A stretch of DNA of 64,000 nucleotides. Source: Ectocarpus siliculosus. Taxonomy: Eukaryota; Sar; Phaeophyceae; Ectocarpales; Ectocarpaceae. This document shows, piece after piece, positions 1-64,000 of the stretch. The notes under the pieces were generated by a model. That model made no database searches. It had not been told where the DNA came from and worked only from the letters and a program-made list of their open reading frames with translations. The position numbers and the translations under genes were made by a program. The stretch covers positions 154,207 through 218,206 of the forward strand of contig FN648368.1 in NCBI GenBank assembly GCA_000310025.1, written 5' to 3'. The first letter of the stretch is position 1. Each line of letters begins with the position of its first letter.

Positions 1-533
1 TTGCCTTTTTGCCAAAATGTTTTTGATTTTTTTTTTTAAAATTTTTTTAGAAAACCCTTTTCCCCCCCCCCCCCCCCCCTGCACCGCTGTGGACACTTGA
101 AATACGCTGTCTCGGTCTTAAGGTTTCCAAGGGGCGAGACACAGGCGTATCCCAGGTGACGGGGTTCACAGCCAAGATCAGCATGGGTAACGGCATGCAG
201 GTGCGGACGGACCCCTTTCCTTTCGTTGATGCGCTTTTTTCCCCTTAGTATTTGCGTGTTCCCAAGGGTGACATGTGCGTACATCAATTGGATCTCTTTT
301 TCTTTAATCTGTTTAACGAACGCAGTATCGCTAGACTTTTCCTTCTTTACCATACGATGCATTGCTGTCGTGTAGGTGTGATGTTGGCCTGTCCGGAAGA
401 AAGATTGTCGGGTGTGGAAAGTAACGACAGAAAATGTAGCGCCAGCAACATCCTTTAACTGTCGACGATCGACCCCTCGCTTGTATGGTTACGTCAGGCC
501 CGGTCTAGGGAGGTTGGAAGACTGGCGTCTCAG
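1..533. other. Low-complexity left edge and intron of the glucan synthase gene
   Basis: The first 80 bases are runs of T, A and an unbroken run of C, which look like the end of a poor Sanger read or a gap edge. The rest up to 533 has no exon I can support and reads as intron, ending in the acceptor cag before base 534. Confidence 0.5.
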
Positions 534-3500
534 TTCGACATTTTCCGGCTGCTTTCGTTCTACTACAGCAGCGTCGGCGGCTTCATGAACCAGGTGAGCG
601 CGCGAACTCCTCTTGTTTTCGCGACCTGTTTGTGTTTTCATTTTTGGACGTGGGTATTGTTGTGTTCTGCTGGTGTGTTGTACTTATCCAATGTTGACCT
701 AACGGTTTGACTGTTATCGAACATGAACCTCAAGTACCTTGTCTTTGTTCAAAGGCCGGCGGTTTGTCGGTTCGGTTATTGTTGTTGTTGTTGCTGTTGG
801 TTGTTGCCGCTGCTGTTGATTTCGTCGTCAGTGGTGTAGCGTTGTCCAAATATTCCGCCCTCCCCCCACTCGGTGTTTGCCATCGGGATTGGGTTTTCGT
901 CGCTTGGCAACGACGTTGTAAAACAAGCCAATTCACTTCGTGAACTCGGCAACCAGGTTACCGTTTTTTTTTTTACCTCGGTTTTTTTTTTTGGCGGTAA
1001 CCATAATGGTGGTCGAGTAGATCATGTTGTGCGGGGTGGAGAAACCTCACTCCGCGCAACGGGGGATGATCGTACCACGTTGTGTTAAAATGGTCAAGCA
1101 TCCTCGAGGCAGTTACACAGTGCTTACAACTGTCTCTGGAAGTAAAAGCACCAGAAAGTAAATTAAGTCATACGTAGCTGTCATCCGTACGCAAGGAAGT
1201 AAGCACAAGATGCCGAACACCCTTAGCAGGGATGCAGCTCACCCTTCATGCGACTCGCCAAATACCTCACGGCGCTTCGCGCTTGGTGATGTGAGAGCCT
1301 GGTCCGGTGAGAACCCGGCGTGCTCCGTCCCGGCTTTGTAGGGATGCGAGGTCAATGGTCAAACGACTACGGCATGCACGACTATGAGTATGAGTACACC
1401 CCCTCAAGGCCGTGTAATCCCACGCATGGTGGTCCCTTCGTCCCCCCCTCTACGTTATTGAACTTCCGTTTCCTCCTCCTCGCAGGTGCTTCTCATGACG
1501 GCGGTCTTCCTTTACGTGTGAGTGGTGGTGGTCGTTGTTGCTGCTGTTGTAGTACCGTAGGTGTGTAGTACCGTAGGTGTAGCTGTTGTTGTGATTGCTG
1601 CAGTCGTTGTTGTGTTTGTTGTTGCCATTTGTTGGACGTGTCGTATTTGGTGGATGTCATTACCATGGTCTTGGCCGTTCCGTCCATGTCCTGTTTCGGC
1701 ATCACCCGCTCGTTCTTCCTACTCTTCGCCTCCTCCCCCTTGCCCACGTATGCCAGCGCAACTATGTATGCGACGTTTGCTGTGCTCGTCATCTCTAACC
1801 AAGCCGCACCTCTCCTGTCTGGTACCTGCGTGGCGTCAACAAACAGGTACGCGAAGCTGTACATCGCGTTCGACCCCGACTTCGTTGACACGGTCGACGA
1901 CGATGTGCTCGATGCCATCTCCAGCCAGTTCCTCTTCCAGCTGGGTTTCCTGCTCATCCTCCCCATCCCGCTGCTTCTGGCCGTAGAGCAGGTGACCAAA
2001 CAGCGCGGCAAGTTATTTAGCACCTGGGACAAAATGCAGTGATATTTTGTTGCTGCTAGACGTTGATGGGGTTATTTTCGCGCCTGAAACGAAACGAAAC
2101 AAGGAACACTGTTGTTGCTGGACATCGTGGACGTTTTTTTTTTTTTTTCGTCCTGAGACAAGACGTAGCAGCCCTGGGCATTGTTGTCGCTGGACGTCAA
2201 GTTCGCGAGGACACGATTGCACGTAACCTGCAAAGGAAAGCTGTTTCGCCAACGCGAACGACTGGCGTCAACACGAGTGCACCTTCGTTAGCATGTTTGA
2301 TTTTCTGCTCCCGGTGTTGGTGGTGTGGCCTCACACGGGGGTAGCGCGTCCTATCCTATCATACCCGTGATGCGGCAGTGACAGCCCCCTATCGAGAGGG
2401 TTGTCTTGGCACCCTGAGGTAGTGGCTCATTCCACCATCGTGTTGCATTACTCCCTCACACCGCCGCCTCTACGACATTGCCCAGTACCGTGCGGCTTGG
2501 ATAGTCTTGAGTGTTCCGTTTTTCTTATCCTAACTTACCCCGCCTCCCTTTTTCTTTCACCATCGTACTCACGACTCAGTTGTACCTTTCTTACCTCTGT
2601 CCCGTCCTCCGCCCCGACTAACCCGCACGATGATCCTGTACGCGATCACCATCATCATCTCCATCGCCGCCACCGCCGCCGCCGCCGATGTAAACAGGGC
2701 ATGCAACGCGCTGTCTCGACCCTGTTCAACATCATGCTCCGCCTGGCGCCCTTCTTCTTCATCTTCTCGGCCGGCACGAACGCCCACTACGTCAACAGCG
2801 CCGTCATGACGGGGCAGGCCAAGTACCAGGCCACGGGACGCGGCTTCGTCATCGCCCACGTGAGTTTTTCTTACTTGGAAGTTATTTTTAGGGTACATAG
2901 CGAAAAGGGAGAGCACGCGCTCTGCAGGCACCCGGACAATTTCACTCGTCTTCGGTGCTCAGTTGTGTTTCCGCCCCCCTCCCAACTAAACCTGCGCCAA
3001 TCGCGATCGTAGCTTGTGGTAAATTTCCTTATTTTTTTGCGAGGCGGGCGCCGCGCCTGCGCTGGCTGCTTTGTTTGGTTGGCTCGGCTCGACCTCCGTA
3101 CCTGCTGTCTTTTGTCCCCGTGCTTGTCGATGCCCTCGTTTGCAGGAGTACTTCGTGGACATGTTCCCCCTCTACCTCACGAGCCACTTCAACCCGGCCT
3201 TCGAGCTGCTGGTGGTTTTGATCGTGTACGCCAGCTTCGCGACGTCCGGCTACTTCCTTGAGACTTTCTCCGTGTACCTGCTCATCATCGGCCTGCTGTG
3301 GACACCGCTGGTCTTCAACCCTAACGGTCTGGACTTCACATACGCCAGGTACATGTCCATTCGAATCGTGTCGCGGCAGTTTTCCTCTTTTTTTTATTGG
3401 TGTGGTTTCCTGTTGTTATGTTTATTGGCGTCGATGTCGTTGTTGTTTTCGTTGGCTGTTGTCAGCGATAGTGGGATGCATCTACAGAGACGGGGCGCAG

Positions 3501-6500
3501 AATGTAACAACTGTGGTTCGAGTTGACATGGACCACGCATCTTCTCCCATGCACAATCACAATCACAGAGAGTGAACCGAGGAGTGAAACAATGAATTCA
3601 CTTCGTAGCAGCATTACCAGCGATGTCAAGGTTACTTGTCTGTGTCGGTGGTTCCTTATTTCCTATTTCACGGAGCCCCGTCAGCTGGGACTCATAGTTG
3701 CAACCTCTTCGTACTGATTATTTTACTCTAGCTTTATCGCCCGACTGTACGTGACCTCTTCCTTCTCTCCGCCATCGATCCCCTATTTTACCGCTACCCC
3801 TCCCTTTCGTTTCCTTTTCTCCCTCACAACTCCCCCCTTCGCAGCCAAGACTTTACCGGGTGGATGGAGTGGATGAACAGCCCCGTGGATGACCCGAAGA
3901 AGGGCTGGCTCTCGTGGTACAGCAGGGTATTGGAGGAGACGAGGACCGAGCTTCCCTTCGGCAAGAAGCTGCAGGCCATCTTCCGCCGCTCACGGTACGG
4001 GACGCGAGGAATGCCTCCATAACAAGATTTGACTATTTGTTCGGTCTTCGATACCGTTTCGCACTGCTGTTGTTGTGTTTTTTTTTTCTTGATTCGGCGA
4101 CAAACACACGCACTTCCACGACAGCATGTCAGTGTGTGGGTCACGGATCCGTTCGGTTTCGTCCGTATGACAGTGTTGCCGGCGTGGTTCCGGAGCGCGG
4201 ATATCGCCGCGCCGATTTGTTTTTTGTTACCGTCGGGTGAAGGTGTATCCCGCCGTAATGAATTCGGTCGCTGTTGGCGGCTTTGTGTGTGGACCTGCAC
4301 GACTGATGGCCTTCGACGGGTGCAGGTCCGAAACAAGCTCGCCCTCTCCCCTCCTGCCTCCTACCTTCGGCATCGCCCCGGCCATCTCCATCGGTGTAGC
4401 CGTCTACGTTAGTCAACTGTCTCGCTCTTTGTTGTGGACCGTTTCGGCAATGTCTCGAGCATTATATCACGGCAGTCTCCCTTCGGCTGATTTTTGGTTC
4501 TTGGAATTGCGTGCACCTGCCTCCTAGAACATACACCGCGCGCCAGTTTCCCCAGCGTTTGGGAAGCCCCTCCGACCCCTCCCCTCCACCTCATTCTGCG
4601 CTCTCTCATCGTGCCATGTACCTCCACCCCAAGGCTGCTGATCCTCGTGTACGGCTTCCTGACGGCCATCGGCGAGGACTACGACGGCGGCATCGACGGC
4701 GACGTGTGGCCCGGCTCGGTGGTGGTGGGCACGTGTATGCTGATCGTCGTGGGGCTGCTCATGTGCCAGTCCTGGATCCGCTCCAAGTGCTGCCCCCCCA
4801 AGGCGCTCAAGGGAGGCATTCAGGCCGCCAGGTGGGCGTGCAACCGAAACCAATGGAGAGGAGGGCGGTGCTACTAACAACGCCAACTCTAGCCCTAGCC
4901 CTAGTCGTATCCGAAGGTGGTCGTGCAACCAGAACGGAATGAGAGAGGGAAGGTGTAGTAACCCTAGTCCTAGCCCAAGGTGGTCGTGCAACCATAACGA
5001 AATGGGAGAGGGAAGGTGTAGTAACCCTAGTCCTAGCCCAAGGTGGTCGTGCAACCAACACAAATTGAGGGGGGGCTACATGTATTCCTCTCACCGAAAC
5101 GGCTGGAGTGCTGAGTATGATCTTGATGCGGTAGGGTAGGCCCACAGCGTGGTCTCACATGGAGAAAAGTATTCCACAGCTTGATTTCAAGCGCTCGTAG
5201 AGCGATGACGTCGGTCTTGGCGCTGAAGAAGGGGACGGTGTTGCTGGCCTTCTTTTCTAGCTGCACCCTTTTTTTTTTCCACAGAGGTATTCAACATGCT
5301 AGAAACCCTTTGTTCGATCTGATTGATTATTGTCGAGGCATGTTGCTCACCTGTTGCTTGTCGCATCGGCCGGTGTGTTCTGTGCAAAGGTGGGCTCGTC
5401 TGTCGAAGCTCTTCATCCTGGTGGGCGTTATCGTTGGCGTCATCGTGCTCACGGATTTGGACATTCTCGAGAGTATTCGACAGGTGAACTGCAAAAGACC
5501 AGACTTCCAACACACACCCTTCGACTGTGATGTTGTCTCGAACGGGTTTTAGTCTTTCAGTGACCGTACTGTATATTTTCTAAGAATATCGAACTAAATA
5601 TATACTGTAATTGAGCTGTCGATACCGTGACCCTCGATTCCCATAAATGGATGGGCTACTCTGGCAACTCAAATCAGGCTGTGCACACATGTCTCTCCCG
5701 ACATGTCCCTTGCTATCCGCAAAGAGGAAGCGACAAATATTAACTCCAAGGGTAAGGTAGATGCACGACATCCGAACCTCTGAGGGTACAGGTATGAGTA
5801 AAGCTCCCCTGGTTACATTAGTTGGGCAGGTCGGGTGTGCTATGGCTAGGTCCGTCGTGTAGATATTATTGTGGGTGTTGGCGGTATGGTAGTTCTTTTC
5901 AAACAGCATTTTGTGACCCTAGTCTGGGGGTATGAACAAGAGATTCTTGCGAGCGCTTAGAACCTGCGATCCTTAGTTCTGGCGTGGTTGTTTTCTCAAC
6001 ACATGAGCATGGAGACAAACGGTCCCGAAAGATTCTTTGCGGTGACCCCCTCTTTTTTTGTTCTCTTTCTGAGGGTGCATGGCAAACCAAGTGTAGAGTA
6101 TCGGAGATGAATGGCTCAACGCCCTCGTTTCTTGCTATTCGGCGCCGCTCATGGCCTAACCGTGTCGATGTACTCGTCTCTACTGTGTTTTGCTACGCCC
6201 TATCATATGGCGCTTCTTTCTTCCAACGTCCCTGTTACCCCGCTCGTTCGTTCCCCTCCGCCGTCCCCCCTCTCTCTCCGCGGCAGTTCATCTTCTACAT
6301 CCTGTCGTTCGTGATCCTCATCTACTACGTGTCCCAAATCGTCGTGCTCTTCATGGAAGACGCTCTGAGGAACGTGGCCCTGGTTAACCTGGCGTTCAAG
6401 TCAGTGCACCTCATCACGGGCATTGTGATAATTGCCCCGGTGCTGCTGCTGAGCTTCTTCCCCCTCTTCGTCGACCTGCAGACGCGAATGCTCTTCAACG

Positions 6501-6931
6501 AAGACTTCTCCCAGAGGTACGCATGCGTTTTGCGACATGTTGGGCGCTTTGCCACGGGGTTAGGGATGAGCGAAAAGCAAGTTGCACGGAATGCTTTGCG
6601 CTACCATGTATCCGGTGTTGTCGAGCTGATGTTCCGGCTTTGTTAATGCAGGGGGTGTCCTACAAGAACGCTACAAGGTGCACGCATGATGCACTACGCG
6701 CCCATTCAACGGGAAGAGGGAGGGTTTTCCCAAAATGGCGAGTGCGGGTGTATGCGCCGAAGCGTTATTTTGGGACGTTCCATTCTCACGCATGCTTGCT
6801 GTTGGCCTTGCCGTTGCCGCCTTTGCCCTGGCCGCTACCTCCCGCCCAACCACCCGCGCACAAACAGGTTCTCCATCGCCAAGATCTTCGCGAGACAGAG
6901 CAACCGCCGCCATGTAAAGAAGAACGACTAA
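534..6931 (+). CDS. Beta-1,3-glucan (callose) synthase, GT48 family, C-terminal half
   Basis: GT48 enzymes polymerise UDP-glucose into beta-1,3-glucan at the plasma membrane; only the multi-helix membrane region downstream of the catalytic part is here. Exons: 534-593, 1486-1517, 1847-1991, 2698-2859, 3146-3348, 3845-3994, 4326-4407, about 4634-4831, 5390-5483, 6287-6516, 6868-6931 (stop taa). Seen: FDIFRLLSFYYSSVGGF, FQLGFLLILPIPLLLAVEQ, AKYQATGRGFVIAH and FVDMFPLYLTSHFNP. These align in order with plant callose synthase and fungal FKS sequences (FDFFRMLSFYYTTVG, AKYRATGRGFVV). About 470 residues are present with many hydrophobic helices; the C-terminus is short and basic (RRHVKKND). Codon phase closes at every junction except 4407 to 4634, where the next exon needs a two-base carry-over, so an exon edge there is misplaced or a small exon is missing. 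The N-terminal and catalytic exons lie left of the window. Confidence 0.88.
881..1402. repeat. Dispersed repeat, copy A (in a glucan synthase intron)
   Basis: About 520 bases are nearly identical to 9806-10325. Shared blocks include a T-rich stretch bounded by the inverted octamers ggttaccg and cggtaacc, then a conserved stretch ending in tgcacgactatgag. No coding potential is apparent. It could be a MITE, a SINE or a solo-LTR-like piece; the hairpin arms are internal, so the class is not settled. Confidence 0.8.
1530..1630. repeat. TTG/CTG microsatellite with a short tandem duplication
   Basis: Imperfect TTG/CTG triplets interrupted by a direct duplication of gtagtaccgtaggtgt. It is intronic. 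A similar TTG run lies at 775-830. Confidence 0.7.
4830..5082 (+). repeat. Minisatellite starting at a splice donor of the glucan synthase gene
   Basis: Four copies begin at about 4830, 4914, 4977 and 5040; the last spacings are 63 bases. Each opens with aggtgg(t/g)cgtgcaacc. The first copy starts at the real exon-intron border (gccag|gtgggc), so the donor neighbourhood itself has been duplicated into the intron. Between units are the words ccctagtcctagccc. Confidence 0.8.
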
Positions 6932-9805
6932 ACGCCGGTGGTCGTCCCACCATCCTCGCCGCAGGGCGGAGCAATCCGACCGTCATGTCGTGAAAGAGGA
7001 GCGGTTAGGACTACTATGATAGTAGTTCCGGCACAGTCGTTCCCACTTTAAGGACACCCACGGGGTTACTTGAAAAGAACCGTGCCCTTAGAGCGGGAGA
7101 TGTGTCCTTAATGCCCCCGTGCTGTTTTAGCATTCTGCGGGGCACCATGCTTCTGAAAATAATGGTGTCGTTGAAAGCGGGGAGCGTCCTTAGGTGGGGA
7201 CGACTGTACTATTTATTATTTGCGTTACTTTGATTGTTGTAGGGGAAGTTCGGTCCCCATTGGAGATGGTAGTTGATACTTGATATAATAGTTGCAGGGG
7301 AGGCTAGGGGAGGGCTAAGGGACCAAGTGTCAGGCGAAAGGTTTTGATTGGGCGGTGGGCAAGTAGTCTGGATCGTGGTGCGAACAGCGGTTGGTTGCGT
7401 TTGTTCCATGGCGGGGGACTTTCCGGATGAAGAAGGATGGGAGTATAGCATAGAGGGGCCTGTACCGAGTTGGGCTTGCATGAATACGGCGTGTTGCACT
7501 CTCGTTGTTTTTGGTGTAAGAGCCCGGTGTTTGTTAGTAGGCCTTTTTCTTTTCCCGGCCAAAAGTTTTTGCTTGGTTCCCGTGGACTAGGCTAGGTAAG
7601 CTTTTTTTGTTGGGTGTCTATGGTTGTCTGCGGGTATGTGTTGCCCCTGCTGGTTTCCTGGCCGCACACGTTGTGAACGGTGGTCAGAGTATTGCCATGT
7701 ATGGCAACGAATGGATGTTTAGTTATAATTTGCAAGTTGATAACACAGGTCGTCCGTAGCCGGAAAGCAGTACGCGCTAAAACGCTTTTCTGTGTGGTGC
7801 TTTTGACTGCCTGCCTCCGTTGAAATTCATCACTAACGATACGCAAAATGCAACAACGACAACGGCCGCTGCTCCGTTTTGTCTTGCAATCGAACCCTGC
7901 CAAATGTTTATGAGTTACGCGCCGAGGTCCGTACACGGATGTACATAAAAATTACGCACACGCTTTTCCAACGCGTGTTTCTCTGGGGCCCATTCCCCCC
8001 GGGCGCGGGGGAAAGCCTCACTGCTTGCCGTTCTTGTGAGATTGGGTTAGTCTAGCGGTGATTCGAACAAGATAGGAGTCAATAGGTCATTGCGTCAAAC
8101 GCCTGAATCGTTGATGTCATTCTAAAGCTCCTCGCTGTCTAGGAGCATTGCTCCGCCCTCTTTTCGCACGGAAACATGAGCCACAGCCTCTTTCCGCACC
8201 TTGTGGACATGGTGATGTCCGATCCGGACACCACAAATGTTACTAAAAAGAATGGATCCATCACTCACATCGGTCCAAAAAAAAACGAAGGCAAAGTACC
8301 GCAGGAGGGGTGGGTAGGGGGCCCTAGGGAGAGGAACCATTCTGTGTGAACGAGTTGGAGTAAACGACAAAAAATGCTGTAGCGTCAGCGGAAGTTCTGT
8401 TTTTCCACGATTTCCCGAGCAGCACACAGCGATATCTTCCCTGTGGTTCAACAAGATAGTTTGATTGGAAACCGTGGAAATACAGGTAGCTTTCTCTGAT
8501 GCTATGAATTCATTGCTAATAATCTATCTTTTTTGAGATTCTTTTCTTTCAGTAGATACTGCTGTAGAGATGGATTCGTTGGGTCGTTGGGTCAAGCTAC
8601 TGTTGAGAAAAATGTCCCTGACTCTTTTCGTAATTAAGGAATAATAAAAACACACACAGAAAGACTACCCACTCTATGATAGAGATGGATTCGTTGTGTC
8701 ATACTGAGAAAAAAAAAAAAAGGGCCGATGCGGCGAAAATGCGGCGTAATCCACAATAATGTTTATGTTTTCATGCTGGTGTTGTTGTTGCACTCCACCT
8801 CCACCCTGACACAATACCGGCAGCAACGACCCGAGGACCAAGGAGTACGAGGGCAAGCTAGAGGCCACAAACCGGCCTTGATTGGCGCCAGCCCTTGCCG
8901 GTCGTGAAAAGAGGGTCAGCCAGTGCGTTCGTGCGTGCTGTGTGTTTCGGCGGGGGCTCTGCATCCAAGGTGCGTCGTTGCACCCCGCCAATTGCTCGCC
9001 GCCGGCGCAGCATTGAGCCCTTTTGCCTTGTGTCTTGTGAGCCAACCCGATGTGCTAGCTCCTCCTGGCAGGACTAGAGAGCGCGCCTGACGTGATGTAC
9101 TTGCGTGGGCGAGTCCAAGGGGGCGAGTCCTTGGTATTCTCGAGTAGTCGACGGGCGACTCCAGGTATGCCCGCCGGGAACAGCAGTTGCACACCAAAGT
9201 CGTGTTGGACCGCACCGACCGGAAGCCTGCTCACACGGGGTTTGTCTGTTGAGACGAATGCCTTGCAGGCGGTGATTGCACGGTAGTGGTAGGCGGAGCA
9301 GTAGGGTGTGCCCCCTTCCATTTCCACATTCCAAAAAGTGTTGTATGCTGTGCACAGCAATAATGCCGAAGTTCAACCAAAAAGGTGAACAGCAATGTAA
9401 ATAGCGCTATTTCCATCTCAATTCGTAATACCAAAAGAGGGCAACCTTCCCCCTGTTTAGATCTTATGCGTTCAGTAGAGGACATCACGAAGAGGCGTCA
9501 TGTGTGCTGGAACGTTCAAGCTTTGCTAGATACTTGAGCAGGAACATCAAAGGTCGCAACAGTCTCTGAAACAGTACATGATCTGCCCCCCGGCACCCCA
9601 CATTTGTCACAGTCGTGCAGCAGCTCCCCCAGCCTAGCCTCGAACTCAGAGAAGCGGGAAAAACGCGGAGGAATAGCTTGTATGGTGTTGTCACGACGTT
9701 TTTTTTTGCCCTGACTGTCCCCGGTCGGCCAGCCTAGTTATCGATTACTGTAGACACGCCTGAAATCAACCAGGGCCTAGGACCAGTACCCCCCCCCCCC
9801 GCCCC
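6932..9805. other. Intergenic, no gene seen
   Basis: Between the glucan synthase stop and repeat copy B I see no exon series with consistent phase. It holds a duplicated 16-mer agagatggattcgttg (about 8569 and 8684), one copy of the word TACTGCTGTA (8557), and near 7150-7200 a stretch resembling part of 17788-17870. Confidence 0.5.
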
Positions 9806-10325
9806 CATCGGGGTTGGGTTTTCGTCGCTTGGCAACGACGTTGTAAAAGGAGCCAATTCACTTCGTGAACTCGGCAACCAGGTTACCGTTTGTTTTTTTT
9901 TACCTCGTTTTTTTTTTTTTGGCGGTAACCATAATGGTGGTCGAGTAGATCATGTTGTACGGGGTCGAGAAACCTCACTCCGCGCAACGGGGGATGATCG
10001 CACCACGTTGTGTTAAAATGGTCAAGCTTCCTCGAGGCAGTTACACAGTGCTGTCTCTGGAAGTGAAAGCACCAGAAAATAAATTAAGTCATACCTAGCT
10101 GTCATCCGTACGCAAGGAAGTAAGCACAAGATGCCGAACACCCTTAGCAGGATGCAGCTCACCCTTCATGCGACTCGCCAAATACCTCACGGCGCTTCGC
10201 GCTTGGTGATGTGAGAGCCTGGTCCGGTGAGAACCCGGCGTGCTCCGTCCCGGCTTTGTAGGGATGCGAGGTCAATGGTCAAACGACTACGGCATGCACG
10301 ACTATGAGTACCCCCCCCCCCCCAC
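9806..10325. repeat. Dispersed repeat, copy B, cut by the N gap
   Basis: This is the second copy of the 881-1402 repeat, with small indels in the T runs. It runs straight into a C run and then the N gap, so its right end is not seen. Confidence 0.8.
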
Positions 10326-10499
10326 NNNNNNNNNNNNNNNNNNNNNNNNNNNNNNNNNNNNNNNNNNNNNNNNNNNNNNNNNNNNNNNNNNNNNNNNNNN
10401 NNNNNNNNNNNNNNNNNNNNNNNNNNNNNNNNNNNNNNNNNNNNNNNNNNNNNNNNNNNNNNNNNNNNNNNNNNNNNNNNNNNNNNNNNNNNNNNNNNN
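10326..10499. other. Assembly gap (174 N)
   Basis: Unknown bases. The flanks are suspicious: a C run on the left and, on the right to about 11070, many overlong G, C and T runs. Confidence 0.99.
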
Positions 10500-11728
10500 T
10501 TTGACCCTGGATATCACCATTCAGGAAGCGGATTTGAGCGCGCCAACACACACACCTCGCTGCTATAGGGTGTCTTATAGTGATATCAGTAGAATGCATC
10601 AGGTGTAATGCAAGAGAGACCTCATTTGAGGGCCGGCCGTTTTCGTTTTTTGGACTTGAATTGTGACAGGTGTGATTTTTTATCTTCATTTGAAAGGAGG
10701 CTTGTGCAGGTAGACTTTTCATTTTTGTGTATTTTTTGGGCAGTTTTTATTGCCGCCCTGTGGGGGAATAAAAGATTTTTGTTTTCCCGGATGCCCTCCA
10801 AATGGTTTTGTGTGTTAGTTTTTTTTGGGGGGTTTCCTTGAAAATTGGGTTTTTTGCCATCCTTCAACCCCCACCCAAGTCCTTTTTTAGGGTTTTCCCA
10901 TTGATAGGGTAATAATGCACGCCAGTTCAGGGGGGATTAGCCCGGGCATACACCCCATTGAGTTTTTTCAAGAAGCAAAAAAAAATTTGGATTGGAATGC
11001 ATAGGGGGTATGGCCGGAGGGGTTTGCCCCCCCGGGGGTTCCCCCCCCCCCCCCCCCGGATGTTTCGTTTTGCGGACCAGCAGAGCGGTACATGAGACCG
11101 CAGTATGCCATTTTTTCCTGCACCCCTACTTTACACAGGGGAGCATTTACTTGCCAAGTTTTCGCCAACAAGACTAACGAACAAGTAGCCCCACCACACG
11201 AAAGATATATCAAGGGTAGTTGGGGGAGGCGGAGATGCATGCCGTCGACGACAGGCCGTTTTTCTTTTTTCACAATACTCCACGGAAGTACCTTGGCTGA
11301 AGCTCATAGCCTGTTTTTCTTGTCTGTCTCCTCTCTGTCCTCGCCCCCCGCTCTGCGGTTGATGCGTTCTTGGCCACCTGCGCCGCCGTTTTACCACCCC
11401 AACCGTCCGCCCTTGGTCTGTTAGCCTCCTCATGTCATGTCGCATTTGAGTTTCTCCTGTACCACGATGCGTGAAAAATCTCCGCCCGCAACAATATCCG
11501 TGCTTGCTAACGCCTCCCACAATAACGTTTCTCGGCCAGATAGGCGTCTTGTCATTCGAAGTATCTTGTCCTGTTTCTCACTCACGTGTAGTCGGAGCTG
11601 CGAGCCTTTCCACACCGCTTGGCACGTCGCATCATGGCACCTACCCGCTCGTGATTGCGTCTTCTTCCGCTGCACCTCAAGCAGCCCAAGCGGTTCGAGC
11701 CCAAGACCACCACGATCGGCTCCAAAAC
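10500..11728. other. Intergenic, partly low-quality sequence; P450 upstream region
   Basis: Bases 10660-11070 are dominated by expanded homopolymers, including a C run near 11041-11057. No exon is supported. The P450 promoter should lie in the right part, but I recognise no clear element. Confidence 0.45.
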
Positions 11729-14700
11729 ATGCTTCTGATGGGCATCGGATCGCGAGGCTTGGAGCTGGGCACAAAGACGGGGACGCTGAGCCTGGTAGTG
11801 GTGTCCGCTCTGACCTACTACGTTTGTTGGAGATGGTCTGAGACTTCGCGGGCCCGCAGGGTGGCCAAGCTGGGGCGGAGCGCCGCCGGCTCGTCCTCGC
11901 TCCCGAGCCCCGTGGCCGTGTTGCCGAGATGGATTCCGTTCGTCGGCGGGCACACACTTCAGATGGAGTCTGAGAAGGTGGACTGGTTGTTTTGCAGCAA
12001 ACACACATGCATGTTGTCTTAGAATGCCCAGGCTCAGCCTGAGTTGAGCCTGGCGTGTGGTTTTCTCATGATCCAACCGGTACTGTCTGTTCGGTGGCAT
12101 GAAGTGTCACAGCGGCCAGAAATCCACTGCTTTGAGAGGCTCCCGCCGCTCCCCGTATGCCAGCTCTCTACGTCTTTCTTTCATTCGCTGAAGATCGCGG
12201 TTGAGATCACTAAACCGGCGTCGAGTGTTTTGTCTTCCGTCCCGTCTCCTCCCGTCAGACTTACCCGGAAGGTCCACCTAGCCTTCTTCATGGTTCCTGT
12301 CCGTAGTGTTTCTTTCCCTGGCCTCCCTCATCGTCCCGTCGCGCTAACGTCTTCGCATGTACGAATCACCCTCATGATCCCTTCGTTTTTTCATGTTCTG
12401 GCACGTGGTGTCCGAATCCTTGAACCCTCGTCAGATGATGCAGCAGGTCGAAGGGTGGGCGGACGATCTCGGCGGAGACTACGAGATTACGCTTATCGGG
12501 AAGAGGGTGATTTTCGTCACGGACCCCGAAGACATCCGCCGCATTCTTCTCCTCCGCCCTTCCAAGTTCAAGAGGGGTTGGCGTCCGGTAAGGGTTTTTG
12601 TTGTCGAAATTCCGTGCAATCAATAATCCTTTTGAGACGATGAAATGTGTCGTTCGCGTCATGCAGGGGACGCCTGTCTCGTTCCATGTTTCCTTTGTTG
12701 GTAATCCGAGCTCAAAGCTTACGGGAACAGAGTGCCTTGATGTTCAAGGGGAGATCTTGACGCACGTTTCGTATGTATTCTGCTAATATTATCAGGTCCT
12801 GTCTACTTCGGGCGTAAGGATGGTGACCCCCCCGCGGTGTACGCCCTCACACACACACGTAAATGCCCTCTGGCCGTTGTGTCCGTACTTCTTTGCCTCT
12901 TCTTCCCTCCGCTTTCTTTGCATGTCTGCTTGCCTGCTTGTGCTTGCCTGCTGTCCTGCCTGCCACTCCCAACCCTCCGGATTTGGCCACCAACCGCGAC
13001 AATTTCGAACGGGCTTCTTCCCCGCGCCAACCCGACCCCGTCCCCCACCGACGACAAGTCACAATTCCCGTGGATGTCGAAAAAGGTAGGGGTTTACCCG
13101 TCCCTTTTCTTCGAAGAGGGCAAAGAGTGGGGCCGGTCGAGGCGACTCATAGCGCCGTTTCTCAGCGGGCACAAGAACGTTGCTGGCATGGTTCCTTCCA
13201 TCGCGAAGGTGAGGGAGCTCTCCGTGCTTCTCGCGAGCCTTTTTTTGTGACAGCCCTGTTTGCTCCCTCTCTTTGAGCATGTATTTCTTGGGCATGTTCC
13301 ACGCTTAGAGTATGGATGCCGAAGTTGATTTTCTCTCTCTGCTCGTTCCACCTCGCATCTCTTGCTCATGTTTCAGGGCCCGCCGCCCACTCGGTGTTGT
13401 TAAGTTGCTGCTAACCTCGAAATCTACCACAATAGTGGCAGGTTAGAGCTTGATTATCTCCCTCAAGGAAAAAACTCGGAACTTGCGGGGGGAGACTGTT
13501 AATTCCGTGAGTATTCGCACTTGGCTTGGCGGTGGACGATGTTGGCGGTGGACGATGTGAGAGACGGTCGAACCCTAAAGAGGTGGGGCATTAAGTTGTT
13601 TTTTACTTCGAACACAGCTCCTGTGTGCCCTTCCTTCCGCGTGGGTACCCCTGGCTGATACGTCAAACAGGTGCACCGAAAGGCGTGTACTGCTGTAGTA
13701 GACTGGCGCCAGACTAGCCAGACGGGACAAAACACGCAAACCGCAGCAAGCCGTTTCTCGTGCCTCTCTCTCTCCGCTCGACCCGTAGATCGCTGAGCGG
13801 GTCTGCGCCAAGTTGGGGGATGGACAGGGAGAGCCCGTGGACTTCGTCCAGGAATTTGGTGAGAAATGAAGTATAGAGACACGCCGCCGGGAGGTTTTTC
13901 CAAACCACCCCTGAAAACATAGACTTGAGCCCTATTGTGATTGAATAGCGATTCCATGCTCTTCTCTCGAGCTTGTGGTGGCGTGGTGGACAGCTCGGCT
14001 CATGATTTGCCCTTTTTTGTACCGGCGGCGCGGCGTCGATTCTGCGGCTCCTCCCGCCAGACATACTTTTGCGCTGGGCAGCTTCAGCTTGCTGCTCTCC
14101 GTTCTTTGGACGTCCTCGCATCTCACACTATTCGCATGCACGCGAGGCACCCTTGCACAGAGATCAAATTTTCGAGCAGCAGATTTTCGCCTCCCACGAC
14201 ACGATCGCTCTCCTTAAAGATGCGATTTTCCAGCAGAGGGGTACAACCGCGTGTTTTTTATTTTTCTTCCTGCTAATATTTCTGTTTTTGTTTTCTCTAA
14301 TTGTTGATATTTTTTTATTACTCAAAAAGACACCATGCCGAGGTAGGTGCAGATGACATTTTCCACATTTGTTTCCGTTCTGTTCAACCCTTGCGTGACT
14401 GGGTTGGTTTGATTTTTTTTTTTCCCAGCTGACTCTCTGTGGTCAAAGATCTGCCATGCATGCGTGTATACCCACAAATCACGGCGGCAGGGGTGGTGCA
14501 GCAGTGGGTCCATGTGTGGGGCTCACAGGGATGGGGACACGGGTATACGTAGAGGACTACAGCTGTACAGCAGTAATCGGAGAGAAAGAAAGAGACGGCA
14601 GCAGTAGTTTCTGAGCATAGACTATGTCTCCGACAGCAACCATCCGCACAGAGGATGTACCTGTGCAAGCATTACCTGTTTGTACATCTTCTCCGCCTCA

Positions 14701-17700
14701 TCGTTGGACAGAGCAAACGGCAAAAAGCGCATATGCTAGCAGCGCTAGGTGCGAATACACTGACGGGAAACCGCCTCACAGAAGCGATGAAACAATAACG
14801 GCTCACTCAAAAAACTAGACCATCATGAACTATGGCACAAAATGCGAAAAAGTCGTGATACATGTTTCAATTCTGTACGATATTGAAGAACTGTGATCGG
14901 AGGTGTGATCGGAGTGTAGTTGTGAAAAAACCCTTGAGCGAAATGTGGCACACAGCAGACGAACCTCCTTTCACCCCCAATACTAGGAACCACGCGCACC
15001 GCAATCACAAAAGCATCAAGCACCGAGGCAGAGGCAGTACGTTAGCATCGGCACCGGTGTGCGTTTGCTCTGCTCTCCCCCACAGATGCGGCACCGGGTC
15101 GATCATATGTTGAGGGTGCTGTATGTACCCTCCGGTGGTATTTCGCGTTTGAATCTTGCAGCAGTACCGGTAGGCAGTAGATTGGATCTGGAAAGGATAT
15201 CTGCCCCACAATCAGGTAGGTTACGCATGGTGAATAGTATTGTACTGTGTGTGTCCTGTGCGCATTGCTGATACGGGCGCTTTTTGGGTGGGCTGCCTTT
15301 TTGTCTCCCTGCCGGTCAATAGGTATTTTTGTTGCTCTTGAGCGAGGCACACCAGCGATATTTCGGCACGCAAAGTGACCGGAGCTGAGAATAGAGCTGA
15401 GTCGGCCTTTAGTCACATACCTGGTAATTGCTATCTCCCGTTTCAAATCTTGTTCCTCGGATCGCCCCGCTGTTTTTCGCAGGGCGCTACACTCACGATG
15501 CTATCGCCCTCTCAGGCTTCGGCTTCGACGCAGACAGCGTGCGGGCTACCAAGGATCGCCCCAGCGTGTCGTTCGAAGCCATGGGTGCAATCGTCGAGGC
15601 TGCCTTGGCCCTATCCGTGGATCCGCTGGCAATGTTAGTTCTTTTCGGGGAAGTAGTGAGGGCAAGTTATATTCCGTCCTCTCGGCAGCTGTGAAGAATA
15701 TTGTCGGTCGGTGCCCCCGTGCCGTCGATGTGGCCCTGCTCGTGAGTTTAACGGCCTTTGCACTGGGTAGAATATTGGCATGCTGTTGCCTTTCGAATTG
15801 ATACAATACCGCCACGTCATTGGTGTCTGTTCGTTCGTTCTTTCACAATTTTTAGAACTTTTTGGTTCACTTGTTTTTGCGCACTCTTTTTACTCACTCG
15901 ATTTTGTCGCTGTCTTTTGGTTCACTCGTTATTTTCACAGTTTTTTGTTCAAAGTATATTTGGGGCTCTTTTTTGTTCCCTCGTTTGTCACTCGATAGTT
16001 TGCACTGGCTTTTGAATCACTCGTTGTTATTCAGTGTATTTGTTCTCACGGTCACTTGTTTGTTCACTCTTTGTGGCGGTTTAAGGTCACTTGAATATAT
16101 TCACTCGTTTCACTGCAGACTTAGTGGTTGTACACTCGATATTTTTCATATTTTTGTTCACATTTTCTTTCACTCGTTGTGCTCACTGGTATGTACGAAG
16201 TATTTTCAGTCGTTTTTATTATTTGCACTACTTTTTATATACACTTTCGTTCACTCGTTTGTGTTCAATGCTATGGTTTTTCAGTTGTTTTTGGTCACTC
16301 GTTTTCGTCCACTCGTGTATCTTCACTCGTTTTCATTCATGTATTTTCCCCACTTTTTTTCTGCTCGAGCAGAAGATTCATGTTGTGGACGCTCTCACAG
16401 TGGGGTCGGACGTTCGTAGGGCAATATGCGTCTCATTTTCAGAGATGGCGTTGACATATTGTGACGTGATTTCCGGAATGCCGGGCAGGTTGGCGTGGTC
16501 GACTCTGTCGTCATTGTTGCCTTGGGTCCGAGAGATAAAGGAGAAGTCTTCCAGGCTCCAACGCGTAGTCGAGGTGAGCGTGAAGATCGTTCCGAAGAAT
16601 GGTCAAGTGATAGTTCTTGGGGGACGCAGCAGGCGTGATGTTGCTGGGGAGGGTTATCCTGCCGCACGTCGACACGTTACCCCCGGCGACGTGCCTTCAT
16701 GCTTTCGAGCACCAGCCATGGTTATCTCTGCTGCTTAGTTTTTTTTCGTCGTCTGGTTTTGCATGTATTGTCGTTACGAAACAATCGAGCGAGGCCACTC
16801 GCCACCACACCGTACTCTTTGCACCGTTGGGTTGAAGGGGGCCATCGACAAAACTCGGAGCGAGATGAAAGAAGCCGGCGCTAGCCACCCCGCGGGTGGC
16901 GAGGAGGGGGCACTCCTGCGGAAGCTTCTGTCCGTCGAAGGGGGCAGCGACAACGCCATCAAGGACGTCAGCAACCGCATGACGCTTTCGGACAAGGAGA
17001 TCGTGACGCAGAGCAAAGGGTAAGTGCCGCATCAACCGATTCCTCGGGAGCAGAGCGACACCAGAGCACGCACTATCGCGGCAGGGCTCAGGTCCCAGAA
17101 GTCAGGTTGGTGATTGGCACACACCCGTAGGCCGATTTTCAAAGTATAGCTCGGATTGCTCCACAATCATTGAGGAGTTTCGGGCGGGATATGAATGGTG
17201 AGAAGGGACGATGTGCTGACCTCACCCCCCTTCACGTTCACAGTAATGAAATACCCTTGTAAGGCAGGAGTGAAAGGTTTGTTTTACGTTCCAGCCCCTC
17301 CATTGCCTCCTGCTGCTTCTAAGCCATTTCGGCCTCATCTTTTTTAATGTTGGCACCCATTGACAGGTTTTGAATCATGGCTTCCTTTTTCTCCCAGCGC
17401 TGTGTTTGCGATTGGTAGGGGTTTGTCGACCCTCGCCTTTTCGTATTGTACACAAAGTCGAGTTCCAACCGGTGACTCCTTCGCCATCGTCACGCGTTCC
17501 ACTGTGCTGTGTCGCGCGCGATTCCGAAGCCTGTTCCTTGCGGGTTCAGAGACGACAGCGAAGACGCTCTCATGGGCTGTTTACTTTCTGGCCAAGCACC
17601 CCGAGATGCACTTGAGGTGTCGCGAGGAGGCCCTAAGAGCGGCGCCACTCAGGCGAGGACCCGTTCTTGAAGTACTGGTTTCCCTGCTTTGTGGGCGCAC

Positions 17701-18885
17701 ATGTTTTTGCAAGAAATTGTCCCCAACAGCAAGGGGAGGAGTGTCCTGGAAATAATGTTTTTGAACCTGGAAATAATGTTTTTGAACCCATGCTTCTGGA
17801 AATGATGGTGCCCTTGAAGGGGAATGTCCTTGATTTTGGTGCCCTTGTAAGGCGGGGGCCACCGTTATAATTGCTGTCGTGGTACGTGTACAATACAATA
17901 TTTGTGTGGGATTGACAGAGTTGTCTTAGCTCCTTTGTCACGCAGTCTGGCAGGTATGACCCTCAAGCAATGGGGCTCCTCCCTTGGGTAGCATCACACA
18001 TTCCCGATGTTCCCGATGCCGCCTGCTATCGGAAGGTTAAGGTTGTAACAGAAGCAATGGCATGGTACTTGGGACAAGTACCCTACGCAGAAGGCAGCGA
18101 CATCAACACTTCCTCGATAAGAAGCGTCCTCGGGTTCCTCATCTTAGCGAATGTTGGCATCGTGGAGAATGTTCATATCGTGAGCTGCTTGCATTCCAAG
18201 TCATCCTTGTGTCAACGGCCGTGATTGTTCGTGCGCCGGCGCTGCTTCGTACCCTGTTCCCCGTTGTGGCGGAGGCAGCGATGGCTTGGTGTCCTGCAGC
18301 GAACAAGCGTCTCAGCTGGTGTATTGCTCTGCGGTGTTTAAGGAGACACTCAGGCTTTGCCCTGCGGCACCGGTGGTGTTCTTTTATAACACGGTAGGCT
18401 GAGGACATGCTGTATCGTGGTGTGGAACATGCAACAGGAACAGTAATAATTTGCACACAGTTGGTCTGGCCACTTGTTATTCAAGCCCACCGGAAGTTTT
18501 CAGTTCGGTCACATCCGTCGAAATTCATCGGTCACTCTGTCGTACATTCATCTGCTATCGAGAAGCTCCGACCCGTTAATAAAACAGCGGAAACTGTCAA
18601 GAGCGTTCAACGGCTCTGTGTAGAGTTTGGCTATCTCGCGTGCGGAAGAACAGCGAACATCGAGAGAGCGTGCATCGCAACGACACGTCGCTCCCAGGAA
18701 ACCACCACCATGAAGAGCGGGTTGAAGCTCGAGGCCGGGACGGCGTTCACCCTCCTCCTCCGGTATCCCTGTCTCTCGGAGCACTCGTTCACAAGGGCAA
18801 AAGACTTCGTGCCTGAAAGGTGAGCTCTGTCTGTGTCTGCCTGTCTGTCTCTATGCACCTCCCTCTGTCTGTCTGTCTGCCCGTC

Positions 18886-18925
<40 letters not shown>

Positions 18926-20277
18926 CCGAAGGCTTAGGCTGTTCCACTGGTGCGCTTCCCAGTTCTGCACAACGAGAAAAACGTGGCGTGGACGGAAGTG
19001 CTGGCGTGCGCGATCAACCCGTTGGCGGCGATCGCTTCCCGTGTCGCATGGAACACCTGTTTAGTGCGCTTCGGGGGGGGCAGGGCGAGAACGTGTTTGG
19101 CGCTCATGGCTTTCTCGTACCTCCGTTCCGTCGGTTGCTGCGAAGTAGACCCTTGGCCAAGGCCACCTTGGCCTGGAAACGATCTCCACATCCTGCGAAG
19201 CGCCTGCGCCGCGTTTGCTACATGCCAAGCTTTTGCAACGGTCCTCGAGGGCGTTCGTTCACTCAGCAGTCCTATTTTCACCCTCTAACCTTATTGTTTG
19301 CGTGACTTCCACGACGTTTTCGCGTATCAAGGTGGATTGATGCTGAGCGTGAGGAGGCTCTTTTGGGCCAACCAGCGGACCGGAAGAGCAGCGATGTCGT
19401 TCACCGCGAAGAGGTAGCGCAGGCCTTTGGCGGAGGGCCCCGCAAATGCCCCGGAATGGTGAGTGTTCTTCCGCTGAAACGTTTGGTCCCGCCCTTGTCG
19501 TGATGCGAACCATCAATGATATGGTTGTTCGGAAGCTGCTGGCCGCTGCTTTGTTGTTGGCCGACATGAAGACGTTGTGGGGTTTCTCAGGGTACCGGCA
19601 GCGTGTGAAGAACCTCAGACAAGCCACGAATGGAATTTGTGAGGGAAAGGGAACGGCCACCTTAGACAGAGGGCGCGTCGGCTGAGAACGAGAACGTCTT
19701 ACTACCGTATACTCTCCCCTTTGCTATTGACGAGGAAGATTGCGGCCGACATTGACTGCTGACATCAGTTTAATCCGGTGTTTGTTGTACTCTTGCTGTG
19801 TTGCCAGGACATGGCACACCTCGAGGCTGCCATTATCCTTGCAGCAATATCCGCTCGCTTCGATCTGGCCCTAGCACCAGGACAGGTAAGGCCTGGTCGT
19901 TGGGTGGATAACTTTCCACCGCACTGTGTCCGCTGGAGGAGGATTAGAGTGTCAATGAGGGGAGTGTCTTGGAGCCGAGCGGGCTCTTTCAGCACATCTC
20001 GCCCGCACATGGGGGGTTGGGTATCAATGAGGGGAGTGTCAAACCCCCAAGGGAGCTCTGTACTCGGCCTCTCACCAGGCTCAATCATCTCTAAAAGGCT
20101 TTTGGCTGGAGGTGCCGCCGAAACAATGGTGGTGCTAGGTACCGGCCTGGTTTGCCGAACGAAACGTATGTTTTGTTTTCGTGTGGTCCCCATCAGGCGG
20201 ACCCTCCGGAAGAGGTGTTCAAGTTCACTGCCGGAGTGGAGAGCCTCAAGCTGGTGTTAACGAAGAAAGTGGCTTGA
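11729..20277 (+). CDS. Cytochrome P450 monooxygenase, membrane anchored, complete
   Basis: A haem-thiolate monooxygenase, presumably anchored in the endoplasmic reticulum and fed by a P450 reductase; the substrate cannot be told. Exons: 11729-11977, 12435-12587, 13059-13208, 13789-13858, 15483-15633, 16489-16573, 16838-17019, 17530-about 17660, about 18316-18393, 18698-18819, 19332-19458, 19808-19885, 20197-20277 (stop tga). In order: start ATG followed by a hydrophobic anchor (LSLVVVSALTYYVCW), proline-rich hinge LPRWIPFVGG, helix C W..R (EWGRSRR), helix I FLAGSETTA, helix K E..R (KETLRL), FVPERW, haem loop FGGGPRKCPG with the cysteine ligand, then MAHLEAA and a C-terminus ending LTKKVA. About 550 residues, a usual length. 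Phase closes at all joins except between the helix I and helix K exons, where one exon edge or a small exon (17.6-18.3 kb) is unresolved. Nothing is broken in the motifs. Confidence 0.92.
15836..16350. repeat. Degenerate T-rich repeat built on CACTCG(T)
   Basis: Within a P450 intron the hexamer cactcg occurs about eleven times in 515 bases, mostly as ttcactcgtt separated by T-rich spacers of irregular length. It looks like a decayed satellite or expanded intron pyrimidine tract. Confidence 0.7.
17742..17870. repeat. Short tandem duplication and a dispersed repeat piece
   Basis: The 20-mer tggaaataatgtttttgaac occurs twice in a row, followed by tgcttctggaaatgatggtg, which resembles tgcttctgaaaataatggtg near 7150. 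It is intronic in the P450 gene. Confidence 0.5.
18830..18926. repeat. CTGT / CT microsatellite
   Basis: Imperfect ctgt repeats pass into a pure ct run directly after the P450 donor at 18819. Confidence 0.85.
19922..20062. repeat. Direct duplication in the last P450 intron
   Basis: The words tcaatgaggggagtgtc occur twice about 80 bases apart. No coding role is visible. Confidence 0.5.
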
Positions 20278-21240
20278 GTTTCCCTGGAAAAATCGTAAGG
20301 TTCCAAGGACAGGTCTACCGACCGCGCCGCGAAGAACGGGGCTTTTTCCCACGCGCAGGTAGTTGAAATGGCACAGGTGCAGTTACCCCTGCAGGGTCGC
20401 AAAGGCAACCACCAACGGCTTCCGACGGTGGGTGCCTCTCGCCTCTGAAGAACGGACGCCAACAATTCGCCTTGATTGGAAACGGACGGGTTGAAAGCTA
20501 CGGCCGCGTAAGTGGCGGAGGCAGCTTTTGGCAATCCACGGAATGCCGACATGTTGGCAATGATGGAGGCGGTATTGGTGGATGGCTGGATGACGTGGAG
20601 ATTCATCAGATATGCGAGTCTTTCAGCTGGTAGAACCGGGAGTGCCCTGGGCAATACGGATGACGTGCGCGGATTTACTACTGTAGTTGAAGGTATCGAT
20701 AATGTCTGAGATACCTTGTGCTTTTTTCTTGCATAGACTAATTTGGACGTTAAACTGTCGGGAGATGTGGAGGCGGGGTTTCGCGGGAGGGAGGCTACCC
20801 AGGAGGTATCTTTTATTCTCCATCTTCTTCGTGCGGTCACCGAGGGTGTACAAGGGTTCGTTACGTTCTGCATGGTTCTGTGATAAGGAATGCATATATG
20901 TTGTCCTGGAAGGGGGCAAGGCAGGATAACGGGGTTCTGATTGGCTACAACTGAGGGCCGCGTTATTTTACGTGGAAGACTTGCAAACAGTGTAAGGAAA
21001 CTCCCACGCCGAACACTCGAATGCCACACCTGTAGAAGACTGAATTTCGGCCTTTGGGAGGGCTGAGGTCATGAGAGGCACGCTTTAGGAGGATTGCAGA
21101 TCTACATTACGTATGACAGGAAGGAGGGGAACCTTCCTTCCAAACAATGTTACACTTCATCGCATTGGCTGGAAATGCTCTCCTTGCGTACTATACTATT
21201 TTGTCTTGAGAGTCGCTTGTCGTTGATCTGTGGTAGAGGG
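20278..21240. other. Intergenic after the P450; antisense open frame of doubtful meaning
   Basis: On the minus strand 21029-20193 stays open for 278 codons, but it overlaps the last P450 exon, shows no family motif and is proline/serine-mixed, so I do not call it a gene. Nothing else is supported. Confidence 0.4.
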
Positions 21241-22370
21241 TCTCGCGAGACGGAAGCGGGGGGGGGGGAGGAGACACCCCTTGACCGAGTACGGAGGGCA
21301 GTATGGGGGATGCTGTATGCCGATGATGCCGGCGTCCTATCCAGGTTTGCAGAAGGACTGGCGAGAATGATGACCATCATCGTTGAGATGTTCGGAGAGT
21401 TCGGGCTAACGGTGTCCGAAAAGAAGACGGAGACGCTCGTGATGCGCGCGAAGGACAAGTCGACTACAACATCACAGCCCCCCCCGCCTCCACCGCTGAC
21501 CATCGAAGCCGCGGGACAGAAACACGCCCAGACGACCGAGTTCCGATACCTCGGTGGCCTCGTCAACGAACATGGCGACCTCACCCGGGAGATCAGCTAC
21601 AGGAGCAGAGGAGCGTGGGCGTGCCTCAGGCGATATGGCCAGGAGCTCTTCGACAGACCGAAAGCGCCATTCCGACTCAAGATCCGCCTCCTCCAGGCGG
21701 AGGCGATGATGGCTGCATGATGACATGGTCACCACTCAGCGGCCACTATCAGACGCTGCAGTCGACACACCACCGACTGCTCCTTCGAGTTATCGGGTAC
21801 AAGCGCAAGAAAGACACCTACCGGCAGCTCTCTTACGCCCAGACGCTGAAGAGGGTCGAATGCCAGAGCGTTGAAGCCACGATCCGACAACGACGCCTAC
21901 TGTTCGCGGGAGCACTGGCAAGGCAGCCGGACGGGCGACTCCCGAAACGACTGATGCTCGGCGAGCTGGCGGGGGGGGAGAAGCCACGTAGGGGGGGACA
22001 GGAACAGAACTGGCCGAAATGTGTGCTCGACGACCTGAAGGCATTCGGGGCTGACCACGGATCTACGAAAACCGATCCATGTTGTCTCGGAATTCCCGTA
22101 CCGAAAGACACGGCACCAAAGTTAAGGTGGACGGAAGCCGCGAAGGTGGAGGGGGGAGTACCCTGGCATGCGGCGGTGCTGCAGGGAGCTGAGAGGTCCA
22201 TGACCTCCTGGCACGAGAAGGAAGAAGAGGCCAGCCGACAACGAGCGCTCAAACGAAACCACAAGCCAACAACCAATGGGGCGGGAGGGGGGCAGGAGAC
22301 GGACGAGACGGCGAGGGAAGAAAGTAAACGAGAAGAGACGGACCGAGTGGCACGATACGTGCCGGATTGA
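21240..22370 (+). mobile_element. LINE-type non-LTR retrotransposon, 5'-truncated and frameshifted
   Basis: The right half of a reverse transcriptase: the catalytic YADD box (GMLYADDAGVLSR) at about 21310, then FGLTVSEKKTETLVM, the FRYLGGLV segment and, in another frame, RLLLRVIGYKRK and RRLLFAGALARQPDGR, which are typical of the region after the palm in LINE proteins. The reading frame breaks near 21715 (tga tga), where the text shifts by one or two bases and a few residues appear to be missing. Upstream fingers and palm are absent, the usual result of incomplete target-primed reverse transcription. The frame ends at 22370; no poly-A tail is seen. A nine-base G run at about 21260 may be an error. 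Confidence 0.85.
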
Positions 22371-22978
22371 ATTTCTTTTAGCCAATTCCCCACCCCCAAC
22401 GCTGCACCATTGCACCAACCCCCCAGTAGTGATGACGTACCATTACAATGTATCGCTGGTTGGTGGCCATGTTTGCGTGTTTGCTTGTTCGTTATAATAG
22501 TGGTCTCTCCACCGTGTGCCTGTTTCTGCCTCTTATTTCTTGCTATTTTCGGCCTGGTCCCTTTTTGTCCTCGCTCTTTTTCAGTTTGTTTTCATTTTAT
22601 TTTCTCTTCTTCTTACTGTTTCCATTTTTTTTTTTCTCTCTTTTTTCTCTCTTTTTCTGTGCCAGATGGCCTTGTCTCTGCTTGCGTTGTGAAGTACCAA
22701 GATTGAACCAAGGGGGTGTACCTCTTTCTCTCCGGCCCATGATAGTGACTCCTAGTCTCAGTTGATACCTAGCATAGCGCGCAGAGGGAGTGGAGGATTC
22801 CAGAATATCTGTCGTTGATTTCTATTGACTTGCGGACCCCTCGGGGCCAGTTTGTTTGAGTGTACCTTTGTAGGGTAAGTTAACCTGTGACCACGGGAAT
22901 CGACCGAGTCGAGTGTTGGATCAGTACGGACATACGAAGGTACTGGGTAGAGAGAGATCGGAACGGTTTTTAATGTGA

Positions 22979-23012
22979 AGACGACGACAACAACAACAAC
23001 AACAACAACGAC
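22979..23012. repeat. AAC microsatellite
   Basis: gac/aac triplets, about nine units. Confidence 0.9.
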
Positions 23013-23809
23013 ACTTCGTGACGTTGCGACGACGGAGGATCGGATCTGCTACCGAGGGCTGTGCGGCGTCGCAGGAGCACGGCCGTTTCAACCCCATCGA
23101 TATCGACGCTGGTTCGCTAGTGTAGCATACCCTCTCGATTACTTTGTAGCGCTGACTGGTCGCCTGTGTAGCCTGGTGGGGGCTTCGTCGGTGGTATCTA
23201 ACGCTGTAGACAATGGTGCGAGAAGGAGATTCTCTCAAGCAGACTGGACTGTTGTGTACCTGGTACCTCCTCCAGTAACTTTTTTGCGGTCCGTTGGTCT
23301 GTTGGTCTGTTGGTGATTATTCTGATTGACGGTTTCAGGTTTCATGCCGTCTGATTGGCGGGCGTTGGTTCCTAGCCTTAACCCTGTCAACCGCCCCCTC
23401 GCCGCATTCGAAGAAGCGGCGCAGCCGCGTTCTCGCCCATATCGCGTCCGCTACGCCGTGCGTTGGCCGTGGGTGAGGGTTAGGCTTAGGGTCTCACCTG
23501 GTACCAGGTAGAACATGGACAGCAGTAGTACAGTGCATGCCCAGTAAGTCCTGTCCAGCAGGGTGTTCCCCCACGACCCTAAGTGTAAAAGTTGACGCAT
23601 CTCCACTGAGTGTCATCGTAATAAGGAGCGGGTACATAAGAGTCTCTACCAAAGTGCCGGCAGAAAGGGCGGAAGTACTGTCGGTTGTCGATGATGACCA
23701 ATGTGCGGCTTATGTAACTCATGCCCCGCGTTCGGCCTCCACGGCTACGTGTGGTGATGATCTCGAAACGTCTCCAAGCTTTTTGTAGTGGTACCACCTT
23801 TTAGCCACG

Positions 23810-24380
23810 CAAAACGCAGCAATACACTTGTGCATATATAATATCCTGTGTTGAAATGGAATCTTGCAGAGCGCGAGAAACAGCAGCGAGTCTCAAATGT
23901 TTTTGCCGGCTGTTGAAGGCATGCACCTTGCCCGCAAGAAGAAGAGAAGGCGGGGGTCGGTTTCCGCTCGAGTCAACAATAACAATTGGAGAAGGAGTTT
24001 GGTTGTTATCTGGCGCTGTGCGGCGAGGTTTATTCATGTAGAATCTTGTTGCACCTCTTGCCCCCCCTCAGCTGCTGGGCGCTGTTGGGTGCTATGCGTG
24101 CGTCAATCAAAGTCTTGTAGAGGGGAGATCCAGGTGGCGGTGCAAGCAAGGCTACCTGCCCAACCGGTGAGGTAGCTGCCGCTTCCTCCACTGACCACAG
24201 CCGTGACAGCACCAAAAAAGTGTACCCCGCTCCACGTGTGTCCCACGATGATAGTCCTGCAAACGCAGTAACACACTCGTTCATGTCCTGTGTCGATCGG
24301 AGTCTTGTAGGGCGAGATTCAGCTGGTATTATGTAGATGAGGCTTATTTTCCACCCCAGCCCACCGGTGCGGTATTTTGG
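23810..24380. repeat. Degenerate, roughly 200-base repeat, about three copies
   Basis: Related blocks recur: atcttgcagagcgcgaga, agtcttgtagaggggagat and agtcttgtagggcgagat, each followed by a segment ending in caccggt or caaccggt-like words. The divergence is high and boundaries are uncertain. Confidence 0.4.
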
Positions 24381-24507
24381 CACACACACACACGAACTCG
24401 CGATGTGTTCAAACGTCATGGGCTACTGATCGACCAACTTCCGCCAAGAAGACCAATCGGTTGGGATCTCTGCGACAACGATAGTAACGGGGGTAATTCT
24501 TTTAGGA

Positions 24508-24876
24508 GTGACGGAGACGAAGGAAAGGGAAAGGGAAGAAAGGAGGACGAAAACGACGATGGAGGAGGAAAACATGGAAGAAGAGTGGAAGAGAGCAAAG
24601 GGTTTGAGCCAGATGACCTTCCCCAAAACAAGAAACAAACGTAGGGCTAGGGGAGAGCTGCCCAGAGATTCTTGTCAAGATGAGGATCAGAATGATGGTA
24701 GCGAAAACAAGGAGGATAATGGTGAAAGTGCTCCTAAACGAACTAGAGTACAAGGTAATAGCCTTGGTAGACGCGTCCAGTTTTCTTCTGTTGCTGCTGT
24801 TTCTGTCTTTGATCCGAAGGATAGTTTAGCCTCCCCCATGCTGCCCCCTCACGGGGTCCCAGTTCATGGCAGATAG
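24508..24876 (+). other. Charged open reading frame, possible retroelement ORF1 remnant
   Basis: 122 codons rich in E, K and R, then acidic, then RRVQFSSVAAVSVFDPKDS. No family is recognised; the last segment looks like short strand-forming pieces sometimes seen in element-encoded proteins. No neighbours support it as a gene. Confidence 0.2.
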
Positions 24877-27800
24877 AAGTGTTTTGTGTTTTCAACCGCA
24901 CTAAGACTGACGTCTTTTCATTGGTCAGCCGGTTAGCGCGGTCGATGCTAATAATAAAAAAAAAACACACACACACACATGCAGCTTTATTTAGACAACA
25001 GGGTTTTGACGTTTCGGAAATTTACCGCCGTGAACATTGCGCCCTGGTGGGCAGTACCGGTATACCGTACCGCGAACAATCAATCGCCGTTCTGAACTGT
25101 TTTGCCGCCTCCGTCAAAGTCGCTACCGCCCAAAACGAGTTTCTTCCTGCAATTCCCGTCGGTTGAATTGTTGCTATTTCGGTTTAGTCCGGACTGCACG
25201 GTTGTGGGTAAGCCTGCCACCGAGGTTGACGGTGGCTACTACCATAGAATGCTGTCGGCTCGCCCGTATCCATTGGCCGTTTACAGCCAAAGTCCGCACA
25301 TTCCAGGTTGCTACCCTAAGAAGTTGACCCTGCTGTCTCTTTCGCGCGGCGCGCGCTGCTCTCTTAGTTAGCCTACGCGCCGCCCGACCCCTCCTTTTCC
25401 TCCATCTCCCCCTCTTTTTTTGTTTTTTGTTATTTTCTTGCGGACACTCGGGCTAAGGTGATATTAATAGTTACCCCGGTTCTTGCCTTGTTTCCCATAG
25501 AGTTGTCTTCTTGTCCCGGAGCGGTGTGGCCCTCCATCTCTGAACTCTCTCCTTTCCTCTCTCTGGGGCATACCCCCACGGCGTGCGGTCACTCCGCCAC
25601 CCTCACCGTGCTCTCTGCTGCTGCATAACCCCGGTGTCCAAGCCGGGGCGTTAGGATCCAGTCTCATTTTGCAGCTACCAAAGCTGGCGGTTCACGAGCT
25701 ACCCCGATCTCACGACAGCAGCAGTAACTCCCAACCGCCAAACTCAGGATCCCCCTATCAACAGTGCTAGGGACCGTATATCCGTCTTTGCTGGGTGGTC
25801 TTTCGAGGTCTAGATCCACTTGCGGAACCTCGGCCTACCCCAGGGACGGGGGGGGCAGGCCGGGGAGGAGAGTGTACATGCAGCGGAATCGTGCAATTGG
25901 CCGACACACTACTGCTGTACAGTCACAATGCCAGGTTCTCCTCCAGGTTCGCCAAGGGTGGGGCGCCACGTTCCGCGGGGTTGGAAGAACGCGTTCTTGG
26001 TGAAAGCCAAGGGTACAAGCGTCAATCAAGAAGTACTCGCTGGAGTGATGGATGGATGACCGTTGTCTCGTCCGCAAAAAATTGTGAGTGCGAACTGTGT
26101 ACTGCTGTAGCAGCAGGAGGGTACATTCGATATACTCGTAGCATAGCATGGGGGTGGTATATTGCGTAGACATATGCGGGGATTGCAGTGCCGAAGTTTC
26201 TTTGTGTTTTCCTTGGGAGTGTGGTAGATTGGTGGAGATTCATGGAGATTCGTTCTGGGTGTTTAAGCGTTATGCGTGACTTGATGCCGTGATGGCATGA
26301 CGAGCTCAAGCACGCCCCCGATAAATACAACACGCTTGTCAACACGTCTACACGTCTTGACCTACCCCTACGGCCCGTCATGGCCGAGCTGCTCTACGCT
26401 CCCATCTCACACAACTGAGCCACCCGAATTTGTCGATCACGCTAGCGCCCGACTAGCAGAGGAGGACGCCCGGATCAACGAGTTGGTCAACCAGAGGGTA
26501 GAAGCAAAACTGGCCAAGATTAAGATTTCGAGGCAACGAGCCGAGGAGCGGAGGACAGATGACGTCCGGTCCGGAAGAGAGCACGAGGATCGCCACCAGC
26601 AACACGTGGGAGCGACCATCGGCCAACCCGACGACCGACGAAATCGCCCGCACACTCACCGACGCCCTCACCGGTCGTCTTCACGTCTCATCAGGGGACA
26701 TGGGTAGAGTACCCACTAATGCAGGAACGGTTACAAGTAGGATGACTGAGACTAAGCGCCTAGCGCCTTGGGATGGTGTACTGTATTCAAGCAAGGGGAA
26801 GATGTGTGTGTGTGAGCAGGCAAAGTTTTTGATTTTTCGATCGAACATGGTAGCTATATGTTTGTATGTTGTTTGTTGTTTTTCTTCACATTAAACTCGT
26901 GTCAGTTGCTAATCCCAAAATCTAGCAAAGACTCGGCCCGTGGTCTCAAAAATGCTAAAGCCATCAGAGGATCTAAAGAACACACACACACACTATTAGC
27001 AAGAAAAGGGTACACAAGCCCGAAGAGGTACACCTACAATCCCTGCCGCACGTTTGTTTGCGTGCTCACAACTGAACTACACGCCCACACACTACAAATC
27101 GACTACAGCAGCGGCATCACCCCCCTTGTCCCGCACTTCACCAAAATGAATGTTTGTCGACTACAGCGTACTGCTGTCTGAAGTGCTGTCTGTACAAAAA
27201 TAACACCATGGTGTATGGTACACAACAAGCTCGGGGCATGCAGCTGCTGTCTGAAGTGCTGTCAGAATGGGTCCGTGGACATACAATGAAGAAGAACAAC
27301 TAACCAAAGCCATCATTGCAATTTTGACAATCGCCCGAATCTATCTTTCCAGATCATCTGTGTTAGACACAGCAGTGTAAACATCGACACTGACTAGGAA
27401 TCGTTCCACATTACGGTGTTTGCGAAGTTGAAATTTCAGTTTCATCTTGGTCTTTTTGATCCCCCCGAGCGCCGAAGACCAATGGATCTTTAGGAATTCA
27501 ATCTTTTGCTTTATGGAATTGCCCCCAAAGACCGCAGGAAAGCTTGAATTCAGTCTTGCTCATTTTGGTCTTTGAAGGAACAATTTTTGATTGGCCTACA
27601 CACCCCGAGATACTCCCGACGTCCTCCCGACACCGCCGCACCATCCCGTGGAGCTGCCCAAACACACACACCTTGGCCGCCGTAGACGACACCATGCATG
27701 GCGAACCAACTACAAACAGCAGCAGTGCCGCCAGACCACAGACGGTCAGACAAACGTCGCTGCACCGCACACCCGGTGCGCATTGCATGCTGCCGACATG

Positions 27801-29305
27801 GTGCAACTTTTGCTTCATCTTAAATGTTTTTTTTATTTTTCTTAATATGACACCACGAAACCATCTCCATCATAGAAAAGAGTTTATGCGTGGACAGAAG
27901 CATGCCGCTCTACATGCATGCTCATAATAATAAGTGACACATCAAACCGCGGCGTGAGGAGGGTGAGGCGGTGAGGCGGGCGGCATAGATCTCAGGAGTG
28001 CGGCACAGGTGGTGGAGGCGGAGGTGATGGAGATGGGGATGCTTCAAGCGGCGTGGGGGCGTGAGGAGCTGCAGCGCGTGCGTCCTGTGGACCGTGCTGT
28101 GGTGATTTGGTTGACAGGAAACTATCGACTCCGTCGACGACTGACTGCGATATGTATCACAACTTGTTCGCGTGCTGAAGGGGTACGTACACACATACAT
28201 GCATACCTCCGCTTTTTGCGGCGCTACGCTTCCCATGCACTCCCGGTAACTGAACTGGGCCAACCGCCTGTTCATGAATTAGTACGTTGCTCCATCAGTA
28301 TTCTCCATGACTGGGGGTGGGTGAGGGTGCAGTGATAGTGGAGTAGTAGTAGCCTTGTTGGGGTGAAAGCGGAAGCTCGGAAATATGTTTGGTGTTCCGA
28401 GTCGGCTCAACCATCTGTCTGCCGCCGCCGGCAAAGGGGCTCCGTCGTATTGAACGCAACGTTCTAGGAAATTTCCGCATGTTCAAGACTGAAATATTGC
28501 GCTCCGGTCTTCGCAAGCTATTTTTGAAACCAAAATTCAATCTTGGGCCGGAATTCCTTCAAACTTCCAAGACTGAAATGGGAGACCATTTCGCAAACAC
28601 CCTATTGAAGGGGTCTCGAAACGATGCAGGTACACAATTAAGGCACCCGGGTTATCCGCGCCATCTCTGCCGCGTCTCTCTACAAAACCAGTGACGTCAT
28701 CACACATACCTAACACCGATATTCAGGAAAAAACGGAAAATAATTGACAACACAAGAGATGTTTGTCCGTGCGACACGGTTCGATGCCGTCCGCATGCTC
28801 CGTCCGGTTCCGCTGCTGCTCCGGTGCCACTGCTCCGGTGCCGTTGCTCCGGTGCCGCTTCTCCGGTGTCGCTGTGGCCAGTCCTAGCACGACCAAACTC
28901 GACCCGCTCCGCTTCGTACACGCTCTCGTTGCTGTCCTTCCCAGTCGGTTCCTCGCTTTCTCCCTCGTTGCACTTAGGGTCCTTGGTCTGAAAATTCTCG
29001 CGCCGAAGGGTCAACCAGCCCAGTCAGCTCGTCACCACCTGTCCCCTCCTCATTTGATGGCAAAACCAGGTTACTGAGACAGTACAGCTCCCTCTAGCCA
29101 ACCTAGGGCCGTGTACATAGTGCCCGTCCACCTTTCTGATGGCGTCTGCCTCCGCGCACAAAGATGAGATGGGCATTGCTGCCTACACCGACGGCCTCGA
29201 GGCCCGCGCATCTGCACCTTTGTACCTGACGCACCAGTGCCGACCCAACTCCACCACTACGCACGCCTCGCGGCGGGTGTGCTGTAGCAAGAAGGTATCG
29301 GTCCC

Positions 29306-29850
29306 TTGAGGGTGAGTCTAGCCCTGCTCGCTAGAAAGACCCCCCCCCCTCGCTTTGGGTCATGCCTAAGCAAAACCTTGCCTAGGCAGCGAGGGGAAGA
29401 AGGAAAAGGGTTTGCGCAGGAAGGAGTGCGTGATGTGGTGCTGACTGAAGAAAATATTCTAGTCGGAAAAGAAGGAGTGAGCATGGAGGAGCTGCGTAGG
29501 GTGCATTCGAGTGACAGTGTAGAAAAGGCAATTACGGCGTGGAACCTGCTGATCACGACTGTAACATACATACTATACATGCCTATCCTCACCCAGATCA
29601 TCGCCGATGGTAGTCCAAGTGGAGGTTGGAAAATATTCCTCGACTATTACGAGCCGCGTGCCAGGGCCGAGAAAGAAAGGCTGTCATCTCAATATCACGC
29701 TCTTGAGACGAAAGTAGGAGAGACCCGCAAGAATACTTTGGGAGATTTGCTGTTTTGCGCAGTAGGCTAGCCTCGCACGGTGTTGTTTTCTCCGACGAAG
29801 ATGCCAATGCCCACATGGTATACCACCTTTCCACCTTTCCGACGAGTACA
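29306..29850 (+). pseudogene. copia gag-like segment
   Basis: An open stretch to 29770 contains AITAWNLLITTVTYI and the segment IADGSPSGGWKIFLDYYEP, followed after a frame change by HMVYHLSTFPTSTW and a stop. This is the usual gag pattern in which tryptophan-containing helices precede a short LP-type motif. Downstream, 29850-30272 carries a Cys/His-poor zinc-knuckle-like piece (CSHTNAQCY) and polyglutamine. Confidence 0.6.
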
Positions 29851-30214
29851 TGGTAGAGAAGAAGATTCTGACTATCTATGACACCGATTCCCCCCTCGCG
29901 CGAGACAATAAAAAAAGGCTGTGCGAGATGCTCATGCGGACTTGGTTCGCCGTCGGGAGGAGGAACCGAAGAATGGTGCGGGGCACGCGTTCGTCGCTTC
30001 CGGTGGCATCCGGGGCGATGGACGTGTTCAAAATGGGTCGAGTGGAAACGGCGGGGGTCAGGACGGAGACGGAGGCGCCCGGAGTCGGAGCAGGAGCAGG
30101 GGGAGAGGAAACAAGAAAGGAGGTGAGAGAGGAGCCGACAACGACCACTGCTACCTACATCCGCACTTGTTCCCACACCAACGCCCAGTGCTACACTCAG
30201 CGCGACCGTCAGAA

Positions 30215-30704
30215 GAAGCAGGAGCAGCAGCAGCCTCAGCAACAGCAGCATCAGCAACAGCAGCCTCAGTAACAGCAGCCTCAGCAACAGCAGCATCAGC
30301 AACAGCAGCCGCAGCAACAGCAGCCGCAGCAACAGCAACTTCACGGACCGCCGCCGCAGCAGCCGAGCTACATTGGGGGGGCCTGGGGAGGTGGGCCTCA
30401 GCACGGACCTCACAGCGGCTACGGAGGACAGCATCAGCACAGGTATTCAGCTCCCCCTCGTCCGCCACAACCGCCGTGGCGGCCTCCGTACGGACATGCA
30501 AATGTGATGCATGCGTATAGTGCTATGCCCTACGGGGGGCCCGCGTATGGTACCGAGTAGCAACAGCAGCAGCAACAGCAGCAGCAGCAGCAGCCTTCGC
30601 CAGACTACTACCAGCAGCAGCCGTACTACCCGCCTCCGACACCGTACTATCAGCAGCAGCAGCCAACACCGCAGCCTCCGCCACCGCCGTCGTTTCAGCC
30701 GCAG

Positions 30705-30742
<38 letters not shown>

Positions 30743-30745
30743 CTC
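30215..30745. repeat. CAG-rich microsatellites in the copia element
   Basis: Two blocks of cag/caa triplets, 30215-30345 and 30556-30745, encode polyglutamine on the plus strand. The long leucine-rich and alanine-rich frames on the other strand are shadows of this repeat. Confidence 0.9.
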
Positions 30746-30815
30746 AACCCATGCCCTGCCCCGGTCGCCTTCTCCCGGAGCAGCAGCCTATCCGCCTCGG
30801 CATCTCCACTCCCTG

Positions 30816-31037
30816 ATGGCACACTTTATGTCTGCTGACGAGATGAGTTCGCTTTCGGTTTCGAGTGATGTAGGCAGTGTCGCATGTGGTGGTGATCTTG
30901 GTTTTGCTTTGTCTGCACAGAGTTGCGAGTACAGTCCTGGTAGGGAGGTATTTTGGTCTGATAGCGGTGCAAGCAACCATTTTGTGAGTAACAGCTCTAA
31001 GATGTACAACATCTCGCCTGTACCCCCCAGCAAATAA
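30816..31037 (+). pseudogene. copia aspartic protease segment
   Basis: Contains FWSDSGASNHFV with the DSGAS active site characteristic of copia proteases. The frame ends at a taa at 31035-31037, and the downstream sequence continues in another frame with NLFSLHQTQ, the segment that normally follows. Confidence 0.85.
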
Positions 31038-31476
31038 TTCATCAGAGTAGGCAATGGTGCTCATTTGCGCGTGGAGTGTGTGGGTAGTGTCAATCTGGCA
31101 TTTCACATGGCAGGGGCCGATCGGGAGAAGTGGATTTCTGTGTCCAATTGACAGACGTGTACGTAGTACCAGGAATTTCGTTCAACTTGTTCTCTCTGCA
31201 CCAAACGCAGAAAAAGCACAGGATAATGTTGGATGAGAGGGGTGTGCACCTTTTCGGCGGTCGGCTTAGTTTCGAATATTCGGATATCGGATTCTCTCTA
31301 TCGGCCACCCGCTTGCCTCCCTCGTACCACGACGGTGATGTAATCCCCTCTACCGTTGTCCCTCCCCCCGTTGTCCGCCAAGCGTCTCCGCCTGGCGTTG
31401 GTACTGGCCTTTTTGCGCAAAACCCCCCTCCCGCTTCTCAGAGTTCAGGATCGGGTGCAGGGTGCGGTCCGAGTTC

Positions 31477-31712
31477 CAGCTTCCAGTCCACCGTTCCCGC
31501 CGGTGTTGTACCTTCGACTTCGAGCTTCCAGTCCACCGGTCCCGCCGGTGTTGTACCTTCGACTTCGAGCTTCCAGTCCACCGGTCAGGCCGGTGTTGTA
31601 CCTTCGACTTGGAGCTTCCCGTCCATCGGTACTGCCGGTGATGTACCTTCGACTTCGAGCTTCCCGTCCATCGGTACTGCCGGTGTTGTACCTTCGGCTT
31701 CGAGCATCCCGT
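31477..31712 (+). repeat. 45-base coding minisatellite inside the copia polyprotein
   Basis: Five tandem units of 15 codons with consensus SFQSTGPAGVVPSTS (later units SFPSIGTAG.VPS.S). It sits between protease and integrase. Confidence 0.9.
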
Positions 31713-32189
31713 CCACCACTTGCGGTGAAGTACCTCCGAGTGATGCTTCCCCGTCTATCGATGTTGATTTAGTGTCTCCGTCGATCCGAGGTTTTCAGCC
31801 CGTCCTAGCCGCAGCCATCGCCTCATCCGAAGTCCTGTCCCCCTCAGTCGTGAACCCGAACGTGTCGCGAGAGACAGAGATCATGCCCCTTGAGTCCCAG
31901 GATAATTTGCCTTTGATGGGCATGAGTATGTCCTTGAATGTAGGCTTGATGAACGGGCAAGACTCGGTCCCACCGGGTGACTTTTATCCCGACCCATTAG
32001 GCGTGTGTGAGTCCGTGAAGCCCCCCGTTGCGTTCGCTCTGATGCAACATGAGTTGGACGTGCTCAGAGACTTCGTTGTCGAGTGCCGTGTGCAGCAAGA
32101 TGTAGGTACCCCCTCCCTTTCCCATGCTTTGGCGATTATCGCCCCCGGTGGTCCAGCGTTCACTGTAGGAAAACCCACGTCCACCATCG

Positions 32190-32850
32190 ACATTAATTTT
32201 TTCCACGCTTCACCGGCCACGTGAATGAATTTTTGATGAGGGAAACCGCCAAGCAGCAGGGTGTTCAATTGGTGGGGGAACTGCAGCCATGCGTCGGCTG
32301 CATCGAGGCGAAGGGCAGGAGGGCCCCGGTGCCGCGGCGTGGAGTCACCCGCGCGTCGGTACCGTTCGGCAAGGTGCACATCGACATCACCGGCCCGTAC
32401 TCTTAGGCGTTCGACGGTTCCCGTTACCTGATCATGTTCGTGGACAGCGCGTCGCGGTGGCAACGGGCGTACGGCATGCGGGCCAAGAGCAACACCCTGA
32501 CGTACACGCGGCGCTTCCTCGCCAGCCTGAACGGCAACGGCACTCTTGGGTGTTTCCGCATGGACAACGCTGGGGAGTTCACCAGTGCTTCCTTCGCCGC
32601 GTTCTGCGACGCCGCTGGCATCTGGCGCGAGTACACCGCGCCCGACACCCCGAAGCAGAATGCGGTCGTCGAAAGCGCCATCTGGCGCGCTATGAAGGGG
32701 GGCCACGCCGCCCACCGCCTCGTCCTCTCCATGGTCACGTCGACCTCGCCTCTATCCCCGGTATGGACGCGAACGGACACCGGCTGTGGCTTGCATCGGC
32801 GATCTGGGCCTCCGGCTGCTTCAACCGTTCCGTGACGTCGGCCAACCCGG
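32190..32850 (+). pseudogene. copia integrase (zinc segment and DDE core)
   Basis: An HHCC-like zinc segment ends in CVGCIEAKG; then the DDE triad is visible as HIDITGPYS, CFRMDNAGEF and NAVVESAIWR. A stop (tag, 32404-32406) falls right after GPYS and the zinc segment is split by a frame change at about 32215, so the enzyme is not expressed intact. Confidence 0.85.
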
Positions 32851-33859
32851 CCTGGATGTCGCCGTTCGAGGCCTTCTTCGAACCGAAACCGCCGCTCAAG
32901 GTCGTCCCCTTTTTCCAGGAGGGGATGATGCGCGTGAAGCGCGCCACAAGGCGGACGGCCAATCCGTCCGTTGCTTCTACCTGCTCGGAGCGCGCAACCA
33001 CTCCGCCGCCACTGCCGTCGTTCTCCGCGCCGACACCGGAAGGATCTGCCTGTCCAACAACGTCGTGTGGATCAACCGCCGCACCGCCGTGCCGGCGCCG
33101 GTACCGGCGAGCGGGGGGGGTTCTTCGGTCACCGCGGCGCCCTCGCCGGCCGCCGCCGTTCCTGCAGCCGCTGCCGCACCGCCACCGCCATGGACATCGC
33201 GGACGTACACCTACACCCCGCCCACAACGACCACCGCTTCGCCGCTGCCTGCTTCTCCGTCGATCTTCACAGGGTCCGGAGCCCCGTCACCGATCTCCAC
33301 GGCGTCGTCGAGTGCACCGCCGTCCACCGCAGCCACGCCGCCCCGTCCACCGCCGACACCACCCCCGCACCCGCTCCCCCATCACCCGCCGCTTTCACAG
33401 CGAGCCGTCAAAGAGTTGGGCGAGAAGGAAACAGGGTACATGGCCGTACGCGCGGCGACCGAGTGTGCTTCATGGATGAGCAACAGCAACCGCCGTCGCC
33501 GTCAGGTGGCGGCACCGCTCTCCAACACCGCATGGGGCTGCTGTCGATGATGGGCAAGGATGCGCTCGTCTCGTCGCTCGCCACCCGGGAGGCCGTCGAT
33601 CAAGGGCGTCGAGACCTGCCACCGTCCGCCAACATCGCCCCTCCCGCTCCCCCACCGCCGCAAGATACGAGTTTAGCAGGCCATGGGAGCGGGGGGGCCG
33701 CAGGAGCTGGAGGGCCGGGGGGGCTGCACATGTTCGCAGCAATGTTCGCCACCCGCGAGGATGTGGAAGCCACTCTTCGTGCCAAGCGCCCTCCTGACAA
33801 GACGCCGGACCTTCCTCACTGCCTCGCCGGCGACCTCCGAGTGCCGAAAACCGTTCAAG

Positions 33860-34125
33860 GAGGCCATGCGGTCTCAACATTCAGAGTTGTGGGATGATGC
33901 AGTCGGTCGGGAGTTTTTCGGTCTATTGGATGCAGGTACTTTTAGTCTGGTGTAGCAACCAGTAGAAACCTTCATCAACGCCAAGTGGGTATTCAACTGT
34001 AAGGCAGACGAGTACGGATGGCTGACGAAATTCAAGGCAAGACTTGTAGCGCGGGGGGACATGCAGAGGGCTTCGACTGATTTTGGAGAATTGTTTGCAC
34101 CCACCGTATCCGTGTCTGGGTAGCA
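33860..34125 (+). pseudogene. copia reverse transcriptase, N-terminal fragment
   Basis: Shows LWDDAVGREFFGLLDAGTF, a stop, then AKWVFNCKADEYGW, FKARLVARGDMQ and FGELFAPTVS, the conserved first blocks of copia RT. The catalytic YxDD block and everything after it are absent. Confidence 0.88.
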
Positions 34126-34331
34126 CAGAGAACAACTGAAGAGTCGACGCTTGTAGGATTAGGCCAAACGATGTCGTTGGTGTACGGACTATTCTTTGCG
34201 CACAAAGCGAAAGATATATGGGTGGTTGTGATTCATATTGAGAGGCGCTAACGCCTTCCAAGTTCGTTGACGAACGTGGGACGCCTCGCGGGTGGCGTGA
34301 AACCTACCTACCTATGCCTGTGACCAGGGCG

Positions 34332-34569
34332 TTTATTTTGTTTTCTTTCGAATTGCTTCATTATTTCTTCGGTTTCTAGGCTACGTGTTGGGGAGAGAGA
34401 CGCACGAAACGCTCATCGTCTCTCCGGCCGCGTTAGCTGCAAAGGCCGGCGTCAACTCTTACAAATCCATCTCTCTCCCCACAAATACTAGCCGGGGGAC
34501 TACGACTGCAAACGCAGGAGTCCCAAAACTGACCAAGTCCTCAAATGGTACACACCATTCTACAACACC
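34332..34569 (-). repeat. Terminal repeat B2
   Basis: 238 bases, almost identical to 34903-35142; both contain ggctacgtgttggggagag and end in ctacaacacc on the plus strand. Confidence 0.92.
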
Positions 34570-34639
34570 TGACTAGATACCGAATATTCCCGAACTTATG
34601 CCCCCACCTTCGAAAGAAAAGGGATGGGAGGGCGGGATT

Positions 34640-34902
34640 TTCTAAAACTGCCGCCGCTACTGCGTTAGGCGGCTGCTGCTGTCCTTCCGTTGCTTCACGC
34701 GCTCATGTAGCTGTCACACGTTACCCGACTTTGCTACAGCCCCTGCGTGGACTCGATCACGGAATGACACCCCCAACTATAGACTAATAATTCCAAACAC
34801 CGTGACCCTGGGTTTCCGGTAGAAAATGAAGCCAAATTCTAATTCGACTGTTACAAAATAAACACCAGTTTATTCTATCTGCTTCGACGAACAAACCTTC
34901 CT
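34640..34902 (-). repeat. Terminal repeat A2
   Basis: About 263 bases, almost identical to 36592-36850; both contain gccgctactgcgttaggcgg and end in gacgaacaaaccttcc on the plus strand. It abuts B1 directly at 34902/34903. Confidence 0.92.
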
Positions 34903-35142
34903 TTTATTTTGTTTTCTTTCGAATTGCTTCATTAATTTCTTCCGGTTTCTAGGCTACGTGTTGGGGAGAGAGACGCACGAAACGCTCATCGTCTCTCCGG
35001 CCGCGTTAGCTGCAAAGGCCGGCGTCAACTCTTACAAATCCATCTCTCTCCCCACAAATACTAGCCGGGGGACTACGACTGCAAACGCAGGAGTCCCAAA
35101 ACTGACCAAGTCCTCAAATGGTACACACCATTCTACAACACC
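34903..35142 (-). repeat. Internal repeat B1
   Basis: 240 bases matching 34332-34569 with two or three single-base indels near the left end. The recombinase frame ends just upstream of it at 35184 on the minus strand. Confidence 0.92.
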
Positions 35143-35183
35143 CACATCGAGGTCAGTTTCTGGACGACTACCGAATAAGTCAA

Positions 35184-36298
35184 CTATCCGTTCCCCCAGA
35201 CGGTCCCCTCCCCCGGCTGTCTCGATACGATCCTACTGCCGTCTGTAAGTTTCCGTGACACTCGCCGCGAATCCTCTACATTGTTTCGCGCGTACGGCTT
35301 GTATGCATCCGACCTCCACTTCCCTTCTCTCTGAATCACTCGTTCTGCGATGTCTCCGCCCGATGCAAGAGCCGTCGCGCCTCCAATTCGCAACGAGTGC
35401 AACGCGTACTCCTGGGGGTTACGCCCCGACCTCGCTACCACTTCTCTGAGTGCACGGAGGGCAGCAGTATACCTCACTACTCTCACTGCTCTTCCACTAC
35501 GGTACGAAGCCAACGGTGCGGAGTCAGGGAACGTCGCCATGACACGATAACAGCTCCACCACAAGAGCCACCGCGCCACCGCGTGCTCTCACACCTGACT
35601 GCGGTCCGGTGACTTCGTCTCGCGTACGAACCTCGTATGTTTCCTTTCTGCTCTTGATCGGCCTTGTGCCCTCTAAACCTCATTTCGACACGGTCTGCTC
35701 TACGATAGTGACTAAAGACTAATTGCGTCTCGCCAGCAAACAATGCTACGTCCGCCCTCGTAAGACAGTGTGCCTCATGCACCCTGCCCGCATCATTCGC
35801 GAACACCTCATCAGACCGTGTGATAAAGAGATAGGACAAGCACAGACACAGCCACATCACTCTGCCCCCTTCCCCCCAGTTCTGGCTTGCGCTTTCCCCG
35901 TCCAGCAGCATACGCCAAGACACAGGCAGGCGCACACGGCGTACCGTCCCCACAGCCACGTGGTTCCTCGCAATCCCCCTTAGCGCACATTTCAACATCG
36001 GAGACGACAAGTCTAGCTCGACAGAAGCTTCCAGCCTATGAAAATGTTGTACAGCCGTGAGTTTTCCGGATATTGTACTCGCTAGATTACCCTCAGACTC
36101 GAAACACCAGGCTACGAAGTCTATCAACTCCCACACATGAAGGTCCCCGGCACGTTGCCCTAGGAACTTGGGCTTCTCCGTCAGCCTGCGAAACGTGCAC
36201 CAAGAGTTGAAGCCTGACGTGTAAGTCCTTCTAGCTCTTTCTTTTTGCCGTTGAATTTTTTCTTCAGAGAGAGTACGTCTGGTTGGGACGAACCGCAT
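35184..36298 (-). pseudogene. Tyrosine recombinase, complete catalytic set but one frame change
   Basis: Starts at ATG 36298 (MRFVPTRRTLSEEKIQ) and runs open to about 35585; the text then continues in a second frame to 35184. First frame: SAM-like core-binding part and the first catalytic arginine in SYLFITRSDEVFA. Second frame: HSLRIGGATAL (H..R box), then KWRSDAYKPYAR with the W/H position and the nucleophilic tyrosine. All residues needed for strand exchange are thus present in order, about 360 residues in total, typical for DIRS/Ngaro/Crypton recombinases. The frame switch lies near plus-strand 35580-35595 (gcgtgctctcac) and is explained by a single-base indel; a sequencing error, a real mutation or a short intron are all possible. 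It is the only gene inside the split repeats. Confidence 0.8.
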
Positions 36299-36345
36299 TT
36301 TTTTTCTTCAGCGAGAGTACGTCTCGGTTGGGATGAACCGCATCC
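36253..36345 (-). repeat. Tandem duplication at the recombinase start
   Basis: About 45 bases around the start codon are present twice in tandem (plus-strand word cttcag.gagagtacgtct, then gaaccgcat). The upstream copy also has an ATG but is put out of frame by small changes. Confidence 0.8.
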
Positions 36346-36591
36346 CATGTTTGGGAAGGGACCTATCTGAGCGGCGCGGCGAGCGAGACTGCGTTGGCTT
36401 GCCGCCGCTTATCTTACTGCACCCTCCCCCCTCGTGCTAAATGCACGCAGCGGTGAGGTCACAAGAGTAGCGGGACGCGAATAGGAACACGGCCGACACG
36501 ATGGATGTTGGACACGAGTACACACCTTTATATGGAGAGTCGCGTGCTGGTCACTTCCCCAATGCTTGCGCCGTGTCCCGTCCCGCCCTTT

Positions 36592-36850
36592 TCTAAACTG
36601 CCGCCGCTACTGCGTTAGGCGGCTGCTGCTGTCCTTCCGTTGCTTCACGCGCTCTGTAGCTGTCACACGTTACCCGACTTTGCTACAGCCCCTGCGTGGA
36701 CTCGATCACGGAATGACACCCCCAACTATAGACTAATAATTCCAAACACCGTGACCCTGGGTTTCCGGTAGAAAATGAAGCCAAATTCTAATTCGACTGT
36801 TACAAAATAAACACCAGTTTATTCTATCTGCTTCGACGAACAAACCTTCC
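36592..36850 (-). repeat. Terminal repeat A1
   Basis: The match to 34640-34902 ends at plus-strand position 36850, after which the two copies differ (tattg against ttttattt). Confidence 0.92.
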
Positions 36851-37738
36851 TATTGTTTTGTGGCAAAGTCCCTTCCCTATTTTTGGTCGGCATCGAGGCT
36901 CGAACCCGCGAAACTTCAAATCACAGACGCACGGTGTACCCCCGGGTCCACCGGGCGGGGCAGCAACTACGTACAACACTCGCCTCCCACGAGCGTTTGG
37001 CTGAATCAAGAATAACGTTTAGGTCGAAAGTTGAAAATTGATTATTGTGTGAATCCGGGGACACAACGAATGATCCCCGGGAGGGGAAGAAATAATGAAC
37101 AATAATCATCATCCCCAAACATGAAAGTTAAGCTGTGCGGTCACAGAGAGAGACGGTTTTCACGAACAAAAAAGATGACTCGGAACATTTTAGAACCATA
37201 ACGCCCGTGATGAAAATTGGGGCGTTCTACATTAACATTTGCGGCAGGGGAGCGTTCTAGTCTGTATCGAAGATAAAATAATTTGCAACGAGAGAGGTGC
37301 AGGCCAAGAAACATTCATCTCCACGATCGCATGCCGAATCTAGACACCGCTTGTGGCTTCCAAAAACCCTTCCAAAGTCATGTTCGGTGGAGCAGTCATA
37401 TCACCGATGGCGCCAGAGCGAGGCGCTATTCTAACGTTTTGTTACACCTCATCGACTTCCTTTCGCAGTTTGAGTGCCGGGAATATCTCGCGGGTACGCT
37501 GTGACGACCCTCTACCCTGTATAAGGCCCAAGCCAAGTACCACTGACGGGACTAGGCTACTTTCGGCTCTCTGACCTCAGATCGAACACCTTCATCCGCG
37601 AACCGCAACCCTCTCTCAAGAGACTTGCGGCCGATACAAGAAACGCAAGGCAAATCACATCATCATAATCAGTATTCGAACCGAGGAAAGCTACTTACTT
37701 TTAGTCTACTCGTACAAATAGTATACCAAATCTAGGAC
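36851..37738. other. Intergenic between the YR element and the kinesin gene
   Basis: No gene seen. A box-B-like word gggttcgagcc occurs on the minus strand at about 36895-36908, but no acceptor stem pairs with it, so it is not called a tRNA. Confidence 0.5.
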
Positions 37739-40700
37739 CTATGACCGTTTCCCTCCAGCAGGACGCGGAAGCTGAGACGGGGCCGTTTTCTTGGTGCCCT
37801 TCGCCTCCTTCTTGAGTCTAGCCAGTTCCTTCTTGAGATCCCTGTCCGCACAGAAGAACAATCAGGCGGCGAAAGAGTCGATAAGAATGTACGTGACATA
37901 CACGACTGTTCATTCAGTGCATCGTGCCGAATCCATTTTGAAAATATAATGGTTCGTGGATAGTTTCACGGTTGCAGGAGGATCGTAAAACACAAGGAGA
38001 ATGCACGAGTTGTGTTTAGTCTCGAGAAAATCAAGAAACGAACCGTCGACGGTTTGAGATATCCATGGGTCACATGTGGTCAGCGTTTGGGAAACGTGGA
38101 ATTCACTGGCGGATTGGCCGTCGGTCCTTGCTCAATACCGCTTCCCTCGCGAGCTCAGACACGCACAAACAAGGCGGGATGTGTCAGCACTCACTTGAGC
38201 TGCGCAGCACCATCTTCGCCCGAGTTTTCGCAGGCCTTCCCGAAGCTGAGGGTTTTCTCAGTCTTGTCCGCGTGGTTATCAGCTGGACTTACGCACAAGA
38301 TTGTCACAACCTGTTGACCGAAGCAATCCGGTAGCCACCGAGGGAGAATTCATGATGATCTTGGCAGATATGTCCCGACAATATTTACGTGGCTAACTGA
38401 GACTACGGTGCATGCACCAATGTTCATTCCGAACTGAGTTTCCCGTCACCAGAATACTTGCTGAGCCTCCGAGTACCACGTGGTTTGCACGTGCCGATGC
38501 CGATGTGCCCTATAAAGTGGTTTATCCTGAACAATGATCTTCTCTGAGGAGAATGTGCAGAAGCAATGCGAGGAGCGGGTTCATACCATGAATATATACA
38601 CTCACCTTGGCCGTGTCCGCGAGGCAACTCCTGACCATCCCTGGGAGCCCGTCCGCTCTGTCCGCCTTGTTGGTATTCACAATGGTCGCAGCAGCGTGAG
38701 CGCGCACGGTGTCTGCCAGGGCCGCCGGCCAAGCCTCTCCTGGCATCTCCTCCGCAAGCTCCACGATAACCATCTCACATGAGGAGGCTTCACTTGTGCT
38801 TCTGTTCACAAGCTCCACTCGGATTCTAGACAAGAAATGTCTGTCTTTCCGCTCCTCTTGGGAATTTCCGGATCCCTCCGCCTCCGGTGACGACATCGCC
38901 CGAGACCTAGCGTCCATGACGATCCTCATCACCTCTTGTGGTGAAGATGCCGCAACCGCGCGTCCCCATCGATTTTCCCCTTCCGTAGGGGCGGGGGATG
39001 TAACGTCTGGCTCCTCTTCGTTCTTCTTCTTATCAGAGATGTCACCTTCACGTACCACCGAGGAGGAATCGCCGCACACAGGCGGTGAATCCACCGGAGG
39101 TAGGAGATTCTCTACCACACCGCTACTGTCAGTAGCTACCTGTGGTGCCACAGGTATTGAAACCGCGACGACGCTGACCCAAACAACAAAAGCGCACTGC
39201 GCGACGCGATGCTTCAGCGTCGCGAACGTTTCTGCCACCAGTCGCGGGAACACTCCGGCCAAGGGTGTCACCTTGACAGCAACCCCCCCCCCACCATCGC
39301 CTAACGCCTCCTCGCCCCCGCGCTCGCCCCCTCCGCCGCCGCTACCGGCCTTCCCCTTACCCCTTTTCGGAACTTTCTTGGATTCGCCTTGATTCGCCGT
39401 TGCTGCAGGCGTCGCCGTCCCTTTGCCATCCTCGCCCGACATGTCCGCAATGAAGAAACCGTCACCCCCTGCGGCTGCCGCTGTCTGGTCAGGTTCTCCT
39501 ACAAGCGCCAGCGTCTTTCCCGACCGGGAAGCGCCTACGGCCATGAGAAGGACGTTGTGACCGTCCGCGAGCGTTGTCCCCAGCCCCGCAACTTCCTTGT
39601 GCAGCTCTGCCTGCGCCGCTGCAGTCGCCGCTACCTCGGCCGACGCATTTTGGAAGACGTGCGTAAACGTCCAATGTTGCTGTGCCGTCGTGAGGAGGGC
39701 CAGTGTCTGCTTACCATCTCGCAGGCACACCTGATTTGTTTGGGACAGCGCAAGAATAACCGAAGAGGACCGCGGTCATTCCAAGGTAGTCAGCACAGCA
39801 GGGCGGGAGAGCCCGATAAAGTGATCGGCATGGGCCCGGAAGGAATATCGAGATCGATGGGTTCGAGGAAATCGCGTTGGGCTGCAGGTTTCGCGAAAGG
39901 CGTTCCAGAAAAGTCGGTTTGTCTTGTTCTTCGCCCTATCTTCATGGTCGTAGCGTGTATATCGCGCTCACTGACAGTTTCTGTGACTACGCACCTCCTT
40001 GCATCCAGCCTCCTTCTCAAGAGCGTCCATTGGGCGCACTCGTGCATACATTCGTGTCTGGCCCTTCATATCTTCGATCTGGTTATGAAGCTGGAGAGGA
40101 CAGCAGCCAACGGGAACATAAAGGTGTTGAGGCGCATGAACAAAGTCCACGCGTATCTCAACCTAGACTGAACACTCCTAATCGGACGTGCGGCAGGCCA
40201 TCTAGTAGGGCTTTCGTGCCTTAAAAAAAACACTGGTCTAACAATGGTGGGAGTTGAATCCCTCCATCGACGGAGCATACCAAGTATGTGTTCCTCACGG
40301 TCACCCTCTCGGACGCCACGCAAGATCATATGTCAATCAGCTTTGACATATCGACAGAAAATTCTTAATCGATTTCAAGATTTAACTGGAGCTGCTGGGG
40401 TGTCCAAAAACTATTGTTTCAGTGCATAGTCCACATTCGTACCCACCGGAAGGTAGCGACCACAAGTTCGTCCAGGAAGCCAGCCCCAGGGCACCATGGA
40501 CTAAATTCATATAGGGGGACTATGTGAGGGCCTATAAAACGGTGCCTAACTCGCCTGCTTGGCACGCTCCATTTCTCTTCGGAGGCTCGTGTGCAACTGC
40601 TTGTTTGTCTGGTCGATTTGCTTCGAGCCGGCATGCTCTTCTGCATGTTGTTTCATCCACGCTCGAGCTTCATCCACTTTCCCGGCTCCCTGCACGTTCA

Positions 40701-43691
40701 TTTTCCCATTGGTCCTTGTGGTCGTTAGACACGGTCAGAAAACGGGCCGCCGCTCGTGATTGCTAGCGCAAAGGCACGGCCTCTTGTACCCCTCCTCGTA
40801 TTTCGATCAAGAACTACAGTGCATACGAAAATGAGCAGCCCGGGGGCGTGACGGCACTCCTACTGCCGTTGGTCTAATCGATACCGAGCAACGGTGCGAA
40901 ACAACCCAGCATGATCCGCCTGGGAGTCACACTTGCCTGCTTGGCCGCATCAGTCGCGTTCTTCGTTGTCGCAGCGGTCTCGGATAGTACTTGTGCAGCG
41001 CTCTCGACGGTTTCCTTGAGAAGGGCAGTTTCCCGGTCGACCTTGCCGATCAGACCGGTGGCGAATATCCGTGTGGGCAGGAAATCACGGGTGTTGAATG
41101 CAGGCGGTTACGTCCAGTTGTTGCAAATCAAAAAGGTGAATCCTGCCGCACCGAAATGGGGGTCTCTCGGCATCGTCCTCCGTTAAAATTAGTCTACTTC
41201 GTACTTTCTCTTCCGACATCTAAGGTCGACTCTGGAAGGGGAAGCAAGCAACAACAAACAACCCAAAGGAAAGTGATAACTGGCCAAAACGCAGCACCTT
41301 TTCGGTCAGGTCTCCCTCCAGTTCGACGCGCTCGGTGTCCCAAGCCTGCTCGGCCTTGCCCAGAGAGTCTGCAGCATCTGTTCGGATTTTCTCCACCTCC
41401 GCCACGTTGTCTGACCTCAACCGTTCGAGCCTGACGCGCCGGTCTTCCTCCTGCGCTTGCTGCTTTGCCGCACGCTGTTGGATCAGCGCCACGCAGGGTA
41501 CAGCACGGCGGGGGCCGGCGAGTTAGGTGGTCGCAAGCAACGGAAACCAATCATTTACTCATTTGGGAGACCTGATGAGAAACGGGTGAAATTGCCGGTT
41601 GAATGGGGTCAAATAGAGGAGTCTCACCGGTCGTCTTGCTTCTACAGGCCCTACTGACCGGGTCTCGCACACTTTCTACAGTTTTTGCTAAAACGCCCAT
41701 GGGACACCCATGCTTGACCCATGGGCATGCCCATGGGTAACCCGTGTGCAACCCATGGGCAGCCAGTGAGAGCCCTTCAACCGGAACCAGTGTGCCCCTA
41801 AACAATAGATTGTCTGCTTGGGAACAAGCATTAGAGATATCCCTAACGCTAACCCTGACCCTAACCCCAAGCCCACACGATACGAGCTAGGTTGACGCTG
41901 GTGGTTAAGTTGTAGGTTGATATGCCCGTGGCGAAGTTCTAGGTTGAAGTGCCCACGGTGGGCGCTTCATGGGCACTTCATGGGCCACCCATGTGCATGC
42001 CCATGGGCGGCCCATGGATGACCCGTGGGTGTCCAATGGGTGGTTTAGCAAAACCGTCAGTAGTGTGGGAGAGTGTGCTAACCCCGCGGCACTCTTTGGA
42101 TACGAAATAGGGAACTTTGCAAGCTTCTGAAAGCATTCCTGTTCGTGTTATCGTTCGCATCAACACAAGCAAAACAAACGTTTCCAACGCCTGGCTGGGT
42201 CTCACGATCCAGTAGATCCGAAACACGTTAATGAGAGTTGCATGGATGGAACGTTGATGACCGTGGCCTCACTCAACCATGTATCACATGTGTTCGTTAC
42301 TTTCCGTCACGTCTGAAACTTCTCGGCATGAAGTGAGACCTGCAAGGAGGGACATACTTACCTCCTCGACCGATCCCTTGGTAGCCTCGAGGGTTTCCGT
42401 GATATGGCTCAACCGCACGTTCTCGGCGGCTACGCCTGCCTTGAGCTTGGTAATCTCTTCCGAGAGCGAGTCACTCGCGGCCTGCCCCGAGCTATCGTCT
42501 GCCAACGCCGATCGGAGCTTTGCTACCCCACTCAATGCTTCTTCCGCCTGCGGTGTGAGCGAAAGAAAAAAAAAATGTCATTTTTGATGCGAAGTTTCCA
42601 CCTGACAGCCTCGTCTCGAAACATGTCCCCCGAAACATCTGCACCAACGAATCAACGTTGTCCTGGTTCTCACTTCTTCTTTCGTCTTGGACATAGTAGC
42701 CTCTCGCTTCCGGAAATCTTCCTCTAAGTTTCGAAGAGTCTTGCGCTGCTCGTTCAGGGCGCTTGCTTGGCGTTGCCGTTCCTCGGCCAGTTCATTTTCT
42801 TGCCGTGACACTGCCTCCTGCTCACACATGAAGGGGTAGGACAAGTGTGAAGGAGAGCGGGCAACGGAAATGGGAACACTACCTTATTGTTCTCTCAGGC
42901 TTTATCCAATCAAGTACATTGATCTCTGGCAAAGCAGATCAATACCTGTTCGAAACACAATCATAACCCGTAGCAAAACCGGTTCCACCGGCAAGCGCTC
43001 GCCATGAGATTGCCAAGGCGCGGGTCTAATCTTGAACCACAAAGCTGGCCGTGGAGGCGAAAACTGTTGTTCACTAGGCTATCGTAGTTCGACACACAAT
43101 ACGCATGGACATAGCCAGGCCGATTTGGCGGCGGCGCATGTATGCTGCTATACGTGGACCCTCTTGGTCTTGTATGGAGTTGTGAGTTGTCTCACGTTGA
43201 CGCAAATATTGAGAGTGCCGTCCAAAGTTGCTGCAAAGCTTGAGAGTGCCGTCCAAAATTGAGGATTTCTTTGCAGGAAGTCTGGTATAGATATTTTCCG
43301 ACCCTTCGTTGTCTTTTTGCGCAACAGAACCTACTCGGGGAATCAATAGAGCCCAACAACCACCCCCACCGACCTGAAACACTTTGTCCGCCTCGGCACG
43401 TAGTACCGCGGGTGAATCGACGCGCTTCAGGTTGTGCTGGGAAGACGCTCCTCGATGGAGGGACCTGTTGTTGCTGCTGCTGCCGTTGTTGTTGGTGGTG
43501 GTGGCGGTGGTGGTGTTCTTATCGCGCCCACCTTGCTGCCCCACTGCTGCTATCCCATCGATGCTTGTGCTGCTGTGTCTTCTGATGGTAAGGGCCGCAG
43601 GTACGAGCTCGGCAGTTTCCCCACTGCTTCGATGCTCCTCGGCTTCTTGGCTAGGCTGGACATGAGCGCCATCCTCGGTGGCGGGGGTCTT
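37739..43691 (-). CDS. Kinesin-14-type motor protein (coiled coil then C-terminal motor), divergent
   Basis: Exons 5' to 3': 43374-43691, 42674-42817, 42362-42547, 41298-41474, 40937-41041, 40555-40689, 39995-40090, 38606-39730, 38195-38310, 37739-37841 (stop tag). All junctions keep phase; about 835 residues. The first exon is low-complexity with polyasparagine. Five exons encode charged heptad coiled coil (for example LAEERQRQASALNEQRK and MKQHAEEHAGSKQID). The motor begins as in minus-end kinesin-14s: LHNQIEDMKGQTRMYARVRP. Then come TFTHVFQNAS, P-loop AVGASRSGKTLAL, VTILCVSPADN and EKTLSFGKACENS, and a short basic tail. The usual P-loop is GQTGSGKT, switch I SSRSH and switch II DLAGSE; here they read GASRSGKT, ERKDRH and ELAEE. 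A long Gly/Ser/acidic insert follows the P-loop. Function: probably microtubule binding; ATP-driven movement is doubtful. Start codon and promoter are not resolved (43.7-43.9 kb). The donors after 40937 and 40555 appear to be GC. Confidence 0.85.
41665..42082. mobile_element. MITE-like element with long inverted ends, rich in CCCATGGG
   Basis: In the intron between kinesin exons 42362 and 41474. The left end (41665-41765) and the reverse complement of the right end (about 41945-42082) share gcacact, then a block around tttttgctaaaac, then (c)cccat(g/t)gg(g)acaccc and several cccatggg palindromes. The inside has degenerate telomere-like words (ccctaacgctaaccctgacc). No ORF. I could not fix a target site duplication. 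Confidence 0.6.
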
Positions 43692-43891
43692 CTGGTTTTG
43701 GAAGACCCAGGTAAGCAAACCAATTAGAAAGACTTGAGAATGGCCAGGTATGTGACTATCGACAAATACCACCAACGTAGAAGAACTGGTTCACCGCACT
43801 GGAAAATGGCGAAGAGAATAGCGTCCGTATCTCTATGGGAGCACGCATGGCGTTCTCCGAATCTCCGAAACAATGTCTTTCTTCACGATGG

Positions 43892-44640
43892 CTATGACAG
43901 GTGACGGGAGCTCCACCACAGGTATCTGATAATCTCCCTTCTGATTCCGCCGTACGTTATGTCGAAAACTTCAGCCGGACTGGTCAATCTAGGCCCGAGG
44001 CTCTGTAGCAAGCGAACAGTGAAACGGAGAAGGGAACCCACCTGCTCGCCGTCGGTTTTCGGCGTGGACCGTTCCGCCCCGGTTTTGCACAGTTCGTCTT
44101 CAGAGGGAATGAGCGAAGAAACCCCAAGAGGTTCCAGTTTTGGGGATGACGCCTCCCCGAGGAAATCCATTTTCTTGATTCCGTAGCGTATCATGAGCGC
44201 TTGTAGCATTTCTTTGAAGTCCGCCTGTAGGCGCGATTTGTAGGAGCCGACAGCGAGGAGATCGGATGCCAACGAAGATTGTCGCGCGCATATCGTACCG
44301 ATTGAAACACAAAGCCTGCTATTGTTCGGTGACGCGCTTGAGAAACTACATCAATCGACAATTTCAGGTTCAAAATGAAGGGATGTACCGCAAGAGAGAT
44401 GTTCTGTGTGACCCTTGGGTCGAGGCCCTCCTGTAAGACCTGCACGGTGATGGGGTTCGCTATGTCGAAGACTGCGAGGTTGGACGATTGCGAGCGGCGA
44501 TTAAAGAAGGAGGCGACGAGGACAGCGAAACACTGTGCACAGCGTGCTAGGCTCCCCGTCTGTGTAGCTCACGATCTTGGTCTGCTGCCGGAAAACCCCG
44601 CCAAGGCGAGGTCGAAATCAATCGGTTTTCCTCTTTGAAC
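43892..44640 (-). other. Coding-looking exons of unresolved gene
   Basis: Minus-strand pieces look coding: TKIVSYTDGEPSTLCT (about 44536-44585), then a stretch with VFDIANPITVQVLQEG and ISLAVHPFILNLKLS (about 44350-44480), then SLASDLLAVGSYKSRLQADF and GIKKMDFLGEASSPK (43960-44290). The first could follow the ankyrin-WW exon ending at 45203 in phase 0. The alternating beta-strand style faintly recalls VPS13-type lipid-transfer proteins, but this is only an impression. They could also be the N-terminus of the kinesin gene. Confidence 0.45.
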
Positions 44641-45202
44641 AACCTAATCCGAGGTGATTACCAACCGCTACACACCACTGGTGTTTTGCTGAGGGTGGTT
44701 GATCATTCGTGAATCTTCCTCGTCTTCGTGATTTTTCTTCATCTTCCCACCCTAATAGCAATGACAAATGAATGCGAACCCTCCCGCAAGGGTTGAGCTC
44801 TATAGGTTCGGGTTTAGTTCGGAACAGCCCCCCCCGCTCCCGCCCGGCGAGACCGGCGACGCACCTTAGGAGTTCACAGCGTTTCGTGAAGTGTCAACAG
44901 CATTGCCAAAAACGCTTCGGAAGGCCCACAGCGACACCTACACGATTCCTGGGTTATCTACAATCGGGGATGAGGAATGACGAATTCACCAGCGTTGTGG
45001 CACACAGACAAGGACAAGGCGACAGAAAATACAGACGAGGACTGCTCGCCCATTTCGGTCTTAATACGCCATGTTCCGACTGGAAAAGCAAACAACACGT
45101 GAGCTCTGTTGAGACAGCGTAACCCCTCAGCATGCGTGCACCGGTCACGACCACCGGGTGGGGCTGAACTAGACGTGCTGCAGGACGGAAGCTGTTTCGC
45201 AC

Positions 45203-48200
45203 CTTTCCTATTTGCATGGCCAGGTCCACCTCCATCAGCTTCAGTGGGTCCGCTCGGCTGAAGATGGCAACCAGCCACGACCGCACCTGCTCCTGCACTA
45301 GCCATTCCCGGACCCCTAGGGGCGGGAGTGTGATGGATGCAGACACAGCCCCGGTTTTACTGCCGTTGACACTGCCAGCAGTGGCGGGAACAGTCGCCAG
45401 AAACTCTTTGGCGACTGCCTGCAGGTCAGTTTCCCACCATGATTCACCTAAAGAGAACAGGACAGAAAGCATTAAATCGTGCGAGCCACAGCGCGGACGG
45501 CGAGATCTGGTTAATCGCCATGTTTTCGATGTTCACGACCGGGGAACTTCATTGGCGCTAATGAACGATTGCTATGCCGAAGAACCACTCACCCGTCTCG
45601 TCGTTCATGTAGTACGCGAGCTCCGTCTGCGGATCAATGTGGCGGATCCAGAGGCCGCCGGTCGGCCCCGACGCCTCCCCTTCATCTCCCGTATCCATTC
45701 CCGTGTAGGCTTCCTCGACCTCTTCCCATCCCTCTCCCTCCTCTTCACCGCCGAACAGCTCGACTACATGTTCGTGCCCCGCGTCCTTGGCGTATTTCAC
45801 AGCTGTGTAGTTGTAGTAGTCTTGGGTCTGGGGGACGTGCAAATATGAAATGCGGGCACAAGGGGTTATGGAGGTGGCGTTAGAGTTTTGGAACAGAGAC
45901 AGAATGATTTTCATGTTTTCCGGTCACGACGTTGTCAATGCATTATGTCCCCATCACTCGATCCACAATCGATTTCTGCTGAGCACTGCATTGCTTGCCT
46001 TTGGCTGCGCCCCGTGCTCTACCAACAAAGCGCATATCTCGGCGTCGCCAGAACTTGCAGCATAGTGTAGCGGGGTACAACCGTACGTAGTCTCGGCAGT
46101 GGATGTTTCAGCGCCCCTCCACAACAACGCTTCGGCTGCGTCGTAGGACAGCGAGTCAGCGAAGCAGGTGTAGTGAAGAGCGCAAATACCGACCGCGTTC
46201 ACTGCCGTAGGATTCGCACCCTTCGCGAGAATAGGCTCCACGAGATCCTGCCGGGTGGGGTGGAGAGCGGAGGATCCACCAGGCGAGTGCGCATGAAACT
46301 TCATTCCACTGACGATCAAAAGCGTATCTCAATGTTGTTCTAGTGCACGACTCCTAGAGGTAGCGTAAACCGTGATATGTTCCCTCAAATAAGTTACGCC
46401 AGCGGGAGGCAGCCGACCATTTCCTGGGCTAATCTGTCCTGAAAGCATTCCTCACGCACGGTTGGCCCAAACTTCCCCGATGCCGGTATCGTTATCTAAC
46501 ACGCGTGCATGAGGTAGAAACTCTTTGCTGCTGCGCATGTACCCAGGCGTCGTAGCCAGAACAACAAAGTTGAGCACATATTCTGCTGAGAAACCCAGCG
46601 GAAAACACAGAACCCCTACTCCAACCTTTCAATCCTTAATCATTACGAAAAACCTACGTGGTTTCGTACAGTCCGCAGGACAAGAACCAACGCTTAACAG
46701 TAGCGGAAACCACACTCAAGAACACTCGAACAGAGCGTCGTTTCGGATCGGGGTGGGGTTTAGTAGTCGGTAAGTTTCAACGAGCCGCACCTCGCACCCG
46801 TGTTGACAGGCGAGAATGAGCAAGGTATCCCCAGCCTCGTTGCGAACATCTATTGCGTCGGGACGTACACTTGCAAGAGTGGCTTTGACCATTTGGTCCA
46901 TCGGCCCATCATCTCCCCCATAGAAGGGTACAAGGCCGAACAACGTTCGCATAGTCTCGTCTTTGATGTAGTGCCTGCATCGCGTTGGAACACAAGCACC
47001 AAAGTGAGATGTACCGTCCGGTAGGTCAGGTTGGTAAACTTCATCTCGTCTCGCTTGGCAGCATCATCGGCGGGGGGGACGTGCCCGTATCCTTAAACAT
47101 AGTGTCTTGTGGTAGTTATTGCCCCTACCTTGAAGCATTCGCGAGGAAGAACGTATCGGAACATATTTCTCGTAGCCCGGGAAAAAGTGTCGAGGAGTCA
47201 CATGAGGACGTTGGCGCTCATTCGTTACTGCGGGATGAGTGGAAAAGCCGTTTCGAACGCTTAAGAAACGCTACCTCTGTTCACACAGTACCTATTTGCA
47301 GGTCTTTTTCGCTTCGGCTTGCCAGCCTTCTGCACGGTTGGAACATTGTTCCCGTCGGCCGGTTTTGCTTCATTGGTATCCTCTCGATCGTCATCGACAA
47401 TGACACGCACGACAACACCGCCACCGCCATCATTTCCATCACCTCCATCCATCGACTGTTCGTCGATGCCACCGCCCACTTTGTCCTGTCAATATGCGGA
47501 ACGCGCACGTACGCGCAACGTGAATGATTAGCGTATCAATAGCCGTTCGATGCCTGGAACAACAAGAGACGCGTATGAGATGACAACAGAGGGCTCGTTT
47601 CAGTAATGGGAGCTGGGGGTCTGGGGATAGACAACGCGTGTATGTGTGTGTTTGTTTGCTAGTCATGCCTCTCAGTCGTGAACAGCATGGTGGGGGCGTC
47701 GTGATCTCTCCGTTGTCCACAAGTACCAAGCTCCCATTCGTTTTTTCATGCCTGCGACACGAGATCACCGTTACGTGGTGATGTTCCGTTTAACAGCCCC
47801 TTATACTAACGCACGCCGGTATTCACGGTGCAGCCACCACCTACCGGAGTGCCAACTCTGCCGGGAAAAGGGCGAGTAAAGGGCAATCGGGCGAGATGAC
47901 CCCTTGCGTCTAATTGATTGGTGAATAAGGGATGCTTTTCGCTGTACACCACAGACTTCTCGAACCTGCACCGTACCTAGCTTCGTTCCTTCTGACAGTT
48001 CATGCTCGGTGTGCCTCTCAGAGGAATGCAACTGGGATCGCTCGGTTCACCACCGTAGACACAAGCAGAAGGAATTGGACCCTTGTCTCCCTGCCTTACC
48101 ACACGATCACCGACCGTAGTTCTTTCCGTGCGTGCTCCCGGGCGTGATGATGATCTATGAAAGACGAAGATAATCCTGACACCTCTGGTCGAAGTACGTG

Positions 48201-50269
48201 GTAGATGTAGTACCACCAACATATGTTGTGGTGGTTTGCCAAGCTCAAAGAATGTAGATCAAGCTAGTAAATGAACAGTAACAAGCGAATATGCACCTCG
48301 AATGCAAAGCGCTCCCACAACTGCAGATAACACTACCTTCCATTTTGCACGTGTGCAACTCTGATAGAGGGGTGACGACTAGGACGGAAGGGCGTATTCA
48401 GTAGTCTATAAACCATGTGCACATGACAACCGTCGGGAAACAACCCAGCACGGTCGACTACAATAGTATGTTGTGGACTCTGTTCGCACACCGCGGTCTA
48501 TTAGGGGGTAGGGGATTCGCAGTACCTCCTCTGAATAAAACAGGAAACGCCTGCATATCTCAGTTTTCCGAATTCTTGCTCCAGTACGAAACTGCCATCG
48601 TAAATTAATCGTCCGCAGCGGTTGCTTGTGTGCGATGTTAGTATCTGAGGTTGTAATCCTTGCGATACACAACAGATTGGCGGTCTGCGATTTTCCAAAC
48701 GATCCTTATATCATTGAGATCGGTGAGCTACAAGCAGGCGGACCGGTTTTGGAACGCTTCAAGCACACAGTAACGGCGAATCGGCGCCTTTGTGAGTGTG
48801 TGGGGCAGCGAAATTAAGCGCAACTCTTCCCTCACATGTCCTACTCGTCGCCATAGTCGATTTGAATACCTGGGATGATGTGTTTGTAGGCCTGGCCACA
48901 AGCATGAGTGCTTGAAGCGTTTCAACATCGGAACGCACAGCATCTTTCAAAATCCTGCGCGTAACTCACCGATCTCGATGATGGAAGGATCGCTTGAAAA
49001 GTCGTGGACCGCTAGTCTGTAGTGTATCACATGGGCTACAATCTCAGAAACTAACATTGTACACAGGCGACCGCTGCAGACGGTTAATTTGCGATGGTAG
49101 TTTCGTACTGGAGTTAGACTTTGGAAAACTGAGATATGGAGGCGTTTCCTGGATTTTTTAAGAGGAGGAACTGCGATCCCCCCCGCGCCCTTAGCGCACT
49201 GCTGATTATTTTCCAGTCTGCATGCACAAAGTCTGTATTGATTGAGGTGCCGCAGATGTCATCCAGACAACATTCGTACATGTACGCACATCCCCGGCAC
49301 CGAAAGGAGGATTCCGACCTTGTTCAACGGGACCGTACACTCCTGCAGTACGTACTCAGGCACAGTGAGCATTGTATGACAAAATGTGCGACTTCTGTAC
49401 TCGTAACACGCGGATAGGGCCACACAAGTCTGAAGACGAGCACAGCAGTATTCGTTGCATGCACCCTGAAAGGCCCTCGAAACAAAAATACATGTAGGGA
49501 TGGTCTCGGCAGTCTGCTGTAAAGATACCGACAACAACGAAGACCTGAAGGTTACTGTTTCCAACAAAGGAAACTCAGAGCTGACGCTGTCGGGACTCAC
49601 AGCTGGGACAAAAAATGTATCGTCAGAAGCATCGTCGCCGCTCTCGCCAGATCCGCTGCTGTATGACGAACTTGTATAGGACTCACTGCCGCTCGAGCCG
49701 CTGGTTTTCTCCTCCGAGCCAGTAGTCTCCTCCGTCGACACTCGGCGCCTACGATACTCGCCGGATCCACGAGCTGCCTTTTTCTCCTGCTGAAGATCTT
49801 TTGAGATAATGCTTCTTCTCTCATCTAGTTCGATTTGCTGGGATGGGTTGAGTTGTTTGACCCCTGCATCTTGTTGGCTGCTGCGGAGATCTGTTCCACT
49901 GTCCACCGGCGTCGGCCTGTCACCCTCTACTGCTGCGCCGGAGTCGGCGGCAGGCGCATGTTCCCGGTAGTCGACAGACTTCTTTGGCACGGTCTCAGTC
50001 CTTGGCGTGACTGAGGCAGCCTCGGTAACCTTGATGTCATCTTTTGAAGGCTCAGGGACAACTTCTGCCGCCTTGGTGGAACCTGCAGGACTGATCTCAT
50101 TTCGCGTTGGGCGTGGAGCCTTTGGAGGTGAATCGTTGTTGCGTTTCTTCGATGTGGCGGCAACGGGGGTCGTCTGGTGGGGGCCTTCCTCTCGATATTG
50201 TTGCGCCTTGGGCTTCTCTTTGCTCACAGCACTAGATTCGTAAGGTGATACACTGGCGCGATTACCCAT
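45203..50269 (-). CDS. Ankyrin repeat and WW domain protein with disordered N-terminus
   Basis: Exons 5' to 3': 49601-50269, 48970-49042, 48870-48943, 47292-47485, 47129-47259, 46791-46960, 45999-46247, 45593-45827, 45203-45447; phase closes at every join, giving about 680 residues before any further exon. The start ATG (50269) gives MGNRAS, a good N-myristoylation signal (Gly2, Ser6), followed by some 200 Ser/Pro/Glu-rich disordered residues. A Gly/Asp stretch and a KPKRKRP basic patch come next. Ankyrin repeats follow: NEAGDTLLILACQHG, AVGICALHYTCFADS, TYGCTPLHYAASSGDAEI and YNYTAVKYAKDAGHEHVVEL. Then an acidic linker and a WW domain (GLWIRHIDPQTELAYYMNDE, ending TGESWWE) that should bind proline-rich ligands. 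Likely role: a membrane-associated scaffold. The donor after 45999 is GC (aaag|gcaagc). The end of the gene is open; see 43892-44640. Confidence 0.82.
48501..49200. repeat. Inverted duplication of two ankyrin-gene exons
   Basis: The plus strand of 48501-48766 matches the minus strand of about 49200-48908 over most of its length, roughly four bases in five by eye, with a spacer of about 140 bases. The right arm holds exon 2 and the start of exon 3 of the ankyrin-WW gene; the left arm is a reversed copy lying in the following intron and still reads MLVSEVVILAIHNRLAV, against MLVSEIVAHVIHYRLAV in the right arm. Confidence 0.85.
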
Positions 50270-50553
50270 ACTTGCTTGAGGCGCCAAGGCGCCTCACCCC
50301 TGGCCTCTTTGTCCGGAGGAGGGAAGGAAAAGAGCGAAGCGCTCGGGTTCATTTTGGGGGCGGCGCAACTCATGAAACGCCAAGTACCGATTCGAAACCC
50401 GCCGCATACAAGTATTAGTATTGTATTTGGACATATTTTTCCTTATAATATATTTGGACTGAGAGAGCAGGGGGGAGAGCGCAAGGGGGGGGGGGGTAAA
50501 GAGAGACAAACAAGCGGTAAGGCTGAGAGCGCTGTGCCAGAATTCAAGCAGCT
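50270..50553. promoter_or_regulatory. Shared spacer between two head-to-head genes
   Basis: 284 bases separate the start codons of the ankyrin-WW gene (minus) and the STAND gene (plus). It contains an AT-rich core (ttccttataatatatttgg, 50440-50458) flanked by G-rich DNA and a G run at 50485-50496. A bidirectional promoter is the simple reading; no specific factor site is claimed. Confidence 0.5.
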
Positions 50554-53500
50554 ATGAAGCCTCGAGGAAAATCACGGTCAGAGGTTGACCGAGCCCCCTC
50601 GGCTACTGACTCTAATACGATGCTGTCGCGAACAACAGTGCGATGTGCGGCCCGTCAAGTATGCATAGGCGACATGGAGGAGGAGCTGCACAACGCGTTT
50701 GCCATGGCGCGGTAAGACGAAACAATGGAAAGTGTGGTATTACAGCAAGGTCAACTATTTGGCATGTGGGAGCAGCACCCTCGTTGATGTCTCTTTCACA
50801 TATCGAGCTGACCCTAGGCGACCAATTACGGGTGCCTACTTCAAACCATGTGTGATACCTACAGTGTGCCAGGAGGGACTGACTTCGTCTACGAGCGCGA
50901 TCATGACGCGTTCGCGCGGCTTGATGATTATTGCAACTGGAACCAGGTATACGCTACTTAGTGCTAGCATCTATAAGCGAATAAGTGTAGCCGTTATAGT
51001 AGTGCAGTGCGCCAACGCCATAGTGTACAACAGTCAATCCTGCTGTCCACCTACTGCTGTACGCAGGCTACACATATGACAAACACAGTATACGTTACTT
51101 AAATGTTAAACACGCGCTCATCACGGAGGCACCCGCGAAAGCTCGCAAAGTGTCTTCCTATTCGAAATGTAAGAGAGGTTCTGCGCATGCATCTCTACAT
51201 GTAGACTACAGCAGTACTGCTGCTGTCCTGTGCTCGACAATACTGAGTCTAACAACTACACAGTTAGTTTATGTTTCCTTATTAGACAGTACGAAGCATG
51301 CAAAAGGTTTCGCTTTCTGCGTCATCCCCGTCCCGAACGCACCGTTGTGGTATCACATATTTGAACAATGCCTGCAGATGTCAGAACCAGCAGCTCCTTT
51401 GGTGGTTTCTGGGCCCTCTGGGTCGGGCAAGAGTGCTCTCCTTGCGAACTGGCTTTTGCACTACCGCCGGCGGTTGGAAAAGCGGCCGAAACACGGAGGG
51501 GCGTCGGAGAAGATCCTTATTTTTTGCCACGCAGTCGGGCAAGTGTTCTCAAATCGTTGTACACAGCAGTGCGAACGCAGTGAATGGATATCGCCTTCAG
51601 CGTGTCTTAATCAGGATTCTTGACTGCAACACTTGTGCACGGTTGGGAACTTCATAAGCCCTCCGCGATACCGGGACGATTGGGGGGCATATGGAGTCGC
51701 GCCGAAGTTTTCGTGCTTAGTCTACAGGCCTGCCAAGATGACTGCTGCACCGCATCCGTGGCACGTTACTCTCTCTACCTTTGACTACGTAGGTGCACAC
51801 GACATGGCGTCGAGGTGGACCAGTTACTGTGGAGGCTTCTCGCGGACGTCAAGCAGCGATTCGATTTGGTTCGAAACGTTCCAAACGAAGCAGAACGGCT
51901 CAGCTGGGAATTGCCGCGCTTTCTTGATCTGGCAGCAAGAGAGGGGCGTGTGATCATCGTTGTTGACGGCCTTCACCGCCTCCAGGACAAGAATGGTACG
52001 TTAGCACGCCGCGTTGGCGAGAGGGGCGCAAATGCCTTCTACGCGCTCACCCGCGGCTTCCTTTGTTGTACAGCCGCTGACGTTTCGAACCGCTGATCTC
52101 CCCGCTCTCACGTGTCAGGGGGAGAAATTGGTCTGCAGTGGCTCCCCCTCCGGATTCCAGGCAATGTTCGGATCATCGTTACCGCGACACATCCAGACCC
52201 AAACTACCTCCAGCTTCACGAGCTAAAAATCAGACAACACATGGCCAACCCCCACCAGTCACTGCTCTCGTCCCAGCCGTCTGACAACTCAAACGGGGTC
52301 GGTGATACGCACGCAAGCGGCGGCGGGAGCGGCGGCGGTTCTACCGGCAAGGGAAAAAGCAGTGCCGGGACCGGCGAAGAAGGCGAAGCGGAGTACGAGA
52401 GTAGTCATCGGCGACGAAAGGTGAGCAGGCAAACGCACCGCCGCTGGACGGTCTGCTAATTATTGTGCGAGTGGTGCGGAGGCAGCGAGAAAATCCAGGT
52501 GTTTCGCATGGTGGCCGAGTTGCCGAATGTGGCCGGGGTTCATCCAGCAGTAGCCCGCTGCACGTCGCGGGATTCATAAGGGAAGGCACCGACCCTCGGG
52601 GCTCTTCGGTAGAAACCCTCGTGCCACCCCGATGCTGGAGCTCAATGGAAGCTGGCGTGTTTTGGCGTCTGACGATGTGTATCTCCCAACGGATACTCGT
52701 CATTGTGATACTTCCTTCACCTATTTTCCATAGGTGCTCATGGAGCTTTCTCGAAGAAAGTGGCCAACTTTGGAACTCGGGCCGCTCCAGAATTGGCGCA
52801 AACGCGACATCGTGGAGGCATTCCTCAGGCGCTCACTCTCGGGGACAAGAACGCAAGATTCGGTACCCTCAACCGCGAACAGCGATTGTCGACCAAAACC
52901 ACCACACGCTTCTTCGGAAGAAGGGATATTTCTGACAGGGGTCGACATGAAGGAGAATGGAACAATCGGCCTCGGGACTGGCACCGTGACTAGCAGTGTA
53001 ACGCCGGGGGGATCGGGAGAGCCGGGTTCATCGCCGGGTTTGGTCTTGTTCCCGTCGATGATCGAGAGTATCCTGTCAAAGTACGTTTTGTTCCTCAGAC
53101 CTGCATAGATGCTTGGACACATTAAATGGACTCGAAATCTGAGCTTGGTCCGCCAAGAGCTGAAATGTGTGTGTGGCATGGACGCGTTGTCCTGGCAAGT
53201 GAAGTAGACACACTCAACCCCGTTCTGAAGGTTCCTTACTTACGTAGAGTATCTATCGTTTCTATATCCCTGACACAGTGACATCCACTTGGCGAACCAC
53301 GCAGTATCAAACCTCACAACGGGCTCTCCTTCGAATATATCTGAATGCATGCAACATGTTTAAGAATGACCCACCCGAACGTTGTCTAGATGCTCGTAAC
53401 AACGGTTCCGGCGCCACCAAATGCGATTCCAGCGATGCCACGAGCTCCGCGCTGTACTTGCGTACGCTGCTCCGGGCTCTCGATTGGGCGGCGAAGAACG

Positions 53501-56500
53501 CGTACGACGTGCGTGCATTGCTGAAGAACATGCTGAACACGACGACTGTTGGTCAACTGTACAACGTGTTCTTCGACAGGTACAGCAGAACCAAACGTAT
53601 TCTTGATGGCCTCAGGGTTAGAATTAGGTGGGGGTACCCATGTTTGGCTTCTTGAACACAGCCCAATCGCGTAATAACGCCTTTCATAGTCTCCAGCCAC
53701 CGATACAGCTGTAGCGTGTCCCACGACACAATTTTGTTTTCTCGGGTAGCGTCGTTCAGTCGCGCAATAGAGATTGTTCCCGGTGTATCAACGTACAACC
53801 AAGCGGAGGTGGGTGCTCGCTCAACTACCCTCCTCCCTTTTTGGTTTACGGTCGCCTCTTGATCTTACTCATCTGTTCCCATAGCCTTGAAAGCGGCAGC
53901 AATCCCACAGAGACATCGATACGGATCGCGGAACAGGACAATGAAGCCGAAGGGGGCAAGCAAGCGCTGCAGGACGTTATCGATGCTCTGGGGGGAGAAA
54001 TGCCCCTCAACTCACTAGATTCCAGTTCTTCCGCCGAGAGTCATACAGGTGGCAACCGGCACCGGCAGCGGCAGCAGCAGCAGCACTCCGCCGTCGCGTC
54101 CGAGAGACCGGGGCATGTAAATGATGCAGTAGTTGGCGTCGACGCTGCTCAAGAAGGACAAACGAGCGGAAACATGGCGTCGGACAAACTCCAGGTCGTG
54201 GAAGGAGCCAACGACAACGCGAAAGGCGAGGGCAATGACTGCTCAGAAGAGGGAAATGAAGAGGAGGACGCAGGGTGGAGCGAAGGGGAGGGCGACGAAT
54301 ACAGCGAGGAAGGGTACGAAGACAGTGATTTCGAAGAGATCGAGGAGGGTGAGCAGGTGAAAGTAGGGAGAAACAAGTCACCTCCAGAGGACGGTGCTTC
54401 GTCGACAAAGTTTCAAGAAGCAGCCATGACGGACGGGATAAACCAAGAACAGGGGACAGACGGTGGTACTCAAGCTAGCATGTCTCGGGAGGAAGTTGGT
54501 CCAGGACCAACTGGCTCCGAACCAACTCAGAATCGTGCCGGCAATGTCTTCGGGGTTACGGATGAATCCAGGAGTGGCGGCTTGCCCTCCAGAGCTTTCG
54601 CCTTGTCTGAGGTTCCGGTGTATCTGTCGGGAGGGACAAAGGCGAGTACAAGGGTGCAACGATTGCTCATTCAGGTTCATCACTTTTCGGTGGCACTCCA
54701 ATTTTGAATCTTGTTTTTGACGCAGCATCCTATTACGGCAATGGCTTCTATTGTACTTCGCTTCATGGTTTGCTTTCTTTCATGTTTCTCGCTTTTCATT
54801 CCCCACCTTGGTTTCTGGTGTCTTGGGAACTGTACTACGTGCACGAGTGGAGGACGCCATTGTTTTTTTTCTAGCTTATTTCTGTATGCCATATTGTGCC
54901 AACTCGTGCCACGGCAGGCCGTTTCTTTGCGATTGGTTTGTAGGGAAGAGGCAGTGCTCGATAGACATCAGAACCTCGTTTAGAATAAACAGAAAGGAGC
55001 CAGAACAGCAGTGAAGATCTTGGCAAGCCCGTATCTCTCGGGAACAGTGCTGAGGGATCGCCAAACGTAACTTTGGAAACAATTGGAATATTCGCTGCCA
55101 TCAGGCTTCCACTAAAATTCGCATCAGCATTGCAAAAGGTTATCCAGTCAGCCGTCGACGCTTGTCAACTGCTGTCGACTGCTCCGGTGTGAGTTTTCCT
55201 TCAGCAGTCCATCGCCCTGTAACTCGTTCTCCAGAAAACTGTTGAATATCCATGCTTTGTACCGCTTCCTGCCTTTCCACAGCGCCACGAAATATCGCTG
55301 CAAAGGCAAATGCGATCGAGACCCTGCCCCAAGATGCGACCGCTGACAGGAACAATTGCAAGATAATGGGGAAACAATTTCAAGATAGCGGGGAAATATA
55401 CATGCCCCCCCTTTTCGCCCCTGCGGCCTCTCTATCTGCGTTCGTCATTCACAATCGCGTGAACCGCATTCCCAATATCAACAAAGGTCGAAGGGTTTGG
55501 TGTGAAGGTCGGTCGCGCGGTGGCCCTCCTCCACGTCGTCCGCCATGGCCTGAGGTCCCAGGAGCTGTGGTCATTGCTCGCAGCATTGGAGGCTTACTCG
55601 TCAGCCCAGGAGAAGGTGCGATGTCATATGTAGCGATCTTCATGCCGAGGGGGGTGCCAACTTGACACGCTACACCGCATGAGGTCGCCAGGTGAAGACG
55701 ATCGTACGAGAATCAATGATGACATGCGATTGACGATTCGTCAATTCACGTGGGTTGCAATATCCTGCTGCGGCCGGATGTAGCCGCTTGGCGTGTGATG
55801 CACGATGCGACAAGTTCGCCGTTGTGCCTGAAAGCGTATCGGATACACTATGTCCCTTTTGTTATTTGTTATGACGTCGAATCCTCAATAGTATCCCTCC
55901 CCTATCGAAAATCTAGTGTCACACCACCTTTGCATTGCTGCTAGTCTCATCCCCGTCCTACCTCCAACGAAATGTTTGCGCTACTCAGGCTGAGGGCACA
56001 GAAGGGGAGGCCGAATCGCGGCTTTTGCGAAAGCTGCTCAGAAACCAGAACCGGCTGATTGACAGCATACGCCAGATGGATACCGACAGGGACGGCGTTG
56101 TCTCCACGGCGGAGTTCCGAGCCGCGATCGTCTCTATGAACCTCGGCCTCACCGATCGTCAAGTGGAGAAGCTTATCCACTCTATCGACGTGGACAACGA
56201 TGGGGAGCTAGACATGCAGGCAAGTGCCCTCTACTGTTGGAAGTTTATGCCGGAACAACTACAGTACCACTTAGTGTTCTTTAAGCTCAGGGGTGCTAGG
56301 CTGGTGCCACACAGGGAGAGCACGAACGCTATCACACTCGAGCCAAGGAGTACACTCCTGTTGGTGTTATGACGGCATGAACCTCGTCATATTCGGGATC
56401 GGGGATCGGTTCATATGGGCGAGGGTTGAGCATCACGTTCACTCTACGTTTCATGCGCAGAGGGATATCACGCATGATTGGGAGCGCCAATTGCTTGGGT

Positions 56501-59500
56501 CAAACGGACTTATGTGCTTTGAAATTGCCAAACGACGAATGGCTATTGAGCGGTGGGATGCCGTGATGTTGAACCAAGGTGGACGCAGCCCTGATCGGAG
56601 AACCCGTGTGCTAGCGTGCAAAGATGTCCGGTAATACAGGGCAGTTTGGATTGTATAGCTGCTCGTGCTGGGTGGACCCACAGCCGACGCCCCACCGAGA
56701 ATCAGGCCTACTGTCTGACGGACGTGTCAAATAGACGTATATACCACGCGTGTGGACCACCTGCCCATCCTCCAAAATGTTGTGTCCTCCGAGAATAGGA
56801 AATGATCGAGAGATTCTCCACTACCGCACGAAAGATGAAGCACGGTGGCGGAAGCAGTGGGCGGAAACACAGTCAGGTGGGGGCGCCAGTCTGTGAATCC
56901 CCACTCTCGGGCCTATGGTCACTTCTTTCCGGAACGCTACAATATATTGAGGTCTCTCAACTTTAAGCTTGTGGTGGATTGTAAAGGGATGGATTCCGCG
57001 GTATTGGTTTACTTTGTGGAGAACATGGAAGCAACAAATCGAGTCTAGATTTCTCCCCTTTCATCCCAACCCGTGTTGTGGGCGCTCGACCCTACCTTCG
57101 TTGTGACCATAAGCTTGTCGGTCGATCATGGGTTCTAGTTTTTTGTGCCTCATGAAGAAATACACGTCTGCCAGGGCGCCGGATCAGCACGTAAGCTTCC
57201 TGATTGCGCGTAGGTGAATAACGTAGCCTCGTTCTCACCATCGCCCTAACCCGACAACGCCTTCGCCTGCCGTTGCTACAACCAAAACAGAGCGCCAGGA
57301 AAGGCGAATTCGAGTCTAGCACTTGGAGCGACTTCACAGAAGAAGTAAGAGCCAAAGAGGGAGTTGTCGTGCTCGGAGTGTTTGGCTTGAGCTCACGTGT
57401 ATGGCGTAAAACATTTGTGCTTGACCCGTTTGCTCTGCTGTCTTTCACTGACGCGTGATTCGAGATATTGCGGTACCCCAGGATTGTCTCAACGAAGAAT
57501 TGCCTCTCTCTGTAGTTTCAGAAAAGATACCGGTACGACTTTGGCCTAAGGGAGGAGTCTCACGCGCAGTCAATCACGTTCAGATCATGCCAGCCGATGA
57601 TGAAAGCGGAAAACCCTGAGCACTGCCACCGGTCGGCGTTGCGTGAATCCTGACACGCCAAATCCAATCGTATGCATAAGAGGGGTGGCGTGGAAGTCCC
57701 ACGCGAAAAGGGGGTCGCGATAGAACTAAACTGCGAGCACGAAAAAAGGCAGACGTAGCGGTGGCCAACCTTTGACTTGTCGATTGTCTTATCAGGTGCC
57801 TGATTGCGTGCAGCACCTAGAGTACCGCAGCAATGCTGCTGCGCCAGGGTTGTGCGGCAAGGCTGCATGTACTAAAGAATGCACCCATTGCCCGTTCTCA
57901 AGGAATTGCACACTCTCGCGATACCTTTATATTATGCACTCTCTCGCCTCGCGCCGCTTTCTCCAGGACGCCGGCGACACCAGTTCTCTATCAGACGGGG
58001 CCAAGGCCTCCCTCAAGTCAGCTCTGTCGGTGTTGGGCGTGTGCCACGACGGTCTAACCCACAACGGAGAGGAGCATAGCATCTTTGTACTCGGGCTCGA
58101 CGCTGAGGACCTGCGGGAAGTGGTACGAAAAAGGCTATTTCACTGCACGGGCGAGCGTTGTCCGCCAGAACGCGTCGATAAAGCACATTTATTGCGGAGA
58201 GTTTGGGTATGCGCGCCCTTGGTCTGTACCCCGCCCCCATCTGTAGCCCCGCTTACCATCTTGTTTCAATCGATCACAACAGGTGTCTCGACGATACGTG
58301 ACGTCTGATAGTGCTTGGCACTCTCGCCTGGTGCGGTTCTTCCAGGCGCAGCCACCAAGCCCCCGAAGGTGCGAGGAGCTCCCATGGCACCTAAAAAAGT
58401 GCTACAGGTGGCACCCGCTCAAGAACTCCTTGGTCAATCTGCGGACGTTTGAGGTGCGTCTAATGTTCTTTTCATGTGCTGTGAAGTTTTTCATTGCAGG
58501 TTGTGATGTTGACGGCCAGAGTCGTATTTGCTGATTGACCCAACCGCGACACGACCGGGTAGATTGAAAGCTATGGTCTTGACATGCATCTATTGTGTAG
58601 ATTCCGCGTTGAATGTTTCGAGAGCTCAAGTGCCGTCCAATGTAATAGCCAAACTCTCCGCCTACCACAGCGCTGTACAGAAATGAACAGCAACATCGTT
58701 GTACCCAACCACCTGAATGCCCTTGAAACGCCTTGCCTTGGAAGACAATGTGGACGACGACCCAACTGAGAAGGGAGTTGATGGACTACTGGAAGCTTTT
58801 GACGGAGGGGCCTCTCCATGCTAGTGAAGAAGCAGCAGCGGCTGACCTCAGGAACGACAGTAAATCGAGACTCGTCAGGTGCGAACTTCTGCTACACTTC
58901 CCGTCAACGATAGTGAAATAGTCATCATCTTACACCTACCAGCATGCTTGGAATTCGTGGATGTTTGGCAGTCAGCCACGGATTCTATGCCGGATATCCA
59001 TGCTCAAGGTACCTTCGATCATCCCAAGCGCAAGCATGTGTTATGCCAATGAGATACAAACACTGCGTAGCTGTGTCGGGATGCTACCATGGGAGCTTGC
59101 ATACTTCCCCTCTTCACGAAAAACCGGTCGCACTATTGTACGTCATGTTGTGTTTGCCCAGCCTCATGATGCAGGAGTCATGCAATCGAGGAATGGGGGG
59201 GTCGTCCGTGAGTGCGGCGGATATAATCGCTGTCGGTAACGACGGCAACGGCGACAGTTCTGGCAAGGTATGGCAGCATAGACTTACAATATGCCTCATG
59301 TCGATGTGGCGCTGCCGAAACGAAGAGATGCCACACTAGAGAGCGGTCCAACAAGCGCACCACATATAGTGAAAATGTCCTGTCTCTGCGGAGACGAGGT
59401 TGCGTCGGCTATCCTGCCTCTCTTGTAGGGCAACAGGCACCGTTTTCTTTCAGAATCTGATTGGACTCGTGACTTGTGTGTGTCCCCAAGGTTGCGCCCT

Positions 59501-61230
59501 TTGACCTGGTTTTCGAGTACAACCACGCCGTTGAGGGGTGGCAGGCGTTGGGTCGCCCGACAATATCGCGGCTTGGAGAGATGGTTCACACGATCAGTGA
59601 CTTCATGAGGGAGATGAGCCAGCTCGTTCAAAAGGAATATGCTAGGTGAGATGCATGCGGACCTTATCTGCTAAACAAGCCAAAATATGAGGGATATTGG
59701 TCCTGTAGTACATGTTTCACTCGTTGGATAGACGACTAAACGCTCGCTAGCGGTGCACGGCGAACTTGGGGCAAGCCAAGTCTGTCCAGCATTTGAACGT
59801 CGGTTGGCACCCCAAAATATTGACCTAGCAAAAGCCAGATGCTGGGGAAACATGAAGCGACGCGTGTCTGTGGTACCCGACTCTACCTTTACGTGGAATA
59901 TAGCCTCCTCCCGTTTCCCAGCGGGCAAAGAAAACTCCCACAAGTTTCCTACCATGGAACGTTTCGCGGCGGCTCTCCAAATTCTTACGCATGTCTCTTC
60001 CGCGGGTGCGAACCTGAGAAGCCCGCCGTTCCTGCACATGCCCCTGGACTTCAAGACCTTGGAAAGTGTCGGCATCAACCCCGATCTGATCGCGTGGACA
60101 GGGGCGGATGCCACTCCCGCCTTGCGAGAAGGGGCTGAAGAGGTGTGGGTCCGGGAAACATGGTTCGCCTACGTCTTTTCAACTGATTGTGTCCAACGGA
60201 TCATGTCACAGCGAATGTGGACGGCGCTTGACTACCGTTTTTTGCCCGATCTTTCATACTAGCTGGAGCTTTGTGCTCTGTTGGAGAAATGACCCACGGT
60301 CTCCTCCCAACCGCTTCTCGACTCATCCACCCGTTCAGCATGTGAACGCGAGAAATAAGGACGATATCCTGGCAAAGCCGAAGGGTGCTCCCAAGGACAA
60401 GCTTTCCTACTACCGCGTGGCCCCTTTCTACTACTTCCAGGTTAAACTATTTATGATGAGGTGTTCTTAGTCGATTTCGAAAGTTTCCTCGACTTCGACA
60501 TTTGTCTCAATATCTTTCCTGTTGGAGTAACACTCGATGCGAGGTCACGGATTTGAAAGACCATCCCCGTGGCCGTCCACTTGTCTTCCCACGACCTTAT
60601 ATTTTCAGAACCGAAAAGCCTTGTTTCGCACGTGTTCGTAGGAGGCCGAACTACCGTAGGTTGTGCTCCACGAGCTGTTCGCTAAAGTTAACCACATAGA
60701 ATGATTGGTTGGGTGATTGGTTGCCTGATTGGCCCCCATCATGTTCTCTGTCTGTTTGCAGCTGTGTGTTGTTGTTGTGTTGCGACGAATTGGGACCACT
60801 TTTCCGCGGTGCCAAACGCACAAGACCCGGCGTGACCAGTCTGGCCATCCTCTTCTGGACCATGCCGACAATTATTTGCGACACACACGTACCACGTTCG
60901 AGTGAGGGCGAGGTTGAACAGCGCGCAAGGTTTCGGTTGTCGAAGAACTTCGGCGTCTAAAGTACGCCTATTTGCCTCTCACGCTCCCCACCCCGTATGC
61001 CGTTGGTCCCTCCGTAATCTAGCGATGGCTGTGGGTTCAGTTTCCTTGGATGGCGTTGTCGGGAAGCAGCGCCGGTGTGGTGTCAGCAGGACCAGCGGGT
61101 GCGAGAGCAGCAACGACAGTGGCCGCGGAAGGGTTTGGTTTTGGAAGTGGTGGCAACTCTGGCGTTGGCGATCGGGGTGATGGAAAAGGCGCCTTGCCAG
61201 ACAAATCACGCAGGCGAGGGAGAAACCCCA
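50554..61230 (+). CDS. STAND P-loop ATPase (NPHP3/TEP1-like) with an inserted EF-hand pair
   Basis: Supported exons: 50554-50711 (start MKPRGKSRSEVDRAP), 51378-51538, 51793-51995, 52119-52420, 52734-53080, 53433-53579, 53885-about 54670, 55508-55615, 55989-56219, 57967-58206, 58283-58453, 58745-58878, 59162-59267, 59491-59645, about 59900-60142, 60339-60440, 61041-about 61230. NACHT-type core: Walker A GPSGSGKSALLANW, FCHAVG, Walker B VIIVVDGLHRLQDK, then WLPLRIPGNVRIIVTAT. The helical/winged-helix part follows: SALYLRTLLRALDW, VGQLYNVFFDSLE, HGLRSQELWSLLA, CEELPWHLKKC, RRELMDYWKLL, FDLVFEYNHAVEGW, PPFLHMPLDF and FPWMALS. An acidic disordered loop (53.9-54.6 kb) and two EF-hands (DTDRDGVVSTAE, DVDNDGELD) sit between. 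Such proteins are ATP-driven switches or scaffolds, NPHP3 at the ciliary base. Unresolved: the exon between 50711 and 51378, phase into the 59.9 kb exon, the EF-hand 2 junction, and the 3' end. Confidence 0.82.
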
Positions 61231-61981
61231 TGAGTAGTTCTGATAGCTTCTCACTGAAAAATTCGTATTGCTACTATTGCCGAAAAACAACGTTTCTGGT
61301 TCTGCCTTCCATGTGTGCACCCATTTCTGTCTGAATGTCTTCAAGGACGTGGCATACCGATGTACTGACATGTGTGGAGGTTTGACCAGGATGCCGCAAT
61401 AACGGTGCCGTATGCGATAGGCATGGCTATGGGCCTCTGCAGAAATAGTACACATTTTAATGCACGCGTAAGGCTGCCATCTGATCCGTGTCAGGCTGAT
61501 TCTGTATTTGCTGCACGATGACTTATTCGGTGTCGATGTGCAATGCTCTTTCTTGATGGTACGGATGGCAATCGAAAACAGATTCTGGCGTGTAAAGCGG
61601 ATAGATCCGTTTGGAGAGCCTTCGGTGAACGTAAGCGAAGACCGACTGAGGTCACGACTCAAGGCGGAGGTCGGGAGATCGGTGACGACTACTCTACTGG
61701 TGAGGAGAGAACCCGTCCGTGACAGTCGTAGACTCCTTAGGATGAGGATTTCTTAGGATGAGGATTTCGATGTCCAAAGGGGCTTCAGCCTTTCTGCTCT
61801 ATGTACAACGGATGCAGGCTGCCCCTTGGTCGCCGCCTAACATCAGTATGCGAACGCCAGCAATGGCCCAGGAAACAAGCGAAAAGGCCTTCACCAAAAC
61901 GCAATGATGTGTTGGTTTTCCGCGGCACCTTTCCTCTAACTCTTCGTATGGATCACACACGAATTTCCTGTGCTGGGACAG

Positions 61982-63773
61982 GACACGCAATCACACTATA
62001 ACCTCCTCAACGATGTCGGCGCCGGGATGGCGTCCAACGCGGCGCATCGGCGACACGCTCTTCGTGTGGAAGCAGAGGAGACGTTCGGCAAACCACCCCG
62101 TGCAAAACAGCCGGTGAAGGCAGTAGAAATGGAATTGTTCCAGGTTTTCCGCAGGGAAGTGTAGTTCTGGGATGTTGTTGCTAAGTACACAATCATGATT
62201 CGGCTGCTGAACAGCTTGAAATATTGGCAGATTGTCCACCTCGTTTTGCATCTGCGATAAGCACAACAGCACTACCAGGGGAAGACCATAATCCACCGGA
62301 TCTGGCAATCCAGGCGTTTGATAAATGTGCACACGAGCGTACGACCACGGTGCTTGCCCATAGTAAGCGCCAGTTCTGTCCATGCGCAATAAAACAGCGC
62401 ACGTTGGCTTCTGTGGGGAGCGCACCACTGTCTACCAACAATGGTACTGGTGGCCGGGGCGGCTTCCTGAGCGAGGACGACTCCGACTTGAACTCGGCTA
62501 TCGTGACGTCTCCTGCTGACCTAAAGTCACTAGGAATAGGGCGGTGAGAAGACAATAACGCGAATAAAATAGCCTGAAGAAACAAGATTAGAACGTCCCG
62601 ACATGTCGGGAAAACCTTTGTATTGCCGGGTGTGCAATCGACTGTTGCCTTGTCGCAGTAGTCGACCACACAAGCACTCGTGGGTGGAACTTTACATTTT
62701 CCTTCGCACGTGTGCCATATCTCGCGCTGGTCAAATGTATTGCGTGATTCCGTGGCTCAGGGACGTTTTGGCTAGCATTGTAGGGGGCGGAGATTTGATG
62801 GGACAAGGCGGCGGCATTGCAAACGACGGGGATGGTAGTGCTGGGTCGAAGGCTCGGAGTGGCATAGGCGGAGGCCGAGGAAGAGGGCGCAACAGCGGGC
62901 TTGGAGCTTCGCACTACCGCAGGGCACTTGCGGACGGACGAAAGGTAAATGCCATGCACCGTAAATGGGGGTGAAATCTGTCAAATGTCAAGCAAGGTAC
63001 ACACCGAGGGGTGCGATTGTGGCAGATGAGTTTGCGTAGGTCGTTTTTCGGCACCCTCCACGAAGCGGGCAGGAAAAAGTAGCAAGCGACTGGTTCGCGC
63101 CTAAAAGACACAATTTGTCTTGCTCGCAATGAGTTTGGATGGGGGTGTAATTTATCGCTACAACAGGATGAGTTGGGTGTTCTTGAAGCAAATGTTGATG
63201 ATCGATTCCCGCTCTCTCCCGTACACACGCTCGCGGGCGCTTCCTCCTCTTTTTTTAACCATGCAGGCTATTAGCGTGCTAGCAGGCACAAACCCGCTGT
63301 CTCCGTTGCCAGGGAAAGCCTTGGTGGAGACTGGAAGTTTCCTGGGCACTAGCATCAGCATATTCCCGATGTCCATGGATGAGGAAATGTGCGTCAACTT
63401 GTAAAGGTGTAGCCACGACAAACAATCGAGAGGCCCAACAATAAACGTGAAAACGCGTTACAACAATGAGACCGCCTACCACTTCCACTTCTTTGCGAAG
63501 ATCTACGGCTGCCATCCCCTTTCGGTGTCGGAGTGTACACCTCAGTTTACAATTTTTTTATGTGTTTGATGTAAGGTGCAAATATCAGTATTCACTCTCT
63601 GTCGCTCGCTGTTGATCGCATTTCTGTTCAACCGGCGGTCCACCAGGGTGCATGAGGCCAAGGACATGGCACTAAAGCTGCGACATATCCACGACGCCCT
63701 GCAAGGAGAAGTGAAACGAAAGACCAAGAGACTAATCGAGATCAAGCGAGGCGTCGAGGAGCGGAATTCACAG
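61982..63773 (+). CDS. Further exons to the right edge: same gene or the next one
   Basis: Exons I can support: 61982-62143 (ALRVEAEETFGKPPRAKQPV, 54 codons, phase 0 both ends), one ending at 62543 (SDLNSAIVTSPADLKSLGIG), one ending at 62944 (glycine/arginine-rich, then ASHYRRALADGRK), 63267-63400 (LSPLPGKALVETGSFLGTS) and 63647-63773 (HEAKDMALKLRHIHDALQGE, a basic coiled coil). The last two join in phase. No domain is recognised. They may be the C-terminal tail of the STAND protein, where NPHP3 relatives often carry coiled coil or TPR, or a separate gene cut by the window edge. A possible exon near 61550-61630 (ENRFWRVKRIDPFGEPSVN) is uncertain. Confidence 0.5.
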
Positions 63774-64000
63774 GTTACGCGTGGGATCATACAGAAGTAT
63801 CTCATTTTTCATTTATCCACGATTAGATTGACATGTCATTTCAATACACAACATTTTGTGGGACTTGGGCTCCACCAACGTGGTGTGAAGCGCCCATTAT
63901 TCTAGGCTCAGAAAAATCTTGATAGGTCTCTGGCGTCCATCCTCGGGAAGACTTGTGTTCGTCGTCGTTGTCTGCGACCCGTCCAACAACGTCTCCCCAA

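Follow-up and report, generated by a model that had tools for sequence, protein, structure and literature searches.

In the split-repeat circle model of tyrosine recombinase (YR) retroelements, circularization proceeds via the internal repeat junction. TOC1 of Chlamydomonas has split repeats and an internal tandem array, lacks reverse transcriptase (RT) and is non-autonomous. In the account given in PMC4157794, split direct repeats without a methyltransferase indicate Ngaro elements, and split direct repeats with a methyltransferase indicate PAT elements. PMC12477816 reports 15 Ngaro families and 5 PAT-like families for Ectocarpus. For DIRS1, PMC3266345 describes recombination between circle and target without a target-site duplication.

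We analyzed a 64,000-nucleotide stretch of an Ectocarpus siliculosus contig (hereafter the window), which has a GC content of 53% and carries a split-repeat element at 34332-36850 on the minus strand. The original prediction likened this element to Ngaro and PAT, a resemblance that is correct in kind, and left two interpretations side by side, a non-autonomous derivative or a mobile class that retains the circular topology but dispenses with reverse transcription. RT-bearing relatives and internal deletions bear out the former, and the latter is not supported. We are confident that the element is no longer active and arose by internal deletion from a member of a non-autonomous YR retrotransposon family, whose own ancestor was a Ngaro-like retrotransposon that this genome still contains. 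One candidate for a new class of mobile element is thereby removed.

Repeats and recombinase of the window copy

By repeat-pair analysis, the parts of the element follow each other on the minus strand as A1, recombinase remnant, B1|A2 and B2, so that the two A repeats of about 260 bases and two B repeats of about 240 bases are in the place and order originally described. A1, the left terminal repeat (262 bp, 36589..36850), was delimited from repeat pairs and alignment and has an identical boundary in 22 copies. It is followed by a left internal non-coding region (36235..36588), retained from the parent element and traced by a genome search with the left part, and by a private deletion joint (36234..36235), located by alignment and a genome search for the joint, at which position 617 of the longer copy L001 runs into position 4618 with a 1-nt overlap. 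The tyrosine recombinase remnant (35184..36234), defined by ORFs and alignments, comes next. Repeat pairs and alignment then place the internal repeats B1 (about 240 bp, 34903..35142) and A2 (about 264 bp, 34638..34901), which adjoin each other as had been claimed, with about 1 base between them in the refined coordinates. From the repeat coordinates, a 68-bp spacer (34570..34637) leads to B2, the right terminal repeat (238 bp, 34332..34569, from repeat pairs), whose end, ...AAAATAAA, is invariant in 22 of 22 copies.

Within the window, the A pair consists of a 207-nt block at 99% identity and a 60-nt block at 100%, and the B pair of a 200-nt block at 100% and a 35-nt block at 97%. Repeats of about 240-262 bp at 99% identity are far beyond chance. 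The terminal repeats are direct, not inverted, and the inverted pairs among those listed are at most 19 nt long. Neither RT nor RNase H is present in the ORF list of the window copy. The chance that unrelated nested insertions, an alternative already raised in the original prediction, or a tandem duplication happened to yield the order A-B-A-B is practically nil. Nothing in favor of either was found, the same order and spacing recur in L001, in another copy (L004) and in the RT-bearing copies L059 and L061, and L015, an RT-bearing element of more distant kinship, shows the order as well.

What the inner stretch encodes is the C-terminal portion of a tyrosine recombinase; the 5' part of the ORF is missing. 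The predicted signature of R, H..R, W and Y is confirmed by an alignment of 7 YR proteins, where H322, R325, W349, Y354 and Y357 (L059 numbering) are invariant in all 7; farther upstream, all 6 rows covering the site keep the R of TRSDE. The break in the frame had gone unremarked: the remnant falls into ORFs of 274 and 134 aa in different frames and has small insertions relative to L001. It is homologous to the 415-aa ORF of L001 and to the 392-aa YR ORF of L059. Outside the indels it shows no synonymous and no non-synonymous differences from L001, compared with 12-14 synonymous and 7-13 non-synonymous differences from L061 and L059.

The recombinase had no Pfam match and no credible match among solved structures; the profile match that links it to another YR family covers 40 columns (E 0.0003, probability 40%). 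The family of the window element is not among the 23 matches of a genome search with Pfam Phage_integrase, in which all 47 candidates were scored; that search led to another RT-YR family, L010-L012. In the L010 recombinase (3355-4908), the N-terminal region matches the ALOG domain (PF04852, E 8e-5, below cut-off), and there is also a zinc-ribbon match; PMC3537659 links ALOG domains to DIRS1-type elements. Proteins of 647 and 642 aa in L009 (4932-6872) and L013 (2838-4763) have weak Phage_integrase matches, with no RT among ORFs of at least 180 aa, and are possibly other YR elements.

Relatives in the same genome and their deletions

The longer copy L001 (6,514 bp) consists of A1, the left region, a tandem array of about 250-bp units, gag parts, the 415-aa recombinase ORF and B1-A2-B2. 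Its gag parts carry frame changes and stops, with a CCCH-type stretch recognizable by eye. There is no RT among its ORFs, and when it is aligned to L061 the RT region has no counterpart. In this RT-less family, the open YR ORF is fused to the first codons of the RT ORF. We had suspected L004 of bearing RT on account of a long frame, but that part turned out to contain a run of N. The tandem array of L001 (3534-5302) holds 6.2 copies of the unit between A1 and gag, and similar repeats occupy the same place in L059-L061.

A genome search with the whole element gave 44 matches, namely the window copy over 1-2519, 39 matches starting at position 617 and 4 left-part pieces (best 40 of 488 candidates). 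A search with the left part gave 42, namely the window copy, 39 other places matching query positions 1-617 at 100% (rounded identity) and 2 shorter matches (best 40 of 449 candidates). Such best-scoring sets lean towards the copies most similar to the window copy, whose left part is identical to that of L001 at 617 of 617 positions. Of the 40 left parts, a number that includes the window copy, 29 are followed by a recombinase match, and 11, with the window copy among them, are unpaired with any recombinase match among those listed. The distance from the A1 start to the end of the recombinase match is 2,979 bp in one of the 29 pairs and 4,817-5,775 bp in the other 28. These spacings cluster near 4,910, 5,410 and 5,660 bp, which suggests gain or loss of tandem units.

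Several family members have forms of their own. L007 carries 2.4 kb (3788-6227) that L001 lacks, placed between its gag part and its tandem array; no ORF of at least 150 aa lies wholly inside this stretch on the element's strand. In L006 (7262) and L008 (6312), the match ends exactly at the end of B1, without A2-B2, a form that recombination between B1 and B2 would produce. In L002 (1906-2438), an A repeat comes after B1 and continues into the left internal region, forming a head-to-tail junction. We did not retain these B1-ending and A-after-B1 forms as traces of YR action, since homologous recombination between repeats fits equally well.

RT-bearing relatives were found with a degenerate recombinase-motif pattern, which hit 30 sites in the genome versus 1 for the reversed control; a second pattern hit two sites only, both family members. 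Five of the 30 sites were examined (L014 to L018), and in all except L017, a different element with no YR match, the translations, judged by reading, showed RT/RNase H-like stretches together with a homologous recombinase. Identity of the recombinase to that of L059 is 42% in L014 (in a row partly out of frame), 44% in L015 and 72% in L016, and the L018 recombinase is 49% identical to that of L001. L015 has its own A1, B1, A2 and B2, and its gag has a CCCH finger slightly below the Pfam cut-off. In L015 (7010-7807) the A2-B2 distance is about 0.8 kb, versus 68 bp in the window copy.

Searching the genome with the RT piece of L016 gave 128 matches (all 145 candidates scored), and when all 128 were compared with the 102 rows of the YR genome search, an RT relative lay 1.0-1.2 kb upstream of YR in 6. 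The three of these loci that we examined, L059, L060 and L061, share the layout A1, left region, tandem array, gag, RT/RNase H, YR, B1, A2 and, in L059 and L061, B2; homology in L060 ends shortly past A2, without B2. The original prediction held that longer copies with gag-RT between A1 and YR would speak against a new class, and these loci are largely of that kind, with A1 seen in part (58, 154 and 138 nt, respectively, before the examined sequence ends). Their gag ORFs are 564, 542 and 542 aa long and CCCH-like by eye; the gag of L059 had no Pfam match. The RT/RNase H ORF is open over 768 aa in L059 and 690 aa in L060 and interrupted in L061, and in L059 it has a weak RVT_1 match below the Pfam cut-off. 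Each of the three carries a 392-aa recombinase ORF. Over the examined stretch their A and B repeats are 96-99% identical to those of the window copy, and the YR of RT-bearing copies (rows C27, C74, C156 and C147) is 96-98% identical to that of L001. A genome search with Pfam RVT_1 (best 150 of 1041 candidates) returned nothing relevant to the origin of the element.

When the RT-less copies are aligned to L061, the same joint, 4079|6130, is seen in L001, L006, L007 and L008; it removes about 2.06 kb and spans a 6-nt microhomology, GCAGGT, present at both edges. The genome contains 102 occurrences of this RT-less joint when up to 2 mismatches are allowed, and 10 of the RT-bearing right boundary; the reversed control of the joint and the control of the boundary had none. 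The 102 YR rows divide into 85 with the RT-less joint, 6 with the RT-bearing boundary and 11 with neither, and none has both (100 of the 102 RT-less joints listed). Downstream of the 40 left parts, the RT-less joint was found in 30, the RT-bearing boundary in none and neither in 10, including the window copy, among the joints listed. The deletions in gag differ between copies (L061 coordinates): L006 has 3131|3642 and 3769|3849, L001 has 3769|3849 and the right edge of 3131|3642, and L007 and L008 have 3152|3841. Given one common RT joint and differing gag deletions, RT loss preceded gag loss, unless the microhomology was used twice or copies recombined. A deletion of about 2.06 kb at the GCAGGT microhomology removed RT-RNase H, and separate gag deletions in two RT-less subfamilies then led to the form of about 6.5 kb.

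The window copy has lost a further stretch of about 4.0 kb from the RT-less form, as it lacks positions 617 to 4618 of L001, with a 1-nt overlap at the joint. This deletion takes in the place of the RT-deletion joint, so that the RT loss itself is not visible in the window copy, and we assign the copy to the RT-less family by its sequence identity. With up to 2 mismatches allowed, the joint of the window copy occurs once in the genome and its control not at all; the many 2.5-kb copies of this exact structure that were to be looked for are thus not there, and we rejected a YR-only class made up of them. As to the timing of this last deletion, the 2.5-kb form may already have existed when it inserted, as a mini-element produced, for instance, when reverse transcription skipped part of its template, an origin that agrees with the near-blunt joint and the intact ends and is compatible with our overall reading. 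We consider it rather unlikely, as the single copy of the joint gives no sign of multiplication and deletion after insertion accounts for the structure equally well.

One genome thus holds a natural series of an RT-bearing relative, an RT-less family with an open YR ORF and a terminally deleted copy, which suggests how a YR retrotransposon may shed RT first and gag next. This order of loss would be explained if the recombinase must act in cis and RT can act in trans.

Insertion sites and mobility of the RT-less family

The left flank is A-rich in the 22 copies compared, with A directly before GGAAGG in 22 of 22; position -3 is A in 20 copies and position -4 in 17. No target-site duplication of fixed length was found in these copies, as for YR retroelements in general. 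Matches between a copy's own flanks are 1-4 nt long in 21 copies and 8 nt in one, with a mean of 2.5 versus 2.1 for 462 mismatched pairs, a small excess that is maybe meaningful. Judged from the sequence, the pattern fits recombinase-mediated insertion at short A-rich sites without fixed-length target-site duplication. A1 and A2, and B1 and B2, are 99-100% identical within elements and 96-99% between elements, and since agreement within elements is barely above that between them, re-copying at each cycle is supported weakly.

Building on the observed kinship, deletions and insertion-site pattern, we propose that the abundant parent family of about 6.5 kb is probably copied in trans, by the RT and gag of its RT-bearing relatives. 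Its DNA would be closed into a circle with the B1|A2 stretch as splint, and the circle would be inserted at short A-rich sites by a tyrosine recombinase, its own or its partner's. The window copy, whose YR is broken, would have to obtain all its proteins in trans, if it is still mobile at all.

A different account would have the family of about 6.5 kb form an RT-independent class, which excises and reinserts as a DNA circle made by YR, the split repeats being a relic or serving as recombination sites. RT-less joints are about ten times as frequent as RT-bearing boundaries (102 vs 10), and 41 of the 102 YR rows are stop-free over query positions 1-414, both of which speak for such a class. So do the dN/dS values of YR, which are 0.16 between L001 and L059, 0.35 between L001 and L061 and 0.34-0.45 from L001 to L007 and L008. 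However, the retained N-terminal part of gag behaves alike, with 0.34, 0.28 and 0.46-0.64 for the same comparisons, and between L007 and L008 the value is 1.19 for YR and about 1.2 for the gag part. As the retained gag part gives similar values, the YR signal is not unique, and its compatibility with selection on the recombinase of the RT-less family is suggestive at most. Moreover, the RT-less family lacks RT/RNase H through a defined deletion, the genome contains RT-bearing partners that share its ends, and the window copy's own YR is broken. Taken with this evidence, an RT-independent class is extremely unlikely. It is also highly unlikely that the RT-less family, with about 100 copies and its own fused YR ORF, now moves mainly as recombinase-made DNA circles; if true, this would be a retrotransposon lineage reverting to Crypton-like DNA transposition with the split repeats kept.

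Comparison with described split-repeat and recombinase-only elements

In the literature we searched, we found no description of an RT-less, YR-retaining split-repeat family, a negative that carries little weight. Our best reading of the parent is as a Ngaro-like element, an assignment based on the split direct repeats and on no methyltransferase being seen. As in Ngaro, the repeats are split and direct, with the internal pair downstream of YR, in the window copy, L001, L004, L059 and L061 (A1 partial in the last two), and the RT-bearing relatives encode gag, RT/RNase H and YR. Unlike Ngaro, the window copy and the RT-less family lack RT/RNase H, which makes them derivatives and not autonomous members, and the RT and YR ORFs overlap in L059, which is unusual for Ngaro by the account in PMC3266345.

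The PAT/TOC group of DIRS elements likewise has split direct repeats in the order A1-B1-A2-B2. The methyltransferase given as a feature of the PAT/DIRS group in PMC4157794 was not seen in L059, whose RT ORF has no Pfam match except RVT_1 even with E values up to 10 admitted. Pfam has little power in this case, as a methyltransferase-like region that we recognized by eye after RNase H in L010, of the other RT-YR family, also had no Pfam match. By reading, about 40 residues lie between the end of RNase H and the YR overlap in L059, which leaves little room for a methyltransferase. DIRS1-like elements differ in having inverted terminal repeats, whereas those of the window copy are direct. Unlike TOC1 of Chlamydomonas, the RT-less family retains an open YR ORF. 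Like Cryptons, the window copy has a tyrosine recombinase as its sole remaining coding part, but it is set apart from them by its split repeats and its close kinship to RT-bearing elements, seen in the 97% identity of YR between L001 and L059 and in the mapped RT-deletion joint.
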